Source: Tubulanus polymorphus
Taxonomy: Eukaryota; Nemertea; Palaeonemertea; Tubulaniformes; Tubulanidae
Assembly (NCBI RefSeq): GCF_964204645.1
Contig: NC_134027.1
Span: 9,722,485 to 9,786,484, forward strand
Direction of reading: 5' to 3'
DNA length: 64,000 bases
Every line of letters starts with the position of its first letter. The first letter of the stretch is position 1. Below, one piece after another: positions 1 through 64,000 of the stretch. The notes beneath the pieces were generated by a model. That model had not been told where the DNA came from and made no database searches. It saw only the letters and a list, made by a program, of their open reading frames with translations. The position numbers and the translations under genes were made by a program.

Positions 1-3000
1 TTTCGTCGAGTTACATTGCGACCGCTCGGGAGCAATCGTTTGTTTGACAAATGGGGCTACATTTTCCAGGCGATGACTCCGAATCTAGCATCTTTTATCA
101 TTTTGGAGAAATAATAAGTTCATTCGCTGATTAATCTTGGCAAAATCTCCACGGATTGAATCCCCGGGAACATATGTCAATGAATTGTAATCTGTCGAAC
201 GACAACATTTTCCTCCCAATTCGTTGATTACACACGTGCGGAGAGGCGAAATCGGCGCAATCCCGTGGAAGGCCATTTACAAGAAATAAAAACGCGATAA
301 TGGTGACGTCTTCGGCATTTCCCGGGAGATTAGTGGCTCGGTAATATTCGTTCGGCGGTGGTAAAGGCCGCATTTACAGATAATGTCTGTCGCTCGGGGA
401 AAGACTGTAAATTCGTCATTTCCACGCGAAAAAGAAAACTAGCAAATTGTTGATACATCGATGTAATGAACATTTAAGTAAACGTATATACATTATGTAT
501 TAGAAGAGAATCGATATTTTTCAGCCAGCTTATTTTTTATTTTATAGCAAACATAATATCTCCATCGCAGTGAGTGAAACAAATGAGAAAAAATTTAACG
601 GATTTGACGAAAGACCAGTTCAATCTTTAATTTTGTATTTGATTCGTAGAATATTTTTGATTTTTCTTAAAACTTTGAAGATTATCATTCAGATTCGATA
701 TTTTGATTTGCTTCAGTTATAGAGGACTTGACACGTACACGCGTAGAATTTGAAATCTTCTGAACTTCAGCTGTTTCAGGGTTGAAAGTGATCAATCTCA
801 GACGCCTATTGATGGACAACAACTGTTTCCTATGTCACCAAAAGGCCAAATCATCTAAGCGAATCGCCGGCTGTGAAAACCAACGTATCATTGTCAACCG
901 TGGACAGCGTCTATCCATCTGGCACGCGTAGTTCCCCTCTACAGATGGCGCTGGTTATAACCCGTGACGACGAGTCTAACCGCCCTAGCCGATGCTACAG
1001 ATGTAGCCGCGGTGGCCTGCTGCTATCACCTTTTGTTGAATAAACCGATTGAATTGGGTCGCCTGGCATATGGATTTTCAATAAGTGACCACTGTTGTCC
1101 ATATCGATGAATGTGCACGCTAATTGGCGAAACAAACCGATGACGTTCGATCCGAGCGTCCCGTCTAATTGACAAAACGACCCGTCAGCTGGCCCGGGTT
1201 CCCGATCAAAGTCTTTCGTATATAAAGGATCAACTAAGATGCCTGAATGAAGCAACTTAGGTATTGTAAGATTCTCGTTGTTGTTACACAACGCGTCAGA
1301 CCGATTGTAGCTGTTGAACTGTTTGAAAACAACGGAGCAAGAGTAGTGATTAATACTAGCAGAAGAATCCATACATTCATATTAATTCATATAAGTGTTG
1401 ACAGCCGATCAGTCGGTTTCAAATTGTATTGAAGAATGAATACATTTTATGTAACTATGTAAGTCGTGTGAATCAATGTCAAGATTCTCGTAATCGGGCA
1501 ACTACAGATAAAAAACCGAAATGCATGTAAAATATCCTATAATTTGAAATTTTCTAAAGATGTGGTTGTTAAAACTTCAAAGGGAAATTCTGTACACAAG
1601 TGAATCAGCGATAACTTTTGTGAATGATGTTCTTGTGATTGGTGAACACCATCTTCCCTGAATTGATTTTTCCAGAAAAATATGAATAAATGCTGGCGAA
1701 CTTAAAGCAGTACGATATGTAGATGTGACGATGCGATTTACGATAAATGATTGATCTACGTTGCAAAACCATTAGAAATCGCACTCAATTTCCAGCAGAT
1801 ATTTGTTGAATTTCTACTTCAATTGCATCTGCTTATGGTGGTTTTCTCAGCCACCAATTTGAATCATTGTTTATTGATATGTTCGTTTGACGCTTGAGGG
1901 CATTCGTTGGATGAATTTTCGTCAAGCTCTCAATATGCGTAACACATCCCGGCGATGGATCCTTTTTTCGACGCGAAGCCTGAAAATGCCGCCAGCCGAA
2001 ATTAGACAACCACGCCTAGGCATTCTATACTTTCTAAATGATATCACACTGAGTGGCGGATCTTTTTTAAGGCAGGTAATATCACAATTAGATATACAAT
2101 ATACACACGTGTTACAAAAGCGGTGAGAGTATCGATATTTGGAGCTTATGTGTACGTCTGCGATAATGACACCGGTATCGGTTTACTTGCGCGGATAAAA
2201 GGCTGCTTGAAAATTGCGGAATTCGAATCGTGCAAAACAGCGGTCAACCCGAGGGCGTAATGACTTTGAAATCGAATAAGGTCGCGATCGTTAATTTTCG
2301 TTGAAAGATTCAGATGAGGCAAGAAACTTCTGGCATCAGGAGATCAATGGATAATGTCTTTTACTGGCGTGCTACGCGTGTATCGAGGTCGAACGAAAAT
2401 AACCCGAATGTCGATCCATCGCTCGACTACGTGTTTCGTGTTTAAAACGTGAAAAATTGATATGATATGCTAGATATAAAAACGAGATGGAAATAGATAC
2501 AAGCCCACACGATAGAGTAGAGAGAGGCTTGTCGTCCGTAAAATAAACAATTTTGTTTTACATACATCAGCTAGTTTTGTGACCTTGAAAATCGATACTA
2601 CGAGGAGCACAGTAGTTTGAACTCGTCACGTAGGACCAGACAGACAGGCAACAGCGCAGTTTCTTGTCATTCGTTCCCATAATGTCGGGAATATCGGGCT
2701 CGCTTACGTATTCTACTTGAGAGAGTAATCGGACTTCGTCTGTATAGTAACTACGGATCGATAGCAGTTAATTGAATTTCCAGATTCTCGAACTTTATAA
2801 AAAAAGTTTTCAAGATAATCACTTCCCTTCGAATCCGAAACGCTGGCGGGTAATTTTAAGTGCTTGTTTTTAAAGCGACATGTAAATGAAATAATTTTAA
2901 ATGAAGAAGAGTATTAATTTGATTTCCCCATTGCGCAAAACGGCAACCGTCTCTTTGATCTTAACTTCAAGTATTGCAACGTTTCAGAGTCCGTGGTTAT

Positions 3001-6000
3001 AGCGAGGATAGGTAGATTCTGTGAGAACACGCAATATGCCAGACAGACAACAAGTATGAACCGATTTGACAGTCTGACATAACAAATCGTATAATACGCA
3101 TATTCCATATGTATGATAGGATTTATTTACATAAAAGATTGTTACAGAGTTTACATTATGAATAAATAATTTAAGCAAAACAATGTACCGATGAATTATG
3201 CGAGGAATTACAAGAGAAGCCATAATCCCTCGTCCATACACTGTCACATATACGCACACGTATACGTTCTGTTTTCTGTAGATCAACATCTAAAAAATCC
3301 TTCTATGTACATATATCAAAAGAAAAAGCGTAGCAAATTAATTTGGGTCTTCATACTATTATCAGGCGACACAAATCGCTTTACCAGACGATAATCAAAA
3401 CGGTCGTTTTAATGACAGATGAAATAACAATTCATTTTTATACCATCATAGTTTGTTTTCAATTTTATTCAGTTTAGATATGTATTTCATTTTCTATGTT
3501 TATTCTGCGACAACATGTTAGGGAACTAGTTACGTGTTTACAATTTAAATCTACTTTTTAATGAAAAGTTTGTCATGCAACGACCGATCGAGTCATATTT
3601 TTTTTCCTTTGGGTAATACGCGGTGGATCGCCTTTTCGACTTTCATTGATTTTGGCAGCTATCGCGTGACTCGTTCGCAAGAATGGTCATCGTGTAAACT
3701 GAGAACGGATCTGCAACCGCCACTGAGTCTGGGCTGGAGAATTCATATGCATACAGGATGCACGATACCTGAGGTAAAATCGGTACATTCTAACTGTCTC
3801 CCGTTTTTTTTTTAGATGAATAAAAAGCAGCCCCGTTCGCGGGGCGATGTTATTATTATGCCAGCGTGTACTACAGAGACACAACTTATGTTTTATAATC
3901 AAATCCTGGCGAAGTTTTTACTCCTAGTGGTCACTGAAATCCTGAACCTGGAGCTCAACTAATCAAAATCTATCATTCATTCTTTGCATCGATGCATTAG
4001 GCCTGTTTTTCGGGTACCGGATTGAAATTCATATTTCTTCGCAGCACATCTTCCCTATGTCGTATAAATCTAAAAGTTTTTTTCGGTGTATTTTGGTAAT
4101 TGCTTTGTTCATTCGAAACTTTCATGTGAAAATCGGACGCATTCTTGTCGATGCAGTGAACCGCACATGTCCCTTTGTCAAGCGGCATCCCTCTCGTTGT
4201 GAGAGCTCTCCAGATGAACCGTATACGGAAGCGTCCTAATGAGGAAATATTAACTGCCACGATGGCCGACGTCTCCAATAAGTTTTTTTGTAAACAAAGC
4301 CCGACAAGCTAACCAACCATTTGTCCGTCCATATTGTCTGCCGATTTATTTACCAATAGATTATATAATGGCCATTTTGATGGACAATAAGTATCGAGTA
4401 GCTCTCGTAAAGGTTTTTGAGGATACTACAGTTGACAGTTAGCCAATCAATAAACATATGGACACCTCAGTCTGACCAGTGGAAACTGGTACTCGAGTAG
4501 CGAGTAAATATGAAACTTCCACACTTCCTGAATACAAATGAGAGAGAATCCGAGTTCGATAATTCATTTGATATGTATAACAGGGGATATATTTTCAGCT
4601 TTTCAGCATCGGTTACAAGTGTGAAGATATGTAACAATTGGCCACTTTTCCTCGGATTTTGGATGATATTTCATAGACGAAGCGAACATAGTCCTCAAGT
4701 TATCGTTGCTCATGTTCTTTGTCGACAAAAGGATGTCGATTGCCGCTAGATTTGAACCTGAGGGGTTCACTTCGACCCTTATCAGTGATTATCAGACACT
4801 TTCGCCCCGTTGTAAGATTTCGACACACACACCTAAGTCTTTATTGTGGAACAAGGCCCAAAGTCTAATTCTTCACTCGACTGCTGTTTTTTTTTTCAAA
4901 TATGGGCGTTCCTAGAATTTTTGACTGCAGGAGAGAAATACGCTTAGGCCGATTATTCTGGACATAACTGTTCTGTTCTTCACTATCTTTAGGGTACATC
5001 ATTTCAAGAATAAAAACTGATGATAAAGTAGGACTAATGAATCTTGAAAATATTGGAAATGAGGGTTGTCGTGAACCTTACACGAACCTTAAACTCTCTG
5101 TTAGACGACCAACGCCTGCAATGCGATGGGCCAAGCGAAACATTCATTATGAAGTCATATCTAATAATCCCCGCTGCATAGAACCCACTCAACAATTGAA
5201 CAAAATGACGACTCAAGACATTCATTTGAAAACACATTTGCGAAAAGCTAACCGGTTTCTGTCCCTATAATGCCACTCGCAACGGGCAAAAAAATTTACG
5301 TGAAGATATTTGGACTCGCGAAAAAGGTTACGCGTTTGTTATCCGTTCATTTCAACGCCAGAAACCTGTTATACGATACGTACGCCATAAAGACAGCTAT
5401 TGGGCAACGTGATTGCCTTCTGGGTTCTTCTGATGAAGAGCCACGTCAGTGACGAGGTGAGGGCCCTTCACGTGAAATCGGAAACCGTCTTTTGCTTGCT
5501 TAAACCTCGCAAGATATGTGTTAACACCAAAAACACAAGACTCATCCTATCTGGTCGCAATCAACGAACCCTTGACTGTCAAGGGGATCATCTGTCACCA
5601 ACAGTCGAGCCTACTCACTGTCACAGTACGCGAACACCTAGACAAAAAAATCGGGATTTTAGGATTAATGAAAAAAATATCAATCTTACGTCAATGCAGC
5701 AAAATGATAAAAACGCCTCGTGGTGAAGATATATCTAATCGTATCTAATTACATATCTTTGGTTGATTCGAAAAGACGAGCTCGCTGTCTGCATTTTTTC
5801 ATATAGTTATCTTAACTTCTTAGAATCAGTAACCGATAGATGCAGCGACAGTCTCTATTTCACACCACAGCCAGCGCCGAGATAAAATCTCAATTTGTCA
5901 GTAGAGGATGCAGGTAGCCCGAGGACCCAAGGCGCACGTTATCGTGGTCTGTGCAATAATTCGAGTATATCTATAATGGTCTATGTAATATCATAGTCGA

Positions 6001-7004
6001 TATGATGAAAGTGTATCTATCAATTACGTAAGTCTTCAATTAAACGGGTCACGGATCATCTGTGACTTCAAATCTCTCCCCAGCAGAAGTAGCAACGCTT
6101 TTGAAAGTGCTACGTATCGACGAGTACTTATGATAACGTAAGTAAGATCAATTTCCACCACCCGAACCCAGGTGAGTTCATTCCCAACAAGATTAACCGA
6201 CAACGCATACGTAATGATTGGTCTTAAGGAAGAGAAAAAAGAGAACAAACAATGCGTACAGCGTTTCAGAGTTGGACATTTTTATGAAGATGAAGAACGT
6301 AACAATTAAAATTCATTTTTCCAAACATGTACAGCCTCGGGACGATTTGGTTTTTCCAGCGCGGGAGACGATAATGTATGCCTGATCTAGACCTCATCCA
6401 AACGAATTTAATGCAGGTCCTAATTGGAAATGTCATGATCATACCGTGTCGAGTGATTTTGTTCATTTGATTTTCAAATTTCACCTGACTGCCGGAGAGG
6501 ATGGCTTAACATCCTCTAAATGACTGCCCCGCGGACATGTCAGCTGTTAGGATATCCTCGACTGACGACTTTTACTCCAATTATCTCAGAACCGATCATA
6601 TTTGGCACATGCTTACATTCCTTTCGCCCCGGGGGCTGTCATGTCCGGCCGATGGGTTAGCCCGGAGGAACTCTGAAACCGACAAGAGCTACTTGTCCTC
6701 GATTGGTGATTCAAATCGAAAAGGAATAGTTCTATACGCTTAGTTATCTTTCGACGCTCTTCGACCTAATGGGCTCTCTTCAATCAATGCGCGTTGAATT
6801 TGTTTTAATTTTCTGTCGGTGCTCTTTCATTTGTCTAATGCGAATGAGAACTCGCGCGTATTTGGCAGATGATTCTCCGGCTGAGAATCAATAAAGTTCC
6901 GGCTCTTAATGGATGCTAATACGTATACTTCGCTCTATTCTGAACGGGAGAGTGCGAATTTTCAAACTAACGGTAAAATCGGACACCGATATTCTTTGTT
7001 CGTA
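1..7004. other. Gene-poor sequence, no supported exon
   Basis: No open frame here resembles a known protein or carries believable splice borders. The stretch is AT-rich, with a few islands of more even base composition (about 1-420, 880-1260, 2090-2460, 6040-6760) where open frames occur by chance on both strands. The island at 130-400 contains a CACGTG-like E-box, a TGACGT half-site and several TAAT-type sites, so it could be cis-regulatory, but nothing in a single sequence proves that. From 5037 to 5748 several short + strand frames overlap end to end without forming a recognisable product. Confidence 0.6.
1234..1380 (-). other. Candidate short secreted-peptide ORF (weak)
   Basis: A 48-codon frame starts at 1380 and stops at 1234. 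Its first residues (MNVWILLLVLITTLAPLF) look like a signal peptide: a hydrophobic core followed by a small polar stretch. A second, longer frame on the same strand (995-1372, 125 aa) overlaps it in another phase and is the longest frame in the first 28 kb. Neither product is recognised, and no clean GT-AG pair joins the two frames. It may be the first exon of a gene I cannot trace, or chance. Confidence is low. Confidence 0.15.
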
Positions 7005-7455
7005 CATTTAGTGGTTGTTTGTCTTCATTTTTGACGCCGTAAAAACCTTTACAACACTGTTTATCTATTTTTTTATACCTAGTAAGTGTTAGAGGTTCTG
7101 CTTGAGTCGATGTGCACACGTCATCTATATTGTTTCAAAATGAGTTTCAAAATAACAATGGCAATGATGAATTTTGGCGTTTATTTCATAATTGCATAAC
7201 TATTATTCTGTATTTGAATGATATCAATGATCATTTTTGAGAGAATGTGCACTACGTCATCGATATATCGGGGTTAGACTGGTTGCCGGTCAAATCAATT
7301 ATCGATATATTCAAAACCAAAATAACATTGATCCTTGAAAATATACAATTCATATTATATTCTTCAATGTCGACATTATTGTAACGCAATATATGGGTGT
7401 TATTTTTCAAGGCGTTAATAAACTTTCTAGTTAGTTTTCTTGATAAACATTTTCA
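7005..7455 (-). repeat. Dispersed ~430-bp repeat family, copy A
   Basis: This segment matches, in reverse orientation, the copies at about 18285-18717 and 21905-22340. Shared landmarks in family orientation are a GAAAAATAACAC-type block near the 5' side, a GATCAATG block, an ATCGATAATTGA block, GACCGGCAACCAGTCTA, a CCGATATATCGATGACGTAG block, and a 3' block TTTTTACGGCGTC. No coding capacity is visible. It is probably a non-autonomous mobile element; I could not identify terminal inverted repeats or a target duplication. Confidence 0.75.
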
Positions 7456-8867
7456 CTGCCAAACTGCATGGAATCTGAAAAAAAAGAAAAAACAGCGACA
7501 TTCCTTGGCAATAAATTACCAGTGACCCGTTGGCAAATTCACGTCAAATCAAACGGTACTAAAAACAATGACGAGCCGTATAAACAGCAAATGCGTTCAT
7601 CGGGTTGATGGGTTGTGTTCATCCGCGTGTAATAACAGGTAATCTGGCAACAAAACCAAAATCAATCAGCGCAACGATGAAATGGATCTCCGCGCGTCGA
7701 AAGAGGTGACAATTACGGCGAAAAAATGTGTTGATTAATTAAAATTAACTCATCACAAAATTCCGCATACATCATCAAAATCGTTAATCGAGAATTGCCT
7801 TCGATTCTGAATCATCAGAGCGGAAGTTAAACGGCTATCTATCGTCTGGTGACGACAAAGTCAGACAATAATGGAGAAGACTATGTTGGCGTTTTTTGGC
7901 GGCGCATTTATAACTCGGCTGCCCACGAACGCGGCCAACCTTCCCTTAGGCTATATACATAAATACCATTCATCATCGGTGTTCGATTACGATTTGAAGA
8001 ACGTTAATTCAATTCGATATTTCCGAGCCTTAAACATCGCAATGTGCAAACTATCAACGGTGAAACCCGTATTCGTGAAGGAATGGCTTTGACTATATTC
8101 TAAAATTTTGTTCTTGTAGAAAAGAGATACTATTATGTTGTGGTTTTATCCACGTATATGAATATATGTGTTATTTTTGTAATCGAATACCGAGATACAT
8201 TGAGTGCTTTAAAAGAGGTCAATAATGTGAGAGGTAAAAAATATGTATTTTCCCCTAAATATTCACCGTATTCGAATTTCATCGTTGGAATAGGACTCGT
8301 TCAGCTTCCAATTACTTTATTGTATAAGTTTATCCCCGAGGAGGATTCGTCGAAACATGTGACACATGTAATTTAAAAGAAAACGTTGTTCTGACGCACG
8401 CTTGCGTGTTGTGACCTATAATCCACACAAGTCAGGCTCGATTTGAAACCGATTTGACTTTTTATCGGCGTAAAAAAAACTTAGAATGCTTGGATATGAT
8501 TGAGATTCGAATGGGTGATAAGTATTTGGATGTTGGAAAAAAACAGTAAAAGGTAAAACCTAGCACGCAAAGAAAGACATAAACCAGAAACGCGAAACGG
8601 AAACAAACTTTTTTTCTGCATTGATTTCTTATTTCACTCTTAGGTGTGCATACATATAGAATTTGAGATTCGTCCAAAGAAAACTAATCTCAAGTGATAT
8701 CGTTTCAATCCACATGTGATTATCTACATATCTAGAAATACGTGTGTATATACGTATGTCCGAGGGAAGGCCCGGGCAAGGTCGAAATCCGGATTGTTTG
8801 TTAACAGATTGCTTCGTCTTGAAATCGACGGTAGTTGACGCAGTGTTTTTATGGCTTATTCATATAA

Positions 8868-9042
8868 CAGTAAACCTCGCCCAACTCGGACAAACTGGGA
8901 CCGGCAAAATTGGACAAGCAAGTGAAGTCCAAGTTAAGGATAGGAAAATATGTTTGCAAGTCATAAATTAATCATTAATTATATTATCGAGTTGGTCATA
9001 AGTCCGAGTCGTCATGCCCGCCGAGTAAGGCGATGTCTACTG
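8868..9042. mobile_element. pogo/Tigger-like MITE
   Basis: About 175 bp bounded by imperfect inverted ends. The left end begins CAGTAAACCTCGCCCAACTC; the reverse complement of the right end begins CAGTAGACATCGCCTTACTC. Ends starting CAGT with a TCG(C/T)-type motif resemble the Tigger/pogo branch of the Tc1/mariner superfamily. TA lies directly outside the right end and one base away from the left end. There is no transposase; it is a non-autonomous derivative. Confidence 0.6.
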
Positions 9043-12000
9043 TAATTGAAGTCGATGCCTCAAAAGTTGTACCATCCATTTCAATTTGATTTTTATTGCA
9101 CCGTAATATATGGATAACATTATGGTCTTTTTACAATAAAGAGGAAAAGAGATAAGAATCTTCAAAAAGGAATATATGAAAAGACGGAAGAAACAAATAA
9201 AATTTACCTGAAGAAAGAATATTGTTTAAGACAATGCGAGATACGTAAATATATATTTTTTTTCGAGATGAAAAAATCGCTGTTCCTGAGTTCGTATAAT
9301 GGTAATTGTGATCGGTTTCACGGCTGAAAGGTTGAATCAGACGATGCGAGGAAATCTATTCACATCTTCACGTCGACCCTCGGGCGCAATCGGCGAAGAG
9401 ATTTCTCATTCCGTAGCATACCCGAGAATCCGATAAATAAATAATTTTACGCGCAAGAAGGCAAGCGAAAAATAACGATCTAAACGGGTCATAGTCGGTA
9501 AATTCGAGATGAAAAAAATTGATAACCTGAGGTTGTGAATCGTCACGTCTGGTGTCCATCGAAAACACGGGGATGCTATCGATGTTTCCTGCGAGGGGAT
9601 CGGCTAATGAGGGTTGTTCTATACCGCGCTAGCCCCCGGGCATCTCTCTCAGACCGATCAGAGGCGCGCGCTGCTTAAGATGATTTTTATGGACAACAAA
9701 ATGAGTCTGTTGTATTACCGCTATTATAAGGCCTCTTGGATTCAAGCGGCGGCGAATTAGCGGAAGATTACGAATAATTGGGCGCGTTGACCACCGCACT
9801 CGTTTCATCCACCTCGGGCTACAGCGTGGCTGCAATTAATAGGAGATTATTTTTTATTAAGGAGTTGACCCATCACGAAGTCAAACGTAAGGCTAATTCG
9901 CCTTCAGGGATACGCGGATGATCACCGCCAAGTCTTAAAGCTGAACCGACGGCGGTTGAAATTCTCCAATGCGCAACGTTGTGTTTGTGTTGCGCGGGCT
10001 CAACGGTCTTATCTTTCTTTCAGCGTCGCCTGCCGCCTGGTATCAGAAATTGATAGTCTCTTTAGCTCTCAGTTCACCGTTGAATCGATTGTACGTAAAC
10101 TATCGAAGTAACGATAGTTCATTTTTTTCGTTGCAGTGAAACAGGTCGATAAGGCATCGCACAAAGAGCACCGTTCAAGTCATCAGACGAAATATCCCAA
10201 CGTGAGTTTTTGTCTATCTTCTTTTTGGGGGTGGCCATTGTGCTCAGATTATACCCTGTAAAGTATAGTTCCATCGCCATAACTCCATACGCAACTAACC
10301 GGCTGTCATATGGCTTCGGCTCGAAATTTTGTTTGCCAGTTCGGTATTTTATGTAAATTGAATGATTAATCCGGTAAATGCCGATATTCGTTATTTGCAG
10401 TGCAAACGACAGATCGCGAGGAATCCGTGCCAATTTGATTCGCCTCGCCGCCAGCTCCCACGATGTTGAATTTGTCTATACACGGTTCACATTTTCCCGC
10501 CTGATTTATATCGACTCGGAGGCAGACATTATAGGGTATCGCTCGTGGAAGTTATCAGGAATAAAGAAATAAGGAGAATGATATCGCTGGGCGTCACTCG
10601 GTCCATTTTTGAAAATGGTCCATAGAATTGGGTCGAAACGTCAAATTCCCATTTAGTTCTTTCATTATATTGTGGGTTTCTACTTCGTCAATCAGTCTTG
10701 TTCGCCAAACGAAAATCTCCACTGTATTTATTTCTAATCGTGTACGTCATGGGCTAGCAGTATCAACTTCATTCAACGTATTGCGAACTCTTATCCTCTT
10801 AACTATTAGACTTTCTCGACTATAGATTTATTGATCCAGCCAAGTTGATTGGTATGATTTGGAAGCTGTTTGAAGTGGTCAAAATGGGAGAAATAGTTTT
10901 TGGCACCTACATGTTTCTAGAAATCAACCACGGGCAACTCCTCCCTCGGTGATACAAGCAATTCTATTACCATAATCTGTTGTGGTAAAGCGTCTAGTTT
11001 GGCCTGTTGTTTGGATAATCACTGTGTATACAAATGCTCAAAATGCCCCGCCCAAGCATCATTGATTGCCCTGGATTGTTTTTTGTCCGTTGTATCGGAG
11101 TCGTAGTGCGGCATGACTGTTTACATATCTGTGGATGGTCTACAATAGATGGGGATCAGACCGGTCGACGTCCGCAGATTGCAAATTTTCACCAAAAAAA
11201 TATCGTAAAATGATTTATATATAGCGTTCGTTCTACTATCGAATGTCCTATACAGTTCAATATAGCTCTACGTGTATTTGTAAAAACCCGTGGGTGGTTT
11301 AATCTCGTAAGCAAAATTGGAATAGGACGGCTGTGAAACTTCAAAACCACCTGTAAACGGAAAATAAAGTACCGGGGTACTTTTTACATAGAAAAATATA
11401 AGCTTATACAGCGAGCAATGGTCTAGTTAAAATCAATTTGTAGTAAAACTGTACGCGTGTACGGGTGTATTGAAAAATAGGTAGAATTTGTTGATTCGCA
11501 AGGTTTTTCTTGCAACAGTTTACCTATATGATATTTGTTATAATGTATATACATGTTTTAGCATGTCTAAACGATAATGTTCTGGAATATCTGTTGTCCG
11601 TCAACAAAATTAGTGGTGAAGTTGACAAAGATGATTGTTAATGTAAAGGTATAAGCGCCCTGGAACACTGCCGGCACCAATACACCCGCATTTTACGCAA
11701 AAACCATACATAATTTATCCTCGGTTGACCTATGCTCACAACACGACAATTGTGGTGCTAGTCTAGTTACGCCGGCGTTGGTCTCAACTGAATGCGAACT
11801 ATTTAATGAACATCATCACCGACCGAGTACAGCATTGAGGATTGTAAAATGGATGTGCAGCGGGCTGTTAATTATTCATGGTTTGCCTTTTGGCATCCTG
11901 AGCGCTGCGCATACGCGGTTGCGTTATCATTGACATTTCAGTAGCATACGGGAAAAACGCGCACATCGTCCATGCGGTTTAAAAGTTTGAAAAGTACAAG

Positions 12001-15000
12001 TCATCGGAACATTGGAATCATTAAATATATTTGATATAATATATTTTACAAACAGAGATAATGTCGAAGGTTACGGTCGAGGTCCTGTGTCAATCATTTG
12101 AACTGGAATTCAAGTAACTTCTTACTCAGTTATACGCTTCATCGACGACTTCATACTCGTCGCTCAAAAGATAATGGTGCCAAGAAGCCATGAAATTACC
12201 GAATAACCCTGTGGATGCTGCGCGTATTCTGAAATGTTTAAATGTGTCACTCAGATCAACGCAGTGGTAGAATCAAATCCGTGCTGACAAAATGAAAGTC
12301 GTAATTACTTTTTTCAGCTATGCAATTTGCAGCATGTCTTTTGTTACAGGCTGATTGGCCAATCAGAGCAAAGGTTACGGAGAACAACGTATAGCGGATA
12401 ACCAACCGTATATCTTTGCAGCGTACAACAGCTTCAATTTTATCCTTAATCGTTTCTCCGATATTTTGTACACAAACGCAGAAGAACAGATAACTATTTG
12501 AATGCGGAGATAAAGGTTCACGCAGTACAACGAGATGCGACACCATTACGGGAGATTCGGGAGATTCCCTGTTACCAATTTTACAGCGTTTAACGCCGTC
12601 AGAGTATATTACAGCGTTTTTACACATATATGTAATTTCTGATGCATTTACCTGGGAGCAAATTGGTTATTGCGAATATTTCAAAGTAAATATGAAACCA
12701 TTCCCAATAACAAATTTGTTCTACGAAAAGAAGACACATAGGTATCTGGAGTAACTTTTTGTCACAAATTTCTTTTCGACATTGTTTCAAAAAGGAAGAT
12801 AGATCTTTATATTGGATATCGATAAACATTTTGTCGAAAAAATACAAATTGAGTGCGGGTACAAATTTTTTGTATTATCATCGTCCCGAAAGATGACGTT
12901 GCACTCAATGATACAATACATGCGTTTTGTATACGTTCAAATCAAATCTCAAAGTTGGATTCATTTCGTCTTTCCCCGATTGTCAATCGGGGATTTGATA
13001 GCCTGCAGGTATGGATATTGCTGAAAATCGATTTCTTTTCGAGTATATTAATTTTAAGCGTATATGTATATTTTTATATATACATATGACGGATCTCAAA
13101 TGTCGGCTCAAATTCTCATTATCGATTTATCAGATTTTAGGCTTCATATTTTCGAATCCTAATTAGAAATAGAATATGGGGAAAAATTACCTCGATACAA
13201 TGATATGCGGTGATATCGTATCATCGCGCGTCAATCAATTATAGCTCGTTTTAATCGAAGATATTCGATAACCCGATCAAAAAATGCCGAAAGTTTCAAT
13301 GTCATGAGATATCTTTTTCATAAGAATCCTCGTCGTATACGCAATATCTAATTTCGTTGTCGGAAAGCTGTCAATTTCTTTAGAAAATAACAACGTATTG
13401 TATAGGAAGTTAGATATATTACTATCGTCTGCCGAAGTTGGATATTATTGGGATATTCAAATTGGTGGAAATTAAATGAAATGGATCGAAATCCGCGAGA
13501 AAAAAAGAAACACGTAGTTCTGCGTATGATTACAAATTCTGTGGAATCGATATAAGAGTTCAACAAATCAGAACTAGCCGCCGTGTGCAGGCCTGTAATG
13601 CGCAAAACGTCTCTACAGATCAGTATTTAAGGGATTGTAGAGTGATGTCTGAAATTAATTAATACATTGAACGGGAAAATATGCATATAAACTCCTCTAC
13701 AATTTGCATTCGAAATCCATGTAACTTTTTCCGATTTTAAAGGCTAATTTCTCATCGGATGCATCAAATTTTTTTTTTCCTTCACCAAAATTTGCGAACC
13801 CGATCAATTCAATACGCTTCTGTTACTTGGGTTCATTCTATCGCAGTTATTTTGTGAATATCGATAGTAAGCAGACAAAGGTTTGTCAGCCACCCTCCTT
13901 TGACGAATCATAGATTGTTGTTATCAATCTAAAATCAAGAACACCAGAACACTTGCTTGAAATTGCTAAAAGAAATATACATGTTAGAAATAGAACCCTT
14001 TACAAGTTTAGCGAAAATCTATTGTAATTTCTAACTGAAAACTGAATGAAAACTAGAATTTGGTGTCCGTGGATCAGGCTAAATAATTGGATAAGATTGG
14101 ATAAGAATTATTTGCTTGATCTAATTCAATGTCAACAGTTGCAGACACGGAATAATTTAAATAATATATATACATATTCTCAATTTTTTATTCTATCAGC
14201 ATAAAATATAAAATAGTTGTCGATCATTTTATCTAACATTTTTATCTATCATTTTATCAGTTGATCTAAAATATCCCAATGTGTCTGACTTAAAAAGATA
14301 TAAGTTCATATGGATGCAGTTAAAATCACCTAGAATAGACGTATCGCCACAAGATGTGAAACGCATAAAAAGTCGTGATATTCAGGTTTGGTGCTGGTAT
14401 TGTTTTCGGGCTACAGATAATGCTTTCATAACGTGTTACAACTATTGTAACGCATCAAAATGTCCTGTGGCTGCAACGTTAGAAATTGATTTGATTCGAT
14501 ATTTTCATTTCTCATTTTGAACGTTTTAACCCATTAGCTATAGCTGACTAAACGGGCGGGGGTAGAATCGAACATTTTTGAAATGTTCAAAATGGTTTCT
14601 TCACTTGTGACTTCATATAGAATTTTATATTTCTTTGTTTTTCGATGATACAATTTATTGACGTTTGGATACATTATAAGTCTGAACAAAAAATCCTTTC
14701 AAACACGCAATCGATAGGATAAACTTATCACGTTTACCGCAGGTACAGTAGACATTTGGCATTTATAATATTTGTACTTTACAAATATGTAAAATTAATC
14801 AAAATGGAAAAAATGTATACTTTTTTGTTTCTATCTCATAATTTGAATTTGTCGCTGCCCTTTTCGAAGGAGCAGAATCATATAAAATAGACAAGGATAA
14901 TACAAATAATCACTTATGATAATCATAATAATCAGATGTCGATATTTACTTTTGAAAATGAAAAGAAAGATAATCCAAAATACTTCCAATCGACGATATA

Positions 15001-18000
15001 GAGATAGAAGTAACACCAGATAACCTCAAACAAGAAATTCATAATTTCCATTCAGTACTGTAGTATTGATTGATATCGTATCGCAAACGTTTTAGATATT
15101 TCACTCGTTTTTTTTGGAATGTTTTTCACTATTCCTGACCTTACGCACTCGTCGTTAATACAAAAAACGTATCTAGTACGCTTATCTGTACGCGTCTTAT
15201 ACCGAATAATACGGCAATTCTCTGCGATGGTGACGGTGACTTTTCGACGACTCTTGATACCACAAAGAATTCACGAGGAATATTATTCAATAAGGTTCGA
15301 ACAAAACTCGTCCGCTCTCGTCACAATCATTACGGAGAGATACAAAGACGTTTAGGACACAGCTCGCCGCATGGTGCATCAATTCTTTTTTGCATATGTT
15401 GTTGGTATCATCTATAACACAGATCTGGTAAAGCACTTGATGACCCAGCCGCATAATAGGTAATCTGCAACCCCGCCATCTTGAATTCTAGCAGAGAAAA
15501 TGACATCGCTTTGTTTTTTTTCTCTAATTTCCGTTGACAGCTTTTTTAAAAGCAAAACTACGCGAGGGCATCGTATATGAATAGGAATTTTTATTGTCAT
15601 AAAAGAATATCTGCATTATGTGAACCATTTTATCCTGCTTTTTCCAAAGACTAAATGAACGGGCACTATTTTGTTTCGCGGTTGAGTAGTACGGAAGTAA
15701 GTACGCTGTTTTTATTAATGCTCTAACTTTCCGTGGTTTACAAAACATATTCAATTGTAATAACAACCAGCCGAACGCTAATTTTTCGGCAAATTTCGAG
15801 TTATTAGTAATATTTATATAAAATAGTACGTTCATATGTACAGAGTACTGTCATCGCACTCCGGGAAGCAGTGCCATATGACCTACATTCTGCCGCAGCC
15901 GCATACGTAATCATTATGATAATAACTTCGATGCGCTTTTCTGAAAATTGCCAATGGCAGCCGCTGTCTGTGGCACGTCAAAATATTGTGCATCCAGCTA
16001 AAGAGAAAAAGCATTGCTGAAATTACGATGACATAATCGGGTATGTGAGTCACGGAAATAGATCGTTTTTATGAATGAGAATACTTCGGCAGAATTTGGA
16101 TTAAATTCCTTTTGTCAGTTTATCGTAAACTCGCTGAAATTATTCCCGGATATGTGCCAAAACATCGTTGCAGCTTATATATGATTTGCCCCCTCCCCTG
16201 GATATACACCTGCCCCCCCCCCCCCAAAAAAAATAAAACTCTGTATTGAAAAACATTTTCCAAATTCGCACGAACTACAGACTTCCATAATTCAACACAA
16301 GACAGAGGAAAATTTTGTATATGAAATGTGTTTATTCCATTAACGTTTGTAAAACTAATATAGTATCGAAATTTCAAGATTCTTAAATGTACGTGTGTGA
16401 CAAAATTGAAAATCTCATTTCAAAATATTAATAAATGTCGTAAAAAATCTTACATATAAAATTGTCATTGACATAATGATTATTGAAAAAATATCTTTAC
16501 ATCATTTAGTTCTGATGCGTGAAAAAGCAAATATATGATCACATTATTTGGGATGTCAACTGGATCCAATCAATATATTATTTCGTGTTTCATTACAGTG
16601 AAAATCTCTCTCATGCCCAATTTGGACCAACGTTTAAAAGATATTTCAGTTTTATCATGATATATTGTAACCAGAACTGAATGAATTCTGCTAAAATCTA
16701 ACTCGACGCAAAATTTAAATGACTTTTCAACAGTATCGGCATTCACGTGGGAGTCATGGCTGCCATTTACAAACATTCGTTGCTTGACTGTTTTTTTTTT
16801 CTTTCTGTTATTTTTTCACGATTGCACTGAACGGCTTTTGACGCAAATTCGCTTTAAGTACTGATTGCAAAAAATGCGACGAACACACCAAACAGGCCCT
16901 GTCACTTTGCATTTGAACGGATAGCGAAGCTACGGTCGGGCAAGAAATGAATATCGAATTTATTGCACCGATGTCACCTCGTGGTTGAATAGAAATTCAT
17001 TACGGGCTGGCAACCTTAGAGCAGATCTTACCATAGCGTGGCTGATTCGTTTGTTTAGAGGTAAAAGGCTAATCAATGGCGTACTGTTGGCGCGCTGTTC
17101 GGGGAAACGAACTGCAGATTTGCACTCGATGACCGCTTTCAATCGGCCAACCAAATCGCATGACACTCAGTCGGTAACGTGTAAAAATACGCACGCATTT
17201 TCCAGCCAAACTGTTCAATATTTGGCTTATCGTCAACACGGCAACCGAAACTCGTGATGAATATAAAGCAGTAAATGCAATTACGAATCGACGACAGCCG
17301 GGTGGTTGCGTTTTAATAATAATGCTTCGCCATCGGTATACTGGGAGCCCGACAATCAATTAAAATAAAATTTACTTACTATGATACACTGAATGGGGTT
17401 ATACAAGTAAGGCTATCCGCATTCAGGCGAACTACGTAAACTGCACCGTCGTCTGAGTTGAACAACGCAACAATATTCAGATAATCCCATCGGATTTATT
17501 CGTGACTATTCAATTGAAACTGGGAAGGCCGTGTTAAAAAGCATGGCTTGTATACCGATGTAGAAAACGTATACCGATATAAAACAAAACATGGCAGGGG
17601 ATGGTAGCAGTTTGGAGAATGAAAAATAAAACGCTTTGAATGTAAAAACGTTCTTGTATTGGTTGGGTACCGGTATTGTATGATGGCCGATGTGTGTATG
17701 TATGTATATGTATATATATTTCGGAATATCTACCCTCATATTCCGAACGATTCGCGTTTTATTTTTGCTTGTAAAGAGGCCTGCCACTGGGGCTATCTGG
17801 TGTCATGTCGCGATCGTTAACAATGAACCTGCCTAAAAACGCTTGACGGACACCTATCAATCATAACACAGGTATTTTATCACCCTCATGAAAGGGCCTA
17901 TTGTCAGCGAGGCTCATTTCAGTTTAAACCTCACGGCAGGGTTTTCATGATCTTGTCTTCGGACAATGAAGAATTGTTACCGTGTGTTCAACGAAAGATA

Positions 18001-18284
18001 AGTACCCTAAGTCGACTATAATACAGCCCCATACTCTAGTTATAAGATATCACAGTCAGACCAGACTGTACGAAATCGTCTATCCTCATTTTTTTGAATG
18101 GCATCGTTCGTGCAATTACTGGACACACATGACTACGGGATAACCCATTATATACCCTCAAGACCGGAGTCACTTCGAGGATGCGATGATCCCTGCACGG
18201 ACACCTGAAAGCTAACGACTCAAGACGATCATACCAGATGATCGTGCCATTTACACGAGCGAAACACGTCAATTTCGAGCAGCG
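9043..18284. other. Gene-poor sequence, no supported exon
   Basis: I see no gene. Islands of less AT-rich sequence at about 9590-9860, 10080-10580 and 16900-17350 carry overlapping open frames on both strands, as unconstrained balanced-composition DNA often does, and several TAAT/ATTA motifs. They are candidates for conserved non-coding or regulatory sequence only by this weak criterion. A 13-bp C run followed by 8 A lies at 16213-16233. Confidence 0.55.
16213..16233. repeat. Homopolymer run C13-A8
   Basis: Thirteen consecutive C followed by eight A. The run lengths are prone to sequencing and assembly error. No associated gene. Confidence 0.9.
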
Positions 18285-18717
18285 CTTAAACTAGCAAGAA
18301 CAAGAAAAGTTCATTGACGCCTTGAAAAAAATAACACTGAGTGAATAATATAACAATGAATAATCTAATATGAAATATATAATATTGAGGATCAATGAAG
18401 TTATTTTGCATTTGAATCAATCGATAATTGAATTGAATTGACCGGCAACCAGTCTAGCCCCGATATATTGCGCGCACATCCTCCCAACAATAATCATCAA
18501 AGTTCAGCATAAATAAAATACGAGTTATGAAATACATTCAATTACAAGATCAACGCCAAAATTCATATAATTGTGATTTTGAAACGCCAATATTGATGAC
18601 GTAGTGCACATCAGCTCACACAGAACCGTTTATATAATGCATTCTAGGTATCAGTGTATATAATCACTATTGTAACGGTTTTTACGGCGTCCAAAAAAGG
18701 ACAACCACGCAATTCAA
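18285..18717 (+). repeat. Dispersed ~430-bp repeat family, copy B
   Basis: Same family as 7005-7455 and 21905-22340. It keeps the block order: TTGACGCCTTGAAAAA, GAGGATCAATGAAG, ATCGATAATTGAATTGAATT, GACCGGCAACCAGTCTAG, GCCAATATTGATGACGTAG and GGTTTTTACGGCGTC. The first of its two TGACGTA-type boxes has decayed to a GCGCGCACATC form; the second is intact. Confidence 0.75.
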
Positions 18718-21199
18718 TAAAAGAACCTATCAAACATACTACTGTACCTATCGAATATTCAAAAAAGAAGTATCAAGAAAGTACATTCCACAAAGAGAAA
18801 AGTTTTTGAAAACAGATCCATACGAATGTCACTCATTCTAGACGTTCCATTACGTGGGTACAGACGTGAACTGATGTTTTAGTTTGAAATAATTGATTGT
18901 GAAAATGTAGAAAGAAAAGAAAAGACTCGCCATAAGGGCGATGCTAATTTACGTGGAACCGATTATCAATGTATCGCTGTTGTTTCATCGCGTTGAAAAA
19001 GAACTAACCCTTCAACGTAATTAATTAAAAACTAAACGTTATGAAGGACAATTAATAACATGTTATATGTTCTACCGGTAACTCATATGCATTAAGCCGA
19101 TATTAGTTCTGTGTTACGCGTAAGGACACTAATGCAAAATATACTATTATACGTAAAACAGTTAAGTAAATGTGTTTGTATGCTAAAGAAGACACGCAAA
19201 GTATTTCATTTATGACTTTTTTCGCGAAGAAAAATTGTACTTACTACTGTCAAGGTTTAAAAATCGCTTGATTTAACGTTCGGCGTTTGGTATATGTAAA
19301 GGCATTACATTTAGAGGGCAAAACACGATGCGACACGTATCTTGCTGTAATCACATACTATAGCTATTGATGTTTTCAAGTTTTTAGGTTTGAACTGGTT
19401 GCTGGATTAAGAGATCAAATATATACGTATCAAGGGCGTGTCCAGACGATCAAGCATATCGTTTATGATATGATCCGAAAATCGTGGAAGGTTTTTAGTC
19501 ATCTCAGTATAGGATAATATGAATTTATTGATACGATAGATCGAATGCTCGGAATAAACCTTGAGAAATGCTTCTGCTTTCTACGTTCCATCGGTGTCAC
19601 CAAATTGATTTGCCTTTTGTGTATATGTTGATTATCAGGTCGATCGCGCGGCGTATTTCGTGAAAACTTCAATGCTTTTGTACCCGATGATCTGTGTAAA
19701 AATAAGCAAATGAGTATAGATAACAGATATACAGCGTTGTAAACAAACAATCATCAGTAAAATGGATTTTGGTCATGCATTAATTCATCAAGTGGCATTT
19801 AGTTTTCCCGCGGGCTAAATGAAGTTGTACTGAAGAACCCACTATACAATTCGTAGCGTTATATTTCCTAGTTCATTCGGGCAGGTGAGAAATCCTTACA
19901 AATCCAATGACGCCTCGAGCTTTGCCGCGGGAAAAGACGCTTCGCTGGCCAATTCCACCACAGAAGCCACGGACCCCGAGACCTTACGTCGTTTGTCTGG
20001 GGGCTAAACAGTGGCAACTGCGAGTTAATGACGAAGCCATCAAGCATCGACTGTGGATTGAATGGTTATTTGCCAATTATCAGTTTTATGGAAGTTTACC
20101 ATTTGATGATACGAATAGATGCGTGATCCAAAAGTTCAGACCAGTTACACCACTGAAAAGTTCGTCTCTCCGAATGTACTATTGCGCCACGATATCTCTT
20201 ATGCGAAGTTTGAATCAAATTAAATCATAGGCCTACGTGATGCTCAGTAACATCATTGAAATAAAGGAAAGTATCAGTTATTCCTAGGTTCCGAGGCACA
20301 TTTCGTAGGTTACTTTAGATAGTGCATATTCAGTTTTGTCGCATTCAGCGAGAAGTGACGTTTGCTAAATTTCTGTTGCGATCTGCTCCTTACATCTTAT
20401 ACAGTCGCAATGGAATCTATCACGGCGCATCGTCATTCTTTCGCTACCGGAAATTTTAACAAACAATCATTCGGCTCGAACTCGAGAATCTATCTCTATT
20501 ACTCCGGTCTCGGGCGTCAATAGCCGCGTTTTGTCAGTTGAGACAAAGCTGCTGGGGCTCGACGAGCATCTCGCACTGAAAGGAACTCCGGGATACTCGA
20601 GGCGATGACATTGCCGCGCCTAGAGAGAAGCGCGCCCAATTATCGGGAAAGCCGTGAAAAAGAAACAAGAAGACATCCGTGTCTCAGACCGGTAAACAAC
20701 GCGGCTGGTTCATTACCGAAACCGAGCAGAAGTCACGTCTTATTTCCTGGCGCTGTATGAGAGGGTATTACACCATTACACATGGATTATGCCAACGATA
20801 ATTGAATAGGAAACTTTACATTCCTCATAATATAAAGACACGTCGATTCAAAGAGAGAAAATGTTCTGTATATAATGAATTTGGGGATGTCGTCGATTTT
20901 TTCTTCATTAGCCAATTTCTATTACTTTGACAGAGATTTTTTCTAGTAGATTTGTGAATTTCAGTAGATAGAATTAATAGAGCTTTTGATATTGACAGAT
21001 AGTGAAATCTCGGGACATGGGGTTCAAAAGTCATATAGCATCATATTGTAACATCATATTGTCGCACGCGATCTTTTTGTTAGCTGCGGCATACGCAAGT
21101 TGTCGACGTATTTAGTATAGACACTCACAATAGATTTTATAGTTCAATTTCCAAGATGATTTTCGTTTCGCCCAGAAAAAGTTGTAGCATCGCTTCATA
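18718..21199. other. Gene-poor sequence, no supported exon
   Basis: No gene recognised. The longest frame (19907-20230, 107 codons, + strand) has no family resemblance I can name and no flanking signals. A more GC-rich island at about 20500-20720 is non-coding as far as I can see. Confidence 0.5.
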
Positions 21200-21384
21200 C
21201 AGTCAATGTCAATAACGATTTTTTAACGATCCCATTAAATGCCACTACTCTCTAAACGCCGATATTTTTCAGCGAAAGAATTTGCTCAATCTAACTCAAA
21301 TTCGATGAAAATACCATTCTTTATTACGCCAAATTCGTTATAAGCACCATATTTTTCATTTTTCATTATTTAGGACTTTCACTG
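21200..21384. mobile_element. pogo-like MITE, CAGTCAA/TTTCACTG ends
   Basis: About 185 bp starting CAGTCAATGTC and ending GGACTTTCACTG, with TA on both sides as a probable TA target duplication. The interior closely matches the element at 61179-61360: both contain AAATGCCACT, ATTTTTCAGCGAA, TGAAAATACCATTCTTTAT and ACGCCAAATTCGTTA. Non-autonomous Tc1/mariner-type element. Confidence 0.75.
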
Positions 21385-21904
21385 TATTTCAAGATACATT
21401 TCATATTTGATTTGGCAAATGAAGAAGCATAAATGGATTTAGTATACAGTAATCTACACCCGAAGTCCATAAACGAACCTTTTTGGTCAATTCTTCGCCG
21501 CAGCGTGGAATGTGGGATATCGCGGCGTCAGCTGCGTACATCAATCGACCGTCTGGGAGCAAGTGGTAATCTTCGATACTGGCGCTGTAACCGGCTCTCA
21601 TCAGGGCGACAGAAAGACATCCGAACGTTTGATTATCGATACGGTTAAGTTGTTTCTTTCGACGGATCGCGACACCTGACACGGCAAAAACTGATAATTT
21701 TACAGCGCAGATGCGCCTCGTGTGAAAGGTCGTAGACACTCGATCGACGCCGAACACACCGTTTTTTACATCGTTTCGCTAAGTGCAATTCCCCGTTTTC
21801 GTAAGACAACAAAAAATCTGAATCAAGACGTTTCAAGGAATGCGGGTAAGGTAGGCACAAAAAAGTGTGCATATTACACGTTTTCATTTCAAGCCAACGC
21901 TCAG

Positions 21905-22340
21905 ATTCATTAACAAGGAAACTAACTTGAAGGTTTATTGACAACATGAAAAATAACACATATATTGCTTAATATTTGCTACAATACAATATCAGGGATC
22001 AATAAAAGTCATTTCGAATATGAATACATCGATAATTGAATTGAATTGACCGGCAATCAGTCTAGCCCCGATATATCGATGACGTAGTGCACAGCCTCTC
22101 ATAAAAAAGCCTATTTGAATTTATCAAATATGTAATAAGACTTATGAAATAGATTCAATTACAAAATAAACGGCAAAATTCACAGTCTTAATCGTTATTC
22201 TGCAAACGCAAATATTGATGACGTAATGCACATCGACTCATATAAAACCCCTTTAATAACTAATAGTTATCAATGTATGTAAACATTATTGCAACGGTTT
22301 TTACGGCGTCAAATAAAGTGAAATGCAAAAACAAAACGTT
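21905..22340 (+). repeat. Dispersed ~430-bp repeat family, copy C
   Basis: Third copy of the family at 7005-7455 and 18285-18717. Both internal boxes are clear: GATGACGTAGTGCACA at about 22078 and GATGACGTAATGCACATC at about 22217. Each is followed by a CTCATA(A/T)AAA-like string. The repeat therefore looks internally duplicated, with a CRE/ATF-like half-site in each half. Confidence 0.75.
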
Positions 22341-23081
22341 CGAACATAGGAAACAAAAACGGTGATTATACAGGACTATATTTCTGCAAAAGTACGTAGA
22401 AAACTATCTAACTTGAAATTGGTTCTAGCAATAATCCCCGTAAGTACTCTTATTGCTTATAGTATTATGCATGGGGAAAACGGAGAGCGTAAATTTGTAC
22501 GAAATCAGCAGGGAAAACGAAGTTTGAAAAACTGTCATAATCAATCAGCGGGAAGATGACCAAATTGGCACGCAAGCGGTTGCTCAAGCAGAATGGAAGC
22601 TTCTCCATCAACAACATGATTTCTGCTGTCACGAGCAAACTTCTTCACGATCTGTCCCTCCGGTGTCATCGCTAGATTACTTCGGTCTACTTCAGCGGAA
22701 AGCCAATCTTGCTGAAAGATGTTCGCCGTGTCAGTTGGGAGTAAATGCGTCGAATTGAAAGGTAAATTAATTGCGGATCATCGTCGCTAAAACGCGTCGC
22801 AAAATGAGACCTGAAAATACTACGCCGCGCTTCGTTGCCTGCGATGGTGTCAATGGGACAATCGGTTAGTGAAGGGTCGATGAACGACGCGTTGCCGATG
22901 CTGTATCGAGCAACCTAAGAACTAATCGAATGAAACCGCGGAACAGGCTTTTTACTGGACCGGCCAGCTTTTTGTGAGACGGTATTTCACAGAGATGTGC
23001 AAAACAGATAACGGACAAAATAAACGCACTTCAAAAAAATAACTATAATCGGTAGTCTCCATGCGCGTATAGCTAAGCAAT

Positions 23082-23206
23082 CCAGGGGCCAAGTTGGTAA
23101 GAAGATACCCGGCGGATGAATAAGATAGTAACGATGAACTTTTAATAGTCACTATGTCATCTATCCGCTGGTTAACTCTAACCAACTTTTGGGTAACTGC
23201 CCCCTG
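23082..23206. mobile_element. Short inverted-repeat MITE, CCAGGGGCC family
   Basis: About 125 bp. The left end is CCAGGGGCCAAGTTGGTAAG; the reverse complement of the right end contains GGGGGCAGTTACCCAAAAG followed by TTGGTTAGAGTTAACCAGC. The same motifs recur at 53792-53926 in a CHCHD4 intron. No coding capacity. Confidence 0.6.
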
Positions 23207-23267
23207 TCCTGTTCATTAGCATATACATGTGTACCCCCTGTCCTGTTCATTAGCATATACATGTGTA
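23200..23267. repeat. Perfect 34-bp tandem duplication
   Basis: Two identical 34-bp units (23200-23233 and 23234-23267), each starting CCCCCTGTCCTGTTCATTAG. The lack of divergence suggests a recent duplication at the edge of the adjacent MITE. Confidence 0.9.
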
Positions 23268-25746
23268 CAAAACGATATGTAGATCACGTCAGAAAGTACT
23301 TTCATTCGTTTGTGTAATAACGGTCGGTTTATCGCGTTAAGGTCATTTGTTTGGTCATCTTTGCGCAAGTATCGGAAGTAGATGGACAAATCTTCGTCTA
23401 AGGGGAAATGTTATCGCAGTCGATGAAAGCATATGCCAGCAGATCATAACGCGCGAATAGCGCACGTCCCACGATTTCTAATCGCAAAATCTTAACTAGA
23501 TACATCACTTATCTTTCGTTGATCGTTTCGAATTCAACAATATGCACATGGCGCGGTTTATCTGATTTCGATATAGATTTCGACAAACTTTCGCCCGCCC
23601 ATTAGCACTTTCGTCTGCGATAATATCGAACAATGGAGGGGCTTCCTTCACGCCACAACTAGGAAGCCTACGGCACTCGGAGTGGATCGTGTTAGAAAAG
23701 GGCAAGTTTTAACGTTGTTCCCCTACGGCAAGGCACGACCCCGTGCTATGTTTGGTTGTGGACAATTACATGGTGTATTAGCTATTGACTGCCATTAGGC
23801 GGCGGAAGGAACATGGAAACATCAGTGCGCCGGGCGGTGGAACCCTCGCGTATCCTCTTAGGACTGATGTAAGAGTGCCGCGAGATAGCGTTTAATGATG
23901 TGAAACTTCACAACGCCTCGCCTACCAAATTCGTAGGCATTCCTTTAAAAATACTATGATGAATTTCAAAGCAACGAATTCATCAAGAAGCAGTTGATTG
24001 TCAAATCGTAAAAAAGCTCTTTCGTTAATCTTATGCGGTTTTCGTTTAATTGCTCTGGTTAAAACAATCTATCGCAAGGCGCACTCATAAGTATATATGT
24101 ACCTACTAGTGCCATCTATCCATACGGTTTACGGGCATAAGTTCAAAAAATATTAATCGTTTAATTTACCTATAAACCTATACATTGGATTGCCTTTATA
24201 CATAAGGTATAACATGAATTTTTACACAATAACGAGCGTTCTAGTTTCCTTGATCAAATTCGTGAAACATTTCAAGAGGTCTTGTGCATTGTAATGCAGC
24301 TCATTGCTGGCGCCAATGAAGCCACTCGAAGTCCGAGTCTTCACTCGCTGAGTTCTCGCAATCGTCTGCCCGCTTTGTACCACCTGCTCTTAAACCTCTC
24401 CACAAGGCGAAGAATCGTTACAAAAACCACATTCTCTATGGCCCAAATTGTTCATTTCCAACTTTTCTCATTTCAAGTATGTGTATGTTTTGATTGTCTA
24501 ACGTGGAAATGCTAGCACTGTTTACGACGCTCCATTGACTCGATAAAGCCCGCTATCTGTCTATTCCTAAGCGCCACGTAGACAACGCTTTCGTAAATAT
24601 TTAATTCGAGTTAGGCGAGCAATAGCTGCGTCTGATTTTTCATAACGGAAGAATTGTTTTCGGTTCGACGTCTGAAATTGAACCAGGTATTGCATTAAAC
24701 ATTGGCATTAAACAATCGAAACCGCAAATATCCATCAAGTTTCCTGATTCTATTTTTACAAATGAGCTACTAGGAGCTATTCCCCATATCGTGTGTCTTA
24801 CATAAGCCATCAGAAATCATTTGTTTGCTCCAATATCACTTGAGTTCCTTGAATAGCTAAATGAACAACGCTCTTATCCTGGGGGCACAATTTACTTTTA
24901 TAAATTATACTGATTTTAACATAATTTGGAAGTCCTCGAAACTGTTCGCTGAAAACCCCACGAAGACGGCGATCGGCTTCTCGCTAAGCCGTCCCAATAT
25001 CCAATTATCGACCTCCAGCCGAGATGTCCATTCCCGTACACACTTTTACAATGAAGGCTTGAGAACTTCGGGGGTCTCGTACAATGCCAAATGACGTCCG
25101 TGGTGCAAAAACTTTCTTCTTGCTCAATTGCACCATTTCATTACGCATAAGTGGGGGTCTTCGTTGTTTGACACTTTCTAACAATAAAGTAGCGAAAATC
25201 CTTATTCAAACTGTGAATAATTACACTTCATATTCGCGGTGCGGCGGGCATGTCATAATTTCGAACGATGTCATTTAAATTTGTCGCCGAACGAGTCTTG
25301 ATAATTTGGAAAAGAACTGAATGACCCGTTTTAACGTTCAGATTTAGGTTGGCTGTTAAATTCCAACGCGTGCGTCAAAATGGTAGAAATAACCAATTTG
25401 TTTGTCACGTTGAATAATTCATAGACTGGCAAGAAACCCGTGGAAACCATGGGTGTTTTCTTTCTTAACTTTTCGATTCATTGCACGTAAAATTAAGTAG
25501 GAGCATTCTATAACGTATGAATATCATGCGGCATTTTATCTCGTGTCCGTAGAGACCTAGCGGAATATCAGAAGAGAAATCCACGATATCGATTAAATTG
25601 TTTTTTACATTCAATTTTCATTTCAAACAGAAAAACTAAAATTTTCACAAAAATTGCACGCGCCTTACATTCATCATGCAGACATTATAGCCGGACGGGA
25701 TAAATCGATTCAAGCTGTAGTACTTTATTACTGAATTTTCGGGCAT

Positions 25747-25813
25747 AATTCTTCCACCCATCCTCAGAGTTTATTTCATTTTCAAATAAACTCTGAGGAG
25801 GGATGGAAGAATT
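25747..25813. ncRNA. 30-bp hairpin, pre-miRNA- or MITE-like
   Basis: A 30-nt arm (25747-25776), a 7-nt loop (CATTTTC) and a 30-nt arm (25784-25813) pair at 28 of 30 positions. Size and loop fit a microRNA precursor, but also a tiny palindromic element. I do not recognise a known mature miRNA in either arm. The structure is seen directly; an RNA product is inference. Confidence 0.3.
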
Positions 25814-26083
25814 CTGCCAGAGACGCCAGTAAAAAAGTTCACAGCTTTAGTGAATCGATATTGTGGGTTCTCATATATTATTCATCGGGGCTGTGACTAA
25901 TCTCAACTTCCATGTGGAATGTCGGGAATAAACTGTGCCCGTGGAAACCGGGCCCTTCCTACTAATGATGTGTTTTATGACACCCCCTTATTAACTGGTT
26001 CTGAGGCGTTCCGTCACTATCTCCATATTCTATCGCTTCGGGTGAAAGCATCTTAAAGGCTTGTGTCACAGACTGGACTGGAC

Positions 26084-26129
26084 CTACGAGCAATCATCTC
26101 AGCTGATATGTTGAGATGATTGCTCGTAG
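26084..26129. repeat. Perfect 18-bp inverted repeat flanked by ACTGGAC
   Basis: CTACGAGCAATCATCTCA and its exact reverse complement are separated by a 10-nt loop. Both outer sides carry the same 7 bp, ACTGGAC. This is either a very short hairpin insertion with a target duplication, or a template-switch mutation. Confidence 0.7.
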
Positions 26130-27149
26130 ACTGGACAAACTAATATTTCTTCATTTTATGCATAGGCTTCGTAGCTATGGCTCTATATCTCTAGTGAATA
26201 TGATCTTCATCATCTGTTAACCTATCAATGATACAAGTAGGGTACCATCCGTAATTCGTGGGAACGCAACAGTCCTTCGGTGTGTGTTAACACGTCTCTA
26301 GCAAATTCTTAATAAAAGCTTCCTTCAAATGACTTTCACGAGATTAACCTTTTACAATTGACGCAGGCGACATTCATACTTACAAGATACATAGAGGACC
26401 GCGGTGTGTATAGAGATGACAATTTTGGACAATGACGACGGCAGAGTTTCGTATTGTCTGCCAACACGATTATGCGATATGAATACATAAATCGAGGCGA
26501 CGCGGCTGTAGCCAACGTCCATAATTACGTATGCATCAATAGAGCCACTGATTTGATTAATACGACCGATGTCGATTTCAGTGCAAAAATGGCCGCCAGA
26601 GCCACAACCGTTGGTAAACAATTACATGATTCTTGCTTGATTAGTCCAATTTGAGGTTAACAATTCGGACCTAACAATTATATTCAGTGCGGTGTGAATC
26701 TCGCAGCCCCCGATGATATCAATTTATCAAAATTAATATGCGCACCATGAAGCCATAACGGCATGCCTACCGTCATTCACAGTAATAATATTTTTGTTTT
26801 TGTATACTTGTATCATTTCGATCATACCATATAAACGTCTATTTAGAGATATAAATCCAATATATACGTATTCAGGCTTTATGCAACCCCACAAAAATAA
26901 TCGAAATTGGCTCCACGATGTCTTTCGTAGTCCCTGGCGTCCGTCAGAGGGAAAGATAATGGAATTAATTTTCGGACAATGAAGTTTATATACATTGTAT
27001 TTCATGAGAAGTATAAGTTAAAATTGAGATTAAAGATTACGAAAAAGCCTATCGATTTAATTCGTATAACGACAAGTCTTTTCAAAGAGAAGAGTTCCGG
27101 AAAAATCGAGTAGTTATCATTCTATTTTACGTAGACAATCTTGTGATAC

Positions 27150-27232
27150 TGGAGCGGAGTGTCGGACTCCGAACCTATCACCTCCGGCATGCCAGTCGAG
27201 CACGCTTACCACTAGGCCTTCTTCGACCGCAA
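27150..27232 (-). repeat. tRNA-like fragment (SINE head or tRNA pseudogene)
   Basis: Read on the - strand this contains an A-box-like GGCCTAGTGGTAAGCG and a B-box-like GGTTCGGAGTCC at roughly tRNA spacing. The acceptor and D arms do not pair, so it is not an intact tRNA. Most likely a tRNA-derived SINE head or tRNA pseudogene. Confidence 0.5.
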
Positions 27233-27767
27233 AGTGATGCCGTGATTAACAACGATAACGGTGAAAAGGTGAACTAACCTTCTACTCGCATGCCAACATG
27301 ACGCTATGCAGACCGGACTCAGAGAAAATTCTGAAATTCTCGGAACAGCTTTGAAACTATGCGACTAGCAGTATTTCTATCAAAAAATTAGTCGAAGCAA
27401 AATGGAAAAAGTAGAATTTGTATCGGGGAATTTGTGTTTTTGTTGGGGAGAGGTAGGAAAATGTTTTAAAGAAAGAATAAGATATTTAGAAATATCACTT
27501 AGAATTTTGGAATGATCCAGGGTATCGGTATCATTTATATCTCAATAAGGCGCTACATTCGGTCAGTAGGCCTTTTGTACTAAACATTTAAAGTCCGACG
27601 GTAGATGAGCTACTACTATATTAGTTCACAGATATTCCGCTATAATTATTCGTAGGGGCAGCACTGAATGGTCGAAAGCTGACTAGTTATCTCAGCGTGA
27701 GATCGGACCGCAAGCGACCAAACATCTTAGAATATACAGAACTAGCGAATTACAACAACAAAAAAAC

Positions 27768-27797
27768 AAAGAGTCCGATTAGATTAACGGACTCTTT
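27768..27797. repeat. Perfect 10-bp hairpin
   Basis: AAAGAGTCCG, a 10-nt loop, then CGGACTCTTT. Too short to interpret; recorded as structure only. Confidence 0.5.
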
Positions 27798-28439
27798 ATC
27801 CTTTTCATCTTTATCTTGTTGAATCAATTTATTCTCATCACTCTACATCAACATGGTATAATGATAGTTAAGAGCCGCAATATCTAGAGCAACGTATCTA
27901 TTTTTCTCAAAGGCAAAATTGTTTATTGATATACAAATGTACAACTTCTTTTTAATTCCATTATTCTTGATCTCCTTATACTATAATTTAGACTGGAAAA
28001 ATAAAGTTACATCTTATCTTATGTCCCTCTGTATATCTGACTCATGTTGATCGGAGTGTCCAGTAAATGGATTCATCAACTTTGCATAATTTCTGGCACT
28101 GCCCGCTGGAAAAATACTATCTTCACATCCTATATTTTCACCAGTCCTGTAGTGTGGCGAGTCCACAGTGATCTCCGTCGATCCTAATTAGTCTACCCGT
28201 GGTACATACAAAGGTGCTTGGTGTACCTATATTATGATTATTTTCTAAATTCTTTGCAATAAAACGATTACCAGTAGGTTTCTTGGTGTTCTGCTCCACC
28301 TTGAAGGCACCTGGTGTCGCATGTGAGAGCCCCGAATACTTGAATGCATCGATTAAGAATTTCGGGGTTGATCATTGAAAATTGAATTGTAAAAGCTTAC
28401 CGTGGCAAGCGAGGGGGCGCTAGCGGCTGGTATCGATTC

Positions 28440-28490
28440 GGTGGCCGCATCGGATGACGTCACACGTCAATCGCGTTCAGCCATTTTATG
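28440..28490 (+). promoter_or_regulatory. Probable core promoter of the RBM5/10-like gene
   Basis: A full CRE palindrome TGACGTCA (28455-28462) lies 25-30 bp upstream of AGCCATTTTATG, which contains a YY1-like GCCATTTT. This arrangement is typical of TATA-less housekeeping promoters. A 5' exon with a good donor (CAAG|GTAATT at 28540/28541) follows at once. The transcription start is inferred, not shown. Confidence 0.55.
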
Positions 28491-28540
28491 AGTGGAAGAC
28501 AGAGAGAAAATAGAAGTGTTATACCCGTTGAATATTCAAG
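28488..28540 (+). other. 5' leader exon with uORF (RBM5/10-like gene)
   Basis: An ATG at 28488 opens 17 codons plus 2 nt up to the donor at 28541. If spliced to the next exon at 29147, the frame reads MSGRQRENRSVIPVEYSR and then meets TGA at 29148-29150. That stop overlaps the proposed main start ATG at 29147 (ATGA arrangement). The exon's 5' limit is unknown. The direct 28540-to-29147 junction is inferred from a good donor and acceptor. Confidence 0.45.
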
Positions 28541-29146
28541 GTAATTTCGAATTTGCCATCGATTTAGTAACGTTCACAAAGAGCCAGGGCCAGTGAATGT
28601 CCGTAGAAAGTGATTGATTGTCTGCTGGATTTCTGAATAAATGTGTCGTAAAAAAGCAGGAAATCGTTGACGTTTTGCTTGGCCTTGTTCGTTGTGTGGA
28701 AGAAAGGTCAACAGGACGTTGTGGTCTCAGTCAGTTTTTTGTAGGTTGTACAAATCTGATATATGTCTTAAAAGGACGAGAATGGATAACAGTCGAACTA
28801 AAACGCGGATCACGAATTCCTTGCATACTGTCCTGTATTGATTGAAGGATTTATGCATTTTTGGTTCAAGTCACAACAAGAACTGTGTAGAACAACAAGC
28901 GAAGCAGATCAAAATGCCAAAAGCTTAGGCATCCAAGTGCAATATTGCAGTGTGGTCATTCACAGATCCTATTTTACATATTGTGTGGTGTATATTTATC
29001 AAAATATGCCTCATTTTTATTAAGGCACACAACCTGTACGGAAAGGACCCACCAAAAGATTATTCAAAAATGCAGTTGTTAGGGCTGAAAACCCATTAAC
29101 ATTGCTCCTCCATACCGCGGCTTTATTATTTTGATCAATATTTCAG

Positions 29147-32100
29147 ATGATGAACCATCACCCTCATCAACCGGCTGCGTTTATCCAATACGTGTTGCCA
29201 CACCCACAGTTTGTAATGCAGCCACCACTCGACCCTGCGGCATACACGGCCTTGGTCACTACTGCGGCGAACAGCGTCGCTGTTCCACCACCTGAGTTCA
29301 TACAGAAAGAAAGAGACAGGTATGCATTACCTCTTAAAACTTATTCTCACAGGTTGCTGCCATGAATACCCGGTAGTTCCTAGTGAAAAGAATTCAATAA
29401 ATGGGGTAGCTTTGAGCTCAGAGACATCAGTGCGTGTACACACTGGAGTCCTTGATTTCGGCCTACAAGCTTTTGTTCTGCTCAGTCCATTTACTGTAAT
29501 ATTTAAGTTTTAATTCATTAGGGATGATGCTTTCCCATTTACAGTAATACAGTGGAACCTCGCTATATTATAAGGAGGTTAAATTCCGAGGTCTTTATGA
29601 TAATGACCTTGGAATTTAACAATTTATCTGTTATTACAAACGTAGATTTTCACACCGGATACATTATTGTCTGTCACACCTGCTCTTCGTGCGACGTTTT
29701 GATCCGTTATTTCGTCAATAAACTGTTGATTTACCTTTATTATGCATCAATTTGTTCAGTAAGGAATTTGCATTCAGAATTAAACAACAATTTTCCCTAA
29801 AGTTGTTTTTGTTTTCATTTATGAGCGATAGTTTACTCAGCATACGATCACGTAATGCTTAAAAATCCGCTACGCAGACACTCGGAAACGTTACAGTGAC
29901 GTCATCATCTGCTCATTAGCATAACAAAATACAGTAGGTGGCGCCACGTGACGGGCCGGAAAAGCCGTTTTTCGGCATTACGCGAGCGTATGCTAGGTAA
30001 ACAATCGCTGATAAATGAAAACAAACAAATTTATGCCAATTCATAATTTATTTCTGAATGCAAATTCCTTACTGAACAAATTGATGCATAATATTCGCAG
30101 ATCAACTGACTATTAACAAAATTACGGACCAAAACGTCGCACGGAGAGCAGGTGTGACAGACAGATAGGCTACTTTCAATAATTTCAAACTGGATAGGCC
30201 TATAACAAATTATTGGTTAGGACGAACATATTTTCTAGTGCTCTGAAGTTCCAAAAGTTCCACTGTACTCAACAAAATGTTGGGGATGCTTTCCCAGTGA
30301 TTTAAAAACATGACGTAATGATATTTTCAGGGATTTAAGGAGAGAAGCCGCCGTTGCTCACATTGATCTGTTGCATGAACGTCGACAAGATGTAGATTAC
30401 AGAATCTTGGAAGAGGTAATGAATGCGTTTCAGTTAGTTTTGAGATAGCCGCCATTTTTAGAATAGATTTTCTGGCGTCAGAATCCTGTTGTGATGTCAC
30501 GTTCTCAATTATCCCTTTAAGTGCCGACAAAGAGATAATTTTAAAGATTTTTTTGAAATATTCCACTTTGTGTGTTGAATAGCGGGCATACTGCTATAGT
30601 GTGTCTACACCGTGGTGCGGTGTATTGTTGCATATTTCTCTATGTACAACAGGCGCTGCCATCTTTCAAAAGAGATAAAAACTAATGTCTAATAACATCA
30701 ATACATCGCGAGCCCATCACTGATATATATGCCGCATTGCGGTGAAGACGCAATGAAAGGGTTAAGTGTGATATTTCGCTTGAATTCATTGTAATCATTT
30801 CAGATTCATTTCCAGTTAATTTTCTATTAAGCTTGTATTTCTTGTAATGACTGAATAGTCGGTTCAGATTTTTTTAACGTGGTTAATTTCAGAATCGCCA
30901 TATCATCGACGACGGTTTACGTGAACAAGACCGAGGTGGTGGGGACAAATGGATGACTGACACGCCGACGAACACGATTCTCCTGCGCGGCTTACCCCAG
31001 GAAATCGACGAAAAAGATGTACGTTCTGAGTTCAGACGATGAACCTAAAACAACAGTTTGATATAATATTGGGGGGAATGCGCATTTGTTTCTGTTCAAA
31101 GGCTTGAATTTTAAAATTAAAAGAAAAAAAACTTCTTTTTTTGGTCATCCTAATTTTAAGTATTTATTACAGATAAGAGCTGAATTGATGTTATTTGGTG
31201 CTCCCGTCAAGGATGTTCGTTTGATGAAAAATAAATCAACAGGTAAGACACTTCGGTTCTGACGTCGTCGTTGACGATGACGTCAGTTCTCTTCTGAGTT
31301 TACTTTGGTTTAAACAACCCGGGGTCGACCTCACTGGAAGCTGGAAGCGTAACGGCAGGGTTTTAGCCTAACTATAGACGTGAAAAATCTTACGTATGAG
31401 ACGGGTGGGGAACACTATTTTTTTGGACATTCGTTGAAATCATTGGAAATAAATTTACGAGCTTCATCTAATATGCAGAGCTTTGAAACAGTTATTGACT
31501 CCAGAGAAATAATGTGTCTTCATTATCTTCATCCAATTTTGAGGACTTCCCTCAAACATGTTTGGATGTGGCACAAAGATTATTTTCCATGAATGAAAAT
31601 TGCATTTAGGATGTATGATGTAACAAAGGTAAAAATAAAAAGAATAATTATTGCAACCCTTGGATGCGTTGTGAGAATGGTAGGTATGGTATTGGTAAAA
31701 CCGGCATGCAGCTGCAGACAAATGAATGCCGCGGTAAGTATGAACAAGGCATGATAGGGTTGCAAAGGATGGTATGAACTTGTGTACATTTAGGTGTGTT
31801 GATATTCTACAAATAAGTCACAAATTATGATATATAGTTAAACCATGGCTGCGCTATGATACCTTCAAATTCTGATGTTGACAAGAAGATGTTAACATAC
31901 AGTTCATCTCGACCATTGATCTCAAGTTAGACAAGGCTTTACTGTGGTTACTGGTTACTGGTGCTACTAACTCTAGAAATGGGGCTTTTAAAGCTCTGAA
32001 GATTCATTTGAATTTTACCTGGTTTAACTATATACGTATTTTGTGACTTAAATTTAGGTAACCATATATTTTGGCGTTTTATTTACCGGAATACAATGCG

Positions 32101-35100
32101 ACTGCCTGTAGGTTTCACAATTATGGATGTTGAAGGTTACGCTTCCAGTGTCGGATCGGGCTTCCAGTGAGCGTCGCGGTGACCGTACGCGCACGAGTGA
32201 GAGGGCAAAAAAAATGACGGCAACAACCCAAACAACCGAAAGCGTTTTGCGGGTGTTAAAATTGTGTACGATATTTACCAGTGAACTAACTGAGCATTGT
32301 TAATGTCATGTCCAACAGGTGCGTCCCGGGGCTTTGCTTTTGTGGAGTTTCAGAACATTGACGACGCTCAGCGATGGATCGCAAAGAATCAGGTTTATCT
32401 CATTTATACACTACTTCTACTACACTCGACGGTACAGTAAATTCAGTGATCAGTCACGTGGAACGAACAGTCCACGTCAGGGGGGTCGGTTTTTAAAAGT
32501 GCGCTGGGAGCGAGCATTTCGCCGCCCGCTGCTACACCGCTATTAGTACCCGAAATTGCAGGGGAGCGGGGCTGTCGAATTTGTATGTATCGACAACGTT
32601 GTAGAAATAAAGAAAAAAATAAATAATCCGGGATATAAATACAGCGTGATTTCTAAGGAGGTAACAAGAACTGGATTTGAGGTTCCTGTTAAAGAGAGCC
32701 AGTGCTCTCTTGTCCTCCCTTGCAAACTTTTTACATTGGCTTTTATAACACAACGTACAATGTAACTCGGTGCACGCATTGTTTAACTGGAAGGCTCCTG
32801 ATGAAGGAAGGGAAAACATTGTTCGCCGTTAGATTCTGTAGTACGGGGCATGCTTATTACAATTATTATCAAATTCCAGTCTCATGTTTCTTTCCATATG
32901 TCCCTTGTTTTCGTGTTGAGCCGATTTCTCTAAAAAAATTTTTTTTTACGCAGCATGATTATTTTGCATATATTCAAATACTACGTCTTTTATATCACTG
33001 TTATTTCTACTACTTGGCAATAACCTCATCATCAGACATTCATAATACATCGGCTGCGTTTTCTTCGAGCACACGCTGTGGACGTTTTGCGCTTTTTTTT
33101 TTTTAAACGCACAAAACCTTTCGTCGACGAATTCAATCTAGCCGCTAATTAACGTACATGATCGTCGTTTTAAAGGAAATCATTCGACGCCTCCTGATTT
33201 GTTGATTATAGTCAGTCGTAACTGTAAACCATCCTCCTTCAGTTTCGGATTTGAACCTGATGGCTAGACTCGGCGACGGCTCGAAACCCTGCTACACTAG
33301 ATCATGTGCGCAGGTTTGTCAAAAGAAAATTTGCGGCACCAATCATGTCGCCCATTACAAAATCGCTAGGCAAGTTTCGTGGATAAACTTACTATAAATT
33401 GAAAAATTCGGGCTAGAATAAAATGGGATATCTGATTGGTTAATCATGATATCATCTAATCTTCACACTTGTACTAGTCAGTAAGGGTGGTGAGTCTCGA
33501 TGCTATCAGGTTTGAATTTCAGCCATGGGAAGACGCTGTGCACATTAAAAAATAGTGTTCATTAAAAGTGAGCCAATCGTATAGATATTTAAACTGGCCA
33601 TAGGATGATTAAGATTGCTCTTAGAACAGCCATCCTTGGCAGTCGCGTAAGGCAACCAATCTGGCGATAAGGGTGGTCTTCAGGTTCAGGAGGCCTCGAT
33701 ATGATCAATTCCTCCATTCGGCTTCGATTATGATATTTAAACCAGTAATTATTCGAAATAACGCAACGATTACCTCCGCGTGATCCCATCATGAAATATT
33801 GGCATAACTAAGAAAGAAACATTTCAGTATGGGGTGGTTCGCTATCAAATCGACGAAAAAGCGGGGGTGGGGTTCATATTTGAATATCACAGCTCTAATC
33901 AAGAAACAACAAATGAATGAGTGCTTGCTATACCAACCATTCTCTCCGAACATTCATCTATTTTTTACCGCAAACATTCTTCAAAACTGGTTGTCGGAGC
34001 TCCGTTTTCGCTGCATTTAGTAGATTTTGATATACATATATATATATATATAGTTAGAGAACCAATAATTGCGTACTAGTTTGGTGTGTAAATGCAAACT
34101 GTTCACATATATAATATCGTAATATATCTATCGCTATTTTCTTCACCGACCGAGTTTCTCCGATTTGAAAAGTCATTCGAATTAACTCTCGGCTCGGAGA
34201 AAGTCGGAGAAACTCGGGAAATTTTGTGATCATCATCGTCATTTCGAGAGTTCCATTGTTTGTGTGTGTGTGTTTGGCAGGGTCGTAACCCCCGGTCGGA
34301 GCGAGAATTTGACTGTGGCATTGGTCTGATTTCAGGGCATGTTGCGGTTGCTTAACCAATACCAAGTGACGATGTACTACAGTTCGCCGAGAGGCAACGA
34401 CCATAACAGTAAGAATTCCGCGTATAACAAGTCGGATTGGACGTGCACGAAGGTAAGAAAATCAAAATCCCCTCTGCTTCGTCGCGCATAGTTTTTCTTC
34501 GAAGTCACCATCAGGTCGTTGAGTCTTTACACGTGAATGCGCCTAAAAGTTGATTTTCTAATGGGATGATTACCGGTGTCTTTACGCGACGCAATCCACT
34601 TCGATCGACTTTTATTTAAAAAACTGATTCCCAGTCCCATCGAAGACAACGGTTTCCTTATGTAAAAAATCTCCATGGTCCAGTTCCACCGTTCCGAGTT
34701 AAGATTTAACTCTAAGTTAACTCATTGAAAATGAACTAACTTAAACTCTTCTAACTCACAACCGTGGAACTGGGGCCATACTACTCATTTATTGATCACC
34801 TTTAGCAATTACGCATCTGATGAAGTATGGTGCATTTCAATGGAGATTTTTTACCACGCGCGGTGCCGCCCCATTTTTTCCTAGAAAATATGAAAAAATC
34901 TCAAGCTTTCATTTCTGTAACGAGTGACTGATATTCCGATGAGAGTTGCGGAAACTCATTGGTCGTGTATTTGTTGGGTTATTTCGTTGCTGATTTGCCT
35001 GTATAACTGATTTCAGTGTGGGGTACAAAACTTCAAACGCCGTGACCACTGTTTCAAGTGTAATCTATCGAGGGAAGGTAGGTCGTCGTATTGTATTGAA

Positions 35101-38100
35101 TGAATCGAAGCTACTAGAGAGTTCTTTTTTTCCGGCCAAAAAACTCCGGTACGAGGTGAAAACACATTCGCCGAAATGGATCTCCGCGGAAATACGTACG
35201 AGCAACTTCGAATACGTATGAATGTAACTAAAGTCTAGTTATTTTTGTCTGGGATTGATTTTTTGCTTAATACTTTGAAAATGTACAGTACTCTGTACCT
35301 CTAAATGGTCTTAATACAACCAGTGAAACTGTGCAGTCGAGAAAAACTATCATTTTTATATCCTTTTACACTGTATCGAAGGTGTTTCCATTTTCTCGTT
35401 AAAAAGAGAAAAGATCAGCGTTTTGGCAATCCTTCAATAGAGAGCAAAACGGATATAAAAATGATTATTCAGACTGCACAGATTCGCTGGTCGTAATAAG
35501 ACCAAATTGTGGTATTCATTCATAATGTTAGGCAAAATATCCTCAAAAAATCTGTCCTAGATGAAAATAGATGGACTTTAGTGGAATGATATTATATTGA
35601 GAGACGTTGTCGAGCGAATGAATGAGTGTGTGCATCTTTCTGGAAGTCTGCATCTCGTCCAGTTTGTCATCATACTTCTACGCATGTAAAAGGTTGCTCA
35701 AAACTCATGAGCGGTATTCATCGTCAAACAACCGAAATCACACAATTTCATATTGTTGTTTTCTTTCATTTTGCAGCTTCGGAACGCATTCCAGACAGCG
35801 ATGGTTTTGACCAGGTCGGACAAAACCCGTGCAATAGTATGTATTCTATTCGTCGACGTAGTTCTCGTGGGCATGTGCATACCCTGAAGGCGTTCAAAGG
35901 TCTGGGGGTGGTGGGCCTAGGCTGTCGATGATGCCTGAAACAAACTGACTCTCTTCTATTTGAGAGTAGTTTGTACTCTTTTTTACAAGCTGAACATCTC
36001 CCAAATATATCAAAATTCTCTAAAAATCAGAATAATATCTCAAGGCATTCAAACTTCTAAGGGTAGTGGGCCTAGGCTGCAGAAGATACCTGTAATAAAC
36101 CTGACTACTATTTGAGAGTTCATGTAGTTTCTTCTCATTTTATGAGCTGAACTTCTCCCACAATAACTATTAATTTTGATATCAAAATCATTCTCATTTA
36201 TGGTGAAAACTACTACAATTAGGATATCAGAATGTCTGGTCTTGTGTAAAATGAATTTCTCGGCTTTATTAGGATTGAGTGTAAATCATGTCGCCATCGT
36301 TTCAGCGTTGATTCTTCGCGGTTTGGATGCCCTGACGACCGAGGACAACATCTGCACGGCGTTGGCGAAATACACGCACAACTCGCCGAAAAATCTGACC
36401 ATCGTGAAAGACTCGGCGAGCGTATCGAAGGGTTTCGCGTTCATGGAATTGACGTCAATTCAAGAGGCGTCGCAGCTGATGGAACTGTGGAGTTCGAGTT
36501 TGAACCCGCTTGAAGTCGACGGAAAAGCCGTGATGGTGAACTACGCGAAAAACACTTATAAAACATCGTTAGTATTTGATGGTTCTGTTATTTCGCTGTT
36601 ATTCATTGGGGCCCTCTTGATTTTTAAAAACTCCTTGAAAATGGAAAATGCTTGAAACTCTGTTGATTTTGAGAAATAGGCAATTAGAAATGTTTGTCTA
36701 GTTTGAAGTTGTACACAAGACTACCCCTAGATTGGTACAGTTGTGGGACCATAATTTTTTTTCCCTAATTAGGCGGTTACCAAATTAGAAACCGAGTTGT
36801 ATCGGATAGAAATTTGCTTACAAAACCATCAAATTAACAGTTTATTGAGATTAACTATATTGATTTAGGAGGAGTACAGTAATTTGGATATGAAATTTAT
36901 GCAGACACTCATCGAAATTTGAAATTTTCTCCTTTAAAACTCTCTATATCTAGGAATGACTGATCTGTAGTGACTCTGTTTATACAGTTTATGTAGTTCT
37001 TACAAAAAGTCCTATAACAGCCTAATATTTTGATGTTTGATTTTTTTAGGATGGCCCAAATGGCAGCTACTAATGAACAGGTAAGAAGAAATTCGCCAAT
37101 TTTTGTATCCCTGCTACTTAGATTAGGCTAAGATATGTTTGTAACGTGAACTCAAACGATAATTTTTCTTCAAAATCTCTCAAATTCAACAATAACGTTG
37201 TTGATGTTATTTTGTGTTTATAGCGTTGGGATTACAACAGTCCTGAATATCAACAATATTATGATCAACACCAGCAGCAGTTCTATGATCCGAACAGTCA
37301 GGCTTATTATGACTACTATTACGGACAGGGTTATTACCAGCAGCAGGACACGAAAGCATCGACGCAAGGTATGTCTTATGTATTATGAGTTTAGTTGAAT
37401 ATCAATTTTTGCAGCCTGAAGTAAAGGCTAATTACAGACCATTGATGTTTCACAATAGATTTGCATATATATGATTAGACATAATTTACATATAAAGAGA
37501 GTAACTAGTCCCATTTGTTTTGAAAACAGCAAATTGAAATCAATCCTCTCCATATGCTGGATTTTAAAGGGGTTGCATTATGAAATCTCAGCTGCTGGAG
37601 TAGCAAGGCTTTCGATCCCCCCAAAAAATACAGAAGATTTAAGCTAGATTCAGTATAATCTTCTAGCTTTCACATTAGTTCAATATATTTAGAAAAAAAG
37701 CAAATAATAATATCAGCATTGATAGAATATTTGCATCCACTCGGGTAGTGGGAGAAGATATTTATAACGGGTGGATATAAAGATGAAATGAATGACTGCC
37801 CCTCAATCCTGTTGTGGATACTACTGGAAATACCAGCTAGTCGGGTCTGCATATATTTATGTCGGTGATTATTTGATTTTCAGCGGATATCACTAACGCA
37901 GCAGCCGCGGTTGCGCAGGCAGCAATACGACAAGCACAAGCGACGAAACAATATAAAGCGCAGGAAGAATTGAACAAGCAACAGATCATGGACAACAATA
38001 AAACAGATACCGATAAAAAACCGGCAGCAGCAGCAGCGACGACGGTTTCATCGGCCACGGCGACGACCGCCACAAATAAGAACCTACCAGCGGCGGCATC

Positions 38101-41087
38101 AACGGCTACTACGGACTCGAAAAAATCTGATTATCCTAAATATCGTAAGTTGTCGCAATGTTGAAGAAGCATCTACTTGATAGGGTTCCGCAGATTAAGA
38201 AACTTAGATTGTAATTAGGTCCCTATGTCGGAGAAATTATTATAATTTCTCAAACATTGGTTCTCATTGTCAGGGACAAATCTGCCCGATATTGGTTTCC
38301 TCAAGTTCACTTCAATATCACCTCGCGCATCAATTTCATTCTACATCCCTATCTTTGATGTTGAGCCGATATTTTGATGAATACCGGTATGTTCATTTCT
38401 TTAATTTGGTTCATCCTGCACAGCACCACCTGATGTCTCAAAGTATCAGTACGACGAATCGACGGGATATTATTACGATCACTCAACCGGGCTTTACTAC
38501 GACGCCAACTCGCAATATTACTACAACGGTGAAACCGGGCTGTTTATGTACTGGGACGTGGATCATTCGACCTATTTGCCCGCGCCGGACTCGGTCAACG
38601 AATCTCTCACGCAGAATAGCAGGAAAAAAGAGGGCAAGAAGGACAAAGTGAAAATAGCCAAGAAAATCGCTAAGGTTCGTTTTCAAACCCACTTGGGAAG
38701 CAGCGGGCTATTCCATTCACTTTTCCTATGTTCTTTCGTTCATCTATCGGTGGACAAGACAATATCTTGTTATATTGGGAGTCTTCAATCGATTTTCTTG
38801 ATATTTGGTTAATATATCTACCCAGACGCATCTTCGGTCCAAGGCTGACTAGTGGCCATTGTTGTTCCCTGAAATCAGCTCTTCATGCATTTATGAAATT
38901 TTACGGTCATTTTGGTTCTAAATACATTCACCAGGGGTGTTGAATAGCGCAATAACATGGCATTTCGGTATAATGGTAACAATATAGGCACCTTTGCCTA
39001 ATTTGCAACGACAATCCGTAGCAAAATTGTACACCTTTAACTGAAAATAAGAGAATGCATTATTGTGCTAGTAAAGGCTGACACCTCTTGGTGGTCACGT
39101 TAGATAAAACACTATATCCGTGTTGAAGCGATGTAGAGAGAATCCCACAATAATAACGAAAATATATACAATCCAGAGACAAAGAGACTAATTCAAGTAA
39201 TTAATGGGATTCTCTCTACACCTCTAGGGGGATTTGCAGTAGTAGAACTCTCCAAATATTGACTTTACTGAACCTTCTTTAAACGATTTCAGGATATGGA
39301 AAAATGGGCAAAAACAATGAACAAGAAGGAGCAGCGTCGAGATCCAGCTAGAAAATTATCATTGGTGCCGGACATGTCGTCTAGTCGGACTGCAGACGCA
39401 GGTTTCGCTGTTCTTGAGAAAAAGGTTCGAAAAACCCATTCATTTTGAATTTAACATTTACCTACGCATAGAAAAAATATGACGATAAATGAAATACATA
39501 TAAAGCCAAAACTATAATGAAAGTGTAATACTCTCACCTAGGACCTCGTCTCGATGAGGGTGGTCTTATTGACTGTATAAGCAGAGTTATTTGATGTATC
39601 ATTTCAGTACGCAACTCCAGAGGCAAGCAATGACCATCCACTGATGCCGCCACCGCCTACGGTAAGCTAATTGAAATCTGATAAAAGAAAATGTCCTATT
39701 CTTTGAAAAAGAATACTTGTAAATGTATTTTGCTGAAATTGCATTCTTCGTTAACAGCCGAGCGGTGCGAAGGATTCGAAGACCGGTTTAGTCGCTCAGT
39801 ACGGAGGTGACAGCGACGACAGCGGCGAAGAGGATAACGAGGACGTGAACGACGAGAAGTTCGCCGATTATAAGAAGATGGCGTGTCTGTTGTGTAAACG
39901 ACAGTTCCCCGATCGAGAAATACTAGTCAAACATATGCAGTTCTCGTCGTTACATCGCGAAAACATGGATGCGTACAAAGCGAAAATGGGAACGGTTTCT
40001 GGTCAGAAAAAAGAACAGGTACTTGCTATTCATTATACGAATGTGATAACAGATGAAAGAAGGCAGATATGGGCAAACCCTTATATGTCTGGCAATGGTC
40101 TTACTTAAAAGCTTAGACGTACAGATTCCGCCTGAAATGTTTTTCAATTCGCAAATTTCCCTGTTTGTAGAATTACCGAGACCGTGCGAAAGAGAGAAGG
40201 GAGAAGTATGGCACTGATGGCCCGCCGCCTCCGAAACGTCGCGCTGGACCGATAAAACCCGCAAATATTTCGTGAGTTGATTTTACCTGAATAGGTTTTG
40301 ACTTCATCAAGAAAAGAATTGATGGAACACCGATCTCTTGAAACGATTGAACAAAAATTGTCTTTTCTGCGTCTGGAATTCTGAAGAAAAAGCTATTTTC
40401 TTTTTACCCTTATGGCTTGCTTCATGCAATGTTTTCGTGACGTTTTGTAGATATGAGCAGCCAAACAATAAAGGTATTCAGGAGTCGAACATCGGAAACA
40501 AATTACTGCAAAAAATGGGCTGGAATCAAGGCGAAGGATTGGGCAAGAAGAAACAAGGCATAACCGATCCTATTCAGGTAATAGTTGGTTTTGTGTGCCA
40601 GTAAACACCGTGGAAATTACCTGTCACAGCATTATATTAACTAATTGACAAAATCACCATATGATGAATTATCTGTCCACTTGATTCAAAAGACTCTTTA
40701 ATTTCATAGCCATCCTAGTGTCACATTAGGTGTGGATTAGGCTTACTTGATATAATCACTGGGTAATAGGATTGTTATCAGCAAGATACTTGATGCTTAT
40801 ATTCATTAGCCATTTCAAAGCTTTCCTAATATATATTGGGCTTACCTAATATAAGAAAATTGTTATATGCGCAAGAAGCTTAAGACCCTTATAGATGCTT
40901 ATATTGTTATTAGAATATCTCAGCACTGAAGTAAACTAAAATATCATTGATGTTTTAGGCAAAGAGTCGACAGAAAGGAGCGGGACTAGGCTCTCGTGGA
41001 AGTAACTACGACATCGGACCTACCGAGTCATATAAGGAGGCTGTTAAGAAAACAATGTACCTGCGATTCCAAGAAATGCACGAATGA
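29147..41087 (+). CDS. RBM5/RBM10-like: RBM5/RBM10-like RNA-binding splicing regulator
   Basis: Nineteen coding exons with consistent phases give 839 aa: 29147-29319, 30331-30415, 30893-31018, 31173-31242, 32319-32392, 34336-34452, 35017-35077, 35777-35836, 36306-36567, 37050-37080, 37224-37368, 37884-38144, 38424-38674, 39293-39424, 39608-39661, 39758-40018, 40171-40271, 40451-40577, 40959-41087. Domains in order: RRM1 about 113-190 (TILLRGL, RGFAFVEF); RanBP2 zinc finger about 210-230 (Cys 213, 216, 227, 230); RRM2 about 256-340 (LILRGL, KGFAFMEL); Tyr/Gln- and Ala-rich linker; OCRE about 495-545 (Tyr-rich repeats); C2H2 finger (Cys 677/680, His 693/700); G-patch about 768-811. This is the full RBM5/RBM10 set, and the length lies between human RBM5 (815) and RBM10 (930). 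The family acts in the nucleus on alternative 3' splice-site choice and exon skipping through early spliceosome contacts. Start: first ATG after a TTTCAG acceptor (ATGATG); less certain than the rest. A 31-nt microexon sits at 37050. It is probably the single pre-duplication orthologue, so I do not choose between the two vertebrate names. Confidence 0.95.
29550..30265. mobile_element. Foldback element (CAGTGGAAC ends) in an RBM5/10 intron
   Basis: 716 bp starting CAGTGGAACCTCG and ending AAGTTCCACTG, with TA on both outer sides. The two halves are inverted copies over much of their length. TGTCTGTCACACCTGCTCT (left, about 29669) and ATGCATCAATTTGTTCAGTA (left, about 29741) recur reverse-complemented on the right (about 30155 and 30070), and GCATACG(A/C)TC(A/G)CGTAATGC flanks a short centre near 29900-29960. 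It fills most of the 1,011-bp intron after the first coding exon. Non-coding; probably a long-TIR Tc1/mariner-type derivative. Confidence 0.8.
33237..33320 (-). repeat. tRNA-derived SINE/pseudogene in an RBM5/10 intron
   Basis: On the - strand, TAGTGTAGCAGG matches the Pol III A-box pattern TRGYNNARNNGG and GGTTCAAATCC matches the B-box exactly, at tRNA-like spacing. I cannot form a complete cloverleaf. It is probably a tRNA-derived SINE head inside the intron 32393-34335. Confidence 0.5.
34676..34778. mobile_element. Short inverted-repeat MITE, GGNCCAGTTCCAC family
   Basis: About 103 bp: left end GGTCCAGTTCCACCGTTC, right end ACCGTGGAACTGGGGCC, with an interior rich in GAGTTAA/TTAACTC. It belongs to the same family as 42941-43053. 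Located in an intron of the RBM5/10-like gene. Confidence 0.7.
35880..36185. repeat. Diverged tandem duplication in an RBM5/10 intron
   Basis: Two imperfect copies of about 150-165 bp lie side by side (about 35883-36015 and 36042-36170). Each has GTGGGCCTAGGCTG, an ACTGACTC/CTGACTAC-type block, TATTTGAGAGT and GAGCTGAAC(A)TTCTCCCA-like blocks. The second copy ends about 120 bp before the RRM2 exon. Confidence 0.75.
39132..39220. mobile_element. Small palindromic element, 16-bp perfect inverted ends
   Basis: TGTAGAGAGAATCCCA at 39132-39147 and its exact reverse complement at 39205-39220 enclose 57 bp of AT-rich sequence. MITE-like, in the intron between the OCRE exon and the exon at 39293. 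Confidence 0.6.
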
Positions 41088-41511
41088 ACATTAATCTCGA
41101 ATCTTGTTTCGTATCGTCATTATTTGATCGGACTTGTTTGTCGATTGTGTTAGTCATAAGTTTAACAAGAATCCAGTACGTTTATCGAATGCTGGTACCC
41201 AAAGTTGCAGACCCGATTGATCATTGGTAAAATTGTTGGAAAGTACCGTATAGTAGACTGTCTTCACTGCCTTGCTTAGGTAGAGATGGGACTGTGTGAA
41301 CGAGGTTTAGTTTGCCCATAGATCGTGCGCAACAAAAGGATAGATATGTTCGAGGAGTAACCTCTAGACAACTTTAAAATGATATGTACATAATGTAAGC
41401 ATGAAACGTGAGAGTGGATCTCAGACTTTTTAAAAGTTTGTCGATTAATGTAATATTCCAGTTGACTCCTGTGTAAGATGTATTTATATGAAATATATAT
41501 ATGATTGTGTA

Positions 41512-41517
41512 AATAAA
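41512..41517 (+). terminator. Poly(A) signal AATAAA, RBM5/10-like gene
   Basis: Canonical AATAAA about 425 bp after the stop codon, in an AT-rich 3' UTR and followed by a T/G-rich stretch. The next gene lies on the other strand. Confidence 0.7.
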
Positions 41518-41739
41518 ATTTTATTTAAAAACGATGCAATCGTTCGGTTTGTCATTATTTCAGTTCAGATTGCTTTGTCTCTTTAGCCCACTTGGGGAAG
41601 TCGTTATGTAATTTGGGAAGTTTTGAAGAGGCTTCCATTGATTGTCTCGAATGGTAAATACATGCATCTACCCTAGACTCACCAGCCCAGTTTTCATGGG
41701 AAGATGTAGTATGGAGGATCGATTTTGGGTCAAGGTCAA

Positions 41740-41830
41740 TGGTGCAAGGTTCATAGAAGGTCCTTTTAAGTTTGAAATGGGAATGGTTCAATTCAAGGCC
41801 TCGAGTATCATGGAATGGTCTCCAAAGTCC
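41740..41830 (-). repeat. Interspersed repeat pair, copy 1
   Basis: On the - strand this reads TTCCATGATA, then CCTTGAATTGAACCATTCCC, ATTTCAAACTTAAAAGGA and CTATGAACC. The same order occurs on the + strand at about 44240-44315 in a transporter intron, with some substitutions. An open frame of 99 codons (41555-41854, - strand) crosses this repeat, which argues against that frame being a gene. Confidence 0.65.
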
Positions 41831-41854
41831 TGGTCCTCGAATGGCATCAGTCAT

Positions 41855-42465
41855 TAGTTATCATCTGCAGATCCAAGATAAAAGTTCACTGTTGCAGCTC
41901 TTAAAATCTGAAGAATGCCTGGAAAATGTAAATTCAGGACGAAAGGCATAACTATCATATCCAAGTTCTGGCATCTTGAGCCAAAAAAATCCTTCGAAAT
42001 GATAAAATAAGATTACATTCTATGAACCCCGATAATGGTAACCTTTATGAGTTAAAAGACGAGTCCTGCTTTGATGTTAAAAGAAATTCCTCTGGGAAAG
42101 GACAGGGTATAACTGAAAATTGGATTGGCAAAATTTTTGATGGTTGTATCAAAGTAGTGCGTAGAATACTAAACAATTAACTGATTTTAGTAATAATAAT
42201 ATAATCATTTATTTTACCATAATCTATTACCAGTAGAAAGTTATGTATCACCTTATTTGTTCACCAATTGAATTAAGTATGTATGAGTATCATACATTAT
42301 GAAACCATTAAAAAAGCCACCATTTTTAATGTATAATCTGGCTAGGAAGGACCATTATACCAACAATAAGTGAGTTCCATACAGATTAGCGATATAAAAA
42401 TTTTTCAAGTTGGTTGAAATAGCTGCTTGTGGAAACAACCAATGGATACCAAACGTTTAGAAATA
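41855..42465. other. Intergenic / possible transporter 3' UTR
   Basis: No gene seen. TTTATT (AATAAA on the - strand) near 42205 could serve as the transporter's poly(A) signal, which would make its 3' UTR about 0.9 kb and place two MITEs inside it. This is only a possibility. Confidence 0.35.
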
Positions 42466-42639
42466 CAGTAAAAGTCCTTTATAATGCCACTGTTGGGACC
42501 TTGGCATTATAACGAATTTGGCGTCATAAGGTAGGTATTTCAATCGAATTTGAGTTAAATTGAGCAAAAGTTTGTTCTCCAAAAGATTTTGGCCTTAAGG
42601 GAACATTAAAAAGGATGGCGTTATAACCGACTTTGACTG
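42466..42639. mobile_element. pogo-like MITE, CAGTAAAAGTCC ends
   Basis: About 174 bp. The left end is CAGTAAAAGTCCTTTATAAT; the reverse complement of the right end is CAGTCAAAGTCGGTTATAAC. TA lies on both outer sides. Related to 21200-21384 and 61179-61360. Downstream of the transporter gene, possibly within its 3' UTR. Confidence 0.8.
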
Positions 42640-42940
42640 TACGTGAAGATTTCATCCCTCAGAGAGCTTACGCATAAACCATTTGATAACATCATGAATA
42701 TATTTTAGTTTCACAGAATAATTAATTGTTGTTTAAAATATGGATATACGTTCAAGTTCAGATATGTTTTCAATTAGTAAAATCCAATCAAATGCGATAT
42801 TACTACGATAACTTTTGACAGCGCCACAAACAATGCACAGTAAGTGGAAAGGAAATCAATATCAAAAACACAAAAAAAAACAAATAAGAAATGACCTATT
42901 GACCAACAGAGGATTGTTCATGTTCGCAGTTTTAAAGACC

Positions 42941-43053
42941 AGGTGCCCAATTCCACAGTTCTGAGTTAAATTTGACTCTGGAGTAAAAACATTGGAAATG
43001 AACTGACTTTAACTCAGAGTTAACTCTAACTCACAACTGTGGAACCGGGCCCT
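42941..43053. mobile_element. Short inverted-repeat MITE, GGNCCAGTTCCAC family
   Basis: Left end GTGCCCAATTCCACAGTT, right end AACTGTGGAACCGGGCCC, interior with GAGTTAA and TTAACTC blocks. Second copy of the family at 34676-34778. It starts about 80 bp after the transporter stop codon, so it probably lies in that mRNA's 3' UTR and could fold there. Confidence 0.7.
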
Positions 43054-43132
43054 AGGGAACACTTTAATGTAAATCTTCTCATGAATATAGAAATATAACA
43101 ACTCTTTTAACAATACATCGTTACCACAGCAG

Positions 43133-46100
43133 CTACGATTTCGACATTCCATTCATAATTGACGACAGTTTTTGCGGCTTCGAGACAGTCGCGAAACGAC
43201 TGTACATATAGACGGACGACATGACGAGCGACGCGCCGATAACGAACTGTAAACTAATGATAAAATCGAAGAAATACATCGACGCTATACACGAGATAAC
43301 GATCGCGGCAGATGTCGCGAATCCTTTCAGGATGTTGTCCGCGTACTTGACGACGACGGCAACCATCAATCCGCCGAACGACTGTAAAAAGATCACGCAC
43401 CACACGAGATAGTTATAACCAAAAAAGAATCCCTTGTCGTGCACCGCGGCGCCGTCGTTCAGTTCCATCGTGACGAGGCCGAAAATCACGCCTAGAAATC
43501 CGAGCTGCACGTTACGCAGCCACAGCGATTGCACCGTACCTTTCAGGATCTTCTCGAAATAAACGCCCGCGAATCCTGACATGACGCACGACGCCAAAAC
43601 GGCGACGAGGCCCAACAGCGGGCTTTGTTTGACGGATTCTTCGGCGGACGTTTGGCTCGTCGGTTTCGCGATCGTCGGCTGCAATTGTACGATCGAAATA
43701 CCGACGAACAAGATCATCAACGCAAACCACTGCATCTTCGTTAGACTCTTACGCAGCATCACAACGGAAAATATCGCGGTCGTCAACAGCTTCAACTGAT
43801 AAGTTACCTGAAAATGATCGGAAGAACATTAAGCGAAAAAACATTAAGCGCATAGGCAAAATTAAATCAAAAGTATTTATTGAAACATTGGCAAATTGGA
43901 ATGATTTCAAACCTAACGATTTATCGGGATACCTACAACCAGTAACAAACGAACAATTTTCATCCAAATTAGAATCCACACTAGATATCATGAATAACCC
44001 AACTGAATAGGAATTTTAACTTTCGACTATTCCCATCCCTTATGCCAGACATTTAACCAATACATAAAGACAAGGTCCTAGTTATCATACCCAGTATGGT
44101 TGTAGGTACTTTCAGGGTTCATAGTGTCCATGACCAATCTCGTTTAATGACGTTCAGGGACTTTTGTTACTCTAAATCTACATTTATCAGGCATTCTTAT
44201 AGGACCATGACAATGATTCAAGGATTTTAGCGCCTGTTCCATGATAATTACGACCTTGAACTGAATGATTCCCATTTCAAAACTTTTAAGGAATTTCAAG
44301 GACTGCTATGAACCCAGTACTTTAATTTCAAGAAGTTTGGTGTCTGAGCTTCGCAAATCATAAGTAGTGTTCAACTATGAACTACGAGTTGAAGGTGACT
44401 GTGTACCTGGAATGTCGCCGCATCTAGATTCGACACGGCTACGTAAAGCAAGTTATTCTGCAGAACGTATACAATGGATGGCACCGATATCTTCAGACAA
44501 TCCCACGGCTGACAGATCGTGTTCTGGTAAAGATGTCGCAGCCACGCGCGCGCGCTGCCTTCCTGGAACAGTATGATCACGAGACACGTCGTGAATTTGA
44601 TCGTTTCTGACATGATGACGGCCGTCGACGATTTGAACATGTCGCCGGTGCGCGTACGCACGTAGCGCATGAGCAGAATGAGAGCAGCATTCTGCAGCGT
44701 CAGCAACACGAGACTCACGTACTTTAACAGTTGAGCGCTACCTGAAAAACATCAATCAGAACGGAATTTAGGCGCAAGAAAAATATATGTTAAATACCAA
44801 AATTGTTGAAAAACTTAACAAGTTTATCTAAAATACTGGAAATATTTCGGGTGGTACCTGCCACCAGACCAGTTAACTTTTCTCATTTTGGCCAGGATAC
44901 CTTTTTTTCTCATTTCTGCTGAGCTTAAAAGTTGACCCGGCCGGCCGCCTATATATACCCTGTACATTTTTTTTTTCAATTCGTGCTTAAGTTAATCATA
45001 ACAGAACGGGCAGTTATAGAAATGAACTGATTACAAATCTTATTGCAGTTTACAAAATGATTAGGGAATTTGAGACTTATCATTCATTGGGTAATCATAT
45101 CAATTATAATCCTTAAATCATCAATCATTTCAAAGCATTATAAAGATTATACTGGACTATGGAGATGGCGTTTTGATCCAAAAAAAACTCCATACATCGA
45201 AGGAACTCGGCCTTGATCGCCTTGATTCGAATTAAAAAGGTGAATTTTCTTAAACTTTTAAAGCAGTAATTATGGTTGCCGGTATTCATGTAGAGGTTTT
45301 TTAATGATCTCAAGATTATCATCAGCAACTGTGACTTGAATAACTGGACTGGAATCATCAAATATAATACTAGTATGAGATATTTCATTCTTAGAAGTTG
45401 CCACTTATCCTCATTGCCTCTCTTATCCCAGGAGTAAATGCGCCTAGCAGCTGCTCGGATTTTACTTCTCCCCAGGGAGAGATGACTGATAAATGGTCGG
45501 AGGGGTAGGCTAGGGCTATAATACCACTTCAATGGAAAGCGCTGTTGAACATTTTATCACAATGAAAAGTGTGCTACAGAAATTACATTCACTAAATGAC
45601 TACTATCTTAGCCAAGGAACTATAAATGACTTACCGACTAACATCATGACTCGAGACATTTTTTACAAAAATAAATACACCATTATCTATAATAGGCTGC
45701 TATAGTCCCATGTGTTACATGCAGGAGTGACTGTCATGGTTATGAACGTCAGATTGTCTGTAGGCTGAAACTAATTTGCTCAGCCGTCAAGCGTCAACCA
45801 ACGATTCATTGTAGCAGTTGCCACAGATAATTACATTTTTGATCAAGGAATCAATTCAACCCAGCTGCGTTATATTGGAATGAATCTCGTATGCAACAGT
45901 AACACACGTGAATATCAATCGATATACCAAAAATGGCCTTAATTAAATCATCGACTAGAGTCCATGATTCAATCAAACCTCAAATTAGATTGTCTATACA
46001 GGTCCACGACGGGTTAAGACTAGTCTAAGATCTAAGCGACCAATGGCCCCAGGAATATCTAATCCAAATTTCTAATCATTGATAGGGGCTTTTACTGTAA

Positions 46101-46713
46101 TTCATAACGAGGGCAGATCTAGGTTTCTTTGAAGGATTTGGACCTAGAAATTAGAACGGGCATTCAATTTGAAAAGAGCAGATTTGGCAACGTAACAAAA
46201 GGGCTCCAAGCGCAAAATACTGGTGGAGGGTTGCAGGTTGCACTGAAAGTTTTCCAACAGAAAATTTAAGACAAGAAGGGTTTTTCTGGCTTCCATCGGG
46301 GCCCATTTGGATTTATATTCCGTCTTGCAAAAAAAATTTCTTCGGCAAATGTATTTTTTCCAGACTTCTTACATTCAAATTTTGAAGGGAGTGGACCAGT
46401 CCAACCCCTAAATCCACACTTGCACTTGTCCAATTACCTACATGCAACCCCCGACTGGTCGAGTAAGGACTTCGATCAAAAACGGGATATATTTGAGATC
46501 CATAAGCCATTTAGGAAGAGTGACATTGAAAATAATTTGAACATTACAGTGCCGAGATGTAGAAAAAAATGTTCAACGAAAGATGACATCAATGACAGAA
46601 ATAATACAAGCACACCAAAGAAAAACGAAATGCACAGCTTGAAGCAGTAAATCACGTATAGGTTACAACAGAGGGAATGCGATACCTGTTGACTTTTTTT
46701 CCGTCGATTCCAT
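43133..46713 (-). CDS. SLC35A2-like: UDP-galactose/UDP-GlcNAc transporter, SLC35A2/A3 type
   Basis: Three exons on the - strand, 46713-46686, 44741-44407 and 43807-43133, join in frame to 345 aa, the usual size for the family. These Golgi/ER membrane antiporters import a UDP-sugar in exchange for UMP for glycosylation. Visible hallmarks: LKYVSLVLLTLQNAALIL (TM1), LQNNLLYVAVSNLDAATFQ, VTYQLKLLTTAIFSVVML, SGFAGVYFEKILKG and VVKYADNILKGFATS. All are near-identical to vertebrate SLC35A2/A3, and about ten hydrophobic segments are present. The KGFFFGY segment favours A2 and the SNLDAA segment resembles A3, so the substrate is not settled. Start: ATG at 46713 gives MESTEKKSTGSAQLLKY. An upstream ATG at 46742 is out of frame and would run into a stop in exon 2. 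Intron 1 (about 1.9 kb) and intron 2 both hold interspersed repeats. Confidence 0.93.
44240..44325 (+). repeat. Interspersed repeat pair, copy 2
   Basis: Contains TTCCATGATAATTACGACC, TTGAACTGAATGATTCCCAT, TTCAAAACTTTTAAGGA and CTATGAACCC, matching 41740-41830 in inverse orientation. It lies in transporter intron 2 (43808-44406). Confidence 0.65.
44901..45056. repeat. Interspersed repeat shared with the LRIG intron, copy 1
   Basis: About 155 bp. It shares ordered blocks with 63223-63385: CTCATTTCTGCTGAGCTTA, GACCCGGC, TACCCTGTACATTT, ATAACA(G/C)A, GCAGTTATAGAAATGAACTG and ATTGCAGTTTACAAAA. Located in transporter intron 1. Probably a non-autonomous mobile element; its ends are not defined. 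Confidence 0.75.
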
Positions 46714-46749
46714 TTGTCCCGTAGCGTTTCCCTTTTCAACATCTACAGC

Positions 46750-48391
46750 ACAACAAAGCCATATTTTATTCGTCGACAAGAAATCGAAGGGTTCACACGA
46801 TATGAACGAACACCGTTCGTTTCATCTTACAATGGGGAAAAATGATACCGGTGCGACAATAAATAGATAATATTTACACATCATTATCCAAAATGATCTC
46901 CAAAATAAAAGAAAATAATTTTTTTTTTCAAATTCTCCTCCCTGGTCACATAATTAGTAATGAGTTCAATGTTTTAAGAAAAAAAAAATTTTTTTTAACT
47001 AGGCCTAATCGTTTCCATCTCCCCATGTATTTCAAGTCAATCAAATCCGTCATCCGATGTACCTATAACCAAAAAAAATGGCCTAAGAGCACTATAACAC
47101 TTGACTTGTGCGCTATCTAGTCAGGAAGTACCGGTATTAAAGCCTGATCCTTAGTGTGTTGATGTTCATCCGAATTCATGGACAGAACAGCCAAACCAAT
47201 GTCTTTTTTGTTTATTAGAAATTAATAAATAATTCCAATTTGGGCAATATTCTACATATGTGTGAGTTCAATATCGAAGAGTTTCGACATTACAATTCAT
47301 ACAAATTTTTCTATGGAAATATATAAGCCTATATACTAAAGCATGCTTGAGCTCGCAATTGAATAATAGCAAGTCAAGGTCTTAAGGCAGGCTTACACGT
47401 GACAAACTGGGTGGTGGCTAATTTGCCAAGGAAAACTGAATTGACATGCCCAGCCACGACAGACTAGTTTTCACGAGAATGAAAATGAAATTTTCATGAA
47501 AATGTCGAAAAACGGTTTCATCAGGCACATTCGTACTTGTTGTCAGTCACGTCAGTTGAATATCGACGTGTTTTCACTGAGCCGGAAAAGCCCCAGGGAA
47601 TTGTTAGGAACCTGCTAAAAGTAGTAAACTGCGTGCCGCTAAAGAAACAGGAAAATGCTAACCAGAAACAACCAGTTGTGGAATTAGGCTATAAAATGAT
47701 CGTTCATATACTATCCTGACCAATCACATAGCTCATTACCTACATTATGAGAAACTGCCATGGTCCAAGGCAAGGACCTTCGCACACAGGTTTTTTGGAT
47801 TGAGGTGTACTCTTCCACCTCTCTACTTGGATTGAGAATGAAAGATGTATTCAATCAACGGGATGTAATGTTTTTAATAGCAATGATACCATTCCGACAC
47901 TGATTAGAAGACTTGCGCCATACATGGACTACCCAGTGTAATTATGAAATGAAAAATATTACATAGGGCCCACTAAGTCATAGGCCTATAACATATCAGT
48001 TATTGATTAGATATCAAAATGGAGTTTCCCTTGTTATCAATTACAAGCAGCCGTGGCACTGGTCCAGCTGTCTCACTTCGTACAAAGTTATTTATTCTCC
48101 AAATTTCAATTGACCATTCAAGCATTATCTTACTGTGCCAATTTGAATGCAGAGCCGATGGTTCTTGCGACACAGCGTGGAAGTCGACAATGAAATCGCA
48201 ATAAGTTTTGTGACATCGTCAGGTCCTTAAAATGGCTAGATATGAATAAGGGCAAGCCGGTCTTCGGCACTGGAAAGACGTGTTGGTTACATGAGCTGGC
48301 TAGTCCCAGGTTGACGTTGTCACCCGGCCACTATCAAACCATGGAAGACAACAAGAACTAGCGTACCACAATTCCTGTCAGGAATTAACAA
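46750..48391. other. Intergenic, no gene seen
   Basis: AT-rich sequence upstream of the transporter's first exon. It has A/T homopolymer runs and open frames of up to 75 codons, none resembling a known protein. Part of the first 100-200 bp is presumably the transporter promoter, but I see no TATA box I would defend. Confidence 0.5.
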
Positions 48392-48622
48392 GCAGTTATC
48401 GGGACAGCCGAACACTGCCGATGATTGCCGAAGTACGTCCTTAGTGTCAATTTTAATCCTGAAATATAAGGAGCGCCCATAATTTCAATTGTAGATGATT
48501 TTTTTGGAAACATTGACACTGTTTTAGCTCCATTAAAGATTTTAAATGGCAACAAAATAGATTTTTGAAAATTCGCGATGCCTCTTCGGGATTGCTGTGA
48601 CGTCATCTGTCCCGATAACTGC
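48392..48622. mobile_element. MITE with GCAGTTATCGGGACAG inverted ends
   Basis: 231 bp between GCAGTTATCGGGACAG and its perfect reverse complement. The CAGT...ACTG termini and TATCGGGACA motif resemble Tigger/pogo ends. I see no TA immediately outside; the outer G and C may belong to the ends. The interior is AT-rich and non-coding. Confidence 0.7.
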
Positions 48623-48679
48623 GGGTAGATTTAAGCATTACGGAGATAGGATCGTTTCCAGCCTTTCTGTATAGTATAG

Positions 48680-48760
48680 CTAAACGACGGTCGCGCGTTG
48701 CATCATGGGTAAATTTATTATAAAACATGGCGGATCTATCGAAGTAGGATTAACGTATCG
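48680..48760 (+). promoter_or_regulatory. Promoter-like element without a recognised gene
   Basis: ACGGTCGCGCGTTGCATCAT is followed within 40 bp by AAACATGGCGGATC, a YY1-type AAnATGGCGG motif found at many housekeeping transcription starts. The ATG at 48728 opens only six codons. No downstream coding exon was found, so this may start a non-coding RNA or be chance. Confidence 0.25.
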
Positions 48761-49244
48761 CTGGTGAATTATCAAATATTTATCCATTATCAAAGCCCAT
48801 ATTCAAGTGCCTGTGACGTAACCGTTGGTGGTAAGCTTTAATAATCGGATGGGTTTGTGAAATATCCAATCGTGAAACTAAACCACAGATAGGTCAGGTT
48901 ACTGACTACCGGCCTGTCTATCTATACTTTATGACTTCGAATTAGGCTATTTATTAGGCTACTGTAAAGTCCTGCAAAAAATCTGAGACCAAAAAAGCGT
49001 CTACTCTGGCAGAGCGAATATTTATGAATTTCATGCTGGCTGCACGGAATTAATCATCTATGGATGGAATAAAGAGACATACCCGCTGTCGGCAGTTTAA
49101 ATTCCATTTGAGAATTTCTGTCAGATTTACCACTACTGCTACTTCTAATGCTGTCCTTCATGTTGTCATGTTTGCTGTCACGAAACCGATCCAATGTTCG
49201 GAATACGTAACGGACGCCTACACCGGAAGTCAGTGGCAGCACGA

Positions 49245-49289
49245 TAGACTGGTTGCCTGATCTACATATACAGTGTGGCAACCAGTCTA
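49245..49289. repeat. 13-bp hairpin sharing a motif with the dispersed family
   Basis: TAGACTGGTTGCC and GGCAACCAGTCTA enclose 19 nt. The same string occurs in the dispersed family copies (near 7275, and reverse-complemented near 18442), hinting at a fragment of that family or a shared terminal motif. Confidence 0.5.
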
Positions 49290-49305
49290 CAAACCTGGAT
49301 TGACG

Positions 49306-52300
49306 CATATGTCATTCTGCAGATTTTCCAGAACCTGCCCTGAGAGGCCACATGGCTTCTCAGGGCAGGAACCTGCCCTGAGAGGCCAGTCGTTTGAATC
49401 AATAGAAAATGAAAACCCATTCAACAGAGTGAGCTGAAATGGTGGCAAGGTGATCGGGATATTCAGATTCAAACTAAAGTTTTCGATCATACAATAGAAG
49501 ACTACGCTGTATTCTATAGAAATAAATTGAGAAATACAAATGCTTTTAATCATATTAAGCTAAAACAGTTAAATAGTCAAGACGTAAGGGAAAAAAAAGT
49601 TACCTAAAATCAAAATATGAATTTTTGTTGAAATATAGAAAATAGAAATAGAATTAAAATTGGTATTTTTCAGAAACAAATTAAAAAATACTAATATTTT
49701 TCATAGAAATAAAGAAATGAAAAAAACTTTTCTCTGTGGGAACATTTCTTATCAAAACATCATAAAAAATTTCATCTATAACTTAATGAAGAAGAAAAAT
49801 CACAATTATTCTCAGGAATAGAATTTTGCTGCTATGTAAGGTAATTAATGATAACGATGATACAAGTTTTTGTAAAAATTAAATTATATGATTCCAAGCG
49901 GCGCTGTTTTTATTTGTAATCTATAATTTACGATTAACGTGCTATATGTTTCTTCTAATTTCTTTGCACTTCACTTTCTTGTGTTACATTTGCATACGTA
50001 TTTCTATATATGCATTGTTTGCATCAATAAATATGAATGCACTTGTGTTAAATAACAAAGTCCTTATCGCATCGTAATTAAACTGGCTATCGGCTTGCTC
50101 ACACATTAATGGAAGGTGACGAAGAGATGAGGAGAGCACGCCGCAATTGCTCATTACGTCAATATAAAACATTCGACACATTTTCTAAACTCATTTTGGT
50201 AACATGCGTGAGGCCTAGCCTAGATTGCAAATGTAGGAAAAATCTGTATTATCGAAACGAAACTGGCCTCTCAGGGCAGGTTGATATTGGAAGTCAAACT
50301 TCAGCAGCTCTCGGGGCAGGTTGATTTGTGCAGAATGAAACTGGCCTCTCAGGGCAGGTTGATTTCTGCAGAATGAAAGTGGCCTCTCAGGGCAGGTTGA
50401 TATCAGATGTCAAACTGCAGCAGTTGAACTGGCCTCTCAGGTGATATCTGCAGAATGAAACTGGCCTCTCAGGGCAGGTGATCTGCAGAACTCAAACTGC
50501 AGCAGTTAAACTGGCCTCTCAGGGCAGGTTGATTTCTGCAGAATGAAAGTGGCCTCTCAGGGCAGGTTGATATCGGAAGTCAATCTGCAGCAGTTGAACT
50601 GGCCTCTCAGGGCAGGTGATCTGCAGAACTCAAACTGCAGCAGTTAAACTGGCCTCTCAGGGCAGGTGATATCTGCAGAATGAAACTGGCCTCTCAGGGC
50701 AGGTGATCTGCAGAACTCAAACTGCAGCAGTTAAAAAGGCCTCTCAGGGCAGGTGATATCTGCAGAATGAAACTGGCCTTTCAGGGCAGGTTGATTTCTG
50801 CAGAATGAAAGTGGCCTCTCAGGGCAGGTTGATATCGGAAGTCAAACTGAACTGGCCTCTCAGGGCAGGTGATCTGCAGAACTCAAACTGCAGCAGTTAA
50901 ACTGGCCTCTCAGGGCAGGTTGATTTCTGCAGAATGAAACTGGCCTCTCAGGGCAGGTTGATATCTGCAGAATGAAACTGGCCTCTCAGGGCAGGTGATA
51001 TCAGAACTCAAACAGCAGCAGTTAAACTGGCCTCTCAGGGCAGGTTGATTTCTGCAGAATGAAACTGGCCTCTCAGGGCAGGTTGATATCTGCAAAATGA
51101 AAGTGGCCTCTCAGGGCAGGTTGATATCGGAAGTCAAACTGCAGCAGTTAAACTAGACTCTCAGGGCAGGTGATATCTGCAGAATGAAACTGGCCTCTCA
51201 GGGCAGGTTGATATCAGATGTCAAACTGCAGCAGCGGAACTGGCCTCTCAGGGCAGGTGATATCTGCAGAATGAAACTGGCCTCTCAGGGCAGGTTGATA
51301 TCAGATGTCAATCTGCAGCAGTTGAACTGGCCTCTCAGGGCAGGTTGATATCTGCAGAATGAAAGTGGCCTCTCAGGGCAGGTTGATATCGGAAGTCAAA
51401 CTGCAGCAGTTGAACTGGCCTCTCAGGGCAGGTTGATATCTGCAGAATGAAAGTGGCCTCTCAGGGCAGGTTGATATCGGAAGTCAAACTGCAGCAGTTG
51501 AACTGGCCTCTCAGGGCAGGTTGATATCAGAAGTCAAACTGCAGCAGTTGAACAGGCCTCCCAGGGCAGGTGATATCAGAAGTCAAACTGCAGCAGTTGA
51601 ACTGGCCTCACCGGGCAGGTTGATTTCTGCAGAATGAAAGTGGCCTCTCAGGGCAGGTTGATATCTGCAGAATGAAAGTGGCCTCTCAGGGCAGGTTGAT
51701 ATCGGAAGTCAAACTGCAGCAGTTGAACAGGTCTCTCAGGGCAGGTGATATCAGATGTCAAACTGCAGCAGTTGAACTGGCCTCTCCGGGCAGGTTGATT
51801 TCTGCAGAATGAAAGTGGCCTCTCAGGGCAGGTGATATCAGAACTCAAACAGCAGCAGTTGAACTGGCCTCTCAGGGCAGGTTGATATCAGAAGTTAAAC
51901 TGCAGCAGTTGAACAGGCCTCTCAGGGCAGGTGATATCAGAAGTCAAACTGCAGCAGTTGAACTGGCCTCTCAGGGCAGGTTGATTTTTGCAGAATGAAA
52001 GTGGCCTCTCAGGGCAGGTTGACATCGGAAGTCAATCTACAGCAGTTGAACTGGCCTCTCAGGGCAGGTTGATATCAGAAGTCAAACTGCAGCAGTTGAA
52101 CTGGCCTCTCAGGGCAGGTGATCTGCAGAACTCAAACTGCAGCAGTTAAACTGGCCTCTCAGGGCAGGTTGATTTCTGCAGAATGAAACTGGCCTCTCAG
52201 GGCAGGTTGACGACAGTAGACTACGTATATAATTGCACCCGCAGGGCTGATCAGATTAGATTCAATTGCGTATGCCTTATTGCATGTGGCAACTATAATT

Positions 52301-52939
52301 ATGCCATTGTCATTAGATAAAGTATGAAACTGATTAAAGTTGGCCTGCGCTCAGGTAATTAACCTAAAGAAAAATAATATGACATGTGATCAACCAACCC
52401 TTACCCCGGAGAAGAAAAAAATAGGATCAGCAGAATTACAATAGAGTTTCTGCGAAAACAGTAGAAACCCCCGAAAAATTCACTGTTGAATTAGAATATA
52501 CAGCATATTGAAACGCACTGATATCAGTGGACGACACAAATTGTTTATGTAGGCCTATAGGATATTTGAATAATTAAATTAATGCTTTGAAATTTATATA
52601 ATCACCATAACTTTTCGTCGTCGGTTAACTACATGACTTTTTAAAAATACATTTCTTATTAGGAATGAATTTTCATTGAAATATTACTTTCGTTTTATTT
52701 GTTAAGTGTCGATATATCAATACGTTTAATATATTTCATTTTAATCCATTTAATTTCATGACTCGACAATGTGCATGTCAAACATCGGCGAGATAGTTCG
52801 CCGTTTCATCAGAATTATAGCCGAGTTTTCCATTTATACTGCTTAATTGCGCCAATGGCCTCTCAGGGCAGGTTCCTGCCCTGAGAAGCCATATGGCCTC
52901 TCAGAGCAGGTCTGCGGATTCTTAAGAATGACCCTTCTC
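49306..52939. mobile_element. ~3.6-kb segment with inverted ends and internal minisatellite
   Basis: The left border (about 49307-49388) carries three 16-bp cores in the order inverted, direct, inverted: CCTGCCCTGAGAGGCC, ACAT, GGCTTCTCAGGGCAGG, AA, CCTGCCCTGAGAGGCC. The right border (about 52857-52935) is its reverse complement with two substitutions: GGCCTCTCAGGGCAGG, TT, CCTGCCCTGAGAAGCC, ATAT, GGCCTCTCAGAGCAGG. Beyond the cores the match continues weakly (TGTCATTCT left; AGAATGACC right). The same 8 bp, GATTGACG, stands outside both ends (49298-49305 and 52940-52947), a possible target duplication. Between lie two AT-rich flanks and the 50263-52210 array. I see no transposase. Whether it is one mobile unit is inference. 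Confidence 0.55.
50263..52210. repeat. Minisatellite, ~45 cores with two alternating spacer types
   Basis: The core GGCCTCTCAGGGCAGG recurs about 45 times, mostly perfect. Short spacers (TTGATTTCTGCAGAATGAAA, period about 37-40 bp) mix with long spacers (TTGATATCGGAAGTCAAACT then GCAGCAGTTGAA, period about 47-51 bp). A shortened long form reads TGATCTGCAGAACTCAAACT. Short and long units alternate irregularly, with runs of two or three long units towards the right. Degenerate cores sit near the left edge and at 51541-51790. No long reading frame crosses it. Confidence 0.95.
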
Positions 52940-53142
52940 GATTGACGGAGGCATTCTCGCTTGCCAGGGCTCGATCGCCTCCAGCTGAAGCTCCTCAATG
53001 CTTGTTGGCGTGAAAATTCAGCGGGAGACGGCGAGACCCTGGCAATAGAGAATGGACTGGAGAATGAAAGCTTCAAAGCTCGGCCAAGTTTTTCAAATCA
53101 AATCCATACATAATCACAACACGACATTTAATGTGAAAAAAA

Positions 53143-53148
53143 TTTATT
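53143..53148 (-). terminator. Possible poly(A) signal of CHCHD4
   Basis: TTTATT on the + strand (AATAAA on -) about 205 bp after the CHCHD4 stop codon. This is the nearest canonical signal I see. Confidence 0.45.
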
Positions 53149-53353
53149 TGATATTGTTTAGCACGATTGAGCTATCAAATCATCAACAAATCATGCGTGT
53201 CTACCACTCTTTGAACAATTATCATCGATTATCTACTGGAACTGCAACGGTAACACGAAACTGGCTTACCACCCCCGCGGAGTGGATCTACACAACTTAA
53301 AAAGTCTTCATTCGATTCTACTTCTATAAATTGCCTAATTCGTGAAGCCGATT

Positions 53354-54486
53354 TCAGCTATCTACGACCGCCGATTGTTTGCTAACTGGACTATTTTCAT
53401 TATTAACTATTTCTTTATCGTTAACGGATAGTTCTTCGTTGGATTTCGCGTCGATTTTGACGTCTTCATCATCGTCTTTCTGCGGATATAACTCAGGATA
53501 ACCGATCATACATTCTTGCATCGTTCGAAACTGCTCGAAACAGTCGGAGCCCTTCTGCTCAGCAGTGCTGTAATGGAAACACGAAAACGCCTCACGAAAT
53601 TCCACTCCGCACGGCCCGGTGGCCATGCCCCCCAGACACGGACAACTCCAGTTGATTTCTCCATTGTCTAGAATCAAACCTGAACAGAAACGTACCGGTA
53701 AATATCAAGTGAAACAAGTGATTTTTTTATCGGACTGATTTAAAAATGACATTCTCAACCGGAGCTGTGGACAATTTTCTTCTAAGGGTCAGGACCAGAT
53801 GCTCAAAAGTTGGTTAGTTAACCAGTGGATAATTGACATTACCAGGTAGTGGAAATTGAAAGTTCCTTGCTACTTAGTATTTATCAGTCGATTATCTTTA
53901 ACCAACTTTTGATTAACTGGCCCCTGGTTTTTTTTAAACGCTATATGTAGCAAGATTCTTTATCTCATTATATTTGGCTGAAGTTGACTTTCTAAATACA
54001 AATGGCCCTGTTGATCAATTTTCCAACATTCACACCACATTTCCTGAGCTGTATTCTTTGACTTTGCATAGAAGCATTCAGATGTTCAGAAGTTGAAGAT
54101 GAAATTGTTTATTCTAGATTAGTGATTTTCATTTGTTGATTTTTCACAAGTTGACACACACAAAATTAGTCACAATAATAGGGGAATTGTTAAACAATTA
54201 CGTAATTGATGATTGATGTAGTAAGCTTATATACCTGGTTCATCGTCATCTATATCCACCCTCAATTCAGCTTGACTAGGTTTTTCGTGGTCCTCTTTCG
54301 TTACAAATATCACCCGATCTTTACCTAGGTATTGAAAATAATCTAGAAGATGAGCAATCGACAACCAACGAACACAAGATAATAAAATTTGATTGGAATT
54401 TGTCTTGAAATTTACTTCCGGGTTCAGTTCGGCACGTTTGTTTTAGGTGAATTCGGTAACATACCTTGCTCTTTACAATACGACAT
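53354..54486 (-). CDS. CHCHD4: CHCHD4/MIA40 mitochondrial disulfide-relay oxidoreductase
   Basis: Three exons on the - strand, 54486-54465, 54324-54235 and 53679-53354, give 145 aa (human about 142). MIA40 resides in the mitochondrial intermembrane space. It oxidises imported twin-CX9C and CX3C proteins and passes electrons to ALR/GFER. The N-terminus [20 protein letters not shown] closely follows the vertebrate protein. The redox CPC motif is Cys50-Pro51-Cys52 in WSCPCLGG. The structural twin CX9C pairs are Cys61/Cys71 and Cys84/Cys94. The [13 protein letters not shown] and QECM segments are typical. The acidic, poorly conserved tail is usual for the family. No N-terminal presequence is visible, as expected for the animal form. 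An NRF-1-like site lies about 130 bp upstream. Intron 2 (53680-54234) contains a MITE. Confidence 0.97.
53792..53926. mobile_element. Short inverted-repeat MITE, CCAGGGGCC family
   Basis: Left GACCAGATGCTCAAAAGTTG with GTTAGTTAACCAGTGGATAA; right ATCTTTAACCAACTTTTG then ATTAACTGGCCCCTGG. It shares these motifs with 23082-23206. Located in CHCHD4 intron 2. Confidence 0.65.
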
Positions 54487-54612
54487 GTTTGGTTCCAGTG
54501 ATGGGGTTCAGGAATTAGACGATTGATCGTGAAAAAACACCAAAATCTCCAAATTCCAGCTCAATAACACTCCGCAAAACGACGAAACATTCACATGTCC
54601 AAGACACTGTAT

Positions 54613-54624
54613 TGCGCATGCGTC
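54613..54624. promoter_or_regulatory. NRF-1-like site upstream of CHCHD4
   Basis: TGCGCATGCGTC differs by one base from the NRF-1 consensus YGCGCAYGCGCR and lies about 130 bp upstream of the CHCHD4 start codon. NRF-1 sites are common in nuclear genes for mitochondrial proteins. Position and motif are seen; function is inferred. Confidence 0.5.
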
Positions 54625-54843
54625 GGTCTGTCGTCTCTAATCATCGGCCGCTGACTTCGGACATGGATTCGGACCAATCCAATTCAAATTAAACTTTATT
54701 GTTCCGAATTGCAACAAAGCATCATCCCGGCACATTATTGATTCCAAGTAACCGGTCTCAAAAAATGTTCATTAATCAATTCGCGTTCACTGAGAATATT
54801 AAGCCCAAATGCAAATATCCTTTGCCCGTCCTAGCGGTTGGTA

Positions 54844-55149
54844 TCAAGTAACCCTGCCGAGCGAGTATTGCATCCCAAGTACTAATTTGCATTTTTCGGG
54901 ATGAAACTCTTTCCCACTTGTTCGACCACCTATCTTAGGCAGCAATATCATTTTGTAATATTTTTTGGGTCTGTGTTTGCTCTTAGTCACTACTTCGCCG
55001 GTAGTGCTCATACTGTGATAGCGGTGCCCAGCTGTCGCAGCAGTTTGCATGCAATCGCTATGTTTTGTCCCACCCGACAGCGGGAGCCGCTCCTGAAAAC
55101 GCGTGCCGCTGGTATTTTGATTCGGTTCTCTCGGTGACCGTTCCCACAT
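54844..55149 (-). CDS. Possible intronless small ORF, product unknown
   Basis: A 101-codon frame on the - strand lies between the divergent CHCHD4 and orphan genes, ending in PEKCKLVLGMQYSLGRVT. About 155 bp after its stop is CAATAAAGTTTAATTTGAAT, a canonical poly(A) signal in a context also seen at LINE 3' ends. Upstream, around 55165-55235, GTTGCTTAGTAGC and GGTAACCAA resemble RFX X-box half-sites. A second frame (55008-55241) overlaps in another phase. I recognise no family. It may be a small gene, or the 3' end of a decayed retroelement: TTAGTACTTGGGATG inside it faintly recalls 5S rRNA. Confidence 0.25.
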   Translation of the reverse strand: MWERSPREPNQNTSGTRFQERLPLSGGTKHSDCMQTAATAGHRYHSMSTTGEVVTKSKHRPKKYYKMILLPKIGGRTSGKEFHPEKCKLVLGMQYSLGRVT

Positions 55150-55295
55150 TCCTTCGCGTCATTGGTAACCAAGTTATGATGCCTTAGATTCCGTTGCTTA
55201 GTAGCTGATTTTCGGTTGCTACTTTCGCATCGAAACGCCATTTGTGTTTTGTTTGCAACGCAAATTGCTGATAGCTACTCCGTTTGCTGAAAATT

Positions 55296-56970
55296 ATGGA
55301 AAATCTTCGTCAAACTTCAATTGCATCCCGCAACGACGGGACTGAGAATCAATCGGACATCATGACTGATGGTAAATATACACAGCATTCATACATCGGG
55401 GGCATTCATTCGTAACTGAAAATTTTCCAAAATTTTTCTAACTTGATTATCTAACTATCGTTTACTATAAATGTTAGGTTTCCAATATGTTATTTCAGAT
55501 TCAGAATTTTACCTAGATGGTAAATTATATACAAGCCAAAATATGCATAGTTTACCGGGTAATTACACCAATCGGCTTTAAGTTATATATAACTCGCGCG
55601 TTATAAATCAAACATCCGGGCTTAAAGTAATAACATTTTTCGGTTCAGGTATTCCGCATGAGTTATGGCAATCATGTCGACCAAATACTGTCACATTGAT
55701 AACTCATTACTATACGTATCCCGGTGAACGACCAAAGGTCCTCGGAAGCCCGTTGAACTCCGGATGGTACATGGATAGGATCCCAGAGACAAACTGGTGG
55801 AATGTGAACTTGGCTGATAACGAGCTTCCAGCGCGCCTGAAATTGTCGATATGTACCGAAGATGGGCAGGTGATAAAGCTTGAGCCAAGAGCTGATAGAT
55901 TCGTTCAATCTGAACCAGGCATTTACTTCCTCCAGTGGGGACATGGATCCGTTCAGATTCATTCGCTGCCGTGTCTTGATGGTAATTTGTGGTTCTCTAT
56001 TTGAAAATATTGAACTCGTTACTGATCTTAGATTTGTTTAATCCGTACACGTTATTTCTTAAACTTTTTCTATTATTTCAGATAAGGAAATCGTCGCAGT
56101 TGATTGCATCGAACCAGCGAACAAACCAGAAAGTGACCAATGCACACTGGACGAACCATCGGAATTGAAAACCTCCAATAGCCACGATTCACACGGCGGG
56201 TCGGACTCATCATATCTCGGAGGTAATTCGTGATTTTCCAATTGCAAATTGTATCAATATCGTTTAGAATAGATTGGAAAAAATGTATGGATTTTATCAA
56301 GATGTACGTGAAAAATGTTTGGGTAATCCTTCCATCGTTCCATCGTATAGATGCGTTAGAGAATGTAAATGACATCGAACCAACAAAAAGAGATGTTGAT
56401 ACTCTGGATAATGTCCACAGTGACTCCGATTCATCTCATATTGCGGGTAATTGATGATTTTACCATTTTAGTGAACTAGATGTAGATGTTTTTTTGCTTC
56501 TATGTTTTGTGTAAATCGCCGCGATTAATTCCAATTAGTATGGCAATGTATAAGAAAATGAATTATTATTATTACAATTTCAGATCTTTGAATGCCTCAT
56601 CATGTTTTAGTAAACTTATAATCCCTTGTTTTAGGTACGTCAGGGGATGAAGGCAATGAACCAACCAGTGAAGACGCCGATAGACCAGACAATGATTCGG
56701 CAGTAGTGGACGAACCACCAGAGACAATCGATCGTACAAACATCGATCATGAATCCAAACTAGTGAACACCTCTTCTGGCTTCAAGGGTAAGAGAACATT
56801 ACGACTAAATCTACGTGAAGCAAATGAATCTACTAGAAATTATATATGAAATAATAATGCAATTGAATTATACTATTTTCGTCTTTTTCGCAGGTAAAAT
56901 GAAGACATTTCGTAGATTTGCGCGGAGGAACCTCCGAAGATTTTTCGTATGCGGCAGTTTTGGCCGCTGA
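55296..56970 (+). CDS. Unrecognised six-exon gene, all introns phase 1
   Basis: Six exons on the + strand, 55296-55371, 55649-55981, 56082-56222, 56351-56446, 56635-56787 and 56894-56970, join without a stop to 291 aa. All five introns are GT-AG and phase 1. Exon 2 alone encodes a 111-residue block rich in aromatics (GWYMDRIPETNWWNVNLADN; CTEDGQVIKLEPRADRF; EPGIYFLQWGHG), which looks like one small beta-rich domain. Exons 3-5 are acidic and Ser/Thr-rich and seem related: each has an (I/N)EP(A/T) motif, and exons 3 and 5 a DEP(S/P)E motif. Exons 3 and 4 also end alike (DSSYLGG; DSSHIAG). The last exon is a short basic tail (MKTFRRFARRNLRRFF). No signal peptide or membrane segment. AATAAA at 57180-57185. 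I do not recognise the family and assign no function. The consistent phases make the structure believable; expression is not shown. Confidence 0.65.
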
Positions 56971-57179
56971 CTCAATTTTCACAAATTTTACATTCCAAGG
57001 CGTTTAGTTGTCGCTGTGGGGCCTTGTTACATGTTAGAGGGAGTCCTGCACTGTGGAGCGTTACATTCTTCTCTTAGCTCTACTCAACGTAGACATTTTA
57101 CCCGATCATCTGTAGTTTCTTCAACCTCTGTTTCTGGGCTTTACTCGCGGCAACTAACGCCTCTTATATACTAGTAAAT

Positions 57180-57185
57180 AATAAA
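57180..57185 (+). terminator. Poly(A) signal AATAAA of the orphan gene
   Basis: Canonical signal 210 bp after the stop at 56970, in AT-rich sequence. Confidence 0.5.
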
Positions 57186-57346
57186 TCATGATTAATGTAC
57201 ATTCGGCCTATACCGCCAATAGATTCTCAAATTAGAAAACAAATAAGTTGTTATTTACTTTATCTACTTCGGAAAGACAATCTCACCGAGTATGATTTAG
57301 TTGTCTCCAGTAAAAATCGAACCTTGGTCATATCTTCGAGTGACAA

Positions 57347-57389
57347 GATCTTGGAGTAATTATCTTGAAAAGATAATCACTCCAAGGTC
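57347..57389. repeat. 20-bp hairpin with 3-nt loop
   Basis: GATCTTGGAGTAATTATCTT and a near-perfect reverse complement (18 of 20 positions match) are separated by GAA. It lies downstream of the orphan gene's poly(A) signal. Structure only; no role assigned. Confidence 0.6.
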
Positions 57390-57915
57390 GTATCTATGTC
57401 TGATCAGAACTCATAAGGATACAACTTTTGGTAACAGCCAGGGGCCCGGTTTCACGAACGGGGGAATAAGCCCCTTATTCAGGTTAGTTGGCTAATTCGA
57501 ATTAAAATTTTGAGGTTAATTTTCGATGCCCGTTTAGCCCAGGAATTAGTGAAATTACGAGCAGGTCAACAACTCACTTGCATCCAAATTGACGTTCGCT
57601 TGGTAAATCAAGTTCCTCACAATAAACCAATCGAACAGTAATCACATGGAAAACTTAACAAAAGACAACTCAGCCATCCAGATGAAAACATCACTTGCAT
57701 CCCAATCGATGTACTATTCCATAAAATCCTCTCACACACCAGCAGCAAATATAGATGAAAAACTATTTCATATATTTTTAATCAACGTTTTATTTTGATT
57801 TTTTTCAAAAGTTTTTTTTTGTAAATTTTTCTTACAAATATTCACGACAGGGTTGTTCATTATAATATTTCAGCCGAAAAACAAATATCGGAAGACAATA
57901 ATAATTGTTGTAATG

Positions 57916-57947
<32 letters not shown>

Positions 57948-58710
57948 AATCATCAGCCATTATACATTTCGTTAGAAAATACGAATTCTTCATTAAAAGT
58001 AAATGAAACACATGATTGAAAATTCCATCATCCTACGGTGATCTTGAATTTCAAAATAAAAAAAAATGTAGTTTCTTGTTCAATTACGATTATTCGGATT
58101 TTTACCCGGTTTTTAAGACTTCATTTTCGATTTATGGAACACAAGGAAAGGATATCGTTAATTCGATTTGTGCAGTTAAATTCAATAGCTTTAAATGAAA
58201 AATGATTGCCAGTTACATTTGAAAAATCCCCTCAGGTCAGCTCCGATTCAGTGACCCCCCAACCGCAAATAGATTTCTTTCTTCTTATAATACATATAAA
58301 TTCATTCTTATTTACAACATTTACATTGATAAAAAGGACGCACAAGTGTATGTATATCAACAGATAAAAATGCCAGTTAACAACTGAAATTTTACATCAA
58401 TGCGCAGGTTTATTATACAGTGCAACCTTGTTACAACGATTTATCGAATGATGTTTTAACAACCCTGAGATTTCAAACCTAGGGAGAAAATTTTATCACC
58501 TTCAACACTGGGTACAATCAAGAAAATATCGAGTTGCAACTAAATTAGACCCGAACTATAGAAAACAAATCCAAATTGTTCGTAACGAACTATGAGTTAT
58601 AATGAATTGATAATTAAACTTGGTAGTCCCCAAATTGTTTAACAAGTATCCGCACTTTACAAATCCCCGGCAAGTGTAAATCAATTACAATGAAGAAATA
58701 AATCTCTGAG

Positions 58711-58937
58711 CAGAGGCGGATCTAGGGTCAGCTTCACGGAGGGGTCCACCCCTAATATAGGGCATATCGTATGATTTAAAAGGCACCCCGATAGAAAGTT
58801 CTTCGGAAAACATTAACTAATTTTTGGAAATACTGAAAACGAGCTTATGAATTCAAACTATTTACGTATCAGTAAAATATCTTAAATTTTCAGGGCAACT
58901 TGACATTTTTAGGGGAATCCCTTTGATCCGCCCCTCG
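58711..58937. mobile_element. hAT-like MITE, CAGAGGCGGATC end
   Basis: Starts CAGAGGCGGATCTAGGG; the other end reads CCCTTTGATCCGCCCCTC. CAGRGGCGGATC-type ends are widespread in hAT-derived MITEs of marine invertebrates. I see no clear 8-bp target duplication, so the ends may be eroded. Confidence 0.5.
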
Positions 58938-59573
58938 CTTGGCCCAACAACTAGACAATACAAATTGTTTGGTGAAGGACTGTGATGTTTGTTCAATAAG
59001 TTCCATTTGTAATTTCAATGAATTTTTAACATCATTCTAGTATAACACATCGAACCCACTGGCCTTTTAAGATTTTATTCTGGCCAGAGTATTTTCTAAC
59101 CATTCAGACGCTTATTTTCAAAGATTTAATTTCCACGTACAATTGAAAACAATCCCCCATATTAATACTGAAACAATTTTCAAACAGACACTGAAAACTT
59201 CTTTTTCGTTACGCAAACAACTTCAAACGACGAGAATTTATTTCTTCATTGTTCAGCAGCAAAATAACACAGAATTCTCAAAAGGATCCGAGCACCAAAT
59301 ATATCGATCACAATCGTTCATTCTCCACGAACCGGACCACCACTGACCAAACGACCAATTTCCGTTCGTCGACCGCGAAAATAATCAGCACAGAAGTAGT
59401 TTCACTCAATAATAATAATAATTATAATATAATCTCATTTCGCGCGATAATTAAATACCCGTTTTTTTTTATCGATCATAAATATCATCGTCGTTCACTC
59501 GAATCTACGTTCATTTCGTACGGTTCCGTCGCGCGCACTCACTCACACGCACACATGCGTACACACTCACACG

Positions 59574-62500
59574 CTAAACTTTAACCGTCCGATTCGGCAG
59601 CGTTTTTACGTCGGCGAGAACGTCGAAAGTCCGTCGTTCCGTTGGCGACGTCGATGACGCAGATAAATGTGGTTCGATGTTGTTACTGTTCGTATCCGTT
59701 AGAGCGTTAACGGCGCCGCTGTCGCCGGATGACGAGTCACACGGACGATGATGCTGCTGCTGCTGCTGCTGCTGCTGCTGATGATGAAACGATAACTGCG
59801 GCAAAGATCCTGAATGATGATGAGACAGTGGAGAAGATGAATGATGATCGTTGTCACCTGGAAGAAAATGAAATAAAGAGCAAAAGTTAATAGAAAGCCG
59901 CACATCATCAATGAATATTCATTAGTTACACGGTACAAAAGGTTTTTCAAGATGATTCAAAGACAATCATTTGAGATGATCCAGATATTCTGTCAACTTG
60001 AAGCAACAGGGTTCCGGCACACGACCTATCCCGTCAGATGGTGCTAATAACATCGCAGAGGTACACGATCAAGATAAGTTAATTCCTAATTAACTTTGAT
60101 CTAAATTTCGGCATTTCAATTCAAAAATTAGGAAAAATAATGCATCTAGATTCATCTCAAGAGTTCATATTATGTGGATTGATTTTCGTACATCAAGCAT
60201 TGAATTCGAGAAATAGATTTCGATTTTGCTCGAGAAGAAATGCTGCATTGACTACGTACTGTACACTAGTGAACCTGGGGGATGATGGTGAAACAATTGC
60301 TTGCCACAGTAGCATTGCCGGTACCTCGATATTGTAGTTATTCATAGGCAGAATTACGTTGTTGGCTTTTCGCTGACTTACCGATAGACTGTGAGGTATT
60401 TGTATGACGAGGCAATGAACTATGATGGCCTCCTCCTAGAGGTTGTTCGCTGCCATGGTACTGGTCAGAATGTGGCGATTGACTACGAGAACTGACGCTT
60501 GGACTGGAGTGAATAATGACTGACACTGAGGTCGGGACGGACTCCTCGCTATCGTCCAATGGCGGATATGCCTGAAAAGTCTGCATTAACGGCGGCCGCT
60601 GATAGATGTCGCTGCTGTTTGACAAACAGTGATACGCTGGAGGAGGACTAGTACCTAAACGACAAATAGCGCAATTATAAATAAATATTCATTAATCCAA
60701 CAACGATTTCATACATTTCTCGAATAAACGAATATCTGACTTACTCGACTTACTAGAAATTGACGAAGCTCGATTATCGAACCCGACAAGCGGACGCCGA
60801 CTGGCGGTGTCCTCGTCGCTGTGGTAATTCTGCATGGCGACGTGACCTTTACAATAGATCGATTCAATATCCGGCGTTTGCAAATCCTGACCCGAATACG
60901 CTAAAAAAAATAACGAAAACCGAACGTTTAATAATTGGGACATACTGGTAACACTGTAAATCAGTGGAGTTTCCACTCATTACGATAGCTATCAATTGCT
61001 ACTAGTCTAGTTTCTGGTGTTAAAATTCAGTGAAATCTGTTAGAAATTTGATGACCTTCTCTGAAAACAACTCTAAAGGTTTATTAAGTACTGGTACCAG
61101 TATACCCCTAATGTACGTATTCGTTAAGATTCTCGGTTATCAAAGTGTCTACGTGTATTCGAAGCGAATTATCAAATACAGTCAAAGTTTGTTTAAATGC
61201 CATACTTAAATGCCACTGCTCGCTTAACGTCAACATTTTTCAGCGAACAAATTTGCTAACTCAAATTCAATGAAAATACCATTCTTTATAACGCCAAATT
61301 CGTTAAAGCGCCATGTTTTTTCACTGGCCCCAACAATGGCATTACAATGGACTTTTACTGTTTAAGTTCAAACCATTTTCTATTTATTGACCGCACAAGT
61401 AGAAATACCTCGGCTATCTAGTATTTCTGAATACTTACATAACGGTAAACCATTAGATATTTGACCATCTTTGTCGTTTGATTGATATGAGGTCGACGCA
61501 CTCGGCATATCCACCGGCAACGTGATCTCATCCGTCGGGGTCGAGCTATATTCCTCGTTCTTCTTTCGCGTTTTGTAAATAATAATCACCCAAATCAGCG
61601 ACGTGCCGACCACGCAGCAGACGACTGCGATCACGATTATTCCTATCGTCGTCGACTGATCGGTTAAACTGCCGCCATCGCCGTCACCGACCGGCAACGG
61701 AGAATCGTCCTCGTCGACGATTGTGAGCATCGCCGAATCGCTTTCCGTGCCCATCTGATTCGACATTTCGCACGTGTAGCGTCCGCCGTCGGTCGGCTGA
61801 GTTTGTATTATGACCAACAGCTGATTTTCGGCGGTGAAAAAGTGCCGCGGCGTCATCACCAACGGTTTGGCGTCTTTCAACCAGCTCAACTTCGGTTTCG
61901 GACTACCGCTGGCCATGCACTCCAGAACGGTTGTTTCGCCGACGCGCGATTTCTGATCGTTCATGCGTTTGACGAACGACGGCGTTTGCAGCACGCGCAG
62001 CGTCGCGTTCGCGATCACCGTACCGGCGTCGTTCGTCGCCGTGCAGCTGTAGACGCCGGCGTCGGCCGGCTGAACGTTCACGATGAAAAACACGTCGTCG
62101 GTCGGCATGACGTGCATGCGGCGTTCGCGTGCCGCCGGGAAATCGTCGCCACCGTCCTTCTGCCACGCGATCTGCGGCGCCGGCTGCCCGCTGGCGGCGC
62201 ACTCTAGACGTGCAGTGCTGCTCGACTGCACGATGATGTCGACGGGCGTTTTGATGAACGCCGGGAACACGTGCACGACGATCTTCGCTTTCTTCGAATA
62301 GGTCTTGCCGAACTCGTTGCTGACGATGCACTGGTAGCGCCCAGCGTCGGCGTCCCGGATCGCTCGCAGATGTAGCAGCGTCGTAAACTTCATGATCCGC
62401 CCGTCGCCGGTGGTCGCGTAGTTTTCGACATCCGCGTCTTTGACGACCTATAAATAAACGAGCAATCGACGAGATCAAATATTAAGCCCGTACGCTCATT

Positions 62501-63713
62501 ATTTTGGAGAAGCCATTTCGGCAATCATTTTCCGGGTCAACACTACTTAGCTATGATACACATTCAAACTAAATGAACGGCTACTGTATGTAAATGCACT
62601 TGACTTAATTATGACTACTACTACTACAGCGCCTTTCAATCTTTTCAATATTTCAATCTAATCGCCAGAAAAACAAACTACTATTCGATCATTCGAAATT
62701 TAATCGATTGCACAATCCAGGGGTAAATCTTCCTTACCAGGTTATTCTTTTTCCACTGGAATTGCATAGGCGAATTGCTGCTACTGGCAACTGAACATTT
62801 GAGCGTTATGTTGCCCGTTTTGATAGCGATCTGTGATTTCGGCTGCGTTATGATTACCGGTTTCGGGAAATCCTCTGTAAAGACGCGGAAAAACAAGATT
62901 TTAACGACGAATCCCATAGCAAAGGAAATTTTCGCGTCGGAATTATCGCGAAATAAATACATACCGCATTTGTAATCTTCTAAGGGTACGTTGAGAACAT
63001 TTTTCCCCTTCAACCAGATCGGATGAGCGCACACCGCGTTCACGGTTGTCTGGAATCCCGATTTTTCGAGCCACGCCGGTAACCACGTCAACTGGCAATC
63101 GCACAGCAAATTCGTCGTATTGAAATATCTAGGAAAATGAAAACATTACATCGTTATGAAGGTAACCAGATATATCCTTCTGAATAAATTTAATTTCAAA
63201 GCAGTGCTGAGGCTAAATTGATCACTTCTTTCTCATTTCTGCCGAGCTTATAAGTTTGGACCCGGCTGGTTGCCCATCTACCCTGCACATTTCTTCTTTA
63301 AAAATCATGATTAATTTTACCATAACACACCCGGCAGCTATAGAAATGAACTGATTACAAACTTCATTGCAGTTTACAAAAATGACCCGAGCGATTAGGA
63401 GAAACAAGGTATCACTTTTTTAGATCTACAAGGTCTCTAGTCGTTTTACTGTTTTATGTAAATGAACCGAGAACTGCGCGGTACTTACAATTCCTGAAGA
63501 CTGACGAGCTCCGAGAACGCGTTTCCTTGAATCGTCGTGATCGCGTTGTTGTTCAATCGCAAAATCTTCATCAGCTTCAGTCCGGAGAACGCTCGTTTGG
63601 CGATCGACGTAATGCGATTGTTCTCCAACGATAGTTTATGCAGCGACGACAGACCGGTGAACGCGCCGTTCATATCTTCGATCGTCCACGATATTTCGTT
63701 GTTACTCATCTCC
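59574..63713 (-). CDS. LRIG-like: LRIG-type LRR-Ig transmembrane protein, 3' part
   Basis: Seven exons on the - strand, in frame, give the last 745 aa: 63713-63489, 63128-62965, 62874-62738, 62447-61439, 60900-60754, 60654-60382, 59857-59574. The gene continues past the right edge. Order: last LRRs (LHKLSLENNRI, KILRLNNNAI), LRR C-cap (LLCDCQLTWLPAWL ... CAHPIW), Ig1 (QPKSQIAIKTGNITLKC ... AGRYQC), Ig2 (GGDDFPAARERRMHVM ... GVYSC), Ig3 (GRYTCEMSNQMGTE), a transmembrane segment (IGIIVIAVVCCVVGTSLIW) and a Ser-rich tail with polyGln. GGDDFPAARERRMHVMP and the membrane segment are nearly identical to vertebrate LRIG1-3. LRIGs act at the cell surface, modulating receptor tyrosine kinase and BMP signalling. 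The tail is shorter than the vertebrate one. Exon 62447-61439 is markedly GC-rich, producing long false open frames on the other strand. Confidence 0.95.
59752..59780 (-). repeat. CAG/CTG run encoding polyGln in the LRIG tail
   Basis: A GCT/CTG trinucleotide run on the + strand encodes about nine Gln on the - strand, flanked by His-rich residues (SFHH before, HHRPC after). Likely length-variable between individuals. Confidence 0.85.
61179..61360. mobile_element. pogo-like MITE in an LRIG intron
   Basis: Starts CAGTCAAAGTTTGTTTAAAT and ends ATTACAATGGACTTTTACTG. TA precedes the left end; TT follows the right. The interior matches 21200-21384 closely. It lies in the intron 60901-61438. Confidence 0.8.
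63223..63385. repeat. Interspersed repeat shared with the SLC35A intron, copy 2
   Basis: Ordered matches to 44901-45056: CTCATTTCTGCCGAGCTTAT, GGACCCGGCT, TACCCTGCACATTT, GCAGCTATAGAAATGAACTG, ATTGCAGTTTACAAAA. Same orientation as copy 1. Located in the LRIG intron 63129-63488. Confidence 0.75.
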
Positions 63714-64000
63714 CTGGAAATACGTGAGAATATTCTTATACAACACTGTATTATGCGATGGAATTCTCCTTTTCTCGCCGGCGATTTCATCGCTTTAACG
63801 TAACAGGGTGTGTAAATAGAGAGGTAAGAGGTAATTAGAGGTAAATACTCTATAACAATCCTCTATCATAATTCATAGAGGTAACTGCAATCAAACTTGG
63901 ATAAGGTATTGCATTACTTAAGTCGTCTCTATTTTTTTAGTCCCAATTTGTATTATCATTACGTTTTGGCGATTACCATATGAAACGCATTTCTCCTCTC
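63714..64000 (-). other. LRIG intron running off the window
   Basis: After the acceptor at 63714-63715 (CCAG on the - strand) no further LRR exon is seen. The remaining bases are AT-rich intron with repeated AGAGGTAA strings near 63818-63890. The upstream LRR exons and signal peptide lie outside the window. Confidence 0.7.

Follow-up and report, generated by a model that had tools for sequence, protein, structure and literature searches.

The window analysed here is a stretch of 64 kb, C3:9722485-9786484, from a genome of 267.8 Mb. It holds animal-type genes, including ones with immunoglobulin I-set domains and a nucleotide-sugar transporter. At 49306-52939 of the window there is an element of 3,634 bp that has no coding capacity, in that no stop-to-stop frame of at least 100 amino acids overlaps it. 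All its features are given on the + strand of the window, except for the flanking duplications, which have no strand.

The element is flanked by an exact 8-bp repeat, GATTGACG, at 49298-49305 and 52940-52947. On the + strand of the window this octamer occurs solely at these two places (starting at 49298 and 52940); on the - strand it is found in three others. The boundaries were set by comparison with other copies. An initial annotation had suggested this 8-bp target duplication, and 8-bp duplications indeed recur at other copies. It had also taken two inverted modules of short cores to be the ends, but the true ends lie outside these modules.

The left tip, CATATGTCATTCTGCAGATTTTCCAGA (49306-49332), has an outer part without a match in the right end, and an inner TCATTCT that is also present in the right tip. 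Its general form is CATATG(AG)TCATTCTGCAGA. The window copy misses the AG, which makes it 2 bp shorter than the commonest form. The right tip (52912-52939) reads GAGAAGGGTCATTCTTAAGAATCC in the inward direction. It starts with GAGAAGG, equal to the left tip at 3 of 7 positions, followed by GTCATTCT, which is also present in the left tip when this has its commonest form.

Inside the tips are the two modules, at 49333-49388 and 52856-52911. Each is made up of three cores on alternating strands, joined by a linker that reads AA on the left and TT on the right, and by a second, short joint. The left cores are at about 49334-49350 (-), 49353-49369 (+) and 49372-49388 (-), the right ones at about 52856-52872 (+), 52875-52891 (-) and 52894-52910 (+). 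The modules are reverse complements of each other, as had been claimed: the arms are 56 nt long and 96% complementary. Folding of cores 1 and 2 of the left module can give a hairpin with a z of about -4.6, its 16-bp stem containing a single G-T pair.

The centre is a minisatellite at 50264-52206, for which about 45 copies had been estimated. It has 44 cores at no more than 3 mismatches, 35 of which are exact copies of TGGCCTCTCAGGGCAGG, with spacers that are mainly 22-24 or 34-35 nt long. Between modules and array are a left (49389-50263) and a right (52207-52855) internal region, both free of open reading frames of at least 100 amino acids. In other copies that match these regions, identity is 75-99% on the left and 78-99% on the right. 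The gap between module and array had been put at some 650 bp on the right, where it is 649 bp, and at some 950 bp on the left, where it turns out to be 875 bp.

Copies, ends and empty sites

Searched against the genome, the left module matched 82 times and the right end 67 times. In each case 40 candidates were scored, and the totals include several matches per copy. Many of the left-end matches start exactly after GATTGACG, which means that the other copies define the ends of the element. Pattern searches for the tips found 24 right ends (at most 3 mismatches) and 32 left ends (at most 2 mismatches), against 0 for reversed control patterns. A left end lies within 12 kb of 15 of these 24 right ends, if that of the window copy is counted in; loci L013 and L046 bring the total to 17 two-ended copies, from 89 bp to 10.5 kb in length. 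Paired inverted modules at other loci, which the initial annotation had called for, are thus found.

The 8-mers on both sides of these copies are identical in 10/17 and match at 7 of 8 positions in another 5/17. The other two are L006 (4 of 8) and L027, which has an eroded end. As a control, none of 272 mismatched pairs of flanks reached 7 of 8. One-ended copies were left out of this count, as were L032 and L054, which are two-ended but share their flanks and have only CGCGYGAG-like 8-mers there. The pairing of the modules in the window is no chance arrangement, since other loci show these ends and modules again, likewise with flanking duplications.

There is no clear target consensus in the letters of the duplications. 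A (TTGAA)n-like run lies within 150 bp of 6/17 insertions, where the background is 6/637 in the 64-kb window and 5/535 at other loci.

The commonest tips are CATATGAGTCATTCTGCAGA on the left and, read inward, GAGAAGGGTCATTCTTAAGA on the right; both have GTCATTCT equally far from the end. The left CATATGA is found in 12/17 copies and the right GAGAAGG in 14/17, and these two are equal at 3/7 positions. The element has terminal inverted repeats, comprising the 56 nt at 96% and GTCATTCT near the tips, of which the outermost 7 bp are mostly unmatched.

The right module has three cores in all 17 two-ended copies except L046 and the copy on C8, and in L023 the first core is incomplete. One-ended copies differ: L041 has a similar module, and just one core is present in L035 and in L039. 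Left ends have either three cores or one, with a single core in L020, the first copy of L021, L023, L026, L027, L028, L029 and L031. The window copy (three left cores) and L027 (one) are 98.8-99.4% identical in their internal regions, so in at least one case this change is recent. Cores 1 and 3 of the left module form a direct repeat with a spacing of 38 bp, and slippage that loses 38 bp would turn three cores into one.

The shortest copy, L046, has a length of 89 bp and consists of little beyond its two ends. As it still has a duplication at 7 of 8, movement may require no more than about 45 bp at either end, unless L046 was deleted after insertion.

Empty sites were looked for by comparing 19 joined flanks with the other retrieved loci, and the joined flanks of six copies with the genome. 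Three copies, L008, L011 and L012, have paralogous empty sites. The target of L012 is a repeat, and its paralogue L067 is 86% identical straight across the junction; the two ATTTGTTA of L012 correspond there to one ATTTATTA. In L029, a further paralogue of L012, six extra bases stand beside the junction. The junction of L011 is spanned by 27/40 among the matches listed (40 of 121 candidates scored). One paralogue, L031, was read letter by letter and has three extra bases at the junction, so it is a less clean case. For L008, a single listed match spans the junction, C4:4811894-4812006, at 80% with gaps and about 21 bp shorter. For the window copy itself there was no empty site among the matches listed (40 of 121); only its own two flanks matched well. 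The initial annotation's expectation of empty sites thus holds for three paralogous cases and not for the window copy.

Defined ends, 8-bp duplications, dispersed copies and paralogous empty sites for three copies are the observed basis for reading this element as a transposon, and it is almost certainly mobile DNA. The rival reading is that nothing here is mobile, and that segmental duplication or gene conversion has spread a minisatellite together with its inverted outliers. Such copying does happen: L032 and L054 have their flanks in common, which means that one insertion was copied along with a host repeat. The flanking 8-mers, however, agree at any one locus but are different from locus to locus, and there are empty sites, which makes a non-mobile origin of the family very improbable. 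A fixed-length duplication, paralogous empty sites and terminal inverted repeats are together what is expected of a class II transposon with terminal inverted repeats. Helitrons leave no target site duplication, and are ruled out by the 8-bp duplications.

The array and its relation to the ends

An array is present in 14/17 two-ended copies, and is lacking in L013, L046 and the C8 copy. The arrays were expected to vary, and range from about 6 to 53 cores. By one count there are 44 cores in the window copy, 15 in L005, 20 in L006, 30 in L007, 21 in L008, 30 in L009, 16 in L010, 21 in L011, 20 in L012, 23 in L014, 8 in L023, 52 in L026, 11 in L027 and 25 in L028. The 8 of L023 include one or more cores of the right module, and a second count gives about 5-6; for some copies the two counts differ by up to 2. 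The window copy, L007 and L027 have 44, 30 and 11 cores, and the internal flanks of the latter two are 98.8-99.4% identical to those of the window copy. Maps of the spacer variants also differ among close copies. Slippage or unequal exchange would account for such changes in length.

The short spacer in the array carries TCTGCAGAATGA, which is the left tip in outward reading. For example, the spacer TTGATATCTGCAGAATGAAAG has 12-13 consecutive nucleotides in common with the left tip, going outward from the core. Spacer types A, N and B all share 12-13 nt with the left tip, and 0/2000 mononucleotide shuffles score as high. The long spacers are weaker, with 10 nt shared for type D (17/2000 shuffles as good) and 76/2000 for type C. 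A GCARAATGAAA-type word occurs 20 times in the array of the window. In 14/14 two-ended copies with an array, its cores are oriented like the outermost right core.

Because the spacer repeats the left tip beside a core, the short-spacer units, being core plus tip, look like the element's own end. The suggestion that the ends seeded the minisatellite fits well with this, given that the core is also shared. The array could have arisen by tandem duplication of an element end, and each unit of core plus tip would then be a potential extra binding site for transposase.

A sister element, L048 at C6:18640957, offers a comparison. Its left tip is 95% identical over 38 bp to those of L042, L043, L047 and the C8 copy, and its similarity to the window copy is 74% over 150 columns. 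L048 has an array of its own, with 40-bp units and 15 cores, about 68% like that of the window family. In L048 the array core is preceded by TTCGA and the terminal cores by TTCGC, where the window family has TGGC before both. The spacer-to-tip match of L048 is weak at 9 positions with one mismatch, and 209/2000 shuffles are as good. No right end was found within 6 kb downstream at up to 6 mismatches, and no open reading frame of at least 100 amino acids either.

Judged by these sequences, array and ends vary together between the two families compared, be it through homogenisation, re-seeding or a shared function. The last of these raises the idea that the array is not a passenger, and that selection keeps it as an internal enhancer or loading platform for transposase. 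It is present in most two-ended copies (14/17), and the sister element has its own array in a similar place and orientation, with a core variant (TTCGA, terminal TTCGC) that follows its own terminal core and not TGGC. But the array-less L013, L046 and C8 copies have duplications that are exact or at 7 of 8, even if they may have lost their arrays later. A coupling of array and end would also follow from ectopic conversion or from re-seeding by the ends, and only two families are being compared. Selection on the array is therefore rather unlikely, and that it has some function in transposition is likewise only a modest possibility. A more specific version is doubtful to a slightly greater degree: the central array, as a series of tandem end copies (core plus tip motif), would be an enhancer that collects transposase at a distance, long kept and time and again homogenised with the terminal cores, which would explain why array and ends change together between the sister families.

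The reading preferred here, which is probably right, is that of a non-autonomous cut-and-paste transposon of foldback type, likely mobilised by a Phantom-type Mutator (MULE) transposase, with an array derived from its end. This agrees with the original proposal of a non-autonomous DNA or foldback element, now backed by 17 two-ended copies, 8-bp duplications and paralogous empty sites. A transposase made elsewhere would bind the ends (core plus tip) and excise the element. The duplication would then arise when the element goes back into DNA at a cut with an 8-bp stagger.

Candidate transposases

None of the copies yielded a transposase, and the search for an autonomous partner was likewise negative. 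The longer copy with a transposase that had been hoped for did not turn up. The 10.5-kb C8 copy (C8:513711-524182, L033/L034) was considered for this role, but has no recognisable transposase: a six-frame reading has 28 open frames of at least 60 amino acids, the longest 191, none of them transposase-like by eye, and there is no listed PF10551, PF12017 or PF18758 match inside. Loci L019 and L022 have retrotransposon-like frames (gypsy- and copia-like by eye), read as nested insertions, and those of L035 and L039 resemble host genes (ALG3-like and GPCR-like, by eye).

The genome as a whole has 56 MULE (PF10551), 20 KDZ (PF18758) and 2 P-type (PF12017) transposase matches. No FLYWCH-MULE was found between ends of this kind: the nearest PF10551 match is 38 kb away from any of the 56 ends listed at up to 3 (right) or 2 (left) mismatches. 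Nor was a P transposase found between them, both PF12017 matches being more than 950 kb from a listed end or on a contig without ends. The same goes for KDZ: none of the 20 matches is near a listed end.

The genome does hold a Phantom-type MULE with a similar end style. Its copies L074 and L075 have a 444-aa frame and are 99.7% identical over 2,616 bp; a domain scan, made on L075 only, found FLYWCH and MULE domains in its frame (L075:1796-3127). Inward of the tips, GGGAGCGTACC and GGGGTCATCCC, come tandem ACTAGTCCGGGGGTTC-like units of 16 bp, which one copy has in greater number than the other, and the duplications are 9 and 8 bp. There is a likeness between GGGTCATCC of the resident MULE and GGGTCATTC of the right tip, at a different distance from the end, that may be chance.

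Duplications of 8 bp also fit the P, hAT, KDZ and Merlin superfamilies. The hAT elements have inverted repeats starting with CAG or TAG, which the commonest tips, CATATGA and GAGAAGG, do not. An alternative is an element of the same kind moved not by a MULE, but by a P-superfamily (Galileo-like) or KDZ/Zisupton transposase. The duplication length is that of P and KDZ elements, and the genome has both a P-type match with a 418-aa open frame (C7:12740405) and KDZ copies that are near-identical to each other. The tandem repeats in the long inverted repeats of Galileo, with their proposed secondary transposase-binding sites, are a further parallel (PMC3573991). Against this, the retrieved P and KDZ stretches have no full-length match to the present ends, and GTCATTCT is absent from those at L067, L068 and L071. 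One KDZ family has a left boundary that reads ATSCACCCGATACAC, unlike these ends, its right boundary being outside the stretch read. The listed P and KDZ matches that were compared are more than 950 kb from any listed end, and unmatched tips have been reported for Mutator-like elements (PMC3169594). A P or KDZ motor is accordingly improbable.

The likeliest motor is a MULE, because of the Tm1-like traits (8-bp duplication and unmatched tips of about 7 bp) and the resident MULEs with tandem-repeat ends and duplications of 8-9 bp. That a MULE transposase moves this family is somewhat better than an even bet. It is moderately likely that this transposase would be of the Phantom type (FLYWCH plus MULE) and the family of the Mutator/Foldback type. 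The duplication of 8 bp falls within the 8-10 bp of that group, and unmatched motifs of about 7 bp are found outside the inverted repeat. The tandem repeats do not form the terminal inverted repeats, however: the ends have one or three cores and the array is central. The FLYWCH-MULE element that was found in the genome has other ends. Found neither with the defining transposase between its ends nor with the array in the inverted repeat, the family is a candidate member of Mutator/Foldback.

Comparison with known systems

This is a multi-copy case in which a minisatellite can be connected with an end of its own host transposon, and in which close copies differ mainly in array length. Such copies allow tests of how a minisatellite is born, and of whether extra copies of an end promote transposition or impede it. 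Recombination may also take place at the inverted modules and arrays.

The initial annotation knew of no described family with these ends. The 13-nt core, on either strand, has no published occurrence in the literature searched, and may be described elsewhere, for example in repeat databases. The kind of element has been described before, in Tetris, Tm1 and Galileo, so that the family looks new and the kind is known. Its distinctive trait is a single array of short units that lies centrally, at a distance from both ends, between regions of about 875 and 650 bp, and by their descriptions this sets it apart from those three. Foldback elements with 8-bp duplications are also known from sea urchins, as the TU elements.

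Galileo, of the P superfamily, similarly has tandem repeats with proposed secondary transposase-binding sites, but is described with 7-bp duplications, long inverted repeats and a P transposase (PMC3573991). BrickBuilt, a MITE of Porphyromonas gingivalis, has short inverted-repeat ends around a minisatellite. It differs in being bacterial and in having 23-bp units without spacers, and its abstract makes no mention of a link between array and ends (PMC4596501). A review names further elements that give rise to tandem repeats (PMC9659126).

Tm1, from root-knot nematodes, is a Phantom element of the Mutator/Foldback group with unmatched 7-bp outer motifs and variable tandem repeats, with 8-10-bp duplications in 45/53 elements and a FLYWCH-MULE transposase (PMC3169594). 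Unmatched tips are reported there for other Mutator-like elements as well. The present family shares with Tm1 the unmatched 7-bp tips inside the duplication, a short repeat of variable copy number and the prevalence of non-autonomous copies. In Tm1, however, repeats of about 14 bp form the terminal inverted repeat, where the present array is central. The Tm1 motifs that are quoted are dissimilar to the present ones, and a transposase-bearing copy of Tm1 is known, whereas none was found here (PMC3169594).

The closest known system in overall character, going by its description, is Tetris, a foldback element of Drosophila virilis whose tandem repeats share a 37-bp stretch with the terminal domain (PMC4079207). 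Like the present family it is non-autonomous, has internal repeats with sequence also found in its terminal domain, varies in copy number of these repeats and has no autonomous partner that was found. It has duplications of 8-10 bp and was tentatively assigned to Mutator by its authors, who also suggest that the first repeat expansion may have raised the efficiency of transposition (PMC4079207). Unlike the units described here, which mostly measure 37-50 bp and form one central array, the TIR-220 repeats of Tetris are about 220 bp long and occur in both of its long inverted repeats (PMC4079207).

Surroundings of the insertion sites

Runs resembling (TTGAA/TTCAA)n lie within 150 bp of 6 of the 17 insertions compared (L007, L008, L010, L014, L027 and L028), as against 6 of 637 background windows from the 64-kb stretch and 5 of 535 from other loci. 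A short way to the left of the foldback-type element of the window stands a stem-loop, AGACTGGTTGCC...GGCAACCAGTCT, at 49246-49288. A sequence akin to this, ACTGGTTGCC, is found near other ends, namely at L007, L045, the sister element L048 and the 10.5-kb copy on contig C8. It is perhaps another short repeat.

Short and carried copies, and other repeats

The copy L046 (C8:10193644-10193732) consists of the two ends and little else. It measures 89 bp, and is flanked by CCAACTTC and TCAACTTC. L032 and L054 hold one insertion of a related element, duplicated along with the surrounding repeat DNA; this element is a passenger within another repeat.

Within the right internal region of the window element, a 45-bp stretch (52426-52470) has 27 more matches beyond the family, some adjacent to one another. 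Elsewhere in the window, a 34-bp unit is perfectly duplicated in direct orientation (23200-23268).

MULE and KDZ-type elements of the same genome

Two near-identical MULE elements of 2.6 kb, L074 and L075 (C5:10703400-10708900 and C7:13338900-13344400), bear 16-bp units in tandem at both ends, in numbers that are unequal between the copies. Their 11-bp tips are unmatched, and their duplications are 9 and 8 bp.

The KDZ-type elements (L065-L070; C8:2536500-2553500 and C6:11051330-11068330) are longer than 13 kb, the right boundary lying beyond the stretch examined. They are 98.6-99.9% identical between the two loci, and carry tandem repeats of about 154 bp and about 189 bp toward one side.
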